From Rhodothermales bacterium (lineage in GTDB: Bacteria > Bacteroidota > Rhodothermia > Rhodothermales > JANQRZ01): 64,000 bases of DNA. The stretch covers positions 1 through 64,000 of the forward strand of contig JANQRZ010000023.1 of the NCBI GenBank assembly GCA_028284265.1, written 5' to 3'. The translations under genes and the position numbers were made by a program. This document shows, piece after piece, positions 1-64,000 of the stretch (position 1 is the stretch's first letter; every line of letters starts with the position of its first letter). The notes below the pieces were generated by a model. That model was given only the letters and a program-made list of their open reading frames with translations, had not been told where the DNA came from and searched no databases.

Positions 1-1112
1 ACGGCGACCTTGCTGCTCTCTTCGAGCGAGAAGGTGATCTCGGTCCGCTCGACGAACGGGTTCGGGTAGGCCCCGACTTCGCTCGTGCGCGCTGCGGCCT
101 CGAACGTCGGCCACGGCGTGGCGTCGACGAGCGTCCACTCGGTCGAGGTGCCAGCGGCACGGGCTCCGGCCACGGTCACTTCCACATCGTCGCTTGCAAC
201 GGAGGCGCTGGTGTTCGGGCCTGCGCTGATCGTGACGGTGTAGGTGCCGTTGGGAGCCGCGCCGGGAACGCCGAGGGAGAAGCCGAGCGTCGGCGAGCAG
301 GTGTTGGCCGGGAGGCTGCCGCTCTGGACGACGCCGGGTCCGGCGACGGAGTTACCACCGAGGAAGGCCTCGAAGTAGACGACGCCGCTGACGGGGTTGG
401 CCGTGTTGTTGCAGACGACGTAGGTGAAGCTAGCCGTGCCGGGCGCGGAGACGGTCTGTGCTTCAGGATCGGCGTCGAGCGTGAACGGATCGCCACCGCC
501 ATCGGTCATGATCTCGACATCGTCAACGAAGAAGTTCGTCACGCCGTCGCCGGGCTGGGTTGTGCTTTCGAACAGGAGCGTGTGCGTCCCACCATCAGCG
601 AATGCATCGATGTTGACGGAGACGGCGGCATACGTGCCATAGGTCGTCGTATCAGCTTCCGTGGCCGTGAAGACCACGGTACCGTCGAGGCTCACTTCGA
701 GGATGCCCTCGTTGTCACCAACGGGGATTTCGAGGAAGAACATGAGGTCGGCGCTGCCGCTCGGGATCGTCACGTCCTGCGAGACGGTGCCCGTTTCGAC
801 AGCATTGATGCCGCCGAACCAAGCCCACCAGTCGCCGGTGTTGGGGCCGGTGCCGCCACCAAATCCACAGAGGCCCGTGGTGCAAAGCGGGGTGCCGAAG
901 TTGGTCGAGGACTCGCCCCAGTCAGCGTTCGGGCTGCCGCCTTCGAAGGAGCCGTCCGCCACGATGCCGCCACGGTCGACATAGTTGGTCTGGACTTCAA
1001 CGTCGTTGGTCTGACGCTCGAAGGTCTCAGCGGCGCGGTTCTGCGCGAGCGCGAGGGGGCTGAGGGCTACAAAGAGCGCAGCCACACAAAAAACACGTAG
1101 TGCGTTTGACAT
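1..1112 (-). CDS. Secreted protein with T9SS C-terminal sorting domain, 3' end outside window
   Basis: The reading frame opens with an ATG at 1112 and stays open to the window edge, giving about 370 residues. Residues 1-23 are a signal peptide (hydrophobic core, cleavage after LALAQ-like Ala). A jelly-roll-like repeat rich in Gly, Asp and Thr follows, including a GSFEGG...W motif typical of carbohydrate-binding or MAM-like modules. After about residue 345 the sequence AYPNPFVERTEITFSL begins; this is the start of the Por/T9SS type A sorting domain, so the protein should cross the outer membrane through T9SS. Its natural ligand is unknown. No Shine-Dalgarno sequence precedes the start. The rest of the sorting domain lies beyond position 1. 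Confidence 0.8.
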   Translation of the reverse strand, partial: MSNALRVFCVAALFVALSPLALAQNRAAETFERQTNDVEVQTNYVDRGGIVADGSFEGGSPNADWGESSTNFGTPLCTTGLCGFGGGTGPNTGDWWAWFGGINAVETGTVSQDVTIPSGSADLMFFLEIPVGDNEGILEVSLDGTVVFTATEADTTTYGTYAAVSVNIDAFADGGTHTLLFESTTQPGDGVTNFFVDDVEIMTDGGGDPFTLDADPEAQTVSAPGTASFTYVVCNNTANPVSGVVYFEAFLGGNSVAGPGVVQSGSLPANTCSPTLGFSLGVPGAAPNGTYTVTISAGPNTSASVASDDVEVTVAGARAAGTSTEWTLVDATPWPTFEAAARTSEVGAYPNPFVERTEITFSLEESSKVA

Positions 1113-1242
1113 GGTAGGTAGGGAGTTAAAGGTGAAGAGGAAAAACCGACTGGCAACGTGCCAGCACAGCAGCATGGATAAGGAAAGCACGAAGTGAAGA
1201 AAAAGCTAGGGGCAAACGAAATTATTTAACGCCTCTGGCGCG

Positions 1243-1278
1243 GTATGCTCCAAAGACCTATCCGGTATGCTCCAAAAG
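1243..1278. repeat. Direct repeat GGTATGCTCCAAA, two copies
   Basis: The 13-base word GGTATGCTCCAAA occurs twice about 23 bases apart between the truncated T9SS gene and the GNAT gene. The spacing is close to two helical turns, so a protein could contact both copies on one DNA face. A short hairpin (CTGGCA-ACG-TGCCAG, 1150-1164) lies nearby. Position is accurate to about one base. Function is not known. Confidence 0.45.
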
Positions 1279-1349
1279 CGTACTCCGAGCGTCCTTTGCT
1301 TGCCCCGGACCTTACTCTGGGCTGTATAGGAGTGCCGCGCCTACCCACT

Positions 1350-1853
1350 TCATTCTCCGAAGGCATCGTGATATTGCACGACGCTGTCCACCTCAGCGAG
1401 TGCGCCCGGCTCCAGCTCCAATGCCATGAATACCTCGGCGGGTACATCGTATCTCGAGGCGAGACCGAACGTGGCGGACGGCTTGAATCCGTACCGAGGG
1501 TAGTAGTCCGGGTGCCCGAGCACGACGACAGCTTGTGTTCCATCCTGTCGGCAGGCGTCGAGTCCTCGGCGCACAAGTGCTGTACCGACTCCGGTGCGCT
1601 GGTGCTCCGGTAGCACAGCCATCGGAGCCAGCCCGCGTGCGGCGAGGTCGGGTCGGGGCGGATCGAACGTGACGGGCGTGAACGCGATATGGCCCACGAC
1701 CTCGCCATCGAGTGTGGCGACCAAGCCGAGGTAGTCCGTCTGCGCGCGGAGCCTGTCTACGAGCTCGGCTTCGTCGGGCTGTCCGAAGGCCGCTTCGTTC
1801 ACACGCCGGACGGCAGGGATATCCTCAGGCTGTTCGGGGCGAACCGTGACCAT
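1350..1853 (-). CDS. GNAT family N-acetyltransferase
   Basis: The 167-residue protein has the GNAT fold from start to end: an N-terminal beta-alpha unit (RPEQPEDIPAVRRVNEAAF), a central strand with GHIAFTPV, and the acetyl-CoA pyrophosphate loop QRTGVGTALVRRG near residue 85. This resembles the YhbS-like predicted acetyltransferases. The ATG at 1853 sits one base after the stop codon of the upstream ABC gene, so translation is probably coupled. The frame continues upstream without a stop, but that extension would lie inside the ABC gene. The acceptor substrate cannot be told; co-transcription with an exporter suggests a modification or resistance role, which is inference. Confidence 0.85.
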   Translation of the reverse strand: MVTVRPEQPEDIPAVRRVNEAAFGQPDEAELVDRLRAQTDYLGLVATLDGEVVGHIAFTPVTFDPPRPDLAARGLAPMAVLPEHQRTGVGTALVRRGLDACRQDGTQAVVVLGHPDYYPRYGFKPSATFGLASRYDVPAEVFMALELEPGALAEVDSVVQYHDAFGE

Positions 1854-1854
1854 G

Positions 1855-3675
1855 CTACGCTGCCGTGCGTTCTTGGTCGGCGTACTGCAACTCGTAGAGT
1901 TTGCGGTAGAGGCCGTCGAGGGTGAGCAGGTCTTGGTGGGTGCCGCGCTCACGGATCTGCCCTTTGTGCATCACCAGTATCTGCCGAGCGTCCTGAATCG
2001 TCGATAGGCGGTGCGCGACGACGAGGGCGCTTCGGCCCTTCATCAGCGTCCCGAGCGCCGTCTGCACTAACTCCTCGGTCTCCGTGTCCACCGAACTCGT
2101 TGCCTCGTCGAGGACGATGATCGCGGGGTCGTAGACAAGCGCCCGAATGAACGAGACGAGCTGGCGCTGTCCGTGCGAGAGCGTCACACCGCGCTCGCCG
2201 ATTTCGTGCGCCAGCCCGTCCGGCAGCACGTCGATGAAACGATCCGCGCCGACGAGGTCGATGGCGTGCTGCACGTCGGTGAGGCTCTTGGCCGGGTCGC
2301 CGAGGGTGATGTTGTCGGCGAGGGAGCCGGAGAACAGAAACACGTCCTGCAACACGAGGCCGATGTGATGGCGAAGGTCTTCGAGCGCGAGGTGCTGGAT
2401 CGGGACACCGTCCACGCGGATTTCGCCGCGCTGCACCTCATAGAACCGGAGCAACAGGTTGATGATCGTCGTCTTACCCGACCCCGTCGCTCCGACGAGC
2501 GCCACCGTCTGGCCCGGCTCGACGGTGAACGACACGTCGCGGAGCACCCAGTTCGGCTCGTCCGAGTCGGGCAGGTTCTCGTAGGCGAACCACACGTTCT
2601 CGAACTCGATCCGGCCTTGGCACTCGTCAATCGAGCGCGGCTCGTCCGGCTCGGCGAGGGCGGCGTCGTGGTCAAGCACGTCAAACACGCGCTCCGACGC
2701 GGCCATCGCGCTCTGGAGTGTGTTGTACTGGTCCGACAGGTTGCGGATCGGCTCGAAGAAGCGGCGGACGTACTGGATGAACGCGATCAGCACCCCGACC
2801 GTCAGCGTCGCTCGCATCGCCTCGGTCCCACCAAACCAGATCACGAGCGCGAGCGCGAGGCTGGCAATGAGATCGACCGCCGGGAAGAAGAGGGCGTAGT
2901 AAAAGACGCCTTTCACTTGGGCCTGCCGGTGCTCGTCGTTGATGCCCCGGAAGCGGCGCAGCTCCTCGGCCTCGCGGTTGAACATCTGGACGACCGGCAT
3001 CCCGGTGATGTGCTCCTGCATGAACGAGTTCAGGCGGCTGACCTGCTTGCGTGTCTCGCGGTAGACCACGCGGACCCGGTTGCGGAACGTCATCGTCGCC
3101 CAGAACATCAGCGGCATCACGGCAAGCGCCACGAGAGCAAGGCGCACGTTCAGCGTAAACATGAAGTACGCGATGAACACGATCTGCGAGAGACTCCCGA
3201 GGATCGAGACGACGCCCGCCGAGAGGAGGTTGGAGAGTGCTTCGATGTCGCTCGTGGTCCGCGTGATGAGCCGACCGATGGGGGTCCGGTCGAAGTAGCC
3301 GAGTGGCTGGCGCTGGATGTGCCGGAAGACACGCGTGCGGAGGTCGTAGAGCGCGTGCTGCCCGACCCACTGCGTGAGGTACCCGCCCGCAAACGCGGTC
3401 AGCCCCTGCCCGACGAGCACGAGCGCGAGCAGTCCGACGATTCGAAGCAACCCGGACACATCGCCTTCGACCACATGGTTGTCAATCGCAAGCTGGACGA
3501 GCTTCGGCTGGAGCGCGCCGAGAAACGCGGTGCCGAGGACGAGCACGCTGGCGATCAGCACGCGCCCTTTGTACGGCCCGAGGAACGACAGAATCCGGCG
3601 GAAGAGCCGCCCGTCATAGACGGTAGCCTCTTTCGCCTTGTCGCCGCTCTGTTGGCTTTTTGTCTCGTCGGCCAT
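1855..3675 (-). CDS. ABC exporter half-transporter, BmrD/YheH-like subunit
   Basis: This 606-residue protein has a six-helix membrane domain (about residues 30-330) fused to an ATPase domain. Walker A is GATGSGKT (395-402), the signature is LSHGQ (499-503) rather than LSGGQ, and Walker B ends in the canonical LDE with the catalytic Glu at about 524, followed by a standard H-loop AHR. In heterodimeric exporters such as BmrCD, TM287/288 and LmrCD, one subunit keeps the Glu but carries the odd signature, exactly as here. The partner is the gene immediately upstream, 7 bases away. The start ATG at 3675 was chosen because longer versions overlap the partner. Substrate (drug, lipid or peptide) is unknown. 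Confidence 0.88.
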   Translation of the reverse strand: MADETKSQQSGDKAKEATVYDGRLFRRILSFLGPYKGRVLIASVLVLGTAFLGALQPKLVQLAIDNHVVEGDVSGLLRIVGLLALVLVGQGLTAFAGGYLTQWVGQHALYDLRTRVFRHIQRQPLGYFDRTPIGRLITRTTSDIEALSNLLSAGVVSILGSLSQIVFIAYFMFTLNVRLALVALAVMPLMFWATMTFRNRVRVVYRETRKQVSRLNSFMQEHITGMPVVQMFNREAEELRRFRGINDEHRQAQVKGVFYYALFFPAVDLIASLALALVIWFGGTEAMRATLTVGVLIAFIQYVRRFFEPIRNLSDQYNTLQSAMAASERVFDVLDHDAALAEPDEPRSIDECQGRIEFENVWFAYENLPDSDEPNWVLRDVSFTVEPGQTVALVGATGSGKTTIINLLLRFYEVQRGEIRVDGVPIQHLALEDLRHHIGLVLQDVFLFSGSLADNITLGDPAKSLTDVQHAIDLVGADRFIDVLPDGLAHEIGERGVTLSHGQRQLVSFIRALVYDPAIIVLDEATSSVDTETEELVQTALGTLMKGRSALVVAHRLSTIQDARQILVMHKGQIRERGTHQDLLTLDGLYRKLYELQYADQERTAA

Positions 3676-3682
3676 GCGTGTG

Positions 3683-5497
3683 TTAGAGAACCCCGGCGAG
3701 TTCTTCTTCGAGGAGCTGCTTCCGGTAGAGGTCGGCGTAGATACCGCCGTGCTCGACGAGGGCATCGTGGTCGCCGCGTTCGGCAATGGCCCCGTCTTCC
3801 AGCACGAGGATCTGGTCGGCGTCCTGCACTGCCGAGATGCGGTGGCTCACGATGACAATCGTGCGCTGGCCGTAGTGCTTCTTCAGGTGGCCGAGGATGG
3901 TCGCCTCAGTGCGGGTGTCCACAGCGGAGAGGGCGTCGTCGAAGATCAGGATGCGGGGTTCACGGATGAGGGCGCGGGCGATGGCCGTACGCTGCTTCTG
4001 TCCTCCTGAGAGCGTGATGCCCCGCTCGCCAACACGGGTCTCGAACCCTTCGGGGAAATCCTCGATGTTGGCGAGCAGGTCGGCTTCGAGTGCGGCCTGC
4101 TCGATCTCTGCCTGCTCAGCGTCGAGTTCACCGAAGGCGATGTTATTGCCGACCGAGTCGGAGAACAGAAAGACCTCTTGGGGAACCATGCCGATGTTCG
4201 ACCGGAGCGTGTCGAGCGGGATCGTCTGCACATTGCGCCCGTCCACCTTGACTGTGCCCTGCGTCGGCTCGATCAGGCGCGGGATCAACTCGATCAGCGT
4301 CGATTTGCCCGAGCCGGTCCGCCCGACGATCCCGATGGTGGTCCCGGCAGGTACGTCGAACGAGAGGCCGCGCAGCACGTCCGGGCCGCCGTCGGTGTAG
4401 TGGTAACTCACATCCTCGAACGTGACCCTGCCTTCGATGGAGTGGATGGCTTGATCTGTCCGCTCGGTGTCGATCACGTCGGGCGCTGTGTCGAGAATTT
4501 CGAAAAGCCGGGTGGCCGAGGCGCTGGCTTGCTGGATCATCGAGATGACAAACCCGAACGAGGCGACGGGCCACGTCATGATGGCGACGTAGATGATGTA
4601 CTCGGCGATGTTGCCGAGCGTGATCGTGCCCTCGATCACAAGCCGTCCGCCGATCCACACGACGAGGATGGTGCTCGCGCCGATCAGGATTTGCATGATC
4701 GGGCGGAAGGCGGCGTCGATGAGCGCGAGATCGAGCGCCCGCCGCTTGTAGTCCCGGCTCTCGTCCTCGAAGCGCTCGGCCTCGAAAATCTCGCGCGTGT
4801 AGGCTTTCACCACGCGGACGCCCGCGAGCGCCTCCTGTACCCGACTCGTCAGGGTCGAGTATTGCCGCTGCATCGCGTCGGTGCGGGCATGGACGAGTTG
4901 GGAGACGAAGAAGATCACAACGGCGAGAGCGGGCATCGGAAGCAGCGCCCACAGCGTCAGCGTCGGCGAGATCAGCAGCATCACGATCAAGACCGTCACA
5001 ACGGTTGTGAGGGCGCGGACGGCATACATGATCGCTGGGCCGATGTAGCGCCGGACCTTCTCGATGTCGCTTGTGGCGCGCGTGAGCACGTCACCTGTCG
5101 GGGTCCGGTGGTAGAACCCGGCGGAGAGCTTCTGGAGGTGATCGTAAAGCCGATTCCGCAGGTCGAACTCGATGTGCCGACTCGCCACCACCACCGTTTG
5201 CCGCGTCAGGAATGAGAACACGCCGCTGATGATCGACAGCCCGACAATCGCCACGCCGATGACGACGAGCGTGTAGGCGAAGTAGCGCCACAGAAAGTCC
5301 TCGACCGGCGTGCCCGCGTAGAGCTTGTGGACCGTCACCATCCGGGGAATCGCGTCCACCGCCTCGCGCACCACGACCGGCACGACAATCGCGAACCCCG
5401 CCGACGCGAGGGCGGCGAGGAGGCCCGGAATCATCAGGCCCTTGTACTTCCAGAGGTACGGGTTAAGACGACGGAGCGGATGCGCGGATGAAGCCAT
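3683..5497 (-). CDS. ABC exporter half-transporter, BmrC/YheI-like subunit
   Basis: A 604-residue protein with a membrane domain (about 15-325) and an ATPase domain. Walker A GRTGSGKS starts at residue 392 and the signature LSGGQ is canonical (about 496-500). Walker B reads ILIFDD, so the catalytic Glu is Asp (about 521). That replacement marks the degenerate-site subunit of heterodimeric type I exporters, and it pairs with the LSHGQ signature of the downstream gene to form the non-hydrolysing site. It sits 35 bases after the AtuA-like gene and 7 bases before its partner, so the four genes form one operon. The ATG at 5497 (MASSAHPLRRLNPYLW) avoids a long overlap with the upstream gene. Confidence 0.88.
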   Translation of the reverse strand: MASSAHPLRRLNPYLWKYKGLMIPGLLAALASAGFAIVVPVVVREAVDAIPRMVTVHKLYAGTPVEDFLWRYFAYTLVVIGVAIVGLSIISGVFSFLTRQTVVVASRHIEFDLRNRLYDHLQKLSAGFYHRTPTGDVLTRATSDIEKVRRYIGPAIMYAVRALTTVVTVLIVMLLISPTLTLWALLPMPALAVVIFFVSQLVHARTDAMQRQYSTLTSRVQEALAGVRVVKAYTREIFEAERFEDESRDYKRRALDLALIDAAFRPIMQILIGASTILVVWIGGRLVIEGTITLGNIAEYIIYVAIMTWPVASFGFVISMIQQASASATRLFEILDTAPDVIDTERTDQAIHSIEGRVTFEDVSYHYTDGGPDVLRGLSFDVPAGTTIGIVGRTGSGKSTLIELIPRLIEPTQGTVKVDGRNVQTIPLDTLRSNIGMVPQEVFLFSDSVGNNIAFGELDAEQAEIEQAALEADLLANIEDFPEGFETRVGERGITLSGGQKQRTAIARALIREPRILIFDDALSAVDTRTEATILGHLKKHYGQRTIVIVSHRISAVQDADQILVLEDGAIAERGDHDALVEHGGIYADLYRKQLLEEELAGVL

Positions 5498-5532
5498 GCC
5501 TCCCGAACGCCCGGACGGAGGTTGTGATCCGC

Positions 5533-6900
5533 CTACGTCTCGACGACCGTGACCTCGGGATGGACGCGGTCTTTCGGGATGAGCGCGGGCCAGTAGGCGA
5601 TTACCTCGCTCGGCTTCGGGCGGCCCCCGGCGAAGCCGGTGACAGCGCTCGGCCCGGTGAGGATCAGTGGGGCGATCTCGCGCCCGAACTGTTCGACTGC
5701 ACCCTTGTCCGAAGAGCGGACGGAGACGCGGAGCATCACCTCGTCGAGGTCGCCCTCGCGCCCGGCGTTTCGGTTCTCGTCTTCGGAGAGCGCGTTGAGG
5801 CCGATCAGTTCGGCGCGGTACTCGTCGAATGAAAGGTCGAGTGCGTCTAGGCGGGACTTCAGGATGTCGGCGGCAGCGCGGGCTTTCTTCGCGGCGTCGG
5901 GCCACGCATAGACGAGCGTGGAGCTTGCCTTCCAGCCATCGGAATAGGCGGCGCTGACCTTGTAGAACTCGGTGTCCGGCTCCCCCGCGATACCGTGGAC
6001 GCGGACGCGGTTCTCGCCCTCGGCTTCAAGGTGGATCGAGGTGAAGTCGGCGATGCAGTCGGGGGTGATGTAGTCCTTCGGGTCGCCGATTTCGTAGAGC
6101 AATTGCTCGGCGACGGTGGCAGTGGAGACGAGGCCGCCGGTGCCGTCATGCTTGGTAACGGTGAACGTCCCGTCGGGGCGCGCCTCGACAATCGGGAAGC
6201 CGATCCGGGCCATGTCGGGGACAGTCTGCCAGTCGGTGAAGTTGCCACCCGATGACTGCGCGCCGCATTCGAGAATGTGACCCGCGACCGTGCCCGCCGC
6301 CATCTTGTCCCAGTCGCTCCGGTCCCAGCCGAATTCGTGGATCATCGGCGCGAGTGTGAGGCCGGTGTCGGTGGTGCGCCCGGTGATGACCACGTCCGCG
6401 CCCTGTTGCAGTGCTTCGACAATCGGACCGGCCCCGAGGTAGGCGTTCGCGCTCACCATCTGGTCGCGGACCGGCGCGAGCAACTCGCCCGTCTCCATGT
6501 GCTTCAACTCGACACCATCGTTCAGCAGATCATCGAGGTCGTCCAGCAGGTCATCGCCCGTGACGACGGCGATCTTGATGCCCTCGATGCCGCGTTCTTT
6601 CGCGTTTGCCAGAATCGCATCGCGGCAGCCGAGTGGGTTGACGCCGCCCGCGTTCGAGACAATCGTAAAGCCCTTCTGCTTGATATCCGGCAGCAGTTCG
6701 GTGACGACCTCGACGAAGTCGCGCGCGTAGCCGAAGGCGGGGTTGCGGAGCTTCTGCTTTTGGAGAATCGACATCGTGACCTCGGCGAGGTAGTCCATCA
6801 CGAGATAGTCGATGGGGCCGTTGCGCGCTTGGTCGATGGGGGCGCGCTGGAGGTCGCCCCAGAAGCCTTGGCCAGAGGCGATGCGGATGGTGTCTTTCAT
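5533..6900 (-). CDS. AtuA-like protein (DUF1446, acyclic terpene utilization family)
   Basis: The 455-residue protein starts with IRIASGQGFWGD and contains VSNAGGVNPLGC at about residues 80-95 and ITGRTTDTGLTL at about 170-185. These match the AtuA/DUF1446 family over its core. AtuA in Pseudomonas belongs to the citronellol/geranyl-CoA degradation cluster, but its reaction is not firmly known, and many family members lie far from terpene genes. No geranyl-CoA carboxylase genes are in this window, so a terpene role is not supported here. It is the first gene of an operon with an ABC exporter pair and a GNAT enzyme. A candidate -7 element lies 31 bases upstream. Confidence 0.82.
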   Translation of the reverse strand: MKDTIRIASGQGFWGDLQRAPIDQARNGPIDYLVMDYLAEVTMSILQKQKLRNPAFGYARDFVEVVTELLPDIKQKGFTIVSNAGGVNPLGCRDAILANAKERGIEGIKIAVVTGDDLLDDLDDLLNDGVELKHMETGELLAPVRDQMVSANAYLGAGPIVEALQQGADVVITGRTTDTGLTLAPMIHEFGWDRSDWDKMAAGTVAGHILECGAQSSGGNFTDWQTVPDMARIGFPIVEARPDGTFTVTKHDGTGGLVSTATVAEQLLYEIGDPKDYITPDCIADFTSIHLEAEGENRVRVHGIAGEPDTEFYKVSAAYSDGWKASSTLVYAWPDAAKKARAAADILKSRLDALDLSFDEYRAELIGLNALSEDENRNAGREGDLDEVMLRVSVRSSDKGAVEQFGREIAPLILTGPSAVTGFAGGRPKPSEVIAYWPALIPKDRVHPEVTVVET

Positions 6901-6930
6901 GGAATGGCAGATGGGTGATGAGCGGCGGGG

Positions 6931-6938
6931 GAAAGGTA
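6931..6938 (-). promoter_or_regulatory. Candidate Bacteroidota-type -7 element of the AtuA-ABC operon
   Basis: On the minus strand the sequence is TACCTTTC, one base away from the TAnnTTTG consensus and similar to the exact matches at 13062 and 58453. It lies about 30 bases before the AtuA-like start codon. No TTG is seen at the expected -33 distance, so this is a weak call. Confidence 0.3.
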
Positions 6939-7005
6939 CGGGAGGCGCGATGCGTGTTGCGTGAACTCACCTTCAACGGCAGCGCTTGCTCTCATGCATC
7001 ACTTG

Positions 7006-8217
7006 TCACGCATACGGACTCTGCGCCCGCGCTTGGGCGATCTTCTGGGTGTCGATGGCGATGACCAACTCCTCGTTTGTGGGGATCGCCCATACCTGCA
7101 CCGCACTGGCATCCGTCGAAATCTTTGCTGCGGTGCCGGAAGCCGCTTCGTTGCGTGCCGCGTCCATCTCGATGCCTAGTCCTTCGAGCCCAGCGCAAAT
7201 CTGGGCGCGAATGCGCGGGCTGTTTTGCCCGATCCCGGCGGTGAACACGACCGCGTCGGCCCCGCCGAGCGCAGCGAGGTACTGCCCAATGTAGCCTTTG
7301 ACTCGGTAGCAGAACACGTCCACCGCTTGACGGCATCGCACGTCGCCGTCGTCGGCTTCGGCGAGGAGGTCGCGCATATCGGCGGCGTAGCCCGACAGGC
7401 CGAGCAGCCCGCTGTACTTGTTGAGCAGCGTGTGGACTTCGGCCAGCGTCAACTCCTCCTTCTCGACGAGGTCGAACACAATGCTCGGGTCGATGCTGCC
7501 GGAGCGGGTGCCCATCACGAGGCCTGCGAGCGGCGTCATCCCCATCGATGTATCCACGCTCCGCCCGTCGCGGATCGCGGCGAGTGAGCAGCCGTTGCCG
7601 AGGTGAGCCGAGATGACGCGGCTGCTGCGCTTGTCGAGGTCGGCGAGTTTGTAGAGTTCGCGGCTGACGTAGTAGTGGCTGGTGCCGTGGAACCCGTAGC
7701 GGCGGATTTTATGGCGGCGGTAGAGCCGGTTCGGGATGGCGTAGAGGTAGGCGTGCTCCGGCAGCGTCTGGTGGAACGCCGTATCGAAGACGGCGACGTG
7801 GGGCACGTCCGGCAAGGCGGCTTGGGCGGCTTGGATGCCACGCAGGTTGGCCGGGTTGTGGAGCGGCGCGAGGTCGAAGGCATCGCGGATTGCCTCGACC
7901 ACCTCGTCGTCGATGAGGACCGAGTCGGCGAAGTGCTCGCCGCCATGGACGACGCGGTGCCCGACGGCGTCGATGGTCGCGTCGAGCTTTTCGTCGCCCT
8001 CGAAGAGCGTCTTCATTACGAAGCGCAGCGCCTCGCCGTGGTCAGCGGCCTGAAGCGCCTTCCGCTGCTTCTTGCCGTCGCCGACCCGCACCGACGCCAG
8101 CGACGATACCGCGCCGATCCGCTCGACCTGCCCCTCGGCGAGTGTCTGTTGTGCCTCCACATCGAGCACGTCGAACTTGAGAGAGGAGGAGCCGCAGTTG
8201 ATGACGAGAACAATCAC
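7006..8217 (-). CDS. ackA: Acetate kinase
   Basis: A 403-residue protein, the usual length of the family. It opens with VLVINCGSSSLKF, the first acetate kinase signature, and carries GHRVVHGGE (the conserved catalytic Arg region) and the second signature RYGFHGTSHYYVS. AckA interconverts acetate + ATP and acetyl phosphate + ADP in the cytoplasm. The likely start is the GTG at 8217, directly before the first beta strand; upstream codons belong to a low-complexity hairpin region. No phosphotransacetylase gene lies next to it, unlike the common ackA-pta pair. It stands alone, divergent from the small gene at 8307. Confidence 0.96.
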   Translation of the reverse strand: MIVLVINCGSSSLKFDVLDVEAQQTLAEGQVERIGAVSSLASVRVGDGKKQRKALQAADHGEALRFVMKTLFEGDEKLDATIDAVGHRVVHGGEHFADSVLIDDEVVEAIRDAFDLAPLHNPANLRGIQAAQAALPDVPHVAVFDTAFHQTLPEHAYLYAIPNRLYRRHKIRRYGFHGTSHYYVSRELYKLADLDKRSSRVISAHLGNGCSLAAIRDGRSVDTSMGMTPLAGLVMGTRSGSIDPSIVFDLVEKEELTLAEVHTLLNKYSGLLGLSGYAADMRDLLAEADDGDVRCRQAVDVFCYRVKGYIGQYLAALGGADAVVFTAGIGQNSPRIRAQICAGLEGLGIEMDAARNEAASGTAAKISTDASAVQVWAIPTNEELVIAIDTQKIAQARAQSPYA

Positions 8218-8220
8218 GAG

Positions 8221-8292
8221 GGTGGCGAGTGTCGAGTGACGAAGGGCGAGTTGAGGGACTGAATGATAACTCGCCACTCGAAACTTGCCACC
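8221..8292. repeat. Nested inverted repeat of GAGTG/CACTC words in the ackA leader
   Basis: Three nested stems can be drawn: GGTGGC (8221-8226) with GCCACC (8287-8292), GAGTG (8234-8238) with CACTC (8275-8279), and CGAGTT (8247-8252) with AACTCG (8268-8273). The same GAGTGTCGAGTG wording recurs at 40351-40425. The element fills the gap between the divergent starts of ackA and the small membrane protein. Confidence 0.6.
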
Positions 8293-8306
8293 CGACCTTT
8301 TGCTTC

Positions 8307-8525
8307 GTGGAGCCGAGCGATCTCGAAAATGTTCACTGGGTGATTGCCGGAGCCGTCTTCGGTTTCCTCTTCTTGGCGTTCATCCTGCTCTTTCCAGTCT
8401 ACCGGTTTCTCAACCGGGAGGAAGAATCCAGCCGCTCGTGGACGCCAGAAGAGATCGCCCACCACCAGCCTCGCGGAGATGGCACCACACAGCCCGAGCC
8501 GCCCGAGGCAGAGCCGTCGCGCTGA
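8307..8525 (+). CDS. Small single-pass membrane protein
   Basis: A 72-residue protein from a GTG at 8307 (residues: MEPSDLENVHW). Residues 11-34 form one strongly hydrophobic helix (IAGAVFGFLFLAFILLFPVY), followed by a charged, proline-rich tail with NREEES and PEEIAHHQ. The topology looks like a short periplasmic N-terminus and a cytoplasmic tail. I do not recognise a family. The gene ends two bases before the convergent comEA-like stop. The open frame extends further 5' but that part is the low-complexity inverted repeat, so GTG is preferred. Confidence 0.6.
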   Translation: MEPSDLENVHWVIAGAVFGFLFLAFILLFPVYRFLNREEESSRSWTPEEIAHHQPRGDGTTQPEPPEAEPSR

Positions 8526-8527
8526 CG

Positions 8528-9058
8528 CTACTGGTCGCCTTCTGTTTCCTCGACAAACAGGTACGGCTCCAGCTTCTCAAACGTCTTCGGGCCGATGCCT
8601 TTGACCCGGACGAGGTGTCCAGGTTGGGCGAAGTCGCCGTACTGGTTGCGGTAGGCGATGATCCGTCCGGCGAGCGCGGGGCCGATGCCGGGTAGCCGTT
8701 GCAGCAGCCGCTCTGAGGCCGTGTTGAGGTTCATTCGTACCGGCCCCGGCTTGCTCTGGCGCGAGCGTGGGCTCGTGGACGCTGCCACTACCGGAGCCGT
8801 CTCGGCAGGCACCGCTTCTTCTCGGGTCGAGTCTGCCGCCGCCTGTTCCGACGAAGATGCTTCGGCTCGAAGGGGTGCGGCCCGCGCGTCGAAGTCAGCG
8901 TCGAGCGCGGCGTAGTGCTCGGCAGAGTAGGGGACCGACTGACCCTGCACATAGCGCACGCAGAGACCCGAGAGCAGCAACCCGGCAATGAAGAGTAGGG
9001 CGGTCGCTTCGGTCCCCGTAATGGCGAGACATTGCTGGAGGCGGTAGAGCGAAGGCAT
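8528..9058 (-). CDS. ComEA-like helix-hairpin-helix protein
   Basis: The 176-residue protein has one N-terminal membrane helix (about 18-36), a 75-residue linker rich in Ala, Ser, Glu and Pro, and a C-terminal ComEA domain. The domain shows the NLNTAS entry and two hairpins, LPGIGPALAGRII and VKGIGPKTFEKL, which bind DNA backbone without sequence preference. ComEA proteins receive DNA at the cell surface during transformation. Many bacteria also carry ComEA-like proteins without competence, and no comEC or pilus gene is nearby, so DNA uptake is only possible. The start ATG at 9058 is preferred over one 57 bases upstream because it directly precedes the membrane helix. Confidence 0.78.
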   Translation of the reverse strand: MPSLYRLQQCLAITGTEATALLFIAGLLLSGLCVRYVQGQSVPYSAEHYAALDADFDARAAPLRAEASSSEQAAADSTREEAVPAETAPVVAASTSPRSRQSKPGPVRMNLNTASERLLQRLPGIGPALAGRIIAYRNQYGDFAQPGHLVRVKGIGPKTFEKLEPYLFVEETEGDQ

Positions 9059-9243
9059 CACGAGGCAGAGGCTGAACGGAACGTACCCCGCTAGACACGG
9101 TGGGCCTAGGAACATAACCTCCGCGCCGACTTTTTCGACACCTCGCCCCGCACGGCAGCGCTGACCGTGACGAACCGCTGACAGTCGGACGGGTTAGTTT
9201 CAAGACCCCCGACTCCTGACCCAAGACCCTCGACTCACTCACG

Positions 9244-10014
9244 ATGATCGTCCGCACCGACGCTGTTGTGCTCCGCGCCATTGAGTATGGCGAGACGAGC
9301 CTGATCGTCACGCTGTTCACGCGGCGGCACGGGCAGGTCACGGTGATGGCGAAGGGGGCGCGGCGGCCCAAGTCGCGCTTCGGTTCGGCACTCCAACCGA
9401 TGGGATATGTGCAGGTCGTCTATTACTACAAACCAGGGCGCGGCCTCCAGACGCTCAAGGAGAGCGCGCACGTTCAGGTGCTGCATGGCATCGCGGCAGA
9501 CATCGGGAAGATCACGGTCGGTCTGCGGCTCGTGGAACTGGTGCGCGCCCTGACCGAGGACGAGGAAGAGCACCTGCTCCTTTTCAACCTGCTTATCCAA
9601 GCTCTGCTCTGTCTCGACGACGCCACCGAGCGGGCGGACAACGTGTTGCCCCACTTCCAGCTTCGGCTGGCCGCTGTGCTCGGCTTCTCGCCGGACGTGC
9701 AGCGGGACGATGTGCTCGCGCTGCCCGATGAGGGTGGGGTGCTCGCCCTTGACACGGGAGCCGTGCTGTCACTCAACGCAGCCCCCAAGTCGGGTGCCCG
9801 CGCCGGTCGGCAGGCTCTCCGCGCCTTCGCGGTCTTCGCCCGCGCCGACCTCGATACAGCCATGCGCATGACCCTCACCGACGAGCTACGCGGTGAGGTC
9901 CAACGGCTCGTGGACGCTTACTTGCGTTACCACGTTGAAGATGCTTTCCCCGACCGGGTCCGCAAGGTGGCTGGACAGCTTGCATTGCCGACGCAGAAGG
10001 AGGCCTCCTCGTGA
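9244..10014 (+). CDS. recO: DNA repair protein RecO
   Basis: A 256-residue protein beginning IVRTDAVVLRAIEYGETSLIVTLFT, the OB-fold entry that is diagnostic of RecO, with GARRPKSRFGSALQP at about residues 38-52. The OB fold spans about 1-80 and a helical domain follows. RecO anneals single strands and, with RecR, loads RecA on SSB-coated DNA. The next gene codes for a LexA-like repressor, so two DNA-repair-linked genes are neighbours, although 180 bases with a separate promoter lie between them. Confidence 0.95.
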   Translation: MIVRTDAVVLRAIEYGETSLIVTLFTRRHGQVTVMAKGARRPKSRFGSALQPMGYVQVVYYYKPGRGLQTLKESAHVQVLHGIAADIGKITVGLRLVELVRALTEDEEEHLLLFNLLIQALLCLDDATERADNVLPHFQLRLAAVLGFSPDVQRDDVLALPDEGGVLALDTGAVLSLNAAPKSGARAGRQALRAFAVFARADLDTAMRMTLTDELRGEVQRLVDAYLRYHVEDAFPDRVRKVAGQLALPTQKEASS

Positions 10015-10098
10015 TCGGGAAACCTTGCTCTGTATAGCAATGTGCCTGCTCTCTCCACAGCGTTCTGCTCTGTGCTCGTTGTGTGTTGAAAATGCCTA

Positions 10099-10147
10099 GC
10101 GTCTCGGTCTCGTGCTTGACTTATCGAGACGCGCACAATTATGTTCA
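10099..10147 (+). promoter_or_regulatory. Promoter with overlapping palindrome before the LexA-like gene
   Basis: A -33 TTG (10116-10118) and TATGTTCA (10140-10147) are separated by 21 bases, the same spacing as at 58429-58460. A perfect 8-base inverted repeat, GCGTCTCG (10099-10106) and CGAGACGC (10125-10132), brackets the -33 element. A dimeric repressor bound there would block transcription, so this is a good candidate operator, possibly for autoregulation by the downstream gene. The operator role is inference. Confidence 0.5.
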
Positions 10148-10195
10148 GGGTGTGGCAACCCACGGATTTATGCCTTTCTGCCCGCCTTGCCCGCT

Positions 10196-10858
10196 ATGAG
10201 CCGCAAGCAACTCACCGCCAAACAGCACACATTCCTTCAGTTCCTCGCTGAGCACGTTCGCAAACAGAAGGTGTGGCCGACCTACCGCGAGATCGTTGAT
10301 GAGTTTGGGTATCGCTCTCCCAACTCTGTCACCCAGAACCTCCAGGCGCTCGCCAAGAAAGGCTACCTCACCCGCGATCAGAACGGGTACCGGCTCATCG
10401 GACAACGCGCCGGACTGCAGCCCGGTGGCTTTCCGGTCCAAGGCGTAATCGAAGACGGAGCCTTCGAGGTGAGCCTGAGCATCGACGAGATCACGCTGAA
10501 AGACCTCTTCCCCGGTCTCGACAAGACGTTTGCCATTGCGCTCAACGGGGAGGCTGTGCGCGGGATCGACCATGCGGGGCACGGCTATCTCTTGCTGCAA
10601 GAAGGCACGGTCGGGGACGGTCACATATCAGCGGTACTGCATCACGGGACCGTGGCACTCTGCCGCGTCTATGAAGACGAAGGTGGCCTGCGTCTTCAGC
10701 ACGTTGATGGCACCGAGAGTTGGGTCGAGAATGCACACGGCAGTGTCAAGCTGTTGGGCCGCTACGCCGGGCACATCAACCAGCAGGGCCTGTTCCGGGC
10801 TGCCGGTGCGGTCTACATGGGGCACCCTCTCAACGGCGAGACCGTGACGACGACCTAA
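10196..10858 (+). CDS. LexA-like repressor lacking the autocleavage residues
   Basis: The 220-residue protein has a LexA winged-helix at residues 1-65 (LTAKQHTFLQFL, PTYREIVDEFGYRSPNSVTQ, LAKKGYLTR) and a C-terminal S24-like domain. Against E. coli LexA, the Ala-Gly cleavage bond reads Asp-Gly (GVIEDGA), the nucleophile region GMSM reads GEAV (Ser to Ala), and the general-base region VKR reads LCR (Lys to Cys). The DNA-binding half is intact while self-cleavage should be impossible, so it should not respond to RecA as a classical LexA does. The ATG at 10196 was chosen because the helix-turn-helix starts there. A strong terminator follows. Confidence 0.85.
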   Translation: MSRKQLTAKQHTFLQFLAEHVRKQKVWPTYREIVDEFGYRSPNSVTQNLQALAKKGYLTRDQNGYRLIGQRAGLQPGGFPVQGVIEDGAFEVSLSIDEITLKDLFPGLDKTFAIALNGEAVRGIDHAGHGYLLLQEGTVGDGHISAVLHHGTVALCRVYEDEGGLRLQHVDGTESWVENAHGSVKLLGRYAGHINQQGLFRAAGAVYMGHPLNGETVTTT

Positions 10859-10878
10859 CCCTGCGTTTCTCCCTTTCC

Positions 10879-10916
10879 ACGGCGTCGGTGCTTCCCTGCC
10901 CGACGCCGTTTCTTTA
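10879..10916 (+). terminator. Rho-independent terminator of the LexA-like gene
   Basis: A perfect 10-bp stem, ACGGCGTCGG (10879-10888) with CCGACGCCGT (10900-10909), is followed by TTCTTT. It begins 21 bases after the stop codon at 10858. Confidence 0.8.
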
Positions 10917-10929
10917 GGTCTCGGGTATC

Positions 10930-11583
10930 ATGCAGGAGCACACGCTTTCCGTCTATCGCACGGCTCGCTACCTCACCCTCGGAGACCCGTCGGGACCGGT
11001 GGAAGAGGTCTGGATGGCCTGCCATGGGTATGGGCAACTCGCGCCGTACTTCCTGCGGCACTTCCGGGCCATCGAAGCGCCACACCGAATGGTCGTAGCC
11101 CCAGAGGGTCTGTCGCGGTTTTATCTGGAGAACCACCAGCGCGTTGGAGCCTCATGGATGACGCGGGAAGCGCGCTTAGATGAGATCGACGATTACGTCC
11201 GGTTCTTAGACACCGTCTATACGGACGTGCTGACCCAGACTCGGCGAAGCCGAGTTCGGCTCATCGCTTTCGGGTTCTCGCAGGGTGGGGCCACCGTCGC
11301 CCGGTGGCTCGCCCGCAGCCCGGCGCTCGGAACGCCGCCTGCCGACCGGCTCGTGCTCTGGGGATCGGTGCTCCCGCACGATCTTGACCTAGACGAGCAC
11401 GCCGACTGGTTGCGATGCGTTGGCCTCACGCTCGTCGTAGGTGACCGGGATGCGTACGCCACGCCGGAGCGCATCGCCGAGCAGGAAGAGCAGTTGCGTG
11501 AGGCAGCCATTCCGTTTGAGGTGGTCCGCTTCGACGGCGAGCACCGTCTCGATACCGAGGTGCTACGCGACCTCGCTCGCTAG
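10930..11583 (+). CDS. Alpha/beta hydrolase, phospholipase/carboxylesterase-like
   Basis: The 217-residue protein has the esterase nucleophile elbow GFSQGG at about residues 116-121, a candidate catalytic Asp in GDRDAYAT (about 175) and His in DGEHRLD (about 205). An oxyanion-type HGYGQ motif is at about 36-40. Order and spacing fit the Abhydrolase_2 (carboxylesterase/phospholipase, YpfH-like) group. There is no signal peptide, so it acts in the cytoplasm. The substrate cannot be told. It stands between a terminator and a lipoprotein gene pair and appears to be transcribed alone. Confidence 0.82.
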   Translation: MQEHTLSVYRTARYLTLGDPSGPVEEVWMACHGYGQLAPYFLRHFRAIEAPHRMVVAPEGLSRFYLENHQRVGASWMTREARLDEIDDYVRFLDTVYTDVLTQTRRSRVRLIAFGFSQGGATVARWLARSPALGTPPADRLVLWGSVLPHDLDLDEHADWLRCVGLTLVVGDRDAYATPERIAEQEEQLREAAIPFEVVRFDGEHRLDTEVLRDLAR

Positions 11584-11612
11584 GTGCTGGACACATATAC
11601 CGAGGCTGGCTT

Positions 11613-11620
11613 TATCTTTA
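11613..11620 (+). promoter_or_regulatory. Candidate -7 element of the envelope lipoprotein pair
   Basis: TATCTTTA differs from TAnnTTTG only in the last base and lies 56 bases before the GTG start at 11676. No clear -33 TTG is visible, so the call is tentative. Confidence 0.3.
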
Positions 11621-11675
11621 CGTTGTTGCTCGACGCTCCGAGACTCCCCCACTGCTCATCTCACGAGGTTCTGCT

Positions 11676-12062
11676 GTGAAATACCCCATTCGCTTCGTAC
11701 CGGGCATGCTGCTCGCTCTTGCTCTCCTCACCGCCGGATGTGCCGGTAGCAAGCTGCCACCGCCGGACATGTCTGCGGCCCGCTCTGCTATCGCCGAGGC
11801 GGATCAGTCCGGTGCCAGCGAGGCCGCCCCGCTCGTGCTCCGTAACGCCCGCCAGAAGTTCGAACAGGCCGAACGGGCTGCCGAGAATGAGGACTACGAA
11901 GCCGCCCGCTTCCTCGCAGACCAAGCGCAGGTCGATGCCGAGCTAGCCGAGGCCAAGGCGCGCTCGGCGACGGCGATGGCCGCCGTGGAGGAATTGCGCG
12001 AAAGCATCCGCGTGCTGCGCGAGGAAATCAACCGCAGCCGTCCGAGCAGCGGCGGTCAGTAA
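11676..12062 (+). CDS. DUF4398-like lipoprotein
   Basis: The 128-residue protein has a lipoprotein signal peptide ending in the lipobox LTAGC (Cys at about 22). The mature part is one long, alanine- and glutamate-rich helical stretch (AARSAIAEADQSGA, NARQKFEQAERAAENEDYEAARFLADQA), the pattern of DUF4398 proteins. A GTG serves as start. The next gene codes for a longer lipoprotein with the same helical module plus an OmpA domain. The pair probably acts at the periplasmic face of the outer membrane, the short one perhaps binding the long one; that is inference. Confidence 0.8.
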   Translation: MKYPIRFVPGMLLALALLTAGCAGSKLPPPDMSAARSAIAEADQSGASEAAPLVLRNARQKFEQAERAAENEDYEAARFLADQAQVDAELAEAKARSATAMAAVEELRESIRVLREEINRSRPSSGGQ

Positions 12063-12105
12063 ACCACTCACGCCGCGTCCTTTTTTCCCACCGACTGTTC
12101 CTGCC

Positions 12106-12978
12106 ATGCATCGCTTAGCCCAACCACTCACGCTGTTTCTGTGTCTCCTGATCGCCGGTTGCGGAGGTCCCCCGCGCGCCAACCCGGCCCTCACCGACGC
12201 CCGCGAGGCCTACACCACGGCGGCCAATGACGCGAAGATTGTCTCTAATGCTCCCGTCGCGTTGCAAGAGGCCGAGGAGGCGCTTCGTCGTGCGGTCTCG
12301 GTTTGGGAGGAGAAGGAAGGCGCCGACAAGGTGAACCACTACGCCTACATCGCCCACCAGCGCGTCCGTATCGCCGAGGAGAAGGCGAACCAGCGGGCCG
12401 CCGAGAAGGAAATCGAGACCGTCCGTAACGAGCGTCAGGCCGTTGTGCTCGAAGCCCGTGCTGCTGAGGCTGAAGCTGCCGAACGCCGCGCCGCCGCCGA
12501 GCGGATGCGTGCCGAAGCCGCTCGCGCCGAAGCCGAGGCCGCCCTCGCCCGCGCCAACGAACTCGCCGCGCAGGTCAACGAACTCGAAGCTGAACTGACC
12601 AAGCGCGGCCTCGTCCTCACGCTCGGCGACGTGCTCTTCGACACGGGGCAGGCGACGCTCAAGCCGGGCGCGGAACGCACCACGGAGGCTCTTGTCACGT
12701 TCCTCATCGAGAACCCTGAGCGGAACGTCATGATCGAAGGCTTCACCGACAGCGTCGGCTCGGAGGAGATGAACCTCGGCCTCTCGCAGCGCCGCGCCGA
12801 CGCGGTGCGGACGTCGCTCATCGAGCAAGGCATCGCCGGGACGCGCATCCGCACGCAGGGCTATGGCGAAGCCTACCCGGTGGCGGACAACGGCACGCCC
12901 GCCGGTCGTCAGCAGAACCGCCGCGTCGAAATCGTCATCTCGGACGTAGATGGTACGATCCCCGCACGGACGCCGTAA
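12106..12978 (+). CDS. OmpA-family lipoprotein with DUF4398-like helical region
   Basis: A 290-residue protein. The signal peptide ends in a lipobox (LIAGC, about residue 18). Residues 25-165 are a long Ala/Glu/Arg-rich coiled region, and residues 170-285 form an OmpA-like peptidoglycan-binding domain with LFDTGQATLKPGA, the DAP-contact Asp in IEGFTDSVGS, and the Arg in NRRVEIVI. It should be lipid-anchored to the outer membrane and reach the peptidoglycan, thereby stiffening the envelope. It follows the DUF4398-like gene by 43 bases and ends at a terminator. Confidence 0.9.
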   Translation: MHRLAQPLTLFLCLLIAGCGGPPRANPALTDAREAYTTAANDAKIVSNAPVALQEAEEALRRAVSVWEEKEGADKVNHYAYIAHQRVRIAEEKANQRAAEKEIETVRNERQAVVLEARAAEAEAAERRAAAERMRAEAARAEAEAALARANELAAQVNELEAELTKRGLVLTLGDVLFDTGQATLKPGAERTTEALVTFLIENPERNVMIEGFTDSVGSEEMNLGLSQRRADAVRTSLIEQGIAGTRIRTQGYGEAYPVADNGTPAGRQQNRRVEIVISDVDGTIPARTP

Positions 12979-12998
12979 TCGTGTTTGGCTCCCACAGA

Positions 12999-13034
12999 AA
13001 GGTCGCTTCCCCCGAGCGGGAGGCGGCCTTTTTT
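12999..13034 (+). terminator. Rho-independent terminator after the OmpA-like gene
   Basis: AAGGTCGCTTCCC (12999-13011) pairs with GGGAGGCGGCCTT (13018-13030) over 13 positions with two G-T pairs, followed by a T tract that ends at 13034. It separates the lipoprotein pair from the OPT transporter promoter. Confidence 0.85.
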
Positions 13035-13061
13035 GGTCTCCATACAATCCGCTGCATTTCC

Positions 13062-13069
13062 TACCTTTG
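13062..13069 (+). promoter_or_regulatory. Bacteroidota-type -7 element TACCTTTG before the OPT gene
   Basis: TACCTTTG matches TAnnTTTG exactly and lies 41 bases before the ATG at 13111, just after a terminator. The same word occurs at 58453-58460, again about 50 bases before a start codon. No TTG is seen at the -33 distance. Confidence 0.55.
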
Positions 13070-13110
13070 GCGATCCGATCGCTTCCACTCACTGCTTGCC
13101 GCTACGCTCT

Positions 13111-15120
13111 ATGGCCGAACCTCACGCTGCGCCTCCACCGCCCGATCCTCCTCCGCTTACGCCGACAGCTCCCTACCGCGAAGTGACGGTCGCTGCCATC
13201 GTCTTCGCCATCGTGATCGGGATTATCATGAACGCGGCGATCACGTATGCAGGCCTCAAGATCGGGTTCACGATCACCGGCTCTGCGATTGCGGCGGTAC
13301 TCGGGTTTGGCGTGCTGCGCGGCGTGCTGCGGAAGGGATCGATTCTGGAGACGAACATCGCGCAGACGGTCGCCAGCGCGGTCAACATCCCGAACTCGGG
13401 GATCATCTTCACGGTGCCGGTGCTGTTTCTGCTCGGCTACGAACTGACGGCGGGGAGCACGGAGTTCTGGATGATCGCCCTGGCCACGATTGCAGGAGCA
13501 TTCCTCGGGACGGCATTCATCATCCCGCTCCGCAAGCAGATGCTCGATATCGAGCGACTGCGCTTCCCGAGCCCGACGGCGGTAGCGTCGATCCTCAAGT
13601 CGCCCGGTGCCGGGGCGGCGAAGGCGGTCGTGCTCGGCGTCGGCGTGGCGGTCGGCGCGCTGATCTTCCTGCCGACTCAGCTTCCGACGTTTGGCATCGG
13701 CGGACCGGCGGACTGGCCTCTGCTCGGCGTCAACAACGGCGGATTCGTGACGGACACGACGATTGACTTCGGCATTCTGTTCGGTCTGCCGTCGCAGTTC
13801 CAACTCATCTTTGCGATTGCGCCGTTCGCGCTCGGGGCAGGGTACCTGACGGGGCGAGCTGGACTATTCGTTCTCGCGGGCGGCATCCTCGCCTTCTTCT
13901 TCCTCACGCCGATCGCTTTCTCGCTCGGGTGGATGCCGGAGACCGTCACGGCAGCGCAGGCTCCGGGCTATGGTTTCGGCGCGTTCAACCGACCGCTCGG
14001 GATCGGCCTCCTGCTCGGCGGGGCACTCATGGGGATCATCTTCTCGCTCCCGGCCACGAAGGAGGCGATCAAGTCCATTGCTGCAGCGAGCAGGCTCAAG
14101 GGTAGCTCGGACGAGTTGGAACTGAAGCCGATCATCGTGACCGCCGTGGCCGCTTTCATCCTCCTCTTCATCGCCACCGACTTCATCGGGAGCCGCCCGA
14201 TCAACACGACGGACCCGGTCAGCGGACAACGGCTGGAAACCGTCGCCGAGACGGTGAGCGTGAATGGCTACGTACTCGGGTTTGCGTCGGCAGCGTCCGC
14301 CGAGACGTGGACTACGTGGCCTGAGCCGCAGCGCCAGACGTACCTCCGTGACCTCGATGCGAAGCCGGGCTGGCTGGCCGGGGTCAATCCCCACCTCCGG
14401 GCGCTCCTCATCGCGCTCGTCGGGGCGCTGTGGATCTGGTTCGCAGGCATCATCATCGCACAGGCGGCGGGCATGACCGACTGGTCGCCGATCTCCGGGA
14501 TGGCGCTGTTGACGGTGGTCCTCGTGATGCTCATGGCGGGTACGGGTGCGGTGGTCGGGGCCGTGCTGATCGGCGCGGCGCTGTGTGTGGCGATCACGCT
14601 CGCGTCCGACATGATGGGCGATATGAAGACGGGCTATCTCGTCGGCTCGATTCCGCGTAAGCAGCAGATCATCGAGCTGTCGGTGGTGTGGATCGGCCCG
14701 ATCATCTCGCTCCTGACGATCTTGCTTATCGCCTCAGCGAACACCGCGCAGTTCGGCATCGCGATGGGGCCTGGCACGCCGACCGTCGCGCCGCAGGCGC
14801 AGGCGCTGGAGGCAGTCATCACGGGCGTGCAGGGCGGCGAACTGCCGTATGCGCTCTACGGAATGGGAACGCTGATGGGCGCACTTCTCGGGATCGGAAT
14901 TTTTCCCGGCCTCGGCGTGCTTGTCGGGCTCTCGATGTACCTGCCGTTTATCTACATCGCCACCTACGGAATCGGCTGTCTTGCCAACATCGCTGTCGGG
15001 TGGTGGAAGGGGCGGGCGTGGGCCGAAGCGTGGGGCGTTCCGTTCTGCGCCGGTCTCATCGTCGGGGAGTCGATCCTCGCACTCATCATCAATATGTACG
15101 TCCTCGCTTCCGGGTCCTAA
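13111..15120 (+). CDS. OPT-family oligopeptide transporter
   Basis: The 669-residue protein has a short Pro/Ala-rich cytoplasmic start followed by about 14-16 hydrophobic helices. The region AAITYAGLKIGFTITGSAIA, then NIAQTVASA and NIPNSGIIFTVPVLF, is typical of prokaryotic OPT proteins. These are inner-membrane importers of small peptides or peptide-like siderophores. The substrate here is not predictable. The ATG at 13111 was chosen because upstream codons overlap the terminator. The next gene begins 1 base after the stop and codes for a membrane partner, so the two probably work together. Confidence 0.92.
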   Translation: MAEPHAAPPPPDPPPLTPTAPYREVTVAAIVFAIVIGIIMNAAITYAGLKIGFTITGSAIAAVLGFGVLRGVLRKGSILETNIAQTVASAVNIPNSGIIFTVPVLFLLGYELTAGSTEFWMIALATIAGAFLGTAFIIPLRKQMLDIERLRFPSPTAVASILKSPGAGAAKAVVLGVGVAVGALIFLPTQLPTFGIGGPADWPLLGVNNGGFVTDTTIDFGILFGLPSQFQLIFAIAPFALGAGYLTGRAGLFVLAGGILAFFFLTPIAFSLGWMPETVTAAQAPGYGFGAFNRPLGIGLLLGGALMGIIFSLPATKEAIKSIAAASRLKGSSDELELKPIIVTAVAAFILLFIATDFIGSRPINTTDPVSGQRLETVAETVSVNGYVLGFASAASAETWTTWPEPQRQTYLRDLDAKPGWLAGVNPHLRALLIALVGALWIWFAGIIIAQAAGMTDWSPISGMALLTVVLVMLMAGTGAVVGAVLIGAALCVAITLASDMMGDMKTGYLVGSIPRKQQIIELSVVWIGPIISLLTILLIASANTAQFGIAMGPGTPTVAPQAQALEAVITGVQGGELPYALYGMGTLMGALLGIGIFPGLGVLVGLSMYLPFIYIATYGIGCLANIAVGWWKGRAWAEAWGVPFCAGLIVGESILALIINMYVLASGS

Positions 15121-15121
15121 G

Positions 15122-15853
15122 ATGAAATACCTCGCTTACGTGCTCATCACATTCGGCCTGATCGCGGGCAGCCTCGCCGCCGTAACGGCCTACGTTCCCT
15201 CGCTCGATATGGCTGCTACGAGCGAGTCGCCGCTCACCCTCAACGCGCCTGCCGGTATCGACGCCGCCGGGGAACCGCTCGCCACGCCGGGAGAGGACGA
15301 GTCGGTTCTGCTGACCGAGCCGCTCGCTGCCGAACTTGCCGAGGCGGGCGTGCAGCGGGTGCGGGTCAAAGAGTTCGCGTTCGGGCGATGGGACTTGGGG
15401 TGGCTCTTTGGTATCTCACTCCTCGCCATGCTAGCAGGTGGGCTAATCTTGCGCCGCGAGGATAAGCAGCAGATGGCGATCCTACTCAACAAGAAGACCG
15501 ACGAGACCACGACGCCTGCCTATGCCCTTAGCGCTGCGTGTCAGGAGATCGACGAACTGCTGGCCGCACTCGACGAGCTTCCGCCCGAGACGCACACCGA
15601 TGCCATTACGTCGCGGCTCGATGCGTTGCAGGACACCCACCTCGCCGCCTTCGTGGACGCGCGCGCCGAACTCATCGGGCGCTATGGGATCGCAGGGTAT
15701 GCGCGCCTCATGGATTCCTTCGCGGGGGCCGAACGGGCGCTCAACCGCTCGTGGTCTGCCGCTGCCGATGGGGTGCTGCCAGCCTCGCTCGAAGCGCTCC
15801 AGATCGGTAAGGCGCGGCTCGAAGAAACGCAGCGCCGCCTCGCCTCGCCCTGA
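15122..15853 (+). CDS. Membrane protein linked to the OPT transporter, unknown function
   Basis: A 243-residue protein of unknown family. It has an N-terminal membrane helix (about 3-23), an extracytoplasmic segment of about 70 residues rich in Ala, Glu and Pro, a second helix (about 99-115, WLFGISLLAMLAGGLIL), and a cytoplasmic C-terminal half (about 120-243) that looks fully helical (ACQEIDELLAALDEL, FAGAERALNRSWSAAADG). The start lies one base after the OPT stop, so they are almost certainly co-translated. I infer an accessory subunit or regulator of the transporter; nothing catalytic is visible. Confidence 0.75.
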   Translation: MKYLAYVLITFGLIAGSLAAVTAYVPSLDMAATSESPLTLNAPAGIDAAGEPLATPGEDESVLLTEPLAAELAEAGVQRVRVKEFAFGRWDLGWLFGISLLAMLAGGLILRREDKQQMAILLNKKTDETTTPAYALSAACQEIDELLAALDELPPETHTDAITSRLDALQDTHLAAFVDARAELIGRYGIAGYARLMDSFAGAERALNRSWSAAADGVLPASLEALQIGKARLEETQRRLASP

Positions 15854-15860
15854 ACAGCGA

Positions 15861-15892
15861 GGGGGCGAGCGCTTTGTCGAGCACTCGCCCCC
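15861..15892. terminator. Bidirectional terminator hairpin between OPT unit and fliA
   Basis: GGGGGCGAGCGCT (15861-15873) pairs with AGCACTCGCCCCC (15880-15892) with one mismatch and a 6-base loop. It lies between convergent stop codons (15853 and 15915) and can serve both strands, although there is no T tract. Confidence 0.65.
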
Positions 15893-15914
15893 ATGCGATG
15901 CGTCCGTGGAGCGG

Positions 15915-16694
15915 TTAGGCTGCGGAGCGCATCGTGCCGGGCGGCTGCGTGGCGGTCAGGAGGTTGCGGAGCTTGAGGAGCGTCTTGCCGAGAATCTGCG
16001 AGATGCGGGCGTCGCTGACGCCGAGGATTTCGCCGACCTCGCGGAGCGTGAGGTCTTCGATGTAGTAGAGTGCTAGAATCGTGCGCTCGCGCTCGGGTAG
16101 GGTCGGGAGGATCTTTTCGAGTGCCGCCAACTCGGATCGTACCTCGACGGCATCGAACCCGTCTCGCGCATCTTCTAGGCTGAGGGTGTCGACCACCCGC
16201 TGGCTCTCATCCTCATGGATGGGTTGGTCCATCGAAAGCGTGAACCGGTGCTGGGCCTCGGAGAGCAGGCTGTGGTAGTCAGCCAGCGAGATGCCGAGAT
16301 AGTCGGCCACGTCCTCGTCCATCGGTTCGTCGCCGAGCATCTGGGCGAGGGTGCCAAGGGCGCGTTGGGCCTCGGCCATGAGCTGCCGCTTATCGCGCGA
16401 GAGTACGTCAATGGAGCGGAGATAGTCCACGAGCGCGCCTTGAACGCGGCGGTAGGCGTGGGTCGAGAACTGCGCGCCTCGGTCGGGATCATAGCTGTCG
16501 AGCGCCTGCATCAGGCCGAGCAGGCCCGCGCCTTCAAGGTCTTCCCACGACGCGAGCGGGTGGTTCGGGAGCGTCAGTTTGCCGACGAGCGAACGCACGA
16601 GCGGCAGGGCAGCCAGCACGACGGCTTCGCGGTGGGGAGGCGTCGGGTCGGCGACGAACCGCAAGGCGTGAGTCTGGAGATCGTCCTCCGTCAT
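15915..16694 (-). CDS. fliA: Flagellar sigma factor FliA (sigma-28)
   Basis: A 259-residue sigma-70 family protein of FliA length. Region 2 includes DLEGAGLLGLMQALDSYDPDRGAQFSTHAYRRVQGALVDYLR, quoted here only by its key parts (residues about 50-95); region 3 follows, and region 4 has the helix-turn-helix LTLREVGEILGVSDARISQI (about 213-232). FliA directs transcription of late flagellar genes. It is the last gene of the cheY-motA-...-flhG block and lies 2 bases after the small membrane gene. Four promoters in this window (29766, 45112, 47396, 49016) fit its target sequence. Its antagonist FlgM is encoded at 44688. Confidence 0.95.
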   Translation of the reverse strand: MTEDDLQTHALRFVADPTPPHREAVVLAALPLVRSLVGKLTLPNHPLASWEDLEGAGLLGLMQALDSYDPDRGAQFSTHAYRRVQGALVDYLRSIDVLSRDKRQLMAEAQRALGTLAQMLGDEPMDEDVADYLGISLADYHSLLSEAQHRFTLSMDQPIHEDESQRVVDTLSLEDARDGFDAVEVRSELAALEKILPTLPERERTILALYYIEDLTLREVGEILGVSDARISQILGKTLLKLRNLLTATQPPGTMRSAA

Positions 16695-16696
16695 AG

Positions 16697-16951
16697 CTAC
16701 GAGGTGGGTTGCATGGACGATGGCGATTCAGTTGGCGGGGCGTCAGAGGCGGACGTAGGCGGTGGCGCCGTCTCAGTCGTGTTCACAATGTGTCGGGCAA
16801 TCCTCTGCCCCACCAGCAGCACGCCGTAGACCGCGACGCCCACGACGGCGGTGACAACGAGGGCGCGTTCGAGTGAGGCGTAGCTCCAGAGTTGGTTGAG
16901 CAGTACGAGAAGCGCGCTGATGCTGCTGATCTGGACGAGGAGAGAGCGCAT
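16697..16951 (-). CDS. Small two-helix membrane protein in the fliA operon
   Basis: An 84-residue protein with two hydrophobic segments (about 5-22 and 29-48: VVTAVVGVAVYGVLLVG) and a Pro/Ser/Thr-rich tail. Homologues of unknown function are often placed between flhG and fliA, but I cannot name this one. It ends 2 bases before the fliA start and begins 15 bases after flhG, so it belongs to the operon. A role near the flagellar pole or membrane is guessed from context alone. Confidence 0.7.
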   Translation of the reverse strand: MRSLLVQISSISALLVLLNQLWSYASLERALVVTAVVGVAVYGVLLVGQRIARHIVNTTETAPPPTSASDAPPTESPSSMQPTS

Positions 16952-16966
16952 GACACGGGGGAGGGC

Positions 16967-17743
16967 TTAGAGGCCGAGCGGAAAACGTTCGGGTTGCCGG
17001 TCGGCGAGCGCTGTGGCGATCTCGCTGAAGGCATAGCGCATCGAACCGGACTTGCGGATGGCAGGGGTCTGCGTAGCTACAGCGCGGCGCATCTCAGCAG
17101 CGTAGGGCACCCAGCCGAGGTAGTCCGGCGTGCGTCCCGTGAAACGCTCCGTGATGGCCCCGAAGCGCTCGTTCACGCTCCACGCATCTTCCTCTGTGTC
17201 GGCGAGGTTGACCACCGCACAGAGCCGATAGCCGGGGTCGTTCTCCCAGATGAGGCGGGCGAGGCGATAGGCGTCGGCCACAGCCGTCGGCTCACCTGCG
17301 AGGACGAGAAGGCCGAGGTCGGCGCTGTCGAGTGCCCAGCGCACCGGCCCGTCGAGTCCAGCGGGTGCATCGATCAGGACGTAGTCGTGGTTGGCGCGGA
17401 GCGCGGTTACGACACGGTCGAGGTCGGCGAGGAGAGGCCCCGTCTCATGGGGCGGTATTGGGCCAGCGGCACCTTGGACTAGTGTCACGCCCGCCGTGGT
17501 CCGGAGGCAGAGGTCGGCTACGGGGCCGCGCCGCTTCGACCATTCGTAGGCTGTGGAGGGCGGCGTCTCGTTGACCAGCACGGCGCAGGCTCCCTGCCCA
17601 AAGTCGGCATCCACGAGGGCGACGCGCGCGCCGGTGGTGGCTAGCATCTCCGCGAGGTTGACCGCGATCACACTTTTGCCTACGCCGCCTTTCCCGCTGA
17701 CGACCGCGAGAGTGGTCGGGCCTTTGGTTCGGACTAGCTCCAT
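16967..17743 (-). CDS. flhG: FlhG (FleN), MinD-like flagellar number ATPase
   Basis: A 258-residue ParA/MinD ATPase. The deviant Walker A is GKGGVGKS (about residues 17-24), the switch I region has DADFGQG (about 46-52), and Walker B is VLIDAPAGLD (about 125-134). FlhG limits the number and place of flagella and counteracts FlhF. The C-terminal part lacks an obvious long amphipathic membrane helix but ends in a hydrophobic-charged segment. The start ATG overlaps the flhF stop by 10 bases, so the two are translationally coupled. Confidence 0.93.
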   Translation of the reverse strand: MELVRTKGPTTLAVVSGKGGVGKSVIAVNLAEMLATTGARVALVDADFGQGACAVLVNETPPSTAYEWSKRRGPVADLCLRTTAGVTLVQGAAGPIPPHETGPLLADLDRVVTALRANHDYVLIDAPAGLDGPVRWALDSADLGLLVLAGEPTAVADAYRLARLIWENDPGYRLCAVVNLADTEEDAWSVNERFGAITERFTGRTPDYLGWVPYAAEMRRAVATQTPAIRKSGSMRYAFSEIATALADRQPERFPLGL

Positions 17744-19026
17744 GCGATGAGGCCCCCGACCTCGGACGTGTCGCCATCGGTGGCACGGTGAGCGATTTGC
17801 TCGACAAACCAGCCGGGCGTGAAGGTCCGCACGCCATCGGACGCGCGCGGGCTGGTGGATACGAACTGCACGGGCAGGTCGAGCGCGAGCAGCCACTCGG
17901 CCACGCGGCCCCAGCCGTTGGTTTCGTCGAGGCGGGTGAGCGAGGCGGCGGTTGGGCGGAGCGAGAGGCTGCGCAAATAGGCGGCGTCGAACCCTTCGAG
18001 CGCCCGCGTCGCATCGAGGACGAGGTGCACGTCAAAAGTGTCGATTCCGCCGAGCAGGTCGTGCAGCCACGTCGTGGTCTTGCGCGCCTCGCGCGGGTTC
18101 GGGTGAAGCGGTGGTGTGTCGATTAGCAACTGGTCGAAGTCGGCGGTGCGGGTGAGGGCTTGATGGACTTCGTCGGGCGTGCTCGCGGTCTGGACCGGGA
18201 GACCGTGGCGACGGTAGAGGTCGGCGGGGTTTTGGTGGAGGTGGTCTGAGTCCTCCGGGACGAGCACCAGAGCCGCTGTCTTACGCCGTCCGTAGAAGCT
18301 CGGATGGAGCGCGAGCTTGAGGAGCAATGAGGTCTTGCCTGCGCCGCTCGGCCCGACGAGGACGAGGGTGCCGGTGGTGTCCTGCGAATTGGCGGGGCGA
18401 TAGAGTAGCTCGCGTAGCTCCTGCATCAGCGCCCATCGCATTTCACTGAGCGTCCGGGGGCGGCGGTCATCGGCCCGGAAGCCGCGCTTGGCGATAGCCT
18501 GAAAGAGCTGGTCGGCGGTGTCGGGCCGGAGACCGGAGGCGAGGAGATCGCCGTAGAGCGGGTGCGTGAGCCACTGCCGGGGCAGACCGAGCGCAGGCTC
18601 ATGAGATTCGAGCGCGTTCAGCCGGTCCAGCAGGTCGCTGAGCCGACCGTTGAGGAGGGTCTCGATGGCGGCGAGATCCGTCGTCGGAGCGGCGGGTTCA
18701 GGGTCGAACAAACGAGGGGGTGCCGGAGGGCGTGGCGCGGAAGAAAATGCGGCGGCGGCAGCGGCAGGTCTTTCCGCATGAGGAAGGCCACGTTGGGCCG
18801 CATAGCCATAGCCCACGGGATCAGCTATGGCTAGTTCAGGCTCTTCCACAGGATGCGTTTCTGGGGAGACGGCAGCTAGTGTTTCGTCCACCATCACGGT
18901 AATGCGGGCAGGCTCCGACTCGCTCGCGGCGACGGATTCCAGCAGCATTACATGGTCCCCTAAAAGGCGGCGTGCTTCGGCGAGCGCGGTCTGGATGCTG
19001 GAACCGGTCAGGGTCTTGATATCCAT
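17734..19026 (-). CDS. flhF: FlhF, SRP-like flagellar GTPase with altered G3 motif
   Basis: The 430-residue protein has the FlhF start IKTLTGSSIQTALAEARRLLGDHV, a low-complexity B region, an N domain (about 130-215) and a G domain. G1 is GPSGAGKT (about 228-235) and G4 is TRLDE (about 370). The G3 motif, DTAGR in SRP-type GTPases, here reads DTPPL. FlhF marks the pole where the first ring assembles. Loss of the G3 Gly/Arg may slow or abolish GTP hydrolysis. It lies 12 bases after flhA and overlaps flhG. Confidence 0.9.
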   Translation of the reverse strand: MDIKTLTGSSIQTALAEARRLLGDHVMLLESVAASESEPARITVMVDETLAAVSPETHPVEEPELAIADPVGYGYAAQRGLPHAERPAAAAAAFSSAPRPPAPPRLFDPEPAAPTTDLAAIETLLNGRLSDLLDRLNALESHEPALGLPRQWLTHPLYGDLLASGLRPDTADQLFQAIAKRGFRADDRRPRTLSEMRWALMQELRELLYRPANSQDTTGTLVLVGPSGAGKTSLLLKLALHPSFYGRRKTAALVLVPEDSDHLHQNPADLYRRHGLPVQTASTPDEVHQALTRTADFDQLLIDTPPLHPNPREARKTTTWLHDLLGGIDTFDVHLVLDATRALEGFDAAYLRSLSLRPTAASLTRLDETNGWGRVAEWLLALDLPVQFVSTSPRASDGVRTFTPGWFVEQIAHRATDGDTSEVGGLIAWS

Positions 19027-19038
19027 GAAAACGGGGCG

Positions 19039-21126
19039 TTAGAGGAGCTTTAGCTGGTCGTCCACGTCCACGGCAGCTTCGGGAACGAGGTCATTGTAGG
19101 AGAGCACGGTGATGTCGGAGAGCATGGGCGATAGGAAGCCGAAGAGGGCGGCCCGGAGAACCGGCGAGGTGAGCAGGACTGGCGGGTAGCCCTGCGCGAG
19201 CAGCTTCTTCGTGAGGCGACCCGCTTCGGTGACGAACGTCTCGGCTCGGGCGGGGTCGAGGCCGAGGGTGTTCGGGTTGAGCGTGCCAGCTTCTGCCTGG
19301 TCTAGCAAGTGCTGTTCCAGCACGGGGTCGAGCACGAAGCAGTGGACGCTGTCGCTCGTCGCAAACTGCCGCGTGATGGTCGGCGCGAGGGCGGCACGGA
19401 CGTACTCGGTCAGCACGTCGAGATTCTTCGTCTGCGGGGCGTGGTCGGCAAGGCTCTCGAGGATGGTGACGAGGTCGCGGATCGGGATGCGCTCCTGCAG
19501 CAGCCGCGCCAGCACCCTTCGCACGGCACCGACCGACAGCACGCCGGGCACCAACTCCTCGACGAGGGCGGGAGCGGTCTCCTTGACCTTGTCGATCAGC
19601 TTCTTCGTCTCCTGCCGGTCGAGGAGCTTGTAGGCGTGGCCCCGGAGCACTTCGAGGAGGTGTGTTGTGATGACGGCGGCGGCCTCAACGACCGTCAGGC
19701 CGAGTCGCTCGGCCTCGTTCAGGTTGCGCTCGGCGACCCACACGGCGGGCAGGCCGAAGGTCGGGTCCTCGCAGCGCACACCCGGCGGGATGTCGCTCGC
19801 GTCGTCGGGCAGCAGCGCGAGGTGGTAGCCTGGCATCACCTCGCCCTCGGCAATCGCATTGCCGCGCAGCTTGATGACGTAGGTGTTGGCCCCGACGCCG
19901 ACGTTGTCGCGGATGCGGACCGGCGGGATCACCACGCCGAGTTCGACGGCCAACTGGTGCCGGAGCATCTTGACCCGCTCCAAGAGATCGCCCTGCTGGT
20001 TCGGATCGACAATCGAGATCAGCGAGTAGCCGATTTCGAGTTCGAGCGGATCGACGAGCAGGAGGTCGGCGGGGGCAGTCTCCGGCTCGGCCTCGGCGGC
20101 GGCGGCTTCGCGCATCTCGGCCTCGTGGACCTCGACAGCAACGGCATGCTCGGCATCGCTCCGCGTTTTGCCGAGGAAGAGCGTACCGCCCGCGAGCATC
20201 CAGAACGGGAGCAGCGGGAGGCCCGGCATCAGGCCGAGGAGAAGGAGGAACCCACCCGTCAGCAGGATCGGTTGCGACTTCGTAAAGAGCTGCCCTTTGA
20301 GTTCGCCCGCAAGGTTGCCCTCGCCCGAGGCCCGGCTGACGATGATACCCGCAGCGGTCGAGATGAGCAGCGCCGGAATCTGGCTGACGAGGCCGTCGCC
20401 AATCGAGAGGAGGGTAAACGTCTGCGCCGCCTCGCTCAGCGACATGCCGTGCTGCGCCGCGCCAATCAAGAGGCCGCCGATGATGTTGACCGCCGTGATA
20501 ATCAGACCCGCGATGGCATCGCCCCGGACGAACTTCGAGGCCCCGTCCATCGCGCCGTAGAAGTCGGCCTCGCGCGATACGTCCTCGCGGCGCTGCCGCG
20601 CCTCGGCCTCGCCGATCAGGCCGGCGTTGAGGTCGGCGTCAATCGCCATCTGCTTGCCGGGCAGCGCGTCGAGCGTGAACCGTGCGCCCACCTCAGCAAT
20701 ACGCCCCGAACCTTTCGTGATGACGACGAAGTTGATAAGGACGAGGACGAGGAAGACGATCCCGCCAACGATGTAGTTGCCCGCCACCACGAAGTTGCCG
20801 AACGCGGCGATCAGCGACCCCGCTTTCGCCTCGCTCAGGATCAGCCGTGTGCTCGCCACGTTCAGCGACAGCCGGAACAGCGTCGTCATCAGCAGGAGGC
20901 CGGGGAAGATGGCGAAGTCGAGCGGTCGGTTTGCGTAGAACGCTGTCAGCAGGACCGCGAGGCTGATGGCGATGTTGGTTGCCAGCAGCAGGTCGAGCAG
21001 GAACCCCGGCAGTGGCACCACGAGCACGAACAGCACGAACACGACGCTGCCCGCCACGACCATGTCGGTCCCGACGCGGAACGTAGGCGGAGCGAGCGGG
21101 GGAGTTGGGGCGGGGAGGTTCGACAT
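19039..21126 (-). CDS. flhA: FlhA, export gate protein
   Basis: The 695-residue protein has the normal FlhA length. The N-terminal half has eight membrane helices (first at about 25-45), and the conserved FHIPEP-type loop region DALPGKQMAIDADLNAGLI lies at about 150-168. The C-terminal half is the cytosolic ring domain that docks export chaperones (VVIPPVRIRDNV, SYNDL near the end). FlhA forms the nonameric ring of the flagellar type III secretion system and uses ion motive force. It starts 3 bases after flhB stops. Confidence 0.96.
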   Translation of the reverse strand: MSNLPAPTPPLAPPTFRVGTDMVVAGSVVFVLFVLVVPLPGFLLDLLLATNIAISLAVLLTAFYANRPLDFAIFPGLLLMTTLFRLSLNVASTRLILSEAKAGSLIAAFGNFVVAGNYIVGGIVFLVLVLINFVVITKGSGRIAEVGARFTLDALPGKQMAIDADLNAGLIGEAEARQRREDVSREADFYGAMDGASKFVRGDAIAGLIITAVNIIGGLLIGAAQHGMSLSEAAQTFTLLSIGDGLVSQIPALLISTAAGIIVSRASGEGNLAGELKGQLFTKSQPILLTGGFLLLLGLMPGLPLLPFWMLAGGTLFLGKTRSDAEHAVAVEVHEAEMREAAAAEAEPETAPADLLLVDPLELEIGYSLISIVDPNQQGDLLERVKMLRHQLAVELGVVIPPVRIRDNVGVGANTYVIKLRGNAIAEGEVMPGYHLALLPDDASDIPPGVRCEDPTFGLPAVWVAERNLNEAERLGLTVVEAAAVITTHLLEVLRGHAYKLLDRQETKKLIDKVKETAPALVEELVPGVLSVGAVRRVLARLLQERIPIRDLVTILESLADHAPQTKNLDVLTEYVRAALAPTITRQFATSDSVHCFVLDPVLEQHLLDQAEAGTLNPNTLGLDPARAETFVTEAGRLTKKLLAQGYPPVLLTSPVLRAALFGFLSPMLSDITVLSYNDLVPEAAVDVDDQLKLL

Positions 21127-21129
21127 GGG

Positions 21130-22200
21130 CTAGACAGCGTCGCGGGCGCGGTAGATCTCAGCGAGGATGGCGGCGACGGCGGGGTAGAGGTCTTCGGAGA
21201 TTTCGTGCCCCTCCTCGACGGTGGCGTGGAGGGCGCGGGCGAGCGGTCGGTCTTCGACGGTCGGCGTACCGAGTTCGGCGGCTAGTTCCTTGATGCGGAG
21301 GGCGCGCTTGCGGACGCCCTTGGCGAGGACGCGCGGGGCGCTGCCCGTAAGCGGATCGTAGGCGAGCGCGACAGCGTAGTGCGTCGGGTTGGTCACCACG
21401 ACATCGGCCTGCATCACGGCGTGGTCGAGGCGCGGTCGGCGGGCCATCTCGCGGGCGATCTGCCGCCGCTTGCCCTTGATGTGCGGGTCGCCGTCTTGGT
21501 TCTTGTGCTCGTCCTTCACCTCGCGGTCGGTCATCTTGAGGTCCTCCTTGTACTTCCACTTCTCAAACGAGAAGTCGGCAGCCGAGAGCACGGCGAGGGC
21601 GACAAGCATCTGAATGAGGAGCAGGGCGATCCATCCGGCGGCCATCGTGAAGATGCCCTCGAACGGGACGGTGTGCAGTGCAAGGATTTGGGGCAGGTGG
21701 CCTTGGATGGCGAAGAACGCGAGCGGCCCGACGATGGCGATCTTCAGCAGCGACTTGCCCGTCTCGAACAGGCCCTTCGTCGAGAACATCCGCTTGAAGC
21801 CCTGCATCGGCGAGATGCGGTTGGCCTTCGGCGCGAGCGGCTTCACGGAGACGTTCCAACCGGTCTGCGCGATGCTGAGTCCGGCACCGGCCACCAGCAG
21901 CGCGGCGAAGAATGGGGCGAGCACGAGCGTCACCTGCCAGCCGACATCGGCGAAGAGGCCCTGCACACTCGTCGGGTTGAACTCCATCGTTGGGGCACCG
22001 AGGAACAGGCGGGTCGTCATGTTCTGCAGCACGCCGAATGCGGCGGGCATCCCGAGGATGAGCAGCGCCGCGCTGACGGCCAGCATGCCCACCGACGACA
22101 TCTCCTTCGAGCGAAACAGGTTGCCCTCCTCGCGTGCCTTCTTCAGGCGCGTCGGGGTCGGGTCATGAATCTTTTCTTGGCGGTCGGGCTGGTCGCTCAC
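21130..22200 (-). CDS. flhB: FlhB, export switch protein
   Basis: The 356-residue protein begins with the family motif HDPTPTRLKKAREEGNLFRS, has four membrane helices (about 30-210) and a cytosolic tail with the self-cleavage site NPTH (about residue 270) in VTNPTHYAVAL. FlhB switches export from rod/hook to filament substrates when FliK signals hook completion. A GTG at 22200 is the start; no ATG is available without losing the conserved N-terminus. A 212-base gap with two hairpins separates it from fliR. Confidence 0.95.
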   Translation of the reverse strand: MSDQPDRQEKIHDPTPTRLKKAREEGNLFRSKEMSSVGMLAVSAALLILGMPAAFGVLQNMTTRLFLGAPTMEFNPTSVQGLFADVGWQVTLVLAPFFAALLVAGAGLSIAQTGWNVSVKPLAPKANRISPMQGFKRMFSTKGLFETGKSLLKIAIVGPLAFFAIQGHLPQILALHTVPFEGIFTMAAGWIALLLIQMLVALAVLSAADFSFEKWKYKEDLKMTDREVKDEHKNQDGDPHIKGKRRQIAREMARRPRLDHAVMQADVVVTNPTHYAVALAYDPLTGSAPRVLAKGVRKRALRIKELAAELGTPTVEDRPLARALHATVEEGHEISEDLYPAVAAILAEIYRARDAV

Positions 22201-22305
22201 GGGGCGGCTCGGGAGTTCTGCTGCTCCAAGTCAACGAGTGTGCCACCTTGACCCTCTGATGCGCTTGCAGTCCCTCGCTTTGCTCGTTCCTAGCTAGGCG
22301 CGGCT

Positions 22306-22368
22306 GTCCCCCTTAGTGAGGGGGACGGCTTCACAAGTGCTTGAGTGCCAGCGATGTGCTTGTGAAGC
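22306..22368. repeat. Two adjacent intergenic hairpins between fliR and flhB
   Basis: GTCCCCCT (22306-22313) pairs with AGGGGGAC (22319-22326), and GCTTCACAAG (22328-22337) pairs with CTTGTGAAGC (22359-22368). Both stems are perfect and almost touch. They lie in the 212-base gap 22201-22412 inside the export gene block. No T tract follows on either strand, so they look like a repeat element or an RNA-processing/stability signal and not a simple terminator. Confidence 0.6.
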
Positions 22369-22412
22369 GGAGAGTAGGAAACTCACGCACGCCCGACGTG
22401 GAAAGCTTTTCC

Positions 22413-23183
22413 TCAACCGCCGAGCACGTTGAGAAGCTGCGCCACGTCCTCGATCATCCGAATGACGAGGTCTGGGGTGACAGGACCGAACTGCTGGATG
22501 AAGAGGGCGAACAGCGCGAGTCCCGCGAGAATCTTGACTGGAAGCCCGAGCGAGAACAGGTCGGCTTGCGGTACCATTCGGGCAAAGACGCCGAGGGCCA
22601 CATCGATGAGGAACAGCGTCACCATGAACGGTGCGGCGAGGCGGAGCGCCGTCGTGAAGAACGCCCCGGTCCACTCCAATAGAAGCGGTCCGCTCGCCGT
22701 GAGGTTGGCTCCCGCAAGGGGCACGATCTGGAACGATGAGACGAGTGCCATGACGAGTTGCTGCGGCCCGTCGAGGAGGATGAACAGCAGCATAAACCCA
22801 AGCGTGAGTATGCGCCCGAGCGGATTCGATGCCTCGCCGCTGATCGGGTTGTAGATCTGGGCGAGGCTCAGGCTCATCTGGAACCCGATCACATCGCCTG
22901 CGAACTGCACGGCGTAGAACACGAACTGCGCGGCGAATCCGAGGAGCGCCCCTGTCATCGCCTCGATGAGAACGGCCACGATGAAACCGACTGGATGCGT
23001 GATCCTCGGCGGAAGCGTGCCGCCTGCGAACCCCGCGAGGCTGAACGCGAGCACCGCTGCCAACATCACCTTGATCTGCACCGGAATCAGTCGCTGTCCG
23101 AAGAACGGGGCTGCCACGAACAGCCCGCTGATCCGCACGAAGACGAGCAGGACGCGCAGGAGATACTCGGGGTCGAGGATCAA
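22413..23183 (-). CDS. fliR: FliR, export gate protein
   Basis: A 256-residue protein with six predicted membrane helices over its whole length and the conserved ends typical of FliR (LVFVRISGLFVAAPFFG near the start, GPVTPDLVIRMIEDVAQLL near the end). FliR completes the FliP5-Q4-R1 export gate in the inner membrane. The start is a TTG at 23183; no ATG occurs upstream in frame, and later Met codons would remove the first helix. A 108-base gap with G/T-rich repeat wording precedes it. Confidence 0.94.
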   Translation of the reverse strand: MILDPEYLLRVLLVFVRISGLFVAAPFFGQRLIPVQIKVMLAAVLAFSLAGFAGGTLPPRITHPVGFIVAVLIEAMTGALLGFAAQFVFYAVQFAGDVIGFQMSLSLAQIYNPISGEASNPLGRILTLGFMLLFILLDGPQQLVMALVSSFQIVPLAGANLTASGPLLLEWTGAFFTTALRLAAPFMVTLFLIDVALGVFARMVPQADLFSLGLPVKILAGLALFALFIQQFGPVTPDLVIRMIEDVAQLLNVLGG

Positions 23184-23204
23184 GGCGTGGAGCGTTTGGG
23201 AGGT

Positions 23205-23285
23205 TGAGAGGATGGGAGTGTGAGGGTGCGCTTGGGGGCGAATGAGACGCTACTTTCACACGCTCATACTTTCGTACTCTCACAC
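23205..23285. repeat. Low-complexity GTGTGAG/CTCACAC intergenic element
   Basis: The gap between fliR and fliQ contains GGGAGTGTGAGGGTG on one side and CTTTCACACGCTCATAC and CTCTCACACCC on the other, which can fold into imperfect stems. The wording (GTGTGAG, GAGTA, GAAAGTA) resembles the elements at 8221, 40351 and 40771. Confidence 0.5.
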
Positions 23286-23291
23286 CCGAAC

Positions 23292-23561
23292 TCACCGCGA
23301 GACGTTCGGGATGAACGAGAACGCTTGGGTGGTGAAGTCGGTCAGCATCTCTAGCATCCACGGGGCGAGGAGCAGGAGGACGGCAGCGATGGCGAGAATT
23401 TTCGGGATGTAGCTCAGCGTCATCTCCTGCATCGAGGTCACGGCCTGAAATAGACTCACGAGGAGGCCGACCGCGAGCGCGACGCCCAGCATCGGGGCCG
23501 TCACCATCACCGCGAGCTGCATCGCCTCGCGCATCCAGAACAGGGCTACGTCGGTATTCAT
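23292..23561 (-). CDS. fliQ: FliQ, export gate protein
   Basis: An 89-residue protein, the standard FliQ length, with two long membrane helices (about 15-38 and 52-75). The core VTAPMLGVALAVGLLVSLFQAVTSMQEMTL, seen here at about residues 18-47, is highly conserved in the family. FliQ subunits surround FliP in the export gate. The gene starts 12 bases after fliP stops. Confidence 0.95.
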   Translation of the reverse strand: MNTDVALFWMREAMQLAVMVTAPMLGVALAVGLLVSLFQAVTSMQEMTLSYIPKILAIAAVLLLLAPWMLEMLTDFTTQAFSFIPNVSR

Positions 23562-23573
23562 GCGAGTCAGGGA

Positions 23574-24386
23574 TTAGCCGCCGAAATACCCGCGCACGAC
23601 GGACTCGACGAGGAGGTACCACCCGTCTGTGAGGACGAACAGCAGGAGCTTAATCGGGAGTGAGATCATCACGGGCGGGAGCATCATCATGCCCATCGAC
23701 ATCAGCACGCTCGCCACGATGAGGTCCACGATCAGGAATGGCAGGAACAGCATGAACCCGATCTGGAAGGCAATCCGCAACTCGGAGATCACGAACGCGG
23801 GGACGAGGACGTGCAGCGGAACCTCGGCCACGTCCGCGAACCCGTCAATGCCTGCCATATCCATGAACAGCATCAGGTCCTTGTCGCGCGTCTGCTCTAG
23901 CATGAACGCCTTGGTCGGCACAGCGGCGAGTGCGAGGGCGTCCTCCTGTGTGATCTTGTCGGTGAGGTAGGGTTCGAGCGCATTTGTGTTGACCTCCTCG
24001 ATCACGGGGGCCATGATGAAGAAGGTCAGGAAGAGTGCCAGCCCGATCAGAATCTGCGTCGGCGGCGACTGCTGCATGCCGAGTGCCGTGCGGAGGATGC
24101 TGAAGATGACGATGAGCCGCGTGAAGCTCGTCATCAGGATGATGATCGACGGCGCGAGCGTGAGCACCGTCAGCAGCAGCAGTAGTTGGATCGGAAGCGC
24201 GAGGTCTTCGTCGCCCTTTGTGATCGAGACGCCGGGCAGCGGCGCGAGCACGCTTCCTGTGCCACCTGACGAGGTTATGGTCTCGGTAGCAAGGTCTGGC
24301 TGGGCTTCCTGCGCTATGGCCTCCGGCGGTAGGCCGATCAGTAGCGCAGTGAGTACCAGCAGGTAGATCGGGCGGGCGTCACGCAT
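23574..24386 (-). CDS. fliP: FliP, export gate protein
   Basis: The 270-residue protein has a cleavable signal peptide (about 1-25), as FliP commonly does, and the signature SFTRLIVIFSILRTALGMQ at about residues 102-120. Four membrane helices follow, with FMLFLPFLIVDLIVASVLMS near residue 215. FliP pentamers form the export channel. The ATG at 24386 overlaps the end of fliO by 8 bases, which supports this start over one 39 bases upstream. Confidence 0.95.
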   Translation of the reverse strand: MRDARPIYLLVLTALLIGLPPEAIAQEAQPDLATETITSSGGTGSVLAPLPGVSITKGDEDLALPIQLLLLLTVLTLAPSIIILMTSFTRLIVIFSILRTALGMQQSPPTQILIGLALFLTFFIMAPVIEEVNTNALEPYLTDKITQEDALALAAVPTKAFMLEQTRDKDLMLFMDMAGIDGFADVAEVPLHVLVPAFVISELRIAFQIGFMLFLPFLIVDLIVASVLMSMGMMMLPPVMISLPIKLLLFVLTDGWYLLVESVVRGYFGG

Positions 24387-24912
24387 GGGTAGGCCGCCCG
24401 AGGCTGGTGCGGAGAAGCTCGGCAAAGCCCGGCGGCATCAGTGTATCGTCCGATGCGATGCCGGGAGCCTTGGTCTCGAATGCCTCGACGGCATAGCGCC
24501 GGAGCAGCGTGATCTGACCGCTCGTCACGCCGAGCAGCAGCACTTCTCCGCCGCAGCGGACGAGCCGAAGCTGCTGCCCTGCCGCAATCTGCATCTGGCC
24601 CATCGACTCAAACAGCGCCGGAGCGTTGCCGGGGCCGGTCGAGCGTTTTCGGAGATAGAGTGCCCACGCGCCGCCGCCAGTCAGGAGCGCGAGAGCGATC
24701 AGGTTGCCTACGCTAAACAGACCAACGCCGTCGCGCTGTGGCCGGACGGTCTCGTAGTTGTCGAGTGCGGTCGCTTCCGCTGGGGTGCTCGGGCCTGTCG
24801 GCGCAAGCTGGATGGCGAGGAAGAGAAGCAGCAGGCCTCCCGCGAACAACAAGGCGCGGTGGATCGGGCGTGGCGCGGCGAAGGCCGCGCGGAGGCGAGA
24901 CGGCGAGGGCAT
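24379..24912 (-). CDS. fliO: FliO-like protein
   Basis: The 177-residue protein has two hydrophobic segments (about 19-37 and 68-87) and a cytosolic domain with MGQMQIAAGQQLRLVRCGGEVLLLGVTSGQITLL, quoted by parts, which is the FliO small beta domain. FliO helps assemble the FliP ring and is the least conserved export protein. The position immediately before fliP, with an 8-base overlap, supports the call. The first segment could be a signal anchor. The 188-base gap upstream (24913-25100) shows no clear promoter. Confidence 0.85.
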   Translation of the reverse strand: MPSPSRLRAAFAAPRPIHRALLFAGGLLLLFLAIQLAPTGPSTPAEATALDNYETVRPQRDGVGLFSVGNLIALALLTGGGAWALYLRKRSTGPGNAPALFESMGQMQIAAGQQLRLVRCGGEVLLLGVTSGQITLLRRYAVEAFETKAPGIASDDTLMPPGFAELLRTSLGRPTHA

Positions 24913-25100
24913 GGGGCGGAAGGCGGGTGTCGTGCAACCCTATGCCAAAAACGATGCCGTCTGGTTCAATTCCCCGGCATAGCCCTCACACACGACGCAA
25001 GCGAAGCGTAGCGGGACACACGAACCGGAAAACGTTTCATGTCCGGCACGGAAAGAGGTTCACCCCACGATGGGAACGCCTTGCTGCTGGGCTTGGGGTA

Positions 25101-25949
25101 TTACAGTAGCGTCTTCTGCTGCCGTCGTCGGGAGGCGAGGCTCGTCACGCGAACCCCGAACTGCTCGTCGATGACGACCGCTTCGCCCTCGGCGATGAGG
25201 CGACCGTTCGCATAGATCTCTAGCGGTTGTCCGACGAGCTTCTCTAGTTCGATGATGCTACCCATCGTAAGACGGAGCACATCGGAAAGCGGAAGCCGTC
25301 GTCGGCCTAGCTCGACAGTAACCTCAAGCTCCACATCCGAGAGGGCTTCAAGGTTGCCGCTTGCGCCATCGCCAGCGACCAACTGCTCACTACCAAAGTC
25401 CTCAAGTGAAGCGCGAGTCACTTCGACGATTTCGGGCACGCCCGTCGGAGTCGGCTCGGTGTGTTGGGGAACGGGATCAGGCATGGCCTGAAGCAGCTCT
25501 GTGGGAAAGAGAACGCTACCGCTTAGGGGGACGTCTTCGTTTGACCATGAGAACGTTAAGGTGCTCAACGGCTCAGAGAGCGCGGGGACCGAGTCAACGA
25601 CCGTGAAGACTATCTCTGGTGGACTGAATCCTATCGACTGGGCTTGTGCTTGGAAGGCACGATAGGTTTGGGCCGCAACATCTTGGAGAAGGTCGTCAGC
25701 TTCGTCAGCAGATAGTGTCTGGTCTAAGACTGCTTCGGAGAGGACGGGCACCCAACCCTCATCTAGTGTCACAGCGAGGCAGGCAACGCTTGCAGCGTTG
25801 CCCGCGAGAATGAGTTGACCGTCCGGGGAAGCAGCAGTCTCATCGAGTTCGGCTGTGAGGTTCACCTCGCGGCTGAGGAGTGTAGTAAGGAACTCGCGGA
25901 CGGCCTCAAGTGCGTCCTGCACATGAGGTGGGAGAGGGGGCGTGCTCAT
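25101..25949 (-). CDS. fliN: FliN/FliY-type motor switch protein
   Basis: A 282-residue protein, much longer than the 100-140 residues of common FliN. The C-terminal SpoA domain (about 200-275) has LEVTVELGRRRLPLSDVLRLTMGSIIELEKL in parts and is typical. The first 160 residues resemble a CheC-like fold as in FliY, but I do not see the E-x-x-N phosphatase motif, so activity on phospho-CheY is doubtful. It forms the base of the C-ring. Its start overlaps the fliM stop by 4 bases (ATGA). Confidence 0.88.
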   Translation of the reverse strand: MSTPPLPPHVQDALEAVREFLTTLLSREVNLTAELDETAASPDGQLILAGNAASVACLAVTLDEGWVPVLSEAVLDQTLSADEADDLLQDVAAQTYRAFQAQAQSIGFSPPEIVFTVVDSVPALSEPLSTLTFSWSNEDVPLSGSVLFPTELLQAMPDPVPQHTEPTPTGVPEIVEVTRASLEDFGSEQLVAGDGASGNLEALSDVELEVTVELGRRRLPLSDVLRLTMGSIIELEKLVGQPLEIYANGRLIAEGEAVVIDEQFGVRVTSLASRRRQQKTLL

Positions 25950-26983
25950 AACGGTAAGGAATCAGAGGAAGAGGAGAGGCCAGAGATATCGAGGATGCGA
26001 AGAGCACGTTGGTTTCCAGCACGCCCCGTAGTAGCCTTGAACTTTTCCTGCTGGTCAATGAAGACTTGGATTGGCTCGTCTACCCGGTGGCGAAGCGGGA
26101 TTACATCGCCTTGTTGGAGGTCAGACAGGTCTTTGAGAGAAAGTCGGGCTCGACCTAGCTCGGCGCGCAATTCCACACTCATTGAGCGGAGGGTGTGCTC
26201 ATAGCGGGTGCGTACCTCCGGGGTCACGGAGGTAACGGTGCTCGAAAGCCAACGCTCCATGCCTGTGTGGCCCAGCAACTTCTCAAGCAAGAGGTAGGGG
26301 TAGCAAATATTTACGAACGAGCGGTGGCCCTGTACCTGAATGTCGAAGGTGCCGACGAGGACAGGCTCCATGCTCGGGAGGATCTGGACGAAGTCGGCAT
26401 TGAACTCGAAGGCAGTTTCGTGGAACTTGATTTCGCTTGCTTGTTCCCATGCGCTCTCCAACTCGTCGAACGCCCGACGAACGACGCGGCTCATAATTCG
26501 CTGTTCGATCTGAGAGACCTTGTGCGGCTCTTCTTTGAAAAGCCCTTGGCCGCCAAAGAGCTTTTCAACTGTATAGACCACAAGGCGGGGGTCTATCTCG
26601 AAGATGATTTGATGCCCGAATCCTTCCGCCTTGCCTATATACAGAGCCGACGGCGAGACACTAGAGGCAACGTACTCAGAATAGAGGACCTGATCTACTG
26701 CCGAGAGCGTGATCTCGACCATCGTTCGGAGCTGAGCCGAGAGGTAGACAGAGAGGTCGCGTGCAAAGGACTCATGGATGTAGTGAAGGACGCGCGTTTG
26801 ATCCTGCGAAAACAGGCGAGGTCGCTTGAAGTTGTAGGCCGTAACCTGCGCTTCGCCGCCGGCTTCGAACGCTTCCAACTGAGTCGATAGGTTGTCGTCA
26901 AGGAGGAGAGGAGCCTCCTCATCGATCATCGAACGAACCCGGAGAAGGGCGTCGATCTCGCTTTGGTCGAGTACTTTAGCCAT
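25946..26983 (-). CDS. fliM: FliM, motor switch protein
   Basis: The 345-residue protein begins with VLDQSEIDALLR, the peptide that binds phosphorylated CheY, and continues with the CheC-like middle domain (FGHQIIFEIDPRLVVYTVEKLFGG at about 122-145) and a C-terminal SpoA domain. The intact N-terminal peptide means that a functional CheY should exist, yet the CheY-like protein of this operon lacks its phosphorylation site. FliM links FliG to FliN in the C-ring. fliN follows with a 4-base overlap. Confidence 0.95.
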   Translation of the reverse strand: MAKVLDQSEIDALLRVRSMIDEEAPLLLDDNLSTQLEAFEAGGEAQVTAYNFKRPRLFSQDQTRVLHYIHESFARDLSVYLSAQLRTMVEITLSAVDQVLYSEYVASSVSPSALYIGKAEGFGHQIIFEIDPRLVVYTVEKLFGGQGLFKEEPHKVSQIEQRIMSRVVRRAFDELESAWEQASEIKFHETAFEFNADFVQILPSMEPVLVGTFDIQVQGHRSFVNICYPYLLLEKLLGHTGMERWLSSTVTSVTPEVRTRYEHTLRSMSVELRAELGRARLSLKDLSDLQQGDVIPLRHRVDEPIQVFIDQQEKFKATTGRAGNQRALRILDISGLSSSSDSLPL

Positions 26984-27006
26984 CGGTGCAGGCTATCGGG
27001 TGCAGA

Positions 27007-27534
27007 TTATTGGAGCATGAACTGGGTGAAGTAGAGCCGGTCGATCTCGCCCTCGCTGAGGTGGGTATTGATCAGAAGGCGGATCTCTTGTTTGAGGCTG
27101 TCCCGGTTGGAGACATCTGAGAGCATCTCCACCGTCTTTGTGCTAAGCACATCATTGACCAAGTCTCGCACGACGATGTCTTTCAGCGCCACTTCTTCCA
27201 GTACAGCAGGGTCGGCACTCTCGATGCCTACCCCGACCATCAGAAAACGAGACCCATTGGTTTCTGCAGGGTTGATGACGAGAGGCTCGAGCTGCGCGAA
27301 CTCGCCGTATTCAATGGGCATGTCGGTAGGTTCTTCTTCCGGCTCTCCGAGAAACTTCTGGGCGGTCTGATCGATCATGCCGAACTGGCTGTAGGCCACG
27401 CCTGCGCCGAGTGCAATGGCTACGAGTAGAGCTGCCAGTACGACGACCTTGCGCTTCTTGTTGGGAGGCGAAGGCTGCTCGTCGGCACGACTTTCTTCGG
27501 GGCTTTCCATTCCGGGCGTAGGATCATCCGCCAT
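27007..27534 (-). CDS. fliL: FliL, stator-associated protein
   Basis: A 175-residue protein with a charged cytoplasmic start, one membrane helix (about 29-49, VVVLAALLVAIALGAGVAYS) and a periplasmic stomatin-like domain with LEPLVINPAETNGSRFLMVGVGIE. The domain ends in the usual FFLTQFMLQ-like tail (LYFTQFMLQ). FliL rings surround the stators and help motor torque. The ATG at 27534 lies inside the end of motB (11-base overlap), which indicates coupling to the stator genes. Confidence 0.93.
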   Translation of the reverse strand: MADDPTPGMESPEESRADEQPSPPNKKRKVVVLAALLVAIALGAGVAYSQFGMIDQTAQKFLGEPEEEPTDMPIEYGEFAQLEPLVINPAETNGSRFLMVGVGIESADPAVLEEVALKDIVVRDLVNDVLSTKTVEMLSDVSNRDSLKQEIRLLINTHLSEGEIDRLYFTQFMLQ

Positions 27535-28303
27535 GAGGTGAGGAGGCTGGAGGTAGGGGAATAGGGCTGGAGATGCGTGCGTCAGGAAGCAGAGGCTGCG
27601 GCGCTTCCGGCTCTATCGACTCTTGCCACTCAAAGAGGATTTCGACCCGGCGATTGCGAGCGCGGAGGGCCGGAGACGTGTTCTCGGTGATGGGACGGTG
27701 TTCCCCATGACCGATGGCGGTATAGCGGTCCGGGGCCAGAACATGAGGCTGTTCCAGCAAGTAGCGAACCACCGAGGTGGCTCGTGCGGCTGACAGCTCC
27801 CAGTTGGAAGGGAACCGGGCCGTGCGGATAGGGCGGTCGTCGGTGTGGCCTTCCACGAGGACCGCTCCAATGTCACCTGTGCTGAGGATACCCGACAGGC
27901 GACTCAAAAGGGTTCGCGACGGCTCGATCAAGATTGCCTCACCAGAGTTGAACATGACCGAATCGGTAATGATGACGTGCAGGCCACGCTCTGTGAGATG
28001 CACCGTGACCACATCTTCTAGGTTGTTGTCCTTGAGGTATTGGAGGAGCTTCTCATACTGCTCGGCTTTGCTCTTCTCTTTGCGTATTTCCTCAGGGGTC
28101 ATGCTTGAGGACGGGGTCACGGCGCGGTGATTCATAGGGCCTGTGCCACCGCTGAAGTAGCTCAGGGCTTCTTCGAATTTCTTGACCTCCACCTCGGACA
28201 TCGCCACGATCATCACAAAGAAGGCGAGCAGCAGCGTCACCATATCGCTGAACGTCGCCATCCAGAAGGGGGCCGTTGGCATGCCATCTTCTTCCTCTTC
28301 CAT
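27524..28303 (-). CDS. motB: MotB-type stator subunit
   Basis: The 259-residue protein has one membrane helix (about 12-32) with the ion-binding Asp in ATFSDMVTLLLAFFV. The C-terminal OmpA-like domain (about 115-235) includes VLVEGHTDD and NRRVEILF and anchors to peptidoglycan. The F-S-D...FFV wording and the following SEVEVKKF look more like PomB/MotS than E. coli MotB, which suggests sodium coupling; that is inference. motA lies 30 bases upstream and fliL overlaps its end. Confidence 0.93.
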   Translation of the reverse strand: MEEEEDGMPTAPFWMATFSDMVTLLLAFFVMIVAMSEVEVKKFEEALSYFSGGTGPMNHRAVTPSSSMTPEEIRKEKSKAEQYEKLLQYLKDNNLEDVVTVHLTERGLHVIITDSVMFNSGEAILIEPSRTLLSRLSGILSTGDIGAVLVEGHTDDRPIRTARFPSNWELSAARATSVVRYLLEQPHVLAPDRYTAIGHGEHRPITENTSPALRARNRRVEILFEWQESIEPEAPQPLLPDARISSPIPLPPASSPHGG

Positions 28304-28333
28304 CCTGTTTCTCCGGGGAGGCGTGTGGGTGGG

Positions 28334-29131
28334 CTAGGCGGCCTGGGCGAGGGCTGGGGCTGCCTCGTCCGTCCCGGCGGCCTCGGTCTCCTCGCCACCG
28401 ATGAAGGCGCGGAGTCGCTTCTCTAGAAATGTCGGGCTATCGCCTCGGGCCAAGCCAAGGACGCCGTTCAAGAGAAGCATGCCCTCTTGTGCCATCATCG
28501 TTCGCTGCTCCTTCGCTTTGTTGGCGAGGGGGAGAAAGATGAGATTGGCGACGAACGCGCCGTAGAACGTGGTGATCATGGCGACAGCCATCGCAGGGCC
28601 GATAGCGCTAGGGTCGTTGAGATTCTGGAGCATCTGGATGAGACCAATCAGCGTGCCAATCATCCCGAAGGCGGGCGCATACAGTCCTGCCGTATCACAG
28701 ACACGGGCCAGAAGGCGGCGGGATTGGAGGCTCTCTTCGAGCTGAGCACGCATCAGTTCCTCGATCTCATTGGCCTCGACGCCGTCCACCATCATTTCCA
28801 ACCCTAGGCGCAGCATGGGGTTTTCCGTTTCGCCTAGCTGGCGGTCAAGAGCGAGGACGCCTTCACGACGCGCTAATCGGGCTAGCTCTGTTACTTCCTC
28901 GACATGGGCCTCGAGGCTTGGCTCCTGAAAGGCCATGAACTGCTTGAGGGCTGGAGCGACGCCTTTCATCTCTGCCATCGAGAAGGCTACAAACAGCGCC
29001 GCTGTCATCCCCCCGAGCACGATGAGGAGGGAGCCAGGGTCGAGGAAGGTCATCCAGCCGTCGCCCATGAGGATCGTCCCGAAGATGAGGACGAATCCGG
29101 CACCGAGACCGATAGGGGTTGACTTCTCCAT
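28334..29131 (-). CDS. motA: MotA-type stator subunit
   Basis: A 265-residue protein with four membrane helices; the pore helices 3 and 4 lie at about 155-175 (LYAPAFGMIGTLIGLIQML) and 185-207. The length and the PAFGMIGTLIGL motif match the shorter MotA/PomA/MotP class and not the 295-residue enteric type. Charged residues of the cytoplasmic loop (about 65-150) contact FliG. The gene is preceded by a 104-base gap after the cheY-like gene, in which I see no sigma-28 match. Confidence 0.94.
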   Translation of the reverse strand: MEKSTPIGLGAGFVLIFGTILMGDGWMTFLDPGSLLIVLGGMTAALFVAFSMAEMKGVAPALKQFMAFQEPSLEAHVEEVTELARLARREGVLALDRQLGETENPMLRLGLEMMVDGVEANEIEELMRAQLEESLQSRRLLARVCDTAGLYAPAFGMIGTLIGLIQMLQNLNDPSAIGPAMAVAMITTFYGAFVANLIFLPLANKAKEQRTMMAQEGMLLLNGVLGLARGDSPTFLEKRLRAFIGGEETEAAGTDEAAPALAQAA

Positions 29132-29235
29132 AGAAGCAGTCAGGAGGAAAGAAGAGGCGAGAGGGGACGGAAAATTGTGCCGCTCGTCATTTGGGAGAAG
29201 GCACAGGCTTTATTCCGAAGCGGACGGGGTGCTTT

Positions 29236-29724
29236 CTAAGATGGACTATCGGACGCATGAGGCTCAGCCTCCGGTATCGACTCGGCTTCCGCAGGCTGAG
29301 GTGGTGGCGTTGGGAAAGAGTCTTCGAGAATGCGATCTATCTTTGCATGGAGCACCTTCGCCGTGAATGGTCGCACTACGTAGTCGCTGACCCGTGCATC
29401 CATCGCTTCGAGAACATCCTCCTGCATACCCCGTGTCGTGATCATCAGAACGGGGAGTGAACCGTGCTCGGGATGGTCACGGATGGTGCGGGTCAACTCA
29501 ATGCCGTCCATGTTTGGCATATTCCAGCCTGTGATGACAAAGTCCGGTGAGTTTGTTTCGATCTGCTCGAGTGCTTGGACGCCGTCTTTCGCTTCCATGA
29601 GGTCGATGTAGCCGATCTCACGAAGCGCATTGCATACGATGCGGCGCATGGTGGGGGAGTCGTCGACGATGAGGCCTTTCATAGCGTACTGGATAGGGGC
29701 TGGGTCCGCGAGTTTCGTCTCCAT
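29236..29724 (-). CDS. CheY-like protein with phospho-acceptor Asp replaced by Gly
   Basis: The 162-residue protein (or 148 from the ATG at 29682) is a single receiver domain plus a Pro/Glu-rich tail of about 25 residues. The acidic pocket LIVDDSPTMRR is present and the Thr switch is kept (MITTRG). The acceptor site, normally VISDWNMPNMDG, reads VITGWNMPNMDG: codon GGC where GAC is expected. The conserved Lys in VVKPF is Arg. It should not be phosphorylated in the usual way. It heads the stator/switch/export operon under its own sigma-28 promoter. A constitutive switch binder or a phosphorylation-independent regulator are both possible. Confidence 0.88.
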   Translation of the reverse strand: METKLADPAPIQYAMKGLIVDDSPTMRRIVCNALREIGYIDLMEAKDGVQALEQIETNSPDFVITGWNMPNMDGIELTRTIRDHPEHGSLPVLMITTRGMQEDVLEAMDARVSDYVVRPFTAKVLHAKIDRILEDSFPTPPPQPAEAESIPEAEPHASDSPS

Positions 29725-29765
29725 CGCACACCGTCGTCGTAGGCGATGAAAAGGAGATGCAAGGA

Positions 29766-29792
29766 TTATCGGTCCGCTTGCAGCGGCGCTAA
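29766..29792 (-). promoter_or_regulatory. Sigma-28 promoter of the cheY-motAB block
   Basis: On the minus strand: TTAG (29789-29792), 17 bases, CGATAA (29766-29771), preceded by ACC so the -10 reads ACCGATAA against GCCGATAA. Three other promoters here have the same arrangement. A 13-base block TTTTCAATGCTCA (29812-29824) lies 19 bases upstream of TTAG, as at the fliS promoter. The start codon at 29724 is 41 bases downstream. Confidence 0.75.
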
Positions 29793-29843
29793 GTTGTAGC
29801 AGAGCCTCAGTTGAGCATTGAAAAGACGGGCACCACGCAACAA

Positions 29844-29882
29844 GCGAAGCCCCCCGCCTTTCACGTTGGCGGGGGGCTTCGC
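29844..29882 (-). terminator. Terminator hairpin after flgE
   Basis: A perfect 15-bp stem, GCGAAGCCCCCCGCC (29844-29858) with GGCGGGGGGCTTCGC (29868-29882), lies 25 bases downstream of the flgE stop and is followed on the minus strand by TTGTTG. It closes the flgB-to-flgE block. Confidence 0.85.
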
Positions 29883-29907
29883 GTCCTATGAAGACCAGGT
29901 TGGAGGT

Positions 29908-31170
29908 CTACCGCTTGAGCTGGACAAGCTCCTGCAGCAGTTCGTCCGAGGTCGTAATGACACGCGCCGAGGCCTGGTAGCCACGCTGCGTTACAATCAT
30001 GTCGGTGAATTCGGTGGCGAGGTCCACATTGCTCGTCTCAAGTGCGCCTGCCACGACGGAGGTCATGACTTCTTGCCCGGCGCGCCCAATGGTCAGGTCG
30101 CCCGAGGCATTCGTGACACCGTAGAAGTTCTCGCCGAGTTGCTCTAGCCCATTGGGGTTACTCACGGAGCCAATGGCAAGCAAGGCTATGGCGCGTTGCT
30201 CTCCATTCGAGAAGCCCACCGTGAGGGTGCCCGACGGGTCAATGCCGTAGCCTACGACGGTCCCGGCCGCGTTCCCATCCTGACCGCTTACTACGGCTGT
30301 AGTGGAACCACCGAATTGCGTAATGCCTTCGAGGTTGAGGGTGATCGCTACATCATCGCCATTGGTATCCGGGAAGTTGCCCGAGATATCGAACGTTGCA
30401 GGGTCCGGTGCGATGAGGTTGCCGTCCGTGTCAAACTGGATCGTTCCAGCAGAGACGGTAAGAACCGTCGGCGGTACTGGTGGCTCGGCATCGGGATCGC
30501 CCGCCAACTCGGCAGAGGCGACTTGCCATTCGTCCACGCCGGTTTTCTCGAAAGTCATCACCATGGTGTGGGCCTTGCCCTGTGCGTCGTACACGACAGA
30601 AGAGACGGTAACCTCGTTATCATCCGAGGTTGGGTCTATGTCGGCAGAGAAGTTGCCGCTGACCTCCACGTTGGCAGTCTCATCAGGCGGGGCACTCACG
30701 TCTAGGTCGAGGGTGACGTTCTGGACTTGTCCGGTGTTGAGGCTGCCGTCGGCGTTGTAACTCCAGCCCTGTACATTGAGTCCGGCTGGGGTGACAAGCT
30801 CGCCGTTAGAGTTGAAGGCGAAGTTGCCGGAGCGGGTGAGAACGTTGCCGTCGAGTCCGCTGGCGATGAAGAAGCCATCGCCGACGAGAGCTAGGTCCGT
30901 GCCGAGGCCGGTGTACTCGAAGGCACCTTGGCTCCAGTCTTGGTCGATGGAGCCAACGGAGACGCCGTTGCCGACGTTGGCAGGGTTGACGTTGGCAACA
31001 CTAGCACTACGCCCGACGCCAAGCTGCTGCTGCCCGAGGAGTTCGTGAAAAGCGACACGGCTACGCTTAAAGGCTACGGTGTTTACATTGGCGATGTTGT
31101 TGCCAATCACGTCCATACGGACCTGATGCATCTTGAGACCGGAGATGCCGGTGCGGAGAGAGCGGATCAT
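29908..31170 (-). CDS. flgE: FlgE, hook protein
   Basis: The 420-residue protein has the axial N-terminal helix (SLRTGISGLKMHQVRMDVIGNNIANVNT, by parts) with the rod/hook signature and the matching C-terminal helix (SNVDLATEFTDMIVTQRGYQASARVITT, by parts). The middle is a beta-rich D1/D2 region. FlgE polymerises into the hook that joins rod and filament. It is the last gene of the flgB block and ends at a strong terminator. Length is close to enteric FlgE (about 400). Confidence 0.96.
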   Translation of the reverse strand: MIRSLRTGISGLKMHQVRMDVIGNNIANVNTVAFKRSRVAFHELLGQQQLGVGRSASVANVNPANVGNGVSVGSIDQDWSQGAFEYTGLGTDLALVGDGFFIASGLDGNVLTRSGNFAFNSNGELVTPAGLNVQGWSYNADGSLNTGQVQNVTLDLDVSAPPDETANVEVSGNFSADIDPTSDDNEVTVSSVVYDAQGKAHTMVMTFEKTGVDEWQVASAELAGDPDAEPPVPPTVLTVSAGTIQFDTDGNLIAPDPATFDISGNFPDTNGDDVAITLNLEGITQFGGSTTAVVSGQDGNAAGTVVGYGIDPSGTLTVGFSNGEQRAIALLAIGSVSNPNGLEQLGENFYGVTNASGDLTIGRAGQEVMTSVVAGALETSNVDLATEFTDMIVTQRGYQASARVITTSDELLQELVQLKR

Positions 31171-31293
31171 GGAGGTACCTCGTTGGGTTAGGACGCAGCG
31201 TCAGTCGGTCGGCTGCGGTCCGGCCTCCCGTGCTCGCCGAAGCGCACAGCGCGGAGCGAGGATGGGGCCAGCCGGGGTGGTAGTGGGTGGGGC

Positions 31294-31671
31294 CTAGAGC
31301 ACCAAAGCGCTGTCGATTCCTGTGAATACGCGGTCTTTCATGTCGCTCTGGCCAAGTGCCGTCACGATGGTCCGGTTGGGGACGTTGACGATGAATGCGG
31401 TATCGGAGCGAAGTAGGAGAGCGTCACGCGCTCCCTTCGCGTCGAGGTGTCGCATCGCGTCCGTGATCGAATCGAGATCGGCTTGGGTTAACGGAATCCC
31501 GCGCTGCTCGATGCGCTCGGCGGCGTGGGCTGAGAGGGTGAGGTCCGGCGTTTGCGCTCGCTGGAGTGCCTCGGCGAAGGAGTCGCCCGTCGGGACAGGG
31601 TGTGGAGCCGTGCGGGGCCTCAGCGAAACACCGGAGCCCTCGACGCGGGACGCGAGGTGGCGAACGTTCAA
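31294..31671 (-). CDS. TIGR02530-type flagellar operon protein
   Basis: A 125-residue protein with LTLSAHAAERIEQRGIPLTQADLDSI at about residues 45-70 and the C-terminal AFIVNVPNRTIVTAL, the pattern of the small flagellar operon protein family that stands between flgD and flgE in many phyla. The biochemical role is unknown; the conserved place suggests a part in hook assembly. The start seems to be a TTG at 31671, 27 bases after flgD stops; later Met codons would remove the conserved part. Confidence 0.8.
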   Translation of the reverse strand: MNVRHLASRVEGSGVSLRPRTAPHPVPTGDSFAEALQRAQTPDLTLSAHAAERIEQRGIPLTQADLDSITDAMRHLDAKGARDALLLRSDTAFIVNVPNRTIVTALGQSDMKDRVFTGIDSALVL

Positions 31672-31698
31672 GGAGGTTGAGGTTGGTGAGAGAAGAGG

Positions 31699-32427
31699 TT
31701 AGGGGATGACACTAAGTACGTCGTCAAGCGCCACGGCGAACGGGCCGATCCACAGCCTAGCCCCGTCTTCATCGATGCTGATCCGGTCCACACGTCCTCG
31801 TGTGAAGGTCGTTGCCTCGATAGACTCGCCCTCCGTGTTGGTGGCTTTGACAGAGAAGGTGTAGGCACCCGGTTCAACGGGATCTCCCTTGTCGTCGAGA
31901 CCATCCCACGTCGGAGCGTGCGCGCCTGCACCGAGATGGCCGGGGTCGATAGTGCGAACGACTTCGCCATTGGCATCGCGGATCGTGATGGTTACCTCCG
32001 CGGCGGGTGCGTCGAGCCGGAAGGAGAGCGGCGATGGGTCGGTGCCGTTGTAGACCGTTGTGTCACCGGCAGCCTCGATGGTCTGTCCGATGAGAGCGGT
32101 GGCCGCCGACAGAGTCGTCCGGTCGTTGATCGCATTGGCGAGGGCGATCTGCTGGCTTGCCGCCGCCGCTGTGCCTTCGGAGAGATAGGCGAGCTGCTCG
32201 GAGTGTATGGCGAGCGTGTTGCTGATGTTGGCGAGTTGCTCGACGGATGAGAACTGCGCGAGTTGGGCGGCGAACTCATGTCCCTCCTGCGGATTGGTTG
32301 GGTCCTGATTCGCAAGTTGCGCCACGAGCAGTTGCAAGAAGTCGTCGCGGTTGAGGTCGCCCGAGCGGTTGGAGACCGGCAAGCTGTTTTGGCCTTGTGT
32401 GATCTCAGAGATGGGAGACAGGTCCAT
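31699..32427 (-). CDS. flgD: FlgD, hook cap protein
   Basis: The 242-residue protein contains the conserved N-terminal segment LNRDDFLQLLVAQLANQDPTNP (by parts, about 25-46) and FAAQLAQFSSVEQL, followed by the FlgD Ig-like and Tudor-like domain (ITIRDANGEVVRTID and TWDGLDDKGDPVEPGAYTF in parts). FlgD caps the growing hook. The ATG at 32427 gives no overlap with fliK; an ATG at 32460 in the same frame would overlap by 13 bases and add 11 residues. Confidence 0.94.
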   Translation of the reverse strand: MDLSPISEITQGQNSLPVSNRSGDLNRDDFLQLLVAQLANQDPTNPQEGHEFAAQLAQFSSVEQLANISNTLAIHSEQLAYLSEGTAAAASQQIALANAINDRTTLSAATALIGQTIEAAGDTTVYNGTDPSPLSFRLDAPAAEVTITIRDANGEVVRTIDPGHLGAGAHAPTWDGLDDKGDPVEPGAYTFSVKATNTEGESIEATTFTRGRVDRISIDEDGARLWIGPFAVALDDVLSVIP

Positions 32428-32447
32428 AGGTCCTCTGGGTTGTGTGG

Positions 32448-34409
32448 TTAGCCGATCCACTCATGGTGACCGGTGGAAAGCGGTGTGTGCTCGGTGTCCT
32501 GCTCTGCTCCTGGTGTAGAGGTAGGCTGGACGAACGAGCGGAGGGTCTGCTCAGCGTCGGCTGACTGCTCGTGTGATGCGCCACCGTCGTGCTCGGAAAA
32601 AGAAAGGTCTACATCGGCATCGTAGCGCGTTTCGAGGGCACCCTGCAAGCGCTCAGCGTGATCGGCGGCGAGGGCACGAAGGCGCGGATCGCTGAAGCTG
32701 ATGGTGACAGCAATGCGCTCGTCGTCTCGGCGCGTGCTGACCGTTAGTTCACCATCGCCATCGCCGAGCGCGAGGCGTACGGTTTGCCACATCCCATCGA
32801 GCGCACGGGGTGTCATCTCGCCGAGCCGCTGCAACCACGCCGCCGATAGGATAGGACGAGGAAGAGTGACCGGTTCGCTCTTGGCACTCGATAGCGGAGC
32901 CGCTGTCCGTTCCGACGTGGGAGGCTGAGTATGATCTGATTCGATTACAGCAACTTCAGTTACCGGCGTCGCCTCGGCTACGATGGACGTGTCAACGAGT
33001 ACCGCTGTCGGTTCGGGTTGAGCATTGACAACGTCTGTCGAGACGGAAGTCACCAGCGTTGTGTCTGTCGGGGCAGGGCGTGCAGGAGTGTGCTGGTTCA
33101 GACTGTCTTGACGTACAGCAAGGTTAGATAGAGGTTGTTCAGGCGGTGCCTCCATAGATGCCGGACTTGCCTTCGCGGAGAGTGGCGGGGGCGTTTCTTT
33201 TGTCAGAGTAGGAGCGGGGTGCGTGGCCTCATTAGCTTGAGGACGATTTAGAGCATCTGCGTCAGAGGTTGGAGAATCTGCATCAAAAGGCGTTCGCTGT
33301 AGCTCGGTCCATTGGATGGTTGTGTGCTCTGCTTGATATTCTTCTATGACTTTGGCGAGCGGTACGGGCGGGTTGGGGGTGGTCATTTCAGCAGACCGTG
33401 CAGCAGAACGTGCGCTTGGTGCCTTCGGTCGGGGAGGCGGCGTGGGGGCTTGGGCAATGAGTACAGAGGCATCTGCTGATCGTACAGTTTCCTTCGCGGC
33501 AGATGCCATGTCGGCTTCCGTGGATAGGAGAGATGGGTCTACTTCGAGCCTAGGCAGCACGTCATCTCCTGAGACCGATGAAGCGTTTGGTGTGATCGAC
33601 ACCGAGCTAGCGTTGAGAGGGAGAGGTACGGCAGGAGCACTACGCGGAGCATGTCGCTCGGTGACGATGCGTTCTGGTTTCTCTGCATCGGTTGATTCAG
33701 CACGGCTGGTCTCTGTTCTCGCCGGTTGAGCGGGAGCAGAGTCTGGAGGCAGGGAATCCGGCTGATCCGTGAGTGTTACGTCTGTCTGAGAGACCGTAAA
33801 CTGCTTGGAGGAGCGGAGGGGAGTGGACTCAATGAGATGAGTTTCCAGCAGGGGCGTTTTCGCCCCTGCTGGTGAGAAGCTGTTTGCCTCGGCTGGCGAC
33901 GGGAAGACGATCGGGCGGGTGTCAGTCGAGACGGGAATAGACTCAGGTGGATCTGCTGCGATGGCTGGACTCGGTGCTCCGGTGCTCCCTCGGGTGCTCC
34001 CCTCGTGCTGCACGACATGTTTCTGCTTCGCTAAAGTCTTTTTGTCGGAGGTCGTCTCTGGTGAAAGCGAGGGCGTAGGGAACAGTTGGAAAAAGTCGGA
34101 GACCTCGTGTGGTGTTTCAGCGCGGAGGATATCTGTCGCTTCAGAGTTATCTGAGTCGTCTGGCTCCGATAACTCTGGCAGAGTAAGAGAAAGGCCTATC
34201 GACCGGTGAACAGTCTCGGTTGCAGCACCCATCATGGCCGAGAACGATACGTCGTTTGAGTTCGCCTTTAGGGCTTCGCCCAGTGCCTCGTCGAAAGGCG
34301 GGGCGGCTACGCGGGTCTCGGGAGAGGCCTGAGTGATGTTAGGAGCGACAGGCTCGGCGGGAGATGCTGGGAGAGGAAGCAGCACGTCGGAGGGGTTAGC
34401 TGGGGACAT
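32448..34409 (-). CDS. fliK: FliK-like hook-length control protein
   Basis: The 653-residue protein is mostly low-complexity: Pro, Ser, Thr, Glu and Ala dominate residues 1-530, with no Cys and many short repeated words. Only the C-terminal region (about 540-640) has the FliK/Flg_hook domain, with WQTVRLALGDGDGELTVS and a helix that ends in ERLQGALETR. FliK works as a ruler and signals to FlhB. The long disordered part is larger than in E. coli (375 residues total). The start ATG at 34409 overlaps the upstream gene by 14 bases; a start at 34496 is also possible. Confidence 0.88.
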   Translation of the reverse strand: MSPANPSDVLLPLPASPAEPVAPNITQASPETRVAAPPFDEALGEALKANSNDVSFSAMMGAATETVHRSIGLSLTLPELSEPDDSDNSEATDILRAETPHEVSDFFQLFPTPSLSPETTSDKKTLAKQKHVVQHEGSTRGSTGAPSPAIAADPPESIPVSTDTRPIVFPSPAEANSFSPAGAKTPLLETHLIESTPLRSSKQFTVSQTDVTLTDQPDSLPPDSAPAQPARTETSRAESTDAEKPERIVTERHAPRSAPAVPLPLNASSVSITPNASSVSGDDVLPRLEVDPSLLSTEADMASAAKETVRSADASVLIAQAPTPPPRPKAPSARSAARSAEMTTPNPPVPLAKVIEEYQAEHTTIQWTELQRTPFDADSPTSDADALNRPQANEATHPAPTLTKETPPPLSAKASPASMEAPPEQPLSNLAVRQDSLNQHTPARPAPTDTTLVTSVSTDVVNAQPEPTAVLVDTSIVAEATPVTEVAVIESDHTQPPTSERTAAPLSSAKSEPVTLPRPILSAAWLQRLGEMTPRALDGMWQTVRLALGDGDGELTVSTRRDDERIAVTISFSDPRLRALAADHAERLQGALETRYDADVDLSFSEHDGGASHEQSADAEQTLRSFVQPTSTPGAEQDTEHTPLSTGHHEWIG

Positions 34410-34944
34410 TGGCTTGAGCGGAAGCAGACGCAATGCGACGAACGAAGAGGGCCGTTCGGGAGGGGCCGAGCGATCCGAGGAGTCGTGTGCGGTCACGAGC
34501 CGACGACTCGTTATAGAGCAAGGTCAATACGTCAAGGTCGAGACGAGCGAGGACGCTCGAGAGATCACTATCTTCGAGTTTCATTAGCGTAGTAGCTAGG
34601 TCACGGGCCTGTGCCCGCTGGGCTTTTGTTGCCCCGATCTCCGTCTGGAGAGCTCCGATCTGTACTTCATATTCTGCGAGTTGGCGGCGCAGTATGGCGA
34701 GAGAGTCGCCCTCCGCGTCATCGGAAGGAGCAGCCGCTTCCGCGGCTAGGAGCGAGTCGGCAGTTAATACCGCTGCCAGCGAGTCGAGGGCTAGGCTGTC
34801 AGCCCTTGCTGCAAGGCTGTCGGCGCGCAGCCGCTCGGCGGCGATGAAGTCCGGGGCGATCATCGGCATCAGGATGTAGGTCCCGGCTAGGCTGACGGTA
34901 AAAGCAGCGAGCGAGCCGAGCGCAATGAAGAGGATGCTTCGCAT
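34396..34944 (-). CDS. MotE/MgtE_N-like flagellar protein
   Basis: A 182-residue protein with one N-terminal membrane helix (about 4-27), a repetitive stretch built of ADSLAAR / LDSLAA words (about 38-75), a coiled coil (about 80-115), and a C-terminal helical domain (LMKLEDSDLSSVLARLDLDVLTLLYNE, in parts) like the MgtE N-domain and FliG armadillo units. Such proteins (MotE) sit between fliJ and fliK in many operons and chaperone the stator protein MotC/MotB in some rhizobia. Here the role is assigned by position and fold. No Cys. Confidence 0.75.
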   Translation of the reverse strand: MRSILFIALGSLAAFTVSLAGTYILMPMIAPDFIAAERLRADSLAARADSLALDSLAAVLTADSLLAAEAAAPSDDAEGDSLAILRRQLAEYEVQIGALQTEIGATKAQRAQARDLATTLMKLEDSDLSSVLARLDLDVLTLLYNESSARDRTRLLGSLGPSRTALFVRRIASASAQANVPS

Positions 34945-34946
34945 GA

Positions 34947-35402
34947 TCAGGAACGCGATATACGATGCTTGTGGCGGTGCCGGGTTGCGGACTGCTCATC
35001 GAGGAAGGCTGCTTCGGCCTTAGCTTGGGTGCGGCGATGAGCCGTGGCTTCCTGATGGCGGAGCACTTTGAGTGCCTCTTCTGGTTGGCGGAGCACGGTG
35101 AGGGTGCGGCGGGCCTTGCTCTCATGCTCCCGAACAGCGGTAAGGCTCCGGGCTGCCTCTGCCTCGGTCTCACGGAGATCATTGAGGAAGTCTGCTCGGC
35201 GGCGGAGCATGGTTGAGTCGGTTGGTCCTTCAGGAGCTTCGGCGCAGGCCTCGGCCCGCTGTTGGCTGGCCGAGGCGAGTTGCTCTTCGTGTGCCCGCCG
35301 CTCCTGCATTGCGCGACCAAGGGCGTGCTCGGCCTCCTCAGCTTCGCGGCGGCGAAGGTCGAGAACGCTTTGCAGCGAGAAGCGGAACGTTTTTCCGGCC
35401 AT
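34947..35402 (-). CDS. fliJ: FliJ, export chaperone-escort protein
   Basis: A 151-residue protein predicted to be one long antiparallel coiled coil, with the typical start KTFRFSLQSVLDLRRREAEEAEHALG (in parts). FliJ sits in the centre of the FliI hexamer and links it to FlhA. The ATG at 35402 (MAGKTFRF) aligns with other FliJ starts; a longer start at 35456 adds 18 unlikely residues. It lies between fliI and the MotE-like gene, the usual order. Confidence 0.88.
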   Translation of the reverse strand: MAGKTFRFSLQSVLDLRRREAEEAEHALGRAMQERRAHEEQLASASQQRAEACAEAPEGPTDSTMLRRRADFLNDLRETEAEAARSLTAVREHESKARRTLTVLRQPEEALKVLRHQEATAHRRTQAKAEAAFLDEQSATRHRHKHRISRS

Positions 35403-35476
35403 AGCAGAAAACAGAACAGGATGAGAGCAAAACAGAGTATGCTCAGAGAAAGGCAAGCCCTAAGCCAAACAGAGGG

Positions 35477-36802
35477 CTAGGCTGTGACACCATGGAGCAC
35501 TTGGCGTAGCGTGTCGATGGGGGTTGCATCTGTTGTATCGGTTACGCGCTGCCGGAGGAAGTTGGTGAGGGCACTATGTGCGTCAAGGGCACGGTCGGCG
35601 AGTGGGTCTTGGCCGCGCTCATAGGCCCCGACACGAACGAGGTCTTCGATCTCGTGGTAGGCTGCAAGCAAGCCGCGCGCTTCGTCTGACGTAGAGCGCG
35701 CCTCTGGTGTCGTCACGCGGTCTATCACGCGGCTCACGCTTTGGAGCACGTCGATGGCGGGGAAATGACCAGCGTGCGCCAGCTTGCGTGAGAGCACGAT
35801 GTGGCCGTCGAGGATGCCTCGCGCCGCATCGCCTACTGGCTCGTCTAGGTCGTCGCCATCAACGAGTACCGTGAAGAGGCCGGTGATAGAGCCAATGGCT
35901 CCCGGTCCGGCCCGTTCGAGGAGTCGGGGTAGGAGGGCGAACACACTCGGCGTGTAGCCGCGTGTGGTGGGTGGCTCGCCGATAGCTAGGCCGATCTCAC
36001 GCTGTGCCATCGCCACGCGCGTGATCGAGTCCATCATCAGGAGGACGTCCTGCCCTTGGTCGCGGAAATGTTCGGCAATAGCGAGCGCGGCCGTGGCGGC
36101 TTTGACGCGCATCATTGCGGCCTGATCGCCTGTTGCGGCGATGACAACGGAGCGCCGCAAGCCCTCTTCGCCAAGGGTGTCATGGACGAACTCCCGCACC
36201 TCACGGCTCCGCTCGCCGACGAGCGCGATCACGTTGACATCGGCTTCTGTCTGCCGCGCCATCATACCGAGCAACGTGCTCTTTCCGACTCCCGATCCGG
36301 CAAAGATGCCGATGCGCTGCCCCCTGCCGAGCGGGGTGAAGGCATCGACCGCGCGAACGCCTGTCAGCAGCGGTGTGTTGATAAGTTGTCGCTCCATCGC
36401 AGGCGGTGGCGGAGCCTGAACGGGCCGTGTATCCGTGAGTACGAGCGGTCCGACTCCGTCCAGCGGGCGACCGTTCGCGTCGATCACGCGACCGAGAAGG
36501 CCACAACCGACGCGAACGGAGAGCGGTAGCCGGGAGCGTTGGACGAGGCTGCCTGCCCGGAGACCGTGTGTTTCTTCGAGAGGCATCAGCACTGCGACTT
36601 CAGAGCGAACGCCGACTACTTCGGCCTTAATGCGCCGACCCGTAGGGCGCGTACCTTCATAGATGTAGCATAACTCGCCAACAGCCGCGTTCAGTCCGCT
36701 TGCCTCGACGAGTAAGCCGACAATCGACCGCACCTTGCCATAGGCTACGGGGCCTCGCGGGACGGCGCGGGCCTGCTGGAGAGCGTGCGAGAGGGCCGTC
36801 AT
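35477..36802 (-). CDS. fliI: FliI, flagellar export ATPase
   Basis: The 441-residue protein has the F1-beta-like ATPase features: Walker A GSGVGKST at about residues 170-177, Walker B LLMMDSITRVAMAQREIG (in parts, about 250-267) and the EPPTTRGYTPSVF segment. FliI hexamers energise loading of export substrates. Length is normal. It follows fliH with a 4-base ATGA overlap. Confidence 0.97.
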   Translation of the reverse strand: MTALSHALQQARAVPRGPVAYGKVRSIVGLLVEASGLNAAVGELCYIYEGTRPTGRRIKAEVVGVRSEVAVLMPLEETHGLRAGSLVQRSRLPLSVRVGCGLLGRVIDANGRPLDGVGPLVLTDTRPVQAPPPPAMERQLINTPLLTGVRAVDAFTPLGRGQRIGIFAGSGVGKSTLLGMMARQTEADVNVIALVGERSREVREFVHDTLGEEGLRRSVVIAATGDQAAMMRVKAATAALAIAEHFRDQGQDVLLMMDSITRVAMAQREIGLAIGEPPTTRGYTPSVFALLPRLLERAGPGAIGSITGLFTVLVDGDDLDEPVGDAARGILDGHIVLSRKLAHAGHFPAIDVLQSVSRVIDRVTTPEARSTSDEARGLLAAYHEIEDLVRVGAYERGQDPLADRALDAHSALTNFLRQRVTDTTDATPIDTLRQVLHGVTA

Positions 36803-37629
36803 GCGGTATCGACGTCGTTGGGTGTCGGTCCTACTTCGAGGCCGAGGCGGCGGCGTAGGTCAGAGAGAATCTCGGCGCGTACGTGTCGGATAGCGGCTCC
36901 GGTAGCGTCGAGGCTCCAGTCGCCCTCAGCCAACGTGGTGTCGGGTGCCCAGCGGAGGCCGGGATGTGAAGCGGTGAGGGCGTCTACCATCCCAGCCTCC
37001 TGCAACCGGAGATGGTCCACGGGGTGCAGCGTGATAACGAGCGGTGGATGAGCCGCGAGTCGTTCTACCGCTGCGGTGACGGCGGCTGTGGTTGCCTCGT
37101 GAGCCTTGTCATCGAGTGGTCGGTCCAGCACAGCTTCGGCCACGTCCACGGCGAGTTCGACGAGGAGGGGGTCGATGACAGCGAGGTGATCTTCCCAGAG
37201 CGAGCGGAGCCGGGCTGCGTCATCAGCGAAGGCTGTGCGCTCCATCTGCCATTCGGCGTCACGCTCGGCTTGAGCGGCGGCCATGCCCTCGGCATAGGCA
37301 TCCTCTCGCGCAGCAGCGACGGCTGCTTCCCGCTCGGTGTCAGATTGCTGCTTCCAGATAGCTTCCCATGCTGTTCGCAGGTCGTCACGATCTTGGGGAG
37401 AGAGTAGCGTGTGGTTCGTTTCGGGAAGCGAGGGAAGCGATTCTGAAGACCAGTCTGCACTATCTATGGCAACAGGCTGAGCGTGCAGCCGTGCTACTTC
37501 GTCCCGAATGATGCCGCCGAGGAAGGGCGGGGTGTCAGCGGCACTCGTGTCCTCCAGCAGCTCCAGATCAAGGTTCGTTTCGGGAACCAAGCTGCGTGTA
37601 TGCTTGATGATGGGTGTCGGGGTCAGCAT
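36799..37629 (-). CDS. fliH: FliH, negative regulator of FliI
   Basis: The 276-residue protein has a variable N-terminus (1-90), a long charged coiled coil (about 95-150, DTEREAAVAAAREDAYAEGMAAAQAE in parts) and the conserved C-terminal FliH domain (about 160-265) with LVELAVDVAEAVL and WAPDTTLAEGDW. FliH dimers hold FliI and bring substrates to the C-ring. It lies 7 bases after fliG and overlaps fliI by 4. Confidence 0.9.
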   Translation of the reverse strand: MLTPTPIIKHTRSLVPETNLDLELLEDTSAADTPPFLGGIIRDEVARLHAQPVAIDSADWSSESLPSLPETNHTLLSPQDRDDLRTAWEAIWKQQSDTEREAAVAAAREDAYAEGMAAAQAERDAEWQMERTAFADDAARLRSLWEDHLAVIDPLLVELAVDVAEAVLDRPLDDKAHEATTAAVTAAVERLAAHPPLVITLHPVDHLRLQEAGMVDALTASHPGLRWAPDTTLAEGDWSLDATGAAIRHVRAEILSDLRRRLGLEVGPTPNDVDTA

Positions 37630-37636
37630 AGGGCGA

Positions 37637-38704
37637 TCAGATCATTTGGTCTTGGCCCCCGGAGGACAGGGATATTTCCTCGTTTTCCTCCAACTCTTGG
37701 GCTGTCTCGAGCACGCGCTGCTGGGCTTCTTCGACCTCGCTGATGCGGACAGGGCCGAGGAGGTCGAGCTCCTCTTCGAGGGTCTGTGCCACGCGTTCGC
37801 TAACGTTTTCGAGGACTTTGGTTTTGAGAGCCTCCGGTGCCCCTTTGAGGGCAAGTACGAGGTCTTTCTGCTCCACCTCCATTAACAGACGCTGCAGGTC
37901 ACGTCCGCTAACTTTGACGAGGTCGTCGAAGACGAACATCAAGCTCTTGACAGCGCCTGCGAGGTCAGCATCTCGCTCGCGAAGCGCATCCATGATGCCG
38001 CGTTCAGCAGAGCGCGGTGCATTGTTGAGGATGTCAGCCACTTGGCTTACACCACCGCTCGCACTCCTCTCGGACCCTAAAACAGATCCCATCTGGTGCC
38101 GAATCACAGACTCGATGTCGCGGAGGAGTTCTGGGGAGGTCGTTCCCATTGTGGCGAGCCGGTAGGTCACCTCGCCCTGTTGATCTTCGGGTAGACCGGC
38201 GAGGATTTCGCCTGCTTTACGAGGATTCAGATGAGCTAGGATGAGAGCCGCCGTTTGTGGGTGTTCCAGTTCAATGAACGATGTCAGCTGGCCGATCTCG
38301 ACAGCTTGAAGGAGATGAAAGGCCGAGACCTGCATAGCTGCCTCAATTCGCATCATCACTTCTGCGGCGCGCTCTGGTCCCAGCGCGCTTTCGAGTACTT
38401 CGCGGGCATAAGGAATGCCGCCCTGTGTTACATACGTGCGAGCTAAGGAGGTGTCACGAAAGTCGATGAGCAGTTCGTCCACTAGGTTGCTGGGAATGCT
38501 CTGGAACTTGGCTATCTCGATCGAGACGCGCTCAACGGTCTCGCTGGGAAGCAGAGCCAACACCTTGCTGGCTGTCTCGACGCCGAGAAGGATCAGAAAG
38601 GCCGCGGCCCGCTGGAGGCCCGAGAGTGCAGCCAAAGGGGAAGCGGGGGTGCTAGGTGCAGCCGCCGAGGCGGCTGGTGCTCGCATAGCAGCAGTTTCAG
38701 ACAT
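37637..38704 (-). CDS. fliG: FliG, rotor switch protein
   Basis: A 355-residue protein with the three FliG domains: N (about 35-125, LSGLQRAAAFLILLG), M (about 135-220, with the EHPQTAALIL motif) and C (about 230-345). The C-terminal torque helix carries the charged residues of the stator interface (LMFVFDDLVKVSGRDLQRLLMEVEQKDL in parts), including DDL and KDL. FliG converts stator movement to rotation. Gene position between fliF and fliH is standard. Confidence 0.96.
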   Translation of the reverse strand: MSETAAMRAPAASAAAPSTPASPLAALSGLQRAAAFLILLGVETASKVLALLPSETVERVSIEIAKFQSIPSNLVDELLIDFRDTSLARTYVTQGGIPYAREVLESALGPERAAEVMMRIEAAMQVSAFHLLQAVEIGQLTSFIELEHPQTAALILAHLNPRKAGEILAGLPEDQQGEVTYRLATMGTTSPELLRDIESVIRHQMGSVLGSERSASGGVSQVADILNNAPRSAERGIMDALRERDADLAGAVKSLMFVFDDLVKVSGRDLQRLLMEVEQKDLVLALKGAPEALKTKVLENVSERVAQTLEEELDLLGPVRISEVEEAQQRVLETAQELEENEEISLSSGGQDQMI

Positions 38705-38747
38705 AGGCAGTCCGGCGAGAAGCTAGGTGAGATTGGGGCATAGTGGC

Positions 38748-40349
38748 TTAGGCCGTGTCTTCAGCGATCCAAGATTTGAGCAGCTCGGCTGCATCTTCCG
38801 GGTTCTCTGTCACGCTCTGTTTGACATCCTCATAGACCATGTGTTGTGCGTTGAGTCGATGCTTCGCTTCCGGTGACAGCTTGCTCGCGTAGGGATCGTC
38901 GGCGGGTGCCGGGGCGATACCGTCAGGTGCTGCCGGGAGAGCGTGTGTGGTGCGGTCAGCGAGATCACTAGCTGTATGGCGACCCGTGAGGGCAGGGGGG
39001 GCTTGCCCGACTCCCAGGGCCAGCGGGTCGCCTCCGGCACTTGCCACACTGCTCACAGTGGAACGGATGAGGAAGGCAGCGAGGACGAGGGCAAGCGCCA
39101 TCAGCCCGTAGCGGAGGTAAAACTGGAACCGCTCGTTCTTGGTCATCGCGTCCATCTCCTCTGCAATCTGGTCGTCAATCGTTGTATCGAAGCGGGCTTG
39201 GTGAATGGCGAAGCGGTCGCCACGCTCGGCGTCGAAGCCGACCGCATTCTTGACGAGGTTCTCGATCTCCCGGATCTGCTGCGGGGAGTACGGCTCCGGC
39301 TCGGGTGTTTCCTCGTCTGTGTCGGCAGCGAGGAGAATAGGCGGTTTATAGTCGAGGACGACGGAGACGGTGAGGACCTCGACGGCTCCGGCGGTGCGCT
39401 CGGTGCGCTCGCGCTTCCGGCTCAGTTCGTAGTTGCGGACCATCGCGTTGGAGTTGTCGGTGGCGGCCTGCTCTTCGAGACGTTCCTCGCTGATGATGGT
39501 GGCGCTCTCCGGGTCGATAGCCTCGTTCTCTTCGATGGTCCGGCTGAAGTCGAGTTGGGCCGCGACGCGGACGACCGCCCGGCCCGGCCCGAGCATCCGG
39601 TCGAGCATCGACTGGCCGCTCTGGGCGAGGTGCTCCTCGACCGCGTGCTGTGTGCGAAGCTGGTTCGAGGTGAGCGTAATGTCCGGGTTGCCCGCGTCGG
39701 GATTGGAAAGGAGCGTGCCGCGTGTGTCGAGCACGGTCACGTCCGATAGGCTCATGCCCTCGACCGCTCCGGCGACGAGCGAGGCGACGCCTTCGATCTG
39801 ATCCAGCGCCAGCCCGCCCCCGCCACCGAGTTGGAGGACCACGCTTGCGCTCGGTTTCGTCTGGCGGTCGCGGAACGGGCTACGCTCGGGGAGCACGAGG
39901 TGAACGCGGGCCTGCGCCACTTGGCGGATGTTCGAGATCGTTCGGGCTAGCTCGCCTTCGAGGGCGCGCTTGTAGTTCAGCTTCTGCATGAAGTCCGTCA
40001 TCCCGATGGTTCCGCTGTTGAACAGCTCGTAGCCGACTGGGCCTTCGGAGACGACACCCTCCCCAGCGAATCGGAGGCGTAGGTCGTAGACTTGCTGGCG
40101 GGGGACGTAGATCGCACCGCCGCCATCCTCCAGCTTATAGGGGATGTTCTCTGTGCGGAGCGTCTCGACTACTCGGCTGGCGTCCGTCGCTTCGAGCCGA
40201 CCGAAGAGGAGCGCATAGTCGGGCTGGCCGGCCCAGTAGGCGATCCCGCCCAAGACGGCGAGGCCGCCGATGAGGACAGCGGCGAGGAGGAACCGCTGCC
40301 CCGGCGCGAGGCGGAGCACGAACTGGCGGAGGTTCTGGAAGAAAGACAT
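38748..40349 (-). CDS. fliF: FliF, MS-ring protein
   Basis: The 533-residue protein has two membrane helices (about 21-43 and 427-446) flanking a large periplasmic part with the ring-building domains (DYALLFGRLEATDASRVVETL near residue 50, GTIGMTDFMQKLNYKRALEGELARTI near 115, parts only). The C-terminal tail (about 490-533) binds FliG. FliF is the first structure built. The gap upstream (40350-40429) holds a low-complexity repeat. Confidence 0.96.
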   Translation of the reverse strand: MSFFQNLRQFVLRLAPGQRFLLAAVLIGGLAVLGGIAYWAGQPDYALLFGRLEATDASRVVETLRTENIPYKLEDGGGAIYVPRQQVYDLRLRFAGEGVVSEGPVGYELFNSGTIGMTDFMQKLNYKRALEGELARTISNIRQVAQARVHLVLPERSPFRDRQTKPSASVVLQLGGGGGLALDQIEGVASLVAGAVEGMSLSDVTVLDTRGTLLSNPDAGNPDITLTSNQLRTQHAVEEHLAQSGQSMLDRMLGPGRAVVRVAAQLDFSRTIEENEAIDPESATIISEERLEEQAATDNSNAMVRNYELSRKRERTERTAGAVEVLTVSVVLDYKPPILLAADTDEETPEPEPYSPQQIREIENLVKNAVGFDAERGDRFAIHQARFDTTIDDQIAEEMDAMTKNERFQFYLRYGLMALALVLAAFLIRSTVSSVASAGGDPLALGVGQAPPALTGRHTASDLADRTTHALPAAPDGIAPAPADDPYASKLSPEAKHRLNAQHMVYEDVKQSVTENPEDAAELLKSWIAEDTA

Positions 40350-40350
40350 G

Positions 40351-40425
40351 TGAGTGGCGGGTTACGAGTGTCGAGTGTCGAGTGGGTAGGCTGGGCATTC
40401 GTCACTCGCACCTCGTCACTTGTCG
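40351..40425. repeat. Low-complexity GAGTGTCGAGTG / CACTCG element between fliE and fliF
   Basis: The wording CGAGTGTCGAGTGTCGAGTG (40365-40384) faces TCACTCGCACCTCGTCACTTG on the other side, so imperfect stems can form. It shares GAGTGTCGAGTG with the leader of ackA at 8226-8238. It fills the whole intergenic gap. Confidence 0.55.
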
Positions 40426-40429
40426 TTAG

Positions 40430-40741
40430 CTAGACCTGCATGCGCATCAGTTCTTGGTACGTCTCTAGCATCCGGTTGCGCACCTCGGTCATGAGCTGGA
40501 AGTGCACCTTGGCTTCGTTCATCGAGATCATCACCTCGTGTACGTTCTCCTGTTCGCCCGCGATGAAGGCTTCGACCTGCTCATCGGCCACCTTCTGCGC
40601 GCCGTCCACTTTGTCGATGGCCGCAGCGAGGGTATCACCGAAGCCGGTGTCCTGCGCCTCGCCACCGAAGGGTGTGCGCGGGAAGCTGTCGGTCCCGGTT
40701 GGGGTGAGCTGGCGGAGACGCTGGAGTTCGGAGACGGTCAT
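40430..40741 (-). CDS. fliE: FliE, MS-ring/rod junction protein
   Basis: A 103-residue helical protein with the FliE pattern: FGDTLAAAIDKVDGAQKVADEQVEAFIAG in parts (about 34-62), then VHEVMISMNEAKVHFQLMTEVRNRMLETYQELMRMQV in parts. FliE joins the MS ring to the rod and is the first exported protein. The ATG at 40741 gives the usual length; the frame is open upstream into a repeat. Confidence 0.94.
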   Translation of the reverse strand: MTVSELQRLRQLTPTGTDSFPRTPFGGEAQDTGFGDTLAAAIDKVDGAQKVADEQVEAFIAGEQENVHEVMISMNEAKVHFQLMTEVRNRMLETYQELMRMQV

Positions 40742-40770
40742 GGAGGAGGCTGGGGTGTGGGAGGATGAGC

Positions 40771-40825
40771 GTGTGAGGGTAGGGGCGAAATCGGGATCGA
40801 GCACGACGCTCCTACCCTCAAACAC
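40771..40825. repeat. Inverted repeat GTGTGAGGGTAGG / CCTACCCTCA in the fliE leader
   Basis: GTGTGAGGGTAGGGGCG (40771-40787) pairs with CGCTCCTACCCTCAAACAC (40807-40825) with one mismatch and a two-base bulge. It lies between fliE and the 100-residue protein and uses the same words as the element at 23205. Confidence 0.6.
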
Positions 40826-40836
40826 TCACACTTCCA

Positions 40837-41139
40837 TCAGGCGTTGAGGTCGAGGCGGCCACCGAGGGCGTTGGGGCTGACAGTCTGCGCCTCGCGGCTG
40901 GGGCCGTAGAGACGGAGCGTCATCTCCGGCTTCGGCGGGAAATAGCGGTCGATCATCTGCTGCTCGGCGACGGAGAGGTCGCTCGCCGGAGCCGGGGCGC
41001 TGGCGGAAGCGGTGGGTTTGGTCTCGTCCGTGGTTTTCGCCTCGGCGGGTGCCGGTGTGGTCGGGGCTACTTGGGCGGGCAGCGTCTGGGGCCGGGTATA
41101 TGCGGCAGCAGCGGCTTGTCGGTGGTGGGAGATCTTCAT
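40837..41139 (-). CDS. Small uncharacterised protein of the rod operon
   Basis: A 100-residue protein that I do not recognise. Residues 1-50 are Ala/Pro/Thr-rich and disordered; the C-terminal half has DLSVAEQQMIDRYFPPKPEMTLRLYG and ends GGRLDLNA. The segment MIDRYFP resembles short conserved tags found in flagellar operon proteins of related bacteria, but this is from pattern only. It lies 22 bases after flgC and before fliE, where other operons have no gene, so it is probably co-expressed with the rod proteins. It has no signal peptide and could be exported by the flagellar system. Confidence 0.65.
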   Translation of the reverse strand: MKISHHRQAAAAAYTRPQTLPAQVAPTTPAPAEAKTTDETKPTASASAPAPASDLSVAEQQMIDRYFPPKPEMTLRLYGPSREAQTVSPNALGGRLDLNA

Positions 41140-41161
41140 GGGATTAGAGGTCCAGATAGAG

Positions 41162-41665
41162 TCAGATTTCCAGCGTGCGTTTGAGCATTTCCTTCACGGC
41201 TTCGACGGTCGTGAGGTTGGCCTCGTAGATGCGGTTGGCCGAGATCATGTGCGCCATTTCCTCGACCACGTTCACGTCGGGGTAATGGACATATCCATCA
41301 AGGTCGGCGTGCGGGTGGTCGGGGTCGTACTCGTACCGCTCGGCGTTGAACTCGGTGATCTCGGTGGCTGGTCCGGCGTCGGCATCGCGGAAGCGACCGA
41401 GGAGGCGACCGTTGGGGAAGTGGCGGTCGTCGGTACGTTGCAGGCGCGTCTTGGCCTCGGTGAGCAGCCGCCCGAAGCGCCCAGCTTGCTCGTCGACCGA
41501 CGTGACGGCGCGCTTGATCGCGTAGGCGTTCCCGTCCTCGGCCCGCGACGAGGTGGCGTTGGCGATGTTGTCCGTCGCTGCGCCGAGGGCGAGGCGCTGG
41601 GCTTCCAGCCCGCGGGCGGCGGTGCGGAAGATGGAGAGCGAAGGGGTGTTGCGGATGATCGGCAT
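41162..41665 (-). CDS. flgC: FlgC, proximal rod protein
   Basis: The 167-residue protein has the N-terminal axial helix (LSIFRTAARGLEAQRLALGAATDNIANATSS in parts) and the C-terminal helix (DVNVVEEMAHMISANRIYEANLTTVEAVKEML in parts). Note NIANATS where the family usually has NIANANT. FlgC forms the proximal rod with FlgB and FlgF. The gene follows flgB by 23 bases. Confidence 0.95.
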   Translation of the reverse strand: MPIIRNTPSLSIFRTAARGLEAQRLALGAATDNIANATSSRAEDGNAYAIKRAVTSVDEQAGRFGRLLTEAKTRLQRTDDRHFPNGRLLGRFRDADAGPATEITEFNAERYEYDPDHPHADLDGYVHYPDVNVVEEMAHMISANRIYEANLTTVEAVKEMLKRTLEI

Positions 41666-41688
41666 GGCGCGGAGGGTGGGCCGTTGGG

Positions 41689-42027
41689 TTAGGCGGTGCG
41701 ACCGGTGATGCCCGTGCTTAGAAGGTCGAAGTGCTCGCGTAGGGCGCGAGTCGTGAGCTGCGTCCGCATCTGCGTGTCGGCGAGGCTCATCATCTCATCT
41801 TCGAGCAGGGCAGGGGCGTCTTCGCGCTCGTAGCGGGCCTCCACGTCTTCGGGCGAGCGAAGGCCGGGCGTGCTGCCGCGTCGCGCCTGCAACTCGGCCT
41901 CGAAGCGCACTGTCTCCCGCTGATACCCCGGCGTGTCGAGGTTGGCAATGTTGTCGGCGAGCGCCTGCGTCCGCATCGCATACGCCTGCATGGCGTGGCG
42001 GAGAACGGAGAGTTTGGGCGTGTCCAT
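41689..42027 (-). CDS. flgB: FlgB, proximal rod protein
   Basis: A 112-residue protein with the signature ALADNIANLDTPGYQRETVRFEAEL (in parts, about 22-46) and a C-terminal helix. FlgB is the first rod protein outside FliE. The ATG at 42027 starts the normal FlgB N-terminus; the frame continues 150 bases upstream but that part is not conserved. flgB is the first gene of the 12-kb block that ends at flgE. Confidence 0.94.
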   Translation of the reverse strand: MDTPKLSVLRHAMQAYAMRTQALADNIANLDTPGYQRETVRFEAELQARRGSTPGLRSPEDVEARYEREDAPALLEDEMMSLADTQMRTQLTTRALREHFDLLSTGITGRTA

Positions 42028-42060
42028 AGCACGATCGGGATGCGTGGTGCTGCCCGGTAG

Positions 42061-42077
42061 GACAATCCCTGTGCCGC
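42061..42077 (-). promoter_or_regulatory. Candidate sigma-54 promoter of the flgB block
   Basis: The minus strand reads GCGGCACAGGGATTGTC. Against TGGCACG-N4-TTGC this gives five of seven bases in the -24 part and three of four in the -12 part, with GG and GT separated by 10. It lies 34 bases before the flgB ATG. An FlrC-type activator is encoded in the divergent unit. Confidence 0.45.
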
Positions 42078-42303
42078 CGCCTGCGTGGCGATCAGGTGGA
42101 CAGGACCAGCGTGCGCGCCGTGCGGCAGAAAGGGTCTGGTTTATGCCCTCATCTGCTACTACGGCCCATTCATGCACGCTGGGCCGCTAGGCAGTACCTC
42201 ATAAGGGAGCGTCCGCGCTCCGGGAACAAGCTCCCGTCCGCCTTCGGAAAAACTTGCCGCTGCCGAGAACAGACAACGCCTCTTTCCAGCCGCCCCATCC
42301 GCC

Positions 42304-43059
42304 ATGCCGCCTCTTTCTCCCGTCTCTTCTGACGAAGCGATAGCCGGAGACCGCCCCCTCGCCGACCTCGCCCAAGTGCTGGCCCACCGGATGCGCGGAC
42401 CGCTCACGAGTATCCAGTGCTACACCGAACTATTGGCGGACAGCGTCGCGGCCTACGAAGAGCGCGACATGGTTCTGCGCATTTTCGAGAGCGTGTCTTC
42501 GCTGGAGAAGACGCTCGCCGACTTGCACCGATATAGTTTTTCCGTGGACCCGATGCCGCGTGCGCTGGATGCCGTTCAACTGATGGACGACGTGCTCACC
42601 GGGCTGGGAGATATTGGGGCTGATGTGGAGGCGGACGTGCAGTCCGACGCGACGGTTCACGGAGACCCGCTCCTGATTCAACAGGCTCTCCTCATTTTGC
42701 TTGAGAACGCACTCGATGCGGTAGAGAGTCCGAGTGGGAGGAGTCGCGTCACGAACGTTCGCTGCTCGGTCAGACAAGGGGCCTCTGGAACGCTCGGCTT
42801 GGGGGTGACGCGGTTCGAGGTGTGGAACGCAGGGCTTCTCGATGTGAGCGAAGCCCAAGCCTTCTCGCCGTTCTTCACGACCAAGTCCAGCAACCTCGGG
42901 ATCGGGCTGCCGATAGCACGCCGAATCGCTGAGTCTCACGGCGGTAGCCTCCAACTCACGACGCCGGGCAACGCTATCGGAGAAACCGGTGTGACCTTTA
43001 CCCTTCTACTACCCTCAGCCGCAAATTACATCGATTCGCTTCATGGGGGCTTGGTCTAA
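42304..43059 (+). CDS. flrB: FlrB/FleS-type sensor histidine kinase, cytosolic
   Basis: A 251-residue protein with the dimerisation box HRMRGPLTSIQCYTEL (His at about 30) and an ATPase domain with LLENALDAV (N box, about 130-138), SPFFTTKSSNLGIGLPIARRI (in parts; F and G boxes). It has no membrane helix and no PAS or other input domain, so the signal may come from the export apparatus, as for cytosolic FlgS/FleS kinases. It probably phosphorylates the sigma-54 activator encoded 174 bases downstream. The pair is plus-strand inside a minus-strand locus. Confidence 0.85.
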   Translation: MPPLSPVSSDEAIAGDRPLADLAQVLAHRMRGPLTSIQCYTELLADSVAAYEERDMVLRIFESVSSLEKTLADLHRYSFSVDPMPRALDAVQLMDDVLTGLGDIGADVEADVQSDATVHGDPLLIQQALLILLENALDAVESPSGRSRVTNVRCSVRQGASGTLGLGVTRFEVWNAGLLDVSEAQAFSPFFTTKSSNLGIGLPIARRIAESHGGSLQLTTPGNAIGETGVTFTLLLPSAANYIDSLHGGLV

Positions 43060-43191
43060 TGGATATATAAAACATAGGTTTGGGTCTAGTGTCTTGATTT
43101 GGGTATGACATTTGACGACAATTAGTCGAAGTAAAGAGGCTTTTCGTCGAAGCATGAGATTGTTTCATCGGAGATCGGGAGCGGCGAGTGG

Positions 43192-43199
43192 CACCTTTG
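43192..43199 (+). promoter_or_regulatory. Possible -7 element before flrC
   Basis: CACCTTTG differs from TAnnTTTG by its first base and lies 34 bases before the flrC start, in an unusually AT-rich 174-base gap (43060-43233). No -33 TTG at the right distance. It could let flrC be transcribed apart from flrB. Confidence 0.25.
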
Positions 43200-43233
43200 C
43201 GTCACCCCGTCATTCGTTAGACGTCGCCTACCC

Positions 43234-44673
43234 ATGTCCGCTACTGCCAAGCACAACCGCCAATCCCATATTCTCGTTGTTGATGACGAACACCTCCTAC
43301 ACGGCGTCCTTGAGCGTCTCCTAACGCGCCACGGGATGAAGGTCACAAGTTGCCACAGTGCGCCCGATGCGTTGGACGTACTCGGCGAGGAAGCCGTCGA
43401 TCTAGTGATCACCGACTTCCAGATGCCCGGCATGAACGGGTTCGAACTACTGGCGCACGTCCGCGAGAGCTATCCGAGCATCGGCGTCATCATGATCACG
43501 GGCCACGCCAACATCCAGCACGCCGTGCAGGCGATGGCGAACGGGGCTGTGGACTACCTCCCGAAGCCGTTTTCCACATCGGCATTGTTGGAGCGCGTGC
43601 AGGAGCAACTCGCTCGTCTCGATGCAGTGGAGCCTGAGCCGGTTGCGTCCCGCGCTTCTGCTTCACGTCGCCGCAATTCATTGTCCGCGCAGACCTCGTT
43701 CGTCGGGGAGCACCCGAGCATCGAGTCGCTTCGGGCGCTGGTGGTCCGCGTGGCGCAAAGCCTTGCTCCCGTCTTTGTTCATGGCGAGAGCGGAACCGGC
43801 AAAGAAGTCGTATCCCGCCTCGTTCACGAAGCGAGCGAACGAGCGGATGGTCCGTTCGTCGCAATCAACTGCGCTAACCTACCGCGCGAACTCGTCGAGA
43901 GTCACCTCTTCGGGCACCGCAAAGGAGCCTTCACGGGTGCTGTGGACGATGTCGTGGGGGCGTTTGAGCAGGCCGAGGGGGGCACGCTGCTGCTCGATGA
44001 GGTGACGGAGGTGGAGCCATCGGTGCAGGCCAAGCTGCTCCGTGTGCTCCAAGAGCAGGAGTACCGCCGCGTCGGCGATCCGAAGCCGCGCAAGGCCAAC
44101 GTCCGCATCATCGCCACGAGCAACCGCGACCTGAAGGCTGCGGTGGCCGAGGGGACGTTCCGCGAAGACCTGTATCACCGGCTCGCGGTGTTTCCCGTGA
44201 CGCTGCCTCCGCTGCGTGCGCGGCGCTCCGACATCCCGCTGCTCGCAGAGCGGTTCGCGGAGAAATACAGTCTCCTCTACGGTCTCCCGCTCAAGACGCT
44301 TTCGCCCGATCTCCTCCAGCGGTTCCAGGCGCACGACTGGCCCGGCAACGTGCGCGAACTAGAGAACATGATCCACCGGGGTGTTGTGATGGCCGCCGAG
44401 GCGAACACGATCTCTGCCGACGATGTGATGAACAGCTACTTCTCTGGAACAGGGGCGGTGTCCGCGCCGGTCGGAGTGTCGTTTACCGCCAGCAACGGCG
44501 AGACGCTCACCATCGAGGAGATGGAGCGACACATGATCCTCGAAGCGCTCGCCGCGACGGGCAACAACCAGCGTGAGGCTGCCGAAAAGCTCGGCATCTG
44601 CGCCCGGACGATCCGCAATAAACTCAAGAAGTACCGGGAAGACGGCCACACCGGGGCCATGCTTCCGATGTAG
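43234..44673 (+). CDS. flrC: FlrC/FleR-type sigma-54-dependent response regulator
   Basis: The 479-residue protein has a receiver domain (1-120) with the acceptor Asp in LVITDFQMPGMNG and Lys in YLPKPF. The AAA+ domain (about 150-385) has Walker A GESGTGKE, the sigma-54 contact loop GAFTGA, and Walker B GGTLLLDE. A Fis-type helix-turn-helix (NNQREAAEKLGICARTIRNKL, parts) ends it. This activator, once phosphorylated, drives sigma-54 promoters of early or middle flagellar genes. Candidate targets lie before flgB and flgF. rpoN itself is not in the window. Confidence 0.94.
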   Translation: MSATAKHNRQSHILVVDDEHLLHGVLERLLTRHGMKVTSCHSAPDALDVLGEEAVDLVITDFQMPGMNGFELLAHVRESYPSIGVIMITGHANIQHAVQAMANGAVDYLPKPFSTSALLERVQEQLARLDAVEPEPVASRASASRRRNSLSAQTSFVGEHPSIESLRALVVRVAQSLAPVFVHGESGTGKEVVSRLVHEASERADGPFVAINCANLPRELVESHLFGHRKGAFTGAVDDVVGAFEQAEGGTLLLDEVTEVEPSVQAKLLRVLQEQEYRRVGDPKPRKANVRIIATSNRDLKAAVAEGTFREDLYHRLAVFPVTLPPLRARRSDIPLLAERFAEKYSLLYGLPLKTLSPDLLQRFQAHDWPGNVRELENMIHRGVVMAAEANTISADDVMNSYFSGTGAVSAPVGVSFTASNGETLTIEEMERHMILEALAATGNNQREAAEKLGICARTIRNKLKKYREDGHTGAMLPM

Positions 44674-44687
44674 GCCTGGCGCTTGAT

Positions 44688-45062
44688 TTACGGTTGAGGC
44701 TTCGCTCCTTGCGCGTCGAGCGGCTGCTCCGTCAGGTCGGCGTAGAGACTCTCGGCAACTTGCTTGAGAATGTCGGATTTATTGTAGAACCCGTCTTCCA
44801 GACGTGCGAGAATCATCTCAATGCGCTCGGGGTCGAGGCTCGGCCAGTCGCGCAAGACGTTGCTTGCCTGTTCGAGCACCGGGTCTTGCACTTCCTCCGT
44901 GCGCGTGAGGGCTTCATCGGAAAGCTCGACCCGGTCATTGTCCGAAGGGGTCAGGGTTGGTTTCTCGACAGGAGAGGCTTCTGGAGTGCGCGTAAGGTTA
45001 GCAGCCTCCGTAGCCTTCGGGTCCAGGCCGATGCGGCTGGAGCGCGTAGGTTGGATGTCCAT
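44688..45062 (-). CDS. flgM: FlgM-like anti-sigma-28 factor
   Basis: The 124-residue protein has a disordered N-terminal half and DRVELSDEAL at about residues 43-52, followed by helices with SLDPERIEMILARLEDGFYNKSDILKQVAESL (in parts, about 75-108), which is the FlgM sigma-binding pattern. FlgM holds FliA inactive until it is exported through the finished hook. A sigma-28 promoter lies 50 bases upstream, giving feedback. Compared with about 97 residues in Salmonella it is longer at both ends. Confidence 0.8.
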   Translation of the reverse strand: MDIQPTRSSRIGLDPKATEAANLTRTPEASPVEKPTLTPSDNDRVELSDEALTRTEEVQDPVLEQASNVLRDWPSLDPERIEMILARLEDGFYNKSDILKQVAESLYADLTEQPLDAQGAKPQP

Positions 45063-45111
45063 AATAGAAGCTGTGCCGGACGGTGGATGGTATAGGGTGG
45101 TGCTAGCTGGG

Positions 45112-45138
45112 TTATCGGACGGTCTGTGGATGTACTAA
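45112..45138 (-). promoter_or_regulatory. Sigma-28 promoter of flgM
   Basis: Minus strand: TTAG (45135-45138), 17 bases, CGATAA (45112-45117); the -10 reads TCCGATAA. The spacing equals that of the cheY-like, fliS and flagellin promoters. It lies between the fliT-like stop (45153) and the flgM start, so flgM can be transcribed alone. Confidence 0.75.
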
Positions 45139-45152
45139 GCCTTTTAGAAAAG

Positions 45153-45482
45153 CTATCCGTGGATCGTGTGGAGAATGCTCGAGCGGGCAAGGGGGGTGTG
45201 ATAGGAGGTGTGTGCCTTTTGGTGCTGTTTGAAGGTCGTTAAGGAGCTTCGTAGAGCCTTCGCGTGAGCGGTTAGTAGGGCCTCAAGGGTGGAGTGCTGT
45301 GACATCAAAGCCTCCCTCTCTTCGACCGTGTGCATCGCTGGGGTTGTCTCGACGATGAGGCGGTCCATGAGGACGCCGCGTACAATGGCGAGTTCGCTGG
45401 TACGTTCAAAGTCCTGTGATTCAATGGCACGGCGTAGGCGTTCACCGGCGGCGAGGAGGTCTTCGATTAAGGGAGACGGCAT
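45153..45482 (-). CDS. FliT-like flagellar chaperone
   Basis: A 109-residue all-helical protein with no recognised motif that is decisive (AAGERLRRAIESQDFERTSELAIVRGVLMDRL, in parts, is a typical amphipathic start). It lies immediately after fliD (10 bases), where fliT stands in many genomes, and its size and helical pattern fit FliT, the FliD chaperone. The assignment rests mostly on position. The codon usage looks like the neighbours. Confidence 0.6.
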   Translation of the reverse strand: MPSPLIEDLLAAGERLRRAIESQDFERTSELAIVRGVLMDRLIVETTPAMHTVEEREALMSQHSTLEALLTAHAKALRSSLTTFKQHQKAHTSYHTPLARSSILHTIHG

Positions 45483-45491
45483 GGGGCAAGA

Positions 45492-46964
45492 TTAGAAGTA
45501 GAAGGAAACCAAAGAGTCCTGCTGGCTCTGCAATGTGGCGATGGTCTCTTGCAGGGATGCATACTGTGCGCGAAGCTGGTCTTCGCGCTGGGTGAGGCGC
45601 TCGTCCCAGCGCTCGATCTGCGTGTTGTATCGAGAGATACGGGCCTCAGCGACATCAAGGCGATTGTCTAGGATGCCCCCAGTGTCGAGAAAGATGTCGA
45701 GGCGGGCCTGTAGCCGCGTCGCCAGCCCATCGTCCGCCGCAAAAAACGACTGCACGGCGTCAGAGTCAGCCTCGGCGGCGGCGATTAGTTTCTCTTCATC
45801 GGTGAGTTGGAGGGTGCCGTCATCATTGATCTCGATGCCGAGGTCGGCGAGTTCCGAAGGGGCGTCCGATGATTGGCTTTCGACAGCGGTAAGACTCTCA
45901 TTCCGCATTCCGAACCGAAGGCTCGTGATGCTAGCATCGCCGGCAAAGTCTCCGCGTGCTCCGGATTCGGGATCAACCTCGGACTTGTTCTTGATAAAAT
46001 TTAGGGTCGCGTTGTAGTTGGCGATGAAGTCCTTGACGCTGGCTACGATGCTATCGCCATCAGAGCCGACGCGGAAGGAAGTCACATCGCCGACAGACTG
46101 GAGAGAAAGAGTGAGGCCCTCGATGGCATCCGTGACCTCGTTTGTGCTGCGATAGAGTGTAAGCCCGTCAAGCACGAACCGGCTGTTGAGGTCGCTGTCG
46201 GTCTCGCTCGTGCCGACGGCGGTTACTTGGCCTCCACTGGTTCCCGCGACGACCCCGGCATTGTCGATGTCGAGCACGCCGAGCAGGCCGTTGGCGGAGT
46301 CCGTGAATGATAGGCGGTTGGCGAAGCCCGTGCCGCCGCTGCGAAGCGAGAAGCGGGCCGTGTCTGAGGTCTCGTTCATCACCGAGGCGCTCGCACGGTC
46401 TCCGCCCTGAATCGTGCCTTCGTCCACCGCCGCGCTCATCGCATCATTGATGGCTGCACCGATCTCAGTGAGAATCTCGGCATCCGTCGTGCCTTCGGGA
46501 TTGACCGTGACCTCGATGCCTACGCGCTGGTCGGGGTCCTCATCGGTCGGGCTGGCGACTTCGATGGTGAAGGTTTGGGCACCGTTGGTGTCGAAGAATG
46601 AGCGGAGCGTACCGTCTGCGGATGTGAACTGCTGGGAGAGGCGCGTATCCGTCGAGGCGAGTCGCTCTACCTGAAGCGTATGCGATCCCGGTGCCGCACT
46701 ATCGGAAGCTGTGACTCCAAAGCCTGCGCCCTCCGGCACTGTCGCTGCTCGTGCTTGGAAGGGATTGGCGAGCGTGTCGGTGAGCTTGTCGAGCGACGTG
46801 TTGAGGGCGGAGAGCGTGCTGTCGAAGTCGCTCAAGACGGTCTTGAAGACCGTTTGCTCGCTGCGCTTCCCGAGTAGCGCGAGTTGCGGCTGGCGCTCGA
46901 TCTGGATGATCTGCGAGATGAGCAGTTCATAGGGGTTGTTCGCGTTGAAGGAGGAGACGTTCAT
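45492..46964 (-). CDS. fliD: FliD, filament cap protein
   Basis: The 490-residue protein has the FliD N-terminal region (ISQIIQIERQPQLALLGKR, SALNTSLDKLTDTLANPFQARAA in parts) and the C-terminal coiled coil (AEARISRYNTQIERWDERLTQREDQLRAQYASLQETIATLQSQQ in parts, about 435-480). The middle is the variable beta domain. FliD caps the filament and lets flagellin insert. The ATG at 46964 matches family starts. Confidence 0.94.
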   Translation of the reverse strand: MNVSSFNANNPYELLISQIIQIERQPQLALLGKRSEQTVFKTVLSDFDSTLSALNTSLDKLTDTLANPFQARAATVPEGAGFGVTASDSAAPGSHTLQVERLASTDTRLSQQFTSADGTLRSFFDTNGAQTFTIEVASPTDEDPDQRVGIEVTVNPEGTTDAEILTEIGAAINDAMSAAVDEGTIQGGDRASASVMNETSDTARFSLRSGGTGFANRLSFTDSANGLLGVLDIDNAGVVAGTSGGQVTAVGTSETDSDLNSRFVLDGLTLYRSTNEVTDAIEGLTLSLQSVGDVTSFRVGSDGDSIVASVKDFIANYNATLNFIKNKSEVDPESGARGDFAGDASITSLRFGMRNESLTAVESQSSDAPSELADLGIEINDDGTLQLTDEEKLIAAAEADSDAVQSFFAADDGLATRLQARLDIFLDTGGILDNRLDVAEARISRYNTQIERWDERLTQREDQLRAQYASLQETIATLQSQQDSLVSFYF

Positions 46965-46993
46965 AGTCCCGTGCGATTGGGGTAGAGGAGAGG

Positions 46994-47311
46994 TCAGGCA
47001 GCGCGGTTCAGGACGCCGTCTTGCCATGCTTCGCGTAGCCCATCCAGAATTTCGGCGACTGCTGACAGCTCGCCGAGTGCGCTTTCGTTGAGGCAGTAGA
47101 CGTACAGCGTATAGAGCTGGGCAGCGAGGTGGCCTCCCTGCTCATGGTTGAGCGACGACATCAACTCGACAAGGACTGCTCGCGTCTGGACGCGGTCTCC
47201 CCGGTAGCATGCGGCGATACCGAGATCATAGAGCTTGAGGATCAGTCGCTCGGGTGAGGCTGAGGTGACATCCTGGTGCTGGTACTGGCGCATTCGGGCG
47301 GCAGCGTGCAT
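46994..47311 (-). CDS. fliS: FliS, flagellin chaperone
   Basis: The 105-residue protein has the FliS helices with SPERLILKLYDLGIAACYRGDR (in parts, about 17-38) and the C-terminal LYTLYVYCLNESAL. FliS binds the C-terminal tail of flagellin and prevents early polymerisation. It is slightly shorter than the 125-135 usual residues. A sigma-28 promoter lies 85 bases upstream, and fliD follows by 29 bases. Confidence 0.9.
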   Translation of the reverse strand: MHAAARMRQYQHQDVTSASPERLILKLYDLGIAACYRGDRVQTRAVLVELMSSLNHEQGGHLAAQLYTLYVYCLNESALGELSAVAEILDGLREAWQDGVLNRAA

Positions 47312-47395
47312 GAGAATGAGGTGTGGGGTTCAGGAGGCAAAAGGGGATGCTGCCGAGGTTCTGTCAGGCGGCGCTTGCTTTGGGGGCTAGGCCGG

Positions 47396-47422
47396 TTATC
47401 GGGTCCACGAGGGGTGTGTTAA
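47396..47422 (-). promoter_or_regulatory. Sigma-28 promoter of fliS-fliD
   Basis: Minus strand: TTAA (47419-47422), 17 bases, CGATAA (47396-47401); the -10 reads CCCGATAA. TTTTCAATGCTCA (47442-47454) lies exactly 19 bases upstream of TTAA, the same block and distance as before the cheY-like promoter at 29766. Confidence 0.75.
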
Positions 47423-47450
47423 GCACGAGTAGGGTTGTAGATGAGCATTG

Positions 47451-47486
47451 AAAAAGTGAGCCGCCGCCTTCCCAAGGGAAGGCGGC
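47451..47486 (-). terminator. Terminator after flagellin
   Basis: GCCGCCTTCCC (47463-47473) pairs with GGGAAGGCGGC (47476-47486); the central AA and neighbours form the loop. On the minus strand a TTTTT tract (47451-47455) follows. It lies about 48 bases after the flagellin stop codon at 47535. Confidence 0.85.
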
Positions 47487-47534
47487 GACTCAGCCGGAGG
47501 CCTCGGGAGGAGGCCCGGTTCGGTGGGGGTAGGT

Positions 47535-48959
47535 TTAGCCGAGCAGGGCGAGGATCGACTGTGGAGCCGCGTTGGACTGGGCCAGCGAAGCGATGCCGGT
47601 CTGCTGGAGGATCTGGAGTTTCACGATCTCCATCTGCTCCTTGGCGAAGTCGGCGTCCTCGATCCGGCTTCGGGCCGCGTCCAGGTTCGTCGTTGAGGTC
47701 TGGAGGTTGTCCAGCTTGAACGAGAGACGGCTCTGGCTGTCGCCGATATCACCGAGCTGATCCGAGAGGCTCTGGATGGCCGCGTTGATCGTGTCAATGG
47801 ACGCGCGGGCCTCGTCGTTCGAGGTGACGTTCACGCCGCCGGTGTCGGCGGTGATGGAGAAGGTGTCACTGGCGAGTGCCCCGACGAAGTCGCCGTCAAA
47901 GCGCAGCAGGCCGTCGTTCGAGGTGTACGAGCCATCAGCGGCATTGTAGGCCACTGCGCCGCCGCCGTCGGTGAGGCCGCCCGTTCGGAGTTGGATCGTG
48001 AAGCCGTCTGCGATGGTACCCTCGTCGGTACCATCGGCGGCGTCGAGAATATCGAACGAAAGGCCGTTGAGACCGACCGTCACGTCGCCGTTGCCTGCGC
48101 TTAGGTCCACGCTCTCGAAGCCGGAGACCGTCTCGTACTCACCGTCAGCATTCAGGTACTCGATACGCATGTCCTCACTCTTCTCTTCATCGGTGGCGCT
48201 TCCGGCTGCGTTCGTCACACCGCGAAACTCGACAGTCTGGCCCACATCGAACGAGGTGGCACCGGGGGCAAAGGAGCCGCTAAGCGCAACGACCCGACTC
48301 TCGGCATCGGCCACCGTGTCCACGGTGAGGTCGAGTGTGACGTCATATTGCGTCTCCGAGGAACCGCTGAAACCGAGAACGGTGACCTCGCCCGCGGTGA
48401 GGCCGCTGGTGTCCACCGTCGATCCAGCGCCGATGAGGGCTTCCTTGCTCATCCGGGCGATGTTGACGCCGAAGCTGTCCGTGCCCTCCGCGCCGACTTG
48501 GAAGTCGAGCGTGGTGCCCGCCACGTCGTCCGTGAACAGGTCGGTGCCGTTGAACTCGGCGGTGTTGATGATGTCGGTGATTTCCGCCGAGAGCGCGTCG
48601 ATCTGGTTCTGGATCGAGGTGCGCTCGGAGTCGCCGAGGGTGTCGTTGGCGGCCTGGACGGCTTTCTCTTTCATCGTCTGGAGGATGTCCATCACGCTGC
48701 CGAGCGTGCCTTCGGCTACGCCGAGCATGCTCTTGGCGTCACCGACGTTCGACATAGCCTGCGCCTGACCACGCACCCGGCTTTCGAGCTTCTTGGCAAT
48801 CGAGTAGCCCGCCGAGTCGTCCTCGGCACGGTTGATTCGGCTACCGGTGGCGAGGCGAAGCTGGCGCATGCCCAGCTCCGAGTTGATCTTGTTGAACTGA
48901 CCCAGTGCTTGCTGTGACTGGATGTTGGTGTTAATTCGATTGAGATCTCCGATGCTCAT
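47535..48959 (-). CDS. fliC: Flagellin
   Basis: The 474-residue protein has the D0/D1 N-terminus (RINTNIQSQQALGQFNKINSEL, RLATGSRINRAEDDSAGYSIAKKLES, in parts) and C-terminus (DNLQTSTTNLDAARSRIEDADFAKEQMEIVKLQILQQ, in parts). The middle (about 175-375) is a variable acidic, Gly/Asp-rich, beta-type region, consistent with a marine or saline habitat. There is no signal peptide; export is by the flagellar system. Only one flagellin gene is present in the window. Confidence 0.97.
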   Translation of the reverse strand: MSIGDLNRINTNIQSQQALGQFNKINSELGMRQLRLATGSRINRAEDDSAGYSIAKKLESRVRGQAQAMSNVGDAKSMLGVAEGTLGSVMDILQTMKEKAVQAANDTLGDSERTSIQNQIDALSAEITDIINTAEFNGTDLFTDDVAGTTLDFQVGAEGTDSFGVNIARMSKEALIGAGSTVDTSGLTAGEVTVLGFSGSSETQYDVTLDLTVDTVADAESRVVALSGSFAPGATSFDVGQTVEFRGVTNAAGSATDEEKSEDMRIEYLNADGEYETVSGFESVDLSAGNGDVTVGLNGLSFDILDAADGTDEGTIADGFTIQLRTGGLTDGGGAVAYNAADGSYTSNDGLLRFDGDFVGALASDTFSITADTGGVNVTSNDEARASIDTINAAIQSLSDQLGDIGDSQSRLSFKLDNLQTSTTNLDAARSRIEDADFAKEQMEIVKLQILQQTGIASLAQSNAAPQSILALLG

Positions 48960-49015
48960 GGGGTGTACCTGTTGTGGTTACTGGATGGGGGTAGGAGAGT
49001 TTGCTCTTGGCCCAG

Positions 49016-49042
49016 TTATCGAGCACCCTCTCACTCCACTAA
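49016..49042 (-). promoter_or_regulatory. Sigma-28 promoter of flagellin
   Basis: Minus strand: TTAG (49039-49042), 17 bases, CGATAA (49016-49021); the -10 reads CTCGATAA, one base weaker than the other three. It is 56 bases upstream of the flagellin ATG. Confidence 0.75.
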
Positions 49043-49118
49043 GCAACCGGCCCGAAAAGTCCGATGAAGCCTCAATGGAAGGGCCTAGCGTGGCATTGCC
49101 ATACCGGAGGCACCACGC

Positions 49119-49152
49119 AAAAGGGGTAGCACCGAGCGCCGGTGCTACCCCT
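49119..49152 (-). terminator. Terminator after the HDOD pair
   Basis: AGGGGTAGCACC (49122-49133) pairs perfectly with GGTGCTACCCCT (49141-49152), and the minus strand continues with TTTT (49119-49122). It lies 24 bases after the stop of the second HDOD gene and closes the flgF-flgL-HDOD block. Confidence 0.88.
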
Positions 49153-49175
49153 ACATGCAGCTCCTCGGTGCGTAG

Positions 49176-50111
49176 CTAGGCCGCCATGGAGGGGGTGAAG
49201 GACTGAACCTGTGGGTCGAGGTTTTCCCGCTCGCCGAAGACGGCCTCGATGAGCGCCTCAGGTGTGTCGATGGCTGAGGGCGCAAAGGGGAGGTAGTAGG
49301 CCCAAGCCGGGTCCGTCGCGCACATTTCTTGCGAGCAGGGCGATGTAAACGCATGGCCCATTGCGCGTGCTCCGAGGTCGGCGAGAGTCGTGGCAGCGAC
49401 GAGGTGCTTGATACCTACATCGCCTGCCAACTGCTCTGGCCTGTGGTGAAAGTGAATGGCTTGGGCGAGCGCGTCGGGGAAGTCGAGTTTGTTTGCTGCA
49501 AACACCCCAGCCTCGGTGTGGTCGCAGCCGAAAAGGAGGCGCTCACGCTCTTGCAGAGCCGCTACGTCATCTTGGCTGAGTCCGTAGTGATCGTATAGTG
49601 GGACCGCCTTGTCGGGGAAGTTGTAGACGAGGACGATCTTGCCGAAGTCGTGCAGCAGTCCCGCAGTAAAGCCGATGCCTTTGAGGTAGCCGTTCGGGTT
49701 ACTGGCTCCGTGTTGGGCGGGGAGTTCCTCAATGAGAAAGCGAGAGAGGTGTGCTGTTGCAACACTATGGCGGATGAGCCGGTTGAAGCTCGGACCGGCG
49801 GGGCCGCTGAGGGCCGAGCGGAGCTTGAGCATACTCATGCCCACCACGAGGCCAATAACCTGCATTGACCCAAGCATGACGACCGCGTGCTCTGGGCTGC
49901 TGATAGCTCGTCGGAGGCCATGCAGCGATGAGTTTGCCATTCTGAGCAACCACGCAACCGCTAGCGGGTCTTTCCGAAGCATCTTCGTGACGCTCGTGGG
50001 GTCAATCTGCTCAGGGTTTTTCGAGAGGACAAGAGCCTCCATCAGCGTCTCGGGCATCGGAGGGCAGCGAAGCTCGAGTTTGCTGAGGGATACGGAAAGG
50101 GAGTCGGGCAT
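49176..50111 (-). CDS. HDOD-domain protein, copy 1
   Basis: A 311-residue protein with an HDOD domain over nearly its whole length (LELRCPPMPETLMEAL at 12-27, IDPTSVTKMLRKDPLAVAWLL in parts). The His/Asp residues of the HD fold appear to be kept: His in RHSVATAHL, HD in GLLHDFGKIVL (about 160), CDHTEAG and HFHH further on. It shares many blocks with the next gene (SSPE-AVVMLG, VGMSMLKLRS, GPAG), so the two are a tandem duplication. HDOD proteins often act in signalling and second-messenger response; here co-transcription with flgL suggests regulation of motility. Confidence 0.85.
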   Translation of the reverse strand: MPDSLSVSLSKLELRCPPMPETLMEALVLSKNPEQIDPTSVTKMLRKDPLAVAWLLRMANSSLHGLRRAISSPEHAVVMLGSMQVIGLVVGMSMLKLRSALSGPAGPSFNRLIRHSVATAHLSRFLIEELPAQHGASNPNGYLKGIGFTAGLLHDFGKIVLVYNFPDKAVPLYDHYGLSQDDVAALQERERLLFGCDHTEAGVFAANKLDFPDALAQAIHFHHRPEQLAGDVGIKHLVAATTLADLGARAMGHAFTSPCSQEMCATDPAWAYYLPFAPSAIDTPEALIEAVFGERENLDPQVQSFTPSMAA

Positions 50112-50139
50112 ATGCGGAGCCAGGGGAGTCGTAGCAGAC

Positions 50140-51063
50140 CTACGACGTTCTGGGTGTAGTGAAGGACTGGATGTAGTGCTCTAGGTCGTCCTGTTTCGAG
50201 GCGAGGCGTTCCGTGAGGGTATCGGGGGTGCACGGAGGGGCGTGCTCGGCATAGAGTGTCCAAGCAGGATGTGCGGTGCAGGCATCCCACGTACGGGCTT
50301 CGGTAAATCCGTAGCCCATCGCTCCAGCCGCCAAGTTCGCGACAGCGACGGCACGGACGAGCGGAGCGGTCTCTGGGGCGGCCTGTTCCGGGGTGTGATG
50401 ATGGCGGGCGACGTGCGCGAGCGGATCGGGAAACCGCAGCTTGCGGGCCGCAAACTCGCCGGCTTCGGTGTGGTCGGAGCCGAAGAGGAGGCTCTCCATC
50501 TCGCGCTCGTTGTCAGCTTGCACAGTCAACGAGCGCTCCTCGTAGAGAGCGACCGCTTCGTTGGGGAAGTTGTAGACGAGGATGATCTTGCCGAAGTCGT
50601 GCAGCAACCCTGCCGTGTAGCCTGCGCCGGTTCGGGTTCTCCCGATGGATGAAGCGGCGCACGGGTTTGGTTCCTTCGTCAGATAGTCGGTCAGGTAGGC
50701 CGTCGCAATGCTATGGATGATGAGCCGCGAGAAACACTCCCCGGCTGGGCCGTCCAGCACCGACCGGAGCCGCAGCATGCTCATGCCTACAATGATGCCT
50801 ACCACAGCCACAGGGCCTAGCATGACCACGGCGCGCTCCGGGCTGCTGATCGTGCGAGGCAGACCGTAGTACGCCGAGTTGACCGTCTGAAGGAGCCGGG
50901 CGATCACGAGCGGGTCGCGCTCCAACAGTGTCGTCACGGTCTTGGTGTTGATCTGCTCCGGGTTGTCGACGAGGTTAAGGGCCTCGACGAGGGTGTGCGG
51001 AAGCGGAGGACATCGAAGCTCTAGGCTTCCAAGCGAACTGGACGGGCGAGGGGCGGGGTTCAT
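50140..51063 (-). CDS. HDOD-domain protein, copy 2
   Basis: The 307-residue protein has the same architecture as its neighbour: LELRCPPLPHTLVEAL at about 12-27, SSPERAVVMLG, GIIVGMSMLRLRS, GLLHDFGKIILVYNFP at about 165-180, SDHTEAGEFAARKL and RHHHTPEQ. The His-Asp pair and the following histidines are present, so a phosphohydrolase activity cannot be excluded even though most HDOD proteins are thought to be non-catalytic. It starts 30 bases after flgL ends, so it belongs to the filament/hook junction operon. Confidence 0.85.
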   Translation of the reverse strand: MNPAPRPSSSLGSLELRCPPLPHTLVEALNLVDNPEQINTKTVTTLLERDPLVIARLLQTVNSAYYGLPRTISSPERAVVMLGPVAVVGIIVGMSMLRLRSVLDGPAGECFSRLIIHSIATAYLTDYLTKEPNPCAASSIGRTRTGAGYTAGLLHDFGKIILVYNFPNEAVALYEERSLTVQADNEREMESLLFGSDHTEAGEFAARKLRFPDPLAHVARHHHTPEQAAPETAPLVRAVAVANLAAGAMGYGFTEARTWDACTAHPAWTLYAEHAPPCTPDTLTERLASKQDDLEHYIQSFTTPRTS

Positions 51064-51093
51064 GGGGCGGAAACGGGCTGGGTGAAAAGCCGA

Positions 51094-52014
51094 TTAGCGC
51101 AGGTAGTCGAGCAGGGTGGTTTGTACGATGGAGGCGGTGGTGGTGAGGGCGGCCTCCAGCGTGTTCTGCGTTTGCTGAAACGCGGCGATGGTCTCGAAGT
51201 AGTCGGCGTCCTCCAGCTCGGAGCGGCGGCGCTGCGTCTCGATAGAGGCGTTCTGAAGCTGGAACTCGGCCTGGCTCAGCCGTTTGGCTGTGGCCCCCAA
51301 CTCGGCTCCGAGGTCGATGAGGTGGTCGCGGGCTATCTCCACTTGTCCGACGGCTTCTTGCAGGTCCGGTGGGTCGCCTCCGGGCACGCCAATGCCGACG
51401 CCGCGCAGCGCGTCGATCATGTTCTGCAAGCTCTCGATGATGGTGTAGCCCGCGCCGGTATCGAGCACTTGCTCGCCCGACACGTTGATCGTGACCTCGG
51501 TGTTGGGCCCGATCTGCCGAATCCGACTCCCGCTGAGGTCGCCGGTGGCGGCTCCGTCGTCGTCGAACGGGACGGTGGTGGTTCTATTCCCAGCGAAGAG
51601 GTATTCGTTGCCTGATTTGGCGTTTAGCCCGTCGATCACCTCTTCCAGCAGGGACTCAATGCGGTCGGCGACGGCTGCACGGTCGTCGTCGTTGAGCGTG
51701 TCGTTGAGGGCGCGGAGGCCTTCTTCATGAGCTTCGGCGAACAGCTCGGTGAGGTTGTTGAGTTCATCCGAGGTTCGGTTGACCCAGAGGCGGGACGAGT
51801 TGATGGTGCGGGTGTACTGAGCGTACTGATCGTCGAGCGAGTCTAGCATCCGGGCTTGGGCGAATGCCGACGGATCGTCCGAAGCTCGGTTGACGCGGCG
51901 ACCGGTGATAAGCTGCTCTTGGAGCGCCACGAGGTCGCGCCGCAGCGCCGGGATGGCGTTGCTCGCCCGCGAGGCGTAGAGGCTTTGTTGGCGAGCGATG
52001 CGGGAGGGAATCAT
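51094..52014 (-). CDS. flgL: FlgL, hook-filament junction protein
   Basis: The 306-residue protein has a flagellin-like N-terminus (RRDLVALQEQLITGRRVNRASDDPSAFAQARML, in parts) and a C-terminal helix (EDADYFETIAAFQQTQNTLEAALTTTASI, in parts). FlgL (HAP3) joins the hook to the filament together with FlgK. The gene follows flgK by 33 bases. Confidence 0.94.
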   Translation of the reverse strand: MIPSRIARQQSLYASRASNAIPALRRDLVALQEQLITGRRVNRASDDPSAFAQARMLDSLDDQYAQYTRTINSSRLWVNRTSDELNNLTELFAEAHEEGLRALNDTLNDDDRAAVADRIESLLEEVIDGLNAKSGNEYLFAGNRTTTVPFDDDGAATGDLSGSRIRQIGPNTEVTINVSGEQVLDTGAGYTIIESLQNMIDALRGVGIGVPGGDPPDLQEAVGQVEIARDHLIDLGAELGATAKRLSQAEFQLQNASIETQRRRSELEDADYFETIAAFQQTQNTLEAALTTTASIVQTTLLDYLR

Positions 52015-52047
52015 AAGAAGGAGGGCTGGTCGGACGAAGTCGATAGT

Positions 52048-53400
52048 TTAGAGCGCGAGGATGGTTTCCATCATCTCGTCTGCCGTGTTGAGTACGCGGG
52101 CCACCGCGGCGAAGGCTTGCTGGGACTCGATCAGGTACGTCATCTCTTCGTCCAGCGAGACGCCGGAGACGCCCCGTGCCATCGCGTCGAGATGAGACAC
52201 CACGGCAGCGTGTCCACCGGCTGCAGTCTGCGCTGCCTTCAGCTTTGCGCCAACGCCTGAGACGAGATCAACCACCTGTTGGTCGAACGTCTCGCGGAGC
52301 TTGGAGAGTTCGAGCGCTATGTCGGAGTTGCCCGGTTCGTCGAGTGCGCTCGATGCGGCGATCTTGGCGGGATTGTCCATGTCATCGGAGAGGCGGATCG
52401 ATCCGGCGGTGAGGCCCGCCGGGTCGAAGAAGTTCAGCCCCGTGCTTCCGTCTAAGCCGAAGCCTGTGGCGTGCTGCGCGTTGACCGTCGTGACGAGCGA
52501 TTCGGCGAAGGTGTTGAGAGCGTCGCGGGTGTCAGGGATGGTCTCGTTGAGCGTGCGAAGCTGAGCACCAACTTGGCCGTCGGAGGATGAGAAGGCGACG
52601 GTGGTACCCTCGAACCGGATAGCGGCAGGTCCCCCGGCGGGCGTGTCGAGCGTGAGGCCGCGCGCCTGGTCGCCCTGCACGGCGATCATCCCGTCGATGG
52701 TGACGGCATAGCCGTCCGACTCCTCGGAGACGTTGACGGGGACAAACGCGGCTAGCTCGGCGACGGCGCCATCGCGCCGGTCTTCAGCCGCAAGGTCGGG
52801 TGATCCGGCGGCCTGCGCCGTGCTGATCTGCTCATTCAGCGCGGCGATCTCGTCGAGCAGCCCATTGACCTGATCGACGCTGTTGCCGAGGGCGGTCTGG
52901 GTTTCGGTAGCGAGCCGCGTCATGTTGTCGTCGAGGTCGTTGAGCGTCCCGGCGACGGTCTCGGCTTGACTCAGGAGCGACGCCCGCACGCCGGTGTCGG
53001 TGGGGTTATTGGCGAGGTCGCTCCACGCATTCCAGAAGTCGCCCATCACGTCTTGCAGTGACGCTCCGCTATCGACGCCGAACAGGCCTTCAAGCGCGCT
53101 CAGGAGGCGTGTTTCCTCTTCGGCTCCGCCGAGGTCCGTGCGGGCTTCGCCCGAGGCTGAGGCGAGCAGGCCGTCACGCATCCGTTCGAGGTTCTCAGCC
53201 GACACGCCTGTGCCTACGGTTGGAAAGGGGGAACCGAACTGAATGCCGCGCTGGGGTGGGCCGACGGTCGCAAGCGTGAGACGGCGGCGCGAGTAGCCGG
53301 GCGTCGTCGCGTTGGCGATGTTCTGGCCTGCGACGTTCATCTGCGCGGAGAACACGCCGAACGAGCGGCGGCTCAGACGGTAGAGGTTCTGGATGCTCAT
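52048..53400 (-). CDS. flgK: FlgK, hook-filament junction protein
   Basis: The 450-residue protein has the axial N-terminal motif (SAQMNVAGQNIANATTPGYSRRRLTL, in parts, about 18-43), a long coiled region with DQVNGLLDEIAALNEQI, and the C-terminal helix (GVSLDEEMTYLIESQQAFAAVARVLNTADEMMETIL, in parts). FlgK (HAP1) is the first junction protein. It starts 3 bases after flgN ends, so chaperone and client are coupled. Confidence 0.95.
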   Translation of the reverse strand: MSIQNLYRLSRRSFGVFSAQMNVAGQNIANATTPGYSRRRLTLATVGPPQRGIQFGSPFPTVGTGVSAENLERMRDGLLASASGEARTDLGGAEEETRLLSALEGLFGVDSGASLQDVMGDFWNAWSDLANNPTDTGVRASLLSQAETVAGTLNDLDDNMTRLATETQTALGNSVDQVNGLLDEIAALNEQISTAQAAGSPDLAAEDRRDGAVAELAAFVPVNVSEESDGYAVTIDGMIAVQGDQARGLTLDTPAGGPAAIRFEGTTVAFSSSDGQVGAQLRTLNETIPDTRDALNTFAESLVTTVNAQHATGFGLDGSTGLNFFDPAGLTAGSIRLSDDMDNPAKIAASSALDEPGNSDIALELSKLRETFDQQVVDLVSGVGAKLKAAQTAAGGHAAVVSHLDAMARGVSGVSLDEEMTYLIESQQAFAAVARVLNTADEMMETILAL

Positions 53401-53403
53401 GGC

Positions 53404-53949
53404 TCATCCGAGGTGGTTGACAAAAGGGCGAGGCGGCACAACATCGGATCCAGTGCCGCCCGCCGTGTAGACTTGGCTCGGGGCATCGATGTGTTGCCAC
53501 GCGAGAAGCATCTCGCGCCCGATGTGCGCGGCGACGTGCAGGGCGAAGGCGAGTTCGTCGGAGCGTTCTCGTGTGGCGCGGACGCTCGCCCGCAGGGTTT
53601 CGTGGGCCGTCCGAAGCCGCTTTGCGAGTGGGCGACTGTGGGCGGCAAGTGCTTCGGCCAGTTCGTCCGACTCCGGGTTTTCGAGGCGGAGTAGCCGGGC
53701 GAGCAGCCGGGCCTGGCGCTCCCGGACTTGTCTCAGGCGGTGCATCTCGCTGACAGCACGGCTGGCCTCATCGGTAGCGTCCATGAGCGACTCCTGCTGG
53801 TTCGTCTGGAGGGCGTCGAGTTGCTGGGCGAGTGCCGCGGCAAGGCGGCTGACGGTCTCCCTCTCTTGGTTGAGGGTGTTAAGCAGCGCCTCGACAGCGG
53901 GTTGAGGTCGTATAACGTCGGATACGTTTTCGGAGCGTGACATGGGCAT
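53404..53949 (-). CDS. flgN: FlgN-like chaperone of FlgK/FlgL
   Basis: A 181-residue helical protein. Residues 15-60 form a coiled coil with LLNTLNQERETVSRLAAALAQQL (in parts), the FlgN pattern, and a long charged helix follows. FlgN binds the C-terminal ends of FlgK and FlgL. The position directly before flgK supports the call. Two in-frame ATG codons, 53949 and 53943, are both usable. Confidence 0.82.
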   Translation of the reverse strand: MPMSRSENVSDVIRPQPAVEALLNTLNQERETVSRLAAALAQQLDALQTNQQESLMDATDEASRAVSEMHRLRQVRERQARLLARLLRLENPESDELAEALAAHSRPLAKRLRTAHETLRASVRATRERSDELAFALHVAAHIGREMLLAWQHIDAPSQVYTAGGTGSDVVPPRPFVNHLG

Positions 53950-53964
53950 CGAAGGCAGGCTGGG

Positions 53965-54270
53965 TTAGTCGAGCGTGGGGTCCTGATTGTGTGACCACTG
54001 GCGGAGGAGAAGGTCAGAGAGCGAGAGCGCTCCGCTGCCGACGAGATGCTCCGTGAGCGCATCGGTGAGTACGTCACGCTGCGTGTCGGTGTGACCACTC
54101 GCAACGCCGCCCTCGCCGGAGAGCGATTCCTTGAAGAGGTCTTTCGTCATCGCCTGCACGAACTGGCGGACCAAGACAGCCTCGAACTGCTCGGCGGCTT
54201 CGGCCTCGTTTCGAGGCTTGTCGGCGGTCGGCGAAGGTGTCGCGGAGGGGATTGCGTTGATCGAAGACAT
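53965..54270 (-). CDS. flgJ: FlgJ-type rod-binding protein without muramidase domain
   Basis: The 101-residue protein covers only the N-terminal rod-cap domain of FlgJ (AEQFEAVLVRQFVQAMTKDLFKESL, in parts, about 27-52, then GHTDTQRDVLTDALTEHL). The peptidoglycan hydrolase part of enteric FlgJ is absent, as in many other phyla. A separate lytic enzyme must therefore open the wall; none is seen in this locus. It stands between flgI and flgN. Confidence 0.88.
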   Translation of the reverse strand: MSSINAIPSATPSPTADKPRNEAEAAEQFEAVLVRQFVQAMTKDLFKESLSGEGGVASGHTDTQRDVLTDALTEHLVGSGALSLSDLLLRQWSHNQDPTLD

Positions 54271-54275
54271 GGTGC

Positions 54276-55385
54276 TTAGAGGATGACGAGTTCACCTTGC
54301 AAGGCCCCGGCACGGTCGATGGCTTGGAATATCGAGATCACATCGCGCGCGGCGAGGCCGAGTTCGTTGAGCGCGGCGGCGAGTTCGGCTACGTCCGTGT
54401 TGGGCTGGAGGACGACGCTTTGGGCGATCTCCTGCTCGACGCCCGCACGGCCCGTCGCTCCGGCGACCGTCTGCCCGTTCGAGAGGGGGGCGGGTTGCGA
54501 AACGAACGGCTCGACCTGCGTGGCGATCACGAGGCCGCCATAGGTCACCATGACCTCGCTGATGCGGACGTTGCCGCCTGCGACGATTGTCCCGGTCCGC
54601 TCATTGATGACGATGCGGGCCGGCACATCGACCGTCACGTTGAGCGCTTCGAGCTTTGCCATGAGGCCGACCGCGCCGTTCTCATCGCCCGAGGCATCTA
54701 CGCGGATCAGTCCGGCGTGAACGACCGTTGCCGACCCCGGCAGGAGACCATTGACGGCCTCGGCAACGGCGGTGGCGTTCGTGAAGTCGGGCTGCTTGAG
54801 GACGAGACCGAGGTCGGTGCCTGTCACCGTCGCCGCCGTACCTGCCATCACGAGGCCGCCGCCGGGAACGCGCCCAGTGTTCGTCGGCCCGGTGCGCGCA
54901 CTCGCACCGAGGCTCGCTGCCATCACGGTACCCGTTGAGACCGGGCCTTGGGCCATGACGTGGGCTTGGCCGGTGATCGGGTTGAGGAGCGGCGTCTGAA
55001 GCAGCACGCCGCCGGAGAGCGACTTCGCATCGCCGAGTGCTGAGACCGTCACATCGAGCTGGCCGCCTGGTCCGCTGAACGGGTCCATCGTCGCTGTCAC
55101 CATCACGGCGGCGGCGTTCCGCGCCGAGAGAAGTGCCGGGTCTACGGTGATCCCGAAGGCTTGCAACATGTTGGTGATGCTCTGCACGGTGTGTGGGGCA
55201 CCGCGCCGCCCGCGCACCCGGTCGCCCGTCCGGTCGAGGCCAACGACGAGGCCGTAGCCGGTGAGTTGAACCGGAACTGCGCCTTCAAGCACGACAAGGT
55301 CTTTGAGTCGTGCTGTTCCCGTGCTCTGGGCGTAGACATCACCGCCGAGCAGCAGAAGAGAGAAAGCAATAGCTAGATAGCGCAT
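54276..55385 (-). CDS. flgI: FlgI, P-ring protein
   Basis: The 369-residue protein has a Sec signal peptide (about 1-20) and the FlgI core with VQLTGYGLVVGLDRTGD (in parts, about 38-55), NAAAVMVTATMDPF, and the C-terminal EIAQSVVLQPNTDVAELAAALNELGL (in parts). It builds the periplasmic bushing of the rod and shows that the flagellum crosses a peptidoglycan layer below an outer membrane. It lies 11 bases after flgH. Confidence 0.95.
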   Translation of the reverse strand: MRYLAIAFSLLLLGGDVYAQSTGTARLKDLVVLEGAVPVQLTGYGLVVGLDRTGDRVRGRRGAPHTVQSITNMLQAFGITVDPALLSARNAAAVMVTATMDPFSGPGGQLDVTVSALGDAKSLSGGVLLQTPLLNPITGQAHVMAQGPVSTGTVMAASLGASARTGPTNTGRVPGGGLVMAGTAATVTGTDLGLVLKQPDFTNATAVAEAVNGLLPGSATVVHAGLIRVDASGDENGAVGLMAKLEALNVTVDVPARIVINERTGTIVAGGNVRISEVMVTYGGLVIATQVEPFVSQPAPLSNGQTVAGATGRAGVEQEIAQSVVLQPNTDVAELAAALNELGLAARDVISIFQAIDRAGALQGELVIL

Positions 55386-55396
55386 TCAGGGCGGGG

Positions 55397-55972
55397 TTAG
55401 TTGCTGCCGAGGGCGATGGCGGCCCCTACGAGCGCGGCGGCTCCGATCTTGAGGAGCGTGCCGGGGCGGAAGAACTTGTTGCGGAGGCCCTTCTGCCGGT
55501 AGTCCACGCTCGCGTTGGCGATCTGGTAGGAGAGGATCGTGTTATTGTAGGTCACGTCGAGCGGGCGCACGGTGCCCTTGACCTTCATCAGGTGCGTCAC
55601 GCCGTTGACGTGCAGCGAGCGCTCGCCTGCAATTTGGAGATTGCCTGTGCTGTCCACCGCGACGACGAGAGCCGTGATTGTCCCGCTCAGGAGGTCGCTC
55701 TGGACCGCTTGGTTTTCCGCCGACTGGTTCTGGTTCATCGTGGCGTCGAGGCCGAACTGGCCGCTGAGGTCGCCGCCATTGACGCTGGCGCTGCCGCCCA
55801 GTCCGGCCTGCGAGCGGTCTTCAAACTGACTCACGCTGGAGGCCGCTGTCCGTTCGGCAAGAACAATGGTGATTGGGTCGCCGGGTCGCGAGGCCTTGGG
55901 GTCGGCAAAGAGCGACTGGGCGAGGGCGGCGGGGCCGAAGCCGAGCAGGAGGAAGAGGGCGAGAAGGCGCAT
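55397..55972 (-). CDS. flgH: FlgH, L-ring protein without lipobox cysteine
   Basis: A 191-residue protein with the FlgH core (DPITIVLAERTAASS, then LSGTITALVVAVDSTGNLQIAGERSLHVNG, in parts, and TVRPLDVTYNNTILSYQIANASV). It has a Sec signal peptide ending in AALAQ but no Cys anywhere, whereas FlgH is normally a lipoprotein (LxxC). It ends with a hydrophobic segment (LLKIGAAALVGAAIALGS) that might replace the lipid anchor. FlgH forms the outer-membrane ring. Confidence 0.92.
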   Translation of the reverse strand: MRLLALFLLLGFGPAALAQSLFADPKASRPGDPITIVLAERTAASSVSQFEDRSQAGLGGSASVNGGDLSGQFGLDATMNQNQSAENQAVQSDLLSGTITALVVAVDSTGNLQIAGERSLHVNGVTHLMKVKGTVRPLDVTYNNTILSYQIANASVDYRQKGLRNKFFRPGTLLKIGAAALVGAAIALGSN

Positions 55973-55981
55973 GGCGGCAGG

Positions 55982-56674
55982 TTATAGGGTGGCGATCCAC
56001 TCGGCCTCGCCGGGGGCGGTGAGGCGGGCGCGGTAGGTGGTGCCGGTGGCGGGAGCGAAGAGGCGGACGGCATCACCCACCGCACCCGGCGCTCGGGTGT
56101 GGCAGGGAATCGAAAAGGCGAGCGCGCCGCGCCGATACTGCATCGTCACGGTGTCGCCGGTGTCCACTGCGAGGGGCGGACGGAGGTCATCGCGTCGGAG
56201 TGCTCGGCCTTCACGGAGGGATCGAGCGGCGAAAAGCTGATCCGTGACGAAGGCGCGGAGATCGGCAGCGCGCATCGGTTCGCCGTGGAAGGTGGTGGTT
56301 TCAAGCCAAGCAATACCGAGGTCGGTAGCGGCCACCGCCTCATCCCGTGGCACCGAGCGCCACGCCACGACGACCGAGTCGAAGTGGGCGACGTGGAGCA
56401 GTGCCCAGCCGGTCTTCTGCCAGCCGCTCGGGGTGTCGGCCAGCACGTTAACCTGCGTATGCCCGCGCGGTACCGTCGCGTCAGCGGGAAGGTCGACGCG
56501 GAGCGACGGGGCGGACACGTCGCCGCCGGTGCGGAGGACGCGGACGCGAAGGCGCTCCGCATCCTCCGGGAACCGAGCGGCGAGAGCGTTCTCGGCGGCA
56601 GCTTGAAGAGACGAGGGCGTGGCGGTCGCCCCCGTCAGCGGTAGAATGAGTAGCAAAGCCGCAAGAAGGCGCAT
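55982..56674 (-). CDS. flgA: FlgA, P-ring assembly chaperone
   Basis: The 230-residue protein has a signal peptide (about 1-18) and a C-terminal SAF/FlgA domain: PRDEAVAATDLGIAWLET, RSLREGRALRRDDLRPPLAVDTGDTVTM, in parts, and a final AFSIPCHTRAPGAVGDAVRL, in parts. FlgA helps FlgI assemble in the periplasm. It lies 2 bases after flgG and 9 bases before flgH. Confidence 0.9.
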   Translation of the reverse strand: MRLLAALLLILPLTGATATPSSLQAAAENALAARFPEDAERLRVRVLRTGGDVSAPSLRVDLPADATVPRGHTQVNVLADTPSGWQKTGWALLHVAHFDSVVVAWRSVPRDEAVAATDLGIAWLETTTFHGEPMRAADLRAFVTDQLFAARSLREGRALRRDDLRPPLAVDTGDTVTMQYRRGALAFSIPCHTRAPGAVGDAVRLFAPATGTTYRARLTAPGEAEWIATL

Positions 56675-56676
56675 CG

Positions 56677-57459
56677 CTATCGCTTGACGTTGTTGGCGAT
56701 CTGGAGCATTTCCTCGCTCGTCGTGACCATCTTCGAGTTCAACTCGTAGGCCCGCTGCGCCGTGATCAGGTTGACCATCTCCTGCACCACGTCCACGTTG
56801 GCAGTTTCGAGAAAGCCCTGACTGAGCATCCCCAGTCCGTCTTCGCCGGGCAGGCCGATGGTCGGTTCGCCGCTGGCGTTGGTCTGCTCGAAGAGGTTGC
56901 CGCCGAGGCTGCCGAGGCCACCGGGGTTCGCAAACCGCGCCAGTTCGAGTTGGCCGAGTTCGACCGGTTCCGGCTCGCCCGCGAGGCGTGCCGTGACGAT
57001 CCCGTCTTGGCTGATGTTGACATTCGAGGCCTCGGGCGGAATGGCGATGTCGGGTTCGACGAGGAGGCCGGTCTGGGTGATGAGTTCGCCGTCAGCGCTG
57101 AGGCCGAAGGTGCCGTCGCGCGTGAAGGCGATCTGGCCGTCGGGCTTGCGGACTTGGAAGAAGCCGTCGCCGTTGATCGCCACGTCGAGCGTGTTGCCGG
57201 TCTCGGCGAGGCTGCCCTGCGTGAAGTTGCGGACCGTCGCCACCGCCGTCGCGCCGTGGCCCATCTGCATCGAGGCGGGGTCTGCGCCGCCCGCTTCCTC
57301 GCCACTCGCTTGGACGTTCTGATAGAGGAGGTCGTGGAAGACGATGGACGAGCGCTTGTAGCCTGTCGTGTTGGCGTTGGCGAGGTTGTTCGCCGTGTTG
57401 TCCACGCCGTTCTGCTGGGCGCTCATTCCGAGGGCGGCGGTGCGGAGTGCTCGAAGCAT
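56677..57459 (-). CDS. flgG: FlgG, distal rod protein
   Basis: The 260-residue protein is nearly textbook FlgG: ALRTAALGMSAQQNGVDNTANNLANANTTGYKR, in parts, at the start, and FLETANVDVVQEMVNLITAQRAYELNSKMVTTSEEMLQIANN, in parts, at the end. FlgG forms the distal rod that passes through P and L rings. It lies 20 bases after flgF. Confidence 0.97.
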   Translation of the reverse strand: MLRALRTAALGMSAQQNGVDNTANNLANANTTGYKRSSIVFHDLLYQNVQASGEEAGGADPASMQMGHGATAVATVRNFTQGSLAETGNTLDVAINGDGFFQVRKPDGQIAFTRDGTFGLSADGELITQTGLLVEPDIAIPPEASNVNISQDGIVTARLAGEPEPVELGQLELARFANPGGLGSLGGNLFEQTNASGEPTIGLPGEDGLGMLSQGFLETANVDVVQEMVNLITAQRAYELNSKMVTTSEEMLQIANNVKR

Positions 57460-57479
57460 CGGTTCGGAGGTTGGGTCGA

Positions 57480-58196
57480 TTAGAACTTGCCGAGGTCGCG
57501 GGTGACGGCACCGAGGGCTTGGTCAGTTGTCTGGAGCATCTTCTGCTGCGACTCGAAGAGGCGGAAGTGGGTGATCATGTCCGTCATCTCGGACATCGGG
57601 TTGACGTTGCTCATCTCGACGACGCCGGAGCGGATATCGGGCGCGTCGAGTGGCTCCGGTTCAGCATCGGTGCCGAAGGTGGCTCCGTCGAGGCGTTCGA
57701 ACGCGGTGTCCTCGGCGAACTGCACCGTGCGGAGCGTACCGACCTCCTGCTCGCCGACGGTGATGGTGCCGTCGGCGGTGATGGCAATGGGACCGCCGTC
57801 GGTCGGAAGCTGGAGCGGGCCGTCCGTGCCCTGCATCGTGAAGCCGTCCGGTGTCACGAGCGTCCCGTCAGACGTTGGCGTGAGCCGCCCGGCGCGGGTA
57901 TAGCGCGTCGCCCCGGCCTCGTCGGTGACGACGAAGAATCCTTCGCCGCCGAGCGCCACATCGAGCGGGTTGCCGGTCGTCTCGAAGGCTCCGCGCTGCG
58001 GGTCGCTCCACTGCGTGGCGGTGCGCTGGCTGACGGGGTTGCCTTCCTCGTCGATGCGTCGACTCAGCACGTCGGTGAACGTCCGATCGCGGCGGAAGCC
58101 GACGGTGTTCGCGTTCGCGAGGTTGTTCGCGGTACGTTCCTGCTGCCGGTTCATCTCCGACATGGAGGCGGCGGCGTTGCGGAGGCGGAGAAGCAT
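57480..58196 (-). CDS. flgF: FlgF, proximal rod protein
   Basis: A 238-residue rod protein with an axial N-terminus (LRNAAASMSEMNRQQERTANNLANANTVGFRRD, in parts) and C-terminus (VEMSNVNPMSEMTDMITHFRLFESQQKMLQTTD, in parts). Its place before flgG and its length make FlgF the best name, although FlgF and FlgG are close relatives. It is the first gene of a 9-kb block that runs to the HDOD pair. A sigma-54-like site lies 32 bases upstream. Confidence 0.9.
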   Translation of the reverse strand: MLLRLRNAAASMSEMNRQQERTANNLANANTVGFRRDRTFTDVLSRRIDEEGNPVSQRTATQWSDPQRGAFETTGNPLDVALGGEGFFVVTDEAGATRYTRAGRLTPTSDGTLVTPDGFTMQGTDGPLQLPTDGGPIAITADGTITVGEQEVGTLRTVQFAEDTAFERLDGATFGTDAEPEPLDAPDIRSGVVEMSNVNPMSEMTDMITHFRLFESQQKMLQTTDQALGAVTRDLGKF

Positions 58197-58227
58197 GAGC
58201 AGTCGGGGTTGGCTGTGAACCGTCTTT

Positions 58228-58243
58228 CAAAGCCAGGGCCAAG
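58228..58243 (-). promoter_or_regulatory. Candidate sigma-54 promoter of the flgF block
   Basis: The minus strand reads TTGGCCCTGGCTTTGA. Against TGGCACG-N4-TTGC it keeps five of seven and three of four bases, with GG and GA separated by 10. It lies 32 bases before the flgF ATG. Match quality equals that of the flgB candidate. Confidence 0.4.
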
Positions 58244-58428
58244 CCTCCGGAACCGATCTGTGCCGAAATGAAGCGGAATAGGCCCTGCCGAGGGGCACAT
58301 TTTTCCTACCCTCCAGCGGTATGAATTGCCGAGGGCACCTTGCGCAAACCGCCCTATTTCGTGTGCCAATCGCCATTGTGAATTGCGGCGCGCGGCATGC
58401 GAACCGAGGCACTTTGGCGTTGCTCCTG

Positions 58429-58460
58429 TTGACTTGACTGCGTTCGGACCCCTACCTTTG
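58429..58460 (+). promoter_or_regulatory. Bacteroidota-type promoter, TTG-N21-TACCTTTG
   Basis: A -33 TTG (58429-58431) and an exact TAnnTTTG (58453-58460) are 21 bases apart. The TTG start codon of the T9SS gene lies 49 bases downstream, which supports that start. The LexA-like promoter at 10116 has the same 21-base spacing. Confidence 0.65.
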
Positions 58461-58508
58461 GGGCCGCTTCGCCGCGCCGAAGCCCTGTTTCGACCACCAC
58501 TGGCTCTT

Positions 58509-60173
58509 TTGGACGCGATACGCTCCATTGTTACGCGCTGCCTGTTACTCCTTGCTCTGCTCCCGGCTTCGGCTGCTTGGGCACAGCTAGAGACTGACGG
58601 GATGGTCCACGCCCTCGATGCAGGGCAGGAGGTTAATGCGTTCTTCCGCTGGATGGGGTCTGATCCGATTGAGGGTCTCCACCTAGACCTTCCGCCGGAT
58701 TGGACGGTGGAGCGTGTGCAGGCCGTGTATGCCCGGTCGTCGGTTCCTATAGAGGCCGAGGTTCAAGCTGCCAGTTCAGAGCGCGCTCGGGCGATGATGG
58801 ACGAGCCGTTGCGCGGTGTGCAGACATTTGTCGTCAGCCTAACTGTAGGGAGTCGTCTCGGCTATCAGGAGGTTCGTGTTACGCCGATTGTACCGGGTCA
58901 GACGGAGCGGGCGATGCCTACGTCGTGGCAAGCCTATGTGCGCGAGGCGCTTCCGGCAGGCCGTAACCGGGCCTTCCACCTCGATGCCGAGACATCGCCC
59001 GTTGCTCTCCGTCACCGGATCCTGCCTCCCCTTGATCCGCGCGAACCCTATACTCTCGAGTTCTGGATTCGCACGCTCGGGTTGAATGAGGTCGTGCTCT
59101 CGACGTGGGACGGCGATGAGGAGCGGCCCTACCCGCTAGAACTGATGGTCGATGGGCATGGGCGGATCGTGGTCTACCGAGGTCGTCCGGGTCGCCACGA
59201 GACGATGAAGTCCGAGGTGCCAGTAGCCGATGGAGCTTGGCACCATGTTGCGATTGTCAACGACCCGCAGGCCGAACGAGCAGGGCTTTTTGTCGATGGC
59301 GTGAGGGCGGACTCGCTGCGGAGTAGCGATCCATCGGGGATGCTGAACACAATGTCGCTCGCGCTCGGCGGTCGGCCTGAGCGACCGGGTGTGGCCTCGG
59401 CTCGGCGCTTTACGGGCTATCTCGACGAGTTCCGCCTATGGAGTCTCGCGCGTCCAGTCGTGGCCATTCGCCGCACGATGCGTGTCCCGCTTGACGAAGC
59501 ACCGGCTGAAGTCTTCCGCCTTGGCTTCGATACCCCGTTTGTGCCGGAGGTGCTCGTTCAGGTTCCTGATGCCGTCGTCCGTGTACCATCCAATCTCTCG
59601 TTTGCCTTCCCTGTAGAGGCCCTCGAAGCGTCGGTGCAGCAGGGCATCGTCACGCTTACGTGGGAGACCAAGAACCGCCGGGCCAGCGAGTTTCAGGTGG
59701 AGCGCTCATCGGACGGGCAGCGGTTCGAGACGGTCGGGACGGTGGATGCCTCCGAGCAGGTGGGAGAGACGGTAGACGGCGGTGTTCGCTTCGCCTACAC
59801 CGACTTGCCGCCCGAAGACCGGGTGCTCTACTACCGCGTCCGGCAGATCACGCCTGACGAGCCGGAGCGCGTCTCCGGCGCGTTCAAGCTCGGCCTCGGA
59901 GCCGATGGCGCGAACGCGCTGATCGTCGGCAACTCGCCCAACCCGTTCCGGGGTAGCACGACGATCACCTACGAACTGGCGCAGTCGGCTCCCGTCCGGC
60001 TCTCGGTGTGGGATGTAGCAGGCACGCGCGTTGCTACCCTCGTGGACGAGACACTGCCGCCGGGGCGGCATGAGTACCGCTTCACGGCGGATGGCCTGCC
60101 GAGCGGGGTCTACTTCGTCCGGTTGGAGACGCCAGGTGGGAGCGCAGCGCACAAGCTGACGCTGACACGGTAG
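58509..60173 (+). CDS. LamG-domain secreted protein with T9SS sorting domain
   Basis: About 554 residues from a TTG at 58509, which directly precedes a signal peptide (CLLLLALLPASAAWA). A domain of unknown fold (about 25-140) is followed by a LamG/concanavalin-like domain (about 150-340: YTLEFWIRTLG, DGAWHHVAIV, FTGYLDEFRLW), a FnIII-like region (about 380-465), and the T9SS type A sorting domain at the C-terminus (NSPNPFRGSTTITYEL, SGVYFVRLETPGG). The last Lys/Arg-rich strand is complete. It should be exported by T9SS and attached to or released from the surface. Ligand unknown. Confidence 0.85.
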   Translation: MDAIRSIVTRCLLLLALLPASAAWAQLETDGMVHALDAGQEVNAFFRWMGSDPIEGLHLDLPPDWTVERVQAVYARSSVPIEAEVQAASSERARAMMDEPLRGVQTFVVSLTVGSRLGYQEVRVTPIVPGQTERAMPTSWQAYVREALPAGRNRAFHLDAETSPVALRHRILPPLDPREPYTLEFWIRTLGLNEVVLSTWDGDEERPYPLELMVDGHGRIVVYRGRPGRHETMKSEVPVADGAWHHVAIVNDPQAERAGLFVDGVRADSLRSSDPSGMLNTMSLALGGRPERPGVASARRFTGYLDEFRLWSLARPVVAIRRTMRVPLDEAPAEVFRLGFDTPFVPEVLVQVPDAVVRVPSNLSFAFPVEALEASVQQGIVTLTWETKNRRASEFQVERSSDGQRFETVGTVDASEQVGETVDGGVRFAYTDLPPEDRVLYYRVRQITPDEPERVSGAFKLGLGADGANALIVGNSPNPFRGSTTITYELAQSAPVRLSVWDVAGTRVATLVDETLPPGRHEYRFTADGLPSGVYFVRLETPGGSAAHKLTLTR

Positions 60174-60232
60174 GGGACCGAGCGAGGACGCTATATTGAG
60201 TGGAGCCCTTTCCCTCCATTCCGTCTAGCTCC

Positions 60233-60919
60233 ATGGTCCTCACGTATTACGGTCACGCCGCGCTCCAAATCGAGATGAACGGCACGACGCTCCTTTTCGA
60301 CCCGTTCATCACCGGCAACGGGCACACCGAAGGTATCGTCACAGCCGACGATCTCTCGCCCGACGTCATCCTGCTCACCCACGCCCACGGCGATCACTGG
60401 GGCGATACGCCGAGCATTCTCAAGCGCACGAACGCCCTCCTTGTTGCCAACTACGAGATCGTGATGTACGCCAACCGTGAGCACGGGCACGAGAACATCC
60501 AGCCGATGAACACAGGCGGCGCGTTCGATTTTGGCTGGGGCCATGTGACCCAGACCTATGCGCGGCACTCGTCGTCCTTCCCGGATGGTACCTACGGCGG
60601 CAACCCGAACGGCTACATTCTCCAGGTCGAAGGCAAGACGGTCTACATCACCGGCGATACGTGTCGCTTCAGCGGGATGGCCCGCATCGGCGAGGCCTAC
60701 GACATCGATCTCTGCGTGCTGCCCGTCGGCGATGTGGTGACGATGGGGCCAGACGAGGCCGTGCGTTGCGTCGAGGTGCTGAAGCCGAAGCTGTCGCTGC
60801 CCATCCACTACGGCACGTTTCCTTTCCTGACCGGCACACCAGACGCATTCTCCGAGAAAGCGAGCGGGGCGGGATTTGAGTCGCGCTCGCTGAAGCCGGG
60901 GGAAACGCTTACCTTATAG
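60233..60919 (+). CDS. UPF0173 metal-dependent hydrolase
   Basis: A 228-residue metallo-beta-lactamase fold protein of the UPF0173 family. It starts with LTYYGHAALQIEMNG, has the metal motif LTHAHGDHWGD (about residues 50-60), ITGDT (about 141) and the C-terminal PIHYGTFP (about 190-197). It lies in the cytoplasm; the substrate is unknown. The ATG at 60233 gives the conserved start; the frame is open 33 bases upstream. Confidence 0.92.
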   Translation: MVLTYYGHAALQIEMNGTTLLFDPFITGNGHTEGIVTADDLSPDVILLTHAHGDHWGDTPSILKRTNALLVANYEIVMYANREHGHENIQPMNTGGAFDFGWGHVTQTYARHSSSFPDGTYGGNPNGYILQVEGKTVYITGDTCRFSGMARIGEAYDIDLCVLPVGDVVTMGPDEAVRCVEVLKPKLSLPIHYGTFPFLTGTPDAFSEKASGAGFESRSLKPGETLTL

Positions 60920-60945
60920 GTGCGTAGACACGGGCGTAACGCCTT

Positions 60946-61917
60946 ATGGCACATCGTATTCCGATCCGCACCCTCAGTCGCTGGGCTTCGGCTCTGGCCT
61001 TCAGCGTGCTCCTCCTGCCGGGGCTGGCCCTCGCGCAGCGGCCCTTCGATGTGCTCGACCCGTTTTACCAAGAGGAGTCGGCGCGGCGGGCATTCTACGA
61101 TGGGTTTGCACTCTCTGGCGAGATCGGGTATCGGTCCTCCGGCCCCTTCCGGCAATCGCCTGACGCGGACCAGCGCGGCCCGCTCGCGCTCTCGTTCCAA
61201 CTCGACTATGCCCTCGCCTCGCAGATCGACTTGAGCGCCGTCTTCGACGTGAGCGGGGGGTTGGTCAGCCAACTCGGCGGTGGCCCGGTCCGGCTGAGTT
61301 GGATCGTGGTCAAACCCTATTGGCATAACGAGCACACGGACTATGCCGTGCGTATCGCGGTAGACCCGGTCAGCGAGGGCGGCCTCGGCTTTCGGCAGAC
61401 CGACATTGCCTTCGTTTCCACTTCGGATCTCTCGCCGCTGATCTCGTCAGACTTTGCGATTGGATTGAGGAGAGCACATGTTGGCTACGAGCGGTTGCAG
61501 GTCGGCGATCCACTCGACATCGGCTTGGAGGTGGGCGACCCCGAGTTGGTGCGGACGCGCGCCATCGGCAACGAGATCCACCTGATGTGGGGTCACAACC
61601 TCCACTTCGACCCTGCCGGAAGTAATTTTTTTCTGACACTCCTCGCCGAAGCAATGGACTACGACCTCGTCGAGTCTCGCCCGTTCGAGGACACGGAGCC
61701 GGAAACGGCGGATGATGCGGACAACGAGGACCGGGGACGCTATCGGGGCGGCGTCGGTTGGGTGCGGGCCGGGTTGGAGCTCAACCGGCCGGGCTATCAG
61801 TTCTCGCCGTTCGTCGGCGTCCCGATGGCGACGTGGATGGATATTGAGGGCGAGACGAACACATGGGGGCCGCGCTTCCAGAACCTCCGCTTCGGCCTAC
61901 GCCTGACGCTGCGGTGA
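60946..61917 (+). CDS. Outer membrane beta-barrel-like protein
   Basis: A 323-residue protein with a signal peptide (about 1-30, ending ALAQ) and alternating aromatic/hydrophobic segments ending in NLRFGLRLTLR, an outer-membrane C-terminal strand pattern. I recognise no family; it looks like the modest-size beta-barrels common in Bacteroidota. Its TGA stop overlaps the GTG start of the phosphoesterase gene (GTGA), so the two are coupled although the functions seem unrelated. Confidence 0.7.
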   Translation: MAHRIPIRTLSRWASALAFSVLLLPGLALAQRPFDVLDPFYQEESARRAFYDGFALSGEIGYRSSGPFRQSPDADQRGPLALSFQLDYALASQIDLSAVFDVSGGLVSQLGGGPVRLSWIVVKPYWHNEHTDYAVRIAVDPVSEGGLGFRQTDIAFVSTSDLSPLISSDFAIGLRRAHVGYERLQVGDPLDIGLEVGDPELVRTRAIGNEIHLMWGHNLHFDPAGSNFFLTLLAEAMDYDLVESRPFEDTEPETADDADNEDRGRYRGGVGWVRAGLELNRPGYQFSPFVGVPMATWMDIEGETNTWGPRFQNLRFGLRLTLR

Positions 61918-62408
61918 CGCTCGGTATTGTGTCGGACACCCACGGCTGGCTGCACCCGGCACTGCCCGAGATGCTGGCGGGCGTCGATCTGATTCTCCAC
62001 GCAGGCGATGTGGGTACGCCCGATATCCTCGACGCGCTCGAAGAAGTCGCGCCTGTTCGGGCAGTCTACGGCAATGTCGATGGACAGCCGATTCGGCATC
62101 GCGCCCCCGAGCACCAGCGCCTCCGGGTCGAAGGGTTGCGTATCTGGATGACACACATCGGCGGGCGGCCGGGGCGCTGGGCCAAAGGCATCGGGCCGAC
62201 GCTGCGTGAGGAACGCCCCGACATCTTCATCTGCGGGCACAGCCATATCCTCCGCATCGAGCGCGTCGCTAACCTTGGCAGGATGCTTTATCTCAACCCC
62301 GGCGCGGCGGGACGACAGGGTTTCCACACCGTCAAGACCTGTGTTCGGCTTCAGGTGAAGAGTGGCATAGCACGGCAGGCCGAGGTCGTTCATCTGGATG
62401 AGGACTAG
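61914..62408 (+). CDS. YfcE/MJ0936-type metallophosphoesterase
   Basis: The 164-residue protein has all motifs of the family: GIVSDTHG (about 4-11), HAGDVG (about 31-36), YGNVDG (about 54-59), THIGG and GHSH (about 102-105), and ends NPGA-containing. It hydrolyses phosphodiesters with two metals. The GTG at 61914 overlaps the stop of the upstream gene. The length is normal for this group; the natural substrate is not known. Confidence 0.9.
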   Translation: MTLGIVSDTHGWLHPALPEMLAGVDLILHAGDVGTPDILDALEEVAPVRAVYGNVDGQPIRHRAPEHQRLRVEGLRIWMTHIGGRPGRWAKGIGPTLREERPDIFICGHSHILRIERVANLGRMLYLNPGAAGRQGFHTVKTCVRLQVKSGIARQAEVVHLDED

Positions 62409-62444
62409 GGCGTAGTTTCTCGGCTCCCATCCACGCTTGTGCCC

Positions 62445-64000
62445 ATGTCCGAAGCCCGGACGCAAAAATTCGACCTCCGCGCGCTCCTTGAAACGAGCCG
62501 CCTCCTCAGCTCATCGCTGGAGATCGACTTCGTACTCGGCAACTTGCTGCTGACGGCGATGAGCAAGCTCTTCGTCACGCGCGGCGTCGTGCTGCTCGAC
62601 GATCCGCTTGCCGGGGCCTACCGAGTCGAGGCGGTCAAGGGCTTGCCTGCGCTCAAGCCAGACACGTTCCTGCAACTCGGTGCCGCACCGGAGGCGGTCG
62701 TGCAAGGCGATGATGTGCCTGCCTTGTTGCGCGAGCATGGGGTCATCCTCCTGCTGCCTGTCACGTATCACGACCGCGCCATCGGGATCGTCGGTCTCGG
62801 ATCGAAGGCGACAGGAGGCGATTTCACCGAGGATGAGATCGCGTTTGTGGACTCGCTCGTTCACATGTCGGCCACGGCGATCCACAATGCCCGCATGGTC
62901 GAAGAGCTGCAAGAGGCCAACCAAGACCTCGGCCAGAAAGTCCAGCAGCTCGACACGCTGTTCGATCTCTCGCAGGCGTTCAGCCGGACGCTCGATGTGG
63001 AGCGCTCGGTTCGGCTCTTTTCGCTGGCCTTGATGGGCCAACTACTCGTAGGTCGCTACGTTTTCTTGCTCCGAAATGATGAGGGACACTTCGAACCCGC
63101 AGCGAGTCGCAACGCTGTTGAACTCAACGATGAAATGCTGGCTCGGCTCGGCGATCTCAAACGGCTTCTGCTGCTTGACGATGCCGGGTCGGAATGGAGT
63201 GAACTAGACGGGTTTGCACTCGCGCTACCGCTACGGATGCAGGACGAGACACGCGGTGTCCTGCTCCTCGGCCCCCGCCCGACCGGCGTGCCATATGAGG
63301 CCGACGATGTCGAGTTTCTGACCTCGCTTGGGTCGCTTGCCCTCACGTCGATTGAAAACGCACGCGGCGTCGCCGCGCGGATCGAGAAGGAGCGGTTGGA
63401 AGAGGAGATGCGACTGGCCCGCGATATTCAGGAGCGCCTCTTGCCGCAGGAGTTGCCCGTCTTCGAGAGTATGGACCTCGCTGGTCTCGCCCTCCCGAGT
63501 CGCTTCGTCGCCGGGGACTATTTCGACCTGATGCCGCTCGATGAGGACCGATTGCTCGTTGCCATCGCCGACGTGTCCGGTAAGGGGATGCCGGCGTCGC
63601 TGCTGATGGCGAACCTTCAGGCATGTCTCCACGTCCTGCGCGGTAGCCTTACAGCCGATACGGTCGATCTCGCTGCTGCCACAGGCCGCGTCAACAACGT
63701 CATCCACCGCAACACTGGGCTGACCACCTTCATCACCTTCTTCTGGGGTGTTTTCGACCGGCGCGACGGGCAGTTCTGCTACGTCAATGCGGGGCACAAC
63801 CCGCCTTTCCTCGTCCGGGCTGATGGATCAGTGGAGCGGCTCGAAGAGGGCGGCGTGCTCCTCGGCGCATTCCCGGATATGCCCTACGGTGACGGAATCG
63901 TCACACTTGATGCAGGCGACACGCTCGTCCTGTTCACCGACGGCGTCACCGAAGCGTGGAGCGCGACCGACCACGACGACGAGTACGGCGAGGATCGGCT
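62445..64000 (+). CDS. GAF-domain PP2C (SpoIIE/RsbU-type) phosphatase, 3' end outside window
   Basis: 518 codons are visible. Two GAF-like domains (about residues 12-150 and 165-305) are joined by a coiled coil; a helix (EKERLEEEMRLARDIQERLLP) leads into a PP2C domain of SpoIIE type with GDYFDLMPL, IADVSGKGMPASLLMANL and NAGHNPPFLV, and FTDGVTEAW near the edge. The metal-binding Asp residues are present. Such proteins dephosphorylate anti-anti-sigma factors or similar partners. The partner genes are not seen. The GAF inputs could bind small ligands. Confidence 0.9.
   Translation, partial: MSEARTQKFDLRALLETSRLLSSSLEIDFVLGNLLLTAMSKLFVTRGVVLLDDPLAGAYRVEAVKGLPALKPDTFLQLGAAPEAVVQGDDVPALLREHGVILLLPVTYHDRAIGIVGLGSKATGGDFTEDEIAFVDSLVHMSATAIHNARMVEELQEANQDLGQKVQQLDTLFDLSQAFSRTLDVERSVRLFSLALMGQLLVGRYVFLLRNDEGHFEPAASRNAVELNDEMLARLGDLKRLLLLDDAGSEWSELDGFALALPLRMQDETRGVLLLGPRPTGVPYEADDVEFLTSLGSLALTSIENARGVAARIEKERLEEEMRLARDIQERLLPQELPVFESMDLAGLALPSRFVAGDYFDLMPLDEDRLLVAIADVSGKGMPASLLMANLQACLHVLRGSLTADTVDLAAATGRVNNVIHRNTGLTTFITFFWGVFDRRDGQFCYVNAGHNPPFLVRADGSVERLEEGGVLLGAFPDMPYGDGIVTLDAGDTLVLFTDGVTEAWSATDHDDEYGEDR

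Follow-up and report, generated by a model that had tools for sequence, protein, structure and literature searches.

A LexA orthologue without self-cleavage residues in Rhodothermales, probably a DNA-binding regulator outside the SOS circuit

What a LexA protein still does once the residues for its self-cleavage are gone, and how it would be switched, is the question raised by a gene at positions 10196-10858 of the window, the 64,000-nucleotide stretch of a Rhodothermales contig analysed here. A first-pass annotation, made from the sequence alone, had described the product as a LexA-like repressor unable to cleave itself, perhaps switched off by a ligand bound in the former catalytic pocket. 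Comparison with relatives bears out the first part of this description, in that the protein is a LexA orthologue without the known cleavage chemistry, and does not support the second. We favor, with a probability of about 0.6, the reading that it is a vertically inherited LexA turned RecA-blind DNA-binding regulator, outside the SOS circuit. The locations of the features discussed are listed in Table 1.

Table 1. Features of the lexA-like locus, in window coordinates.
Feature	Position	Strand	Basis or remark
recO	9244..10014	+	RecO_N and RecO_C; conserved upstream neighbor of lexA
Promoter-like TTGACT-N18-TATGTT of the lexA-like gene	10116..10145	+	no ancestral-type LexA box
LexA orthologue without self-cleavage residues, 220 aa	10196..10858	+	ATG at 10196, stop ends at 10858
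Winged helix-turn-helix DNA-binding domain, residues 4-69	10205..10402	+	Pfam PF01726
Recognition helix SPNSVTQNLQALAK	10316..10357	+	family A alignment; commonly SPNSVTQNLQAL in cleavable orthologues
Former scissile bond, Asp87-Gly88 instead of Ala-Gly	10454..10459	+	alignment
Former catalytic Ser119 position, Ala120	10553..10555	+	alignment; Leu and Glu in two related species
Former catalytic Lys156 position, Cys156	10661..10663	+	alignment; Cys in all three members from the window's family
Possible terminator, stem-loop then TTTCTTT, between the lexA-like and the next gene	10879..10909	+	
Alpha/beta hydrolase	10930..11583	+	weak carboxylesterase/S33 matches

The two halves of the protein fare differently in domain searches. 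The N-terminal half carries a LexA winged helix, matching LexA_DNA_bind (PF01726) with 57.9 bits where the Pfam cut-off is 23.7, and its DNA-reading helix has the form common among cleavable orthologues, in agreement with the earlier statement that the helix-turn-helix half is intact. The C-terminal half has no match to Peptidase_S24 (PF00717) in the Pfam search, and is too poor to use in the AlphaFold model, which was built from a two-sequence alignment and has a mean pLDDT of 45.8. The NCBIfam lexA model TIGR00498 matches residues 4-190 with 64.9 bits, short of the cut-off, which is 110.95, and the sole meaningful matches among PDB sequences are LexA repressors. The first-pass annotation had read Asp-Gly for Ala-Gly and had regarded the Ser (GEAV) and the Lys (LCR) as lost, and the alignment confirms all three: A84-G85, S119 and K156 of E. 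coli LexA align to D87-G88, A120 and C156, so that D-G, A and C stand where an S24 protein has its Ala/Cys-Gly bond and Ser-Lys dyad. The corresponding residues are D-E, L and C in one related species and D-G, E and C in another. A displaced Ser/Lys pair, named in advance as an outcome that would overturn this description, was not seen, as no alternative pair is conserved in the alignment of the non-cleavable clade.

We searched for orthologues in 99 genomes, mostly of the order, and found a protein of this type (family A) in most of them. In what follows, G000 is the window's genome, f1 is its family (G000, G001 and G002), and f12 is the other affected family. In an alignment of 65 family A members plus E. 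coli LexA, 56 members retain the complete set of Ala-Gly bond, Ser119 and Lys156. The remaining nine, with an incomplete set, comprise all three f1 members and six from f12 (L055 and L062-L066), among which L064 and L065 have kept the Lys and lost the bond and the Ser. Family A orthologues from another order of the same class (n = 3) have intact cleavage residues, and cleavability is thus the ancestral state. A single loss in the common ancestor of f1 and f12, rather than two losses, appears to be the simplest account, because the RecA tree joins the two families (support 96/96); they also share a deletion of 2-3 residues just after the former cleavage site. The neighborhood is conserved as well. 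Of the 65 family A loci, 51 have recO upstream in the same orientation, the gene that the first-pass annotation had correctly named as the neighbor; this conservation argues that the gene in the window is the ordinary LexA of the order and not a stray paralogue.

Family A is not present throughout the order, and its loci vary. None was found in the near-complete genomes G004, G018, G028, G037 and G044 of family f3, in which the paralogous family B described below is present, nor in one f12 genus (G059 and G063), which seems to have lost it and has a cleavable LexA of a further kind, type C. In family f4 the cleavable lexA is duplicated in tandem, with the copies adjoining (L058 and L108). A LexA fusion in G013 is only apparent and reflects a masked stretch of N.

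The pattern of selection indicates which part of the protein is still in use. There are three observations. First, constraint is reversed in the non-cleavable clade: identity in the N-terminal and C-terminal halves is 66% and 79% among cleavable orthologues, which favors the C-terminal half, but 91% and 63% within f1, and 79% and 50% within f12, which favors the N-terminal half. Second, the winged helix is 89-92% identical within f1 with a dN/dS of 0.03-0.06 (Nei-Gojobori), against 0.19-0.52 for the C-terminal half; these values are rough given the high synonymous divergence (dS about 0.6-1.5), although the contrast between the halves is clear. Third, the C-terminal halves of f1 and f12 are merely 23-33% identical to one another. 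The low dN/dS of the winged helix and the reversed constraint indicate that the gene is no pseudogene, that DNA binding is under selection and that the cleavage half has been released. It is therefore unlikely to be a relic, persisting merely for lack of time after its role went with the dismantling of the SOS circuit. The fast-evolving C-terminal half, the loss of the ancestral operator (see below), the lack of any family A lexA in f3 and its apparent loss from an f12 genus would all suit a relic, but the open reading frame is intact in all nine readable non-cleavable members, across two families, and the conservation of the winged helix is unlike drift.

The same alignments bear on a repressor switched by a ligand or by redox state, with the old catalytic pocket or Cys156 sensing a small molecule or oxidation. 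The shared Cys in f1 would fit such a sensor, and the LexA of Synechocystis, which likewise has no cleavage site, serves outside SOS (PMC4759255, PMC7567884). However, the former Ser position varies within f1 (A, L or E), the f12 members have R, G or K in place of the Cys, and little of the C-terminal half is shared between the two families. As the pocket positions are not conserved, the proposal that a ligand occupies the former pocket is not supported, and we consider a switch of either kind quite improbable.

The second line of evidence for a regulator outside the SOS circuit concerns the operator. When the regions preceding cleavable lexA genes were searched for motifs, TGTGTnnnAYATRTG emerged. 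Almost all cleavable lexA genes carry it, as do recA in six of the tested genomes and umuDC in G010, and we therefore regard it as the order's LexA box. In G013 and G053 lexA is still preceded by a sequence that resembles the box but has a spacer longer by one base (TGTGTCCTAACATATG and TGTGCCATCACATGTG). Held-out halves were used for scoring, since the motif was trained on the same promoters: held-out cleavable lexA promoters have medians of 16.5-18.6 bits, and the eight testable non-cleavable ones have medians of -0.8 to 2.3 (p from 1e-6 to 2e-4), with the same outcome when the motif was trained on one family and tested on the others, or vice versa. The ancestral-type box is absent from the promoter of the gene itself and from the recA promoters of f1, and there is no genome-wide excess of boxes in the clade over reversed-pattern controls, with exact and relaxed patterns and variable spacing; the motif derives from cleavable relatives, and a degenerate version of it could still be in use by the non-cleavable protein. 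These results lend no support to continued control of the ancestral LexA regulon by the protein.

The DNA site that the first-pass annotation had proposed to look for did not emerge, as box-pattern searches and promoter k-mers yielded neither a target gene nor an operator. No k-mers are common to the three f1 lexA promoters. A box with one mismatch at window position 38424 lies inside fliG and is attributed to chance, and TGTGCTCGCTCATGTG, identical in all nine genomes of the clade, lies in the coding region for a flavoprotein-like reductase and is not an operator. An inverted repeat, GTCTCG-N12-CGAGAC (window 10107-10130), encloses the TTGACT -35 element of the lexA-like gene and was not seen in related species. 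On the other side of the gene, the 71-base spacer has a fold z-score of -4.3, and its stem-loop was not listed by a consensus terminator scan. An alpha/beta hydrolase gene is found near lexA only in f1 and f12, which have the non-cleavable form; in f12 there are intervening genes.

The circuit itself also appears depleted. No Y-family polymerase (PF00817) was found in G000 or G001, with the reservation that the G000 assembly consists of 24 contigs at 97.9% completeness, so that a gap could hide a seemingly missing gene; recA is present in G000. The presence of recA would be compatible with control by DNA damage having been kept through degradation in trans, another protease removing the intact LexA-like protein after damage, and there is a precedent in HdiR, a LexA-like repressor whose full derepression depends on processing by Clp (PMC8565304). 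Nonetheless, with no box at recA or at the gene's own promoter, and with the usual SOS polymerases missing in the genus, little is left for damage to induce, and we regard this arrangement as very improbable.

Whether another repressor has taken over SOS control depends on the other LexA-type and S24 proteins, which are of several kinds. The S24-related proteins of G000 besides the one in question are a paralogue (family B) and one CI-like repressor; there is no other self-cleaving LexA. The check for a canonical LexA elsewhere in the genome, which the first-pass annotation had called for, thus came out as none in G000, the only other LexA-type protein being the non-cleavable paralogue. The CI-like repressor (375 aa; L004:1306-2433, minus strand; G000 C5:97806, about 34 kb beyond the window) is of the phage type, has an S24 domain that retains A-G, S and K, belongs to PHROG 4, may be RecA-cleavable, and was unmatched in the relatives compared.

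The paralogue (P0002; L001:1489-2133, plus strand, on contig C23 of G000) has orthologues in most families of the order. No family B member has the complete Ala-Gly/Ser/Lys set, although Peptidase_S24 is still matched; every readable member has Arg at the Lys position, and GDDGM or similar stands at the Ser. A nearby mraZ, the gene that heads the division and cell-wall cluster, was found at 32 loci, and at every one of them the family B gene is divergent from it. A palindrome, AGGTGAAA-N4-TTTCACCT, lies upstream of family B with more than 10 bits in 31 of 34 cases; its core occurs exactly twice in each of the G000, G009 and G032 genomes, both copies in the mraZ intergenic region and 32-41 bp apart, and once in G001 and G004, again in that region, whereas the reversed pattern, used as a control, is missing from all 12 genomes examined. 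From these features, family B appears to be a non-cleavable regulator of the LexA type, dedicated to mraZ, with the palindrome as its putative operator.

Type C, a third and self-cleaving kind of LexA, is scattered over the order (L258 and L262 in G001, L259 and L260 in G013, L261 in G039, and further loci L081, L085, L080, L082 and L084), and the identity of 73-88% between its f1 and f12 members suggests that it is mobile or has replaced the ordinary LexA. SOS control could have been handed over to this mobile protein, freeing the gene at 10196-10858. Type C proteins with Ala-Gly, Ser and Lys do occur within f1 and f12, in G001 and G013 (two each), G039, G059 and G063, and we count the two copies in G001, which is of the same genus as G000, against our preferred reading. 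None was found in G000, G002, G032, G046, G053 or G071 at the sensitivity used, however, and a hand-over accounts for the loss of cleavage but not for the present function of the protein. We consider it rather unlikely, though compatible with the preferred reading.

We thus return to the reading of a LexA turned RecA-blind regulator. RecA-stimulated self-cleavage would have been lost in the common ancestor of f1 and f12 together with the place of the protein in the SOS circuit. The strong purifying selection on the DNA-binding half implies that it still binds DNA, probably at few sites without the ancestral box, and the C-terminal half evolves fast yet below the neutral rate, as if only dimerization or some other loose requirement were left. 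The protein would be a repressor by default, its occupancy set by its amount and not by proteolysis, and we infer a functional, dimeric regulator that DNA damage does not switch. A broader version, possible but held tentatively, is that the whole lineage gave up SOS control by LexA and RecA while retaining the DNA-binding half of LexA as a constitutive regulator, blind to RecA, of a new target set, its only two LexA-type proteins both serving as non-cleavable housekeeping regulators. Non-cleavable LexA is already known from cyanobacteria, and what is new here is a case that spans a clade and in which the disappearance of the circuit can be read. The loss of cleavage can be assigned to a single branch, the missing operators, reversed constraint and missing SOS polymerases can be read in the same genomes, and cleavable orthologues in neighboring families serve as controls. 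How a proteolytic switch is dismantled while the DNA-binding half is kept is a question now directly testable. There is also a warning for annotation, as a LexA match in the f1/f12 clade does not imply an SOS response.

Three known systems and the paralogue invite comparison. The protein resembles canonical LexA (E. coli type, TIGR00498) in its full-length match, its winged helix and the recO neighborhood of its cleavable relatives, but differs in lacking the Ala-Gly, Ser and Lys, in its score below the model's cut-off and in the lack of a box at its own promoter and at recA. With family B it has in common a LexA winged helix and the lack of a complete cleavage set, although family B is another gene, divergent from mraZ, with its own putative palindromic operator and a match to Peptidase_S24. 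The non-canonical LexA of Bacteroidetes (S24, COG2932), an SOS-type regulator of the same phylum or a neighboring one, combines a phage-type penta-helical HTH with a full set of cleavage residues (PMC8565304, which does not mention Rhodothermus or Salinibacter); the protein described here is the reverse on both counts, having neither the CI-type HTH nor an intact S24 domain. The protein is also comparable to the LexA of Synechocystis PCC 6803, which has Gly-Gly for Ala-Gly, lacks the Ser and is thought to act outside SOS (PMC3091678, PMC4759255): both are LexA orthologues that have lost the cleavage bond and the nucleophile, and the protein described here may likewise bind DNA and regulate non-SOS genes, for which the strong selection on the winged helix is an indirect sign only. 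The two nonetheless represent independent losses in different phyla, and in the present case the Lys has gone too, the C-terminal half has diverged, and two families are affected.
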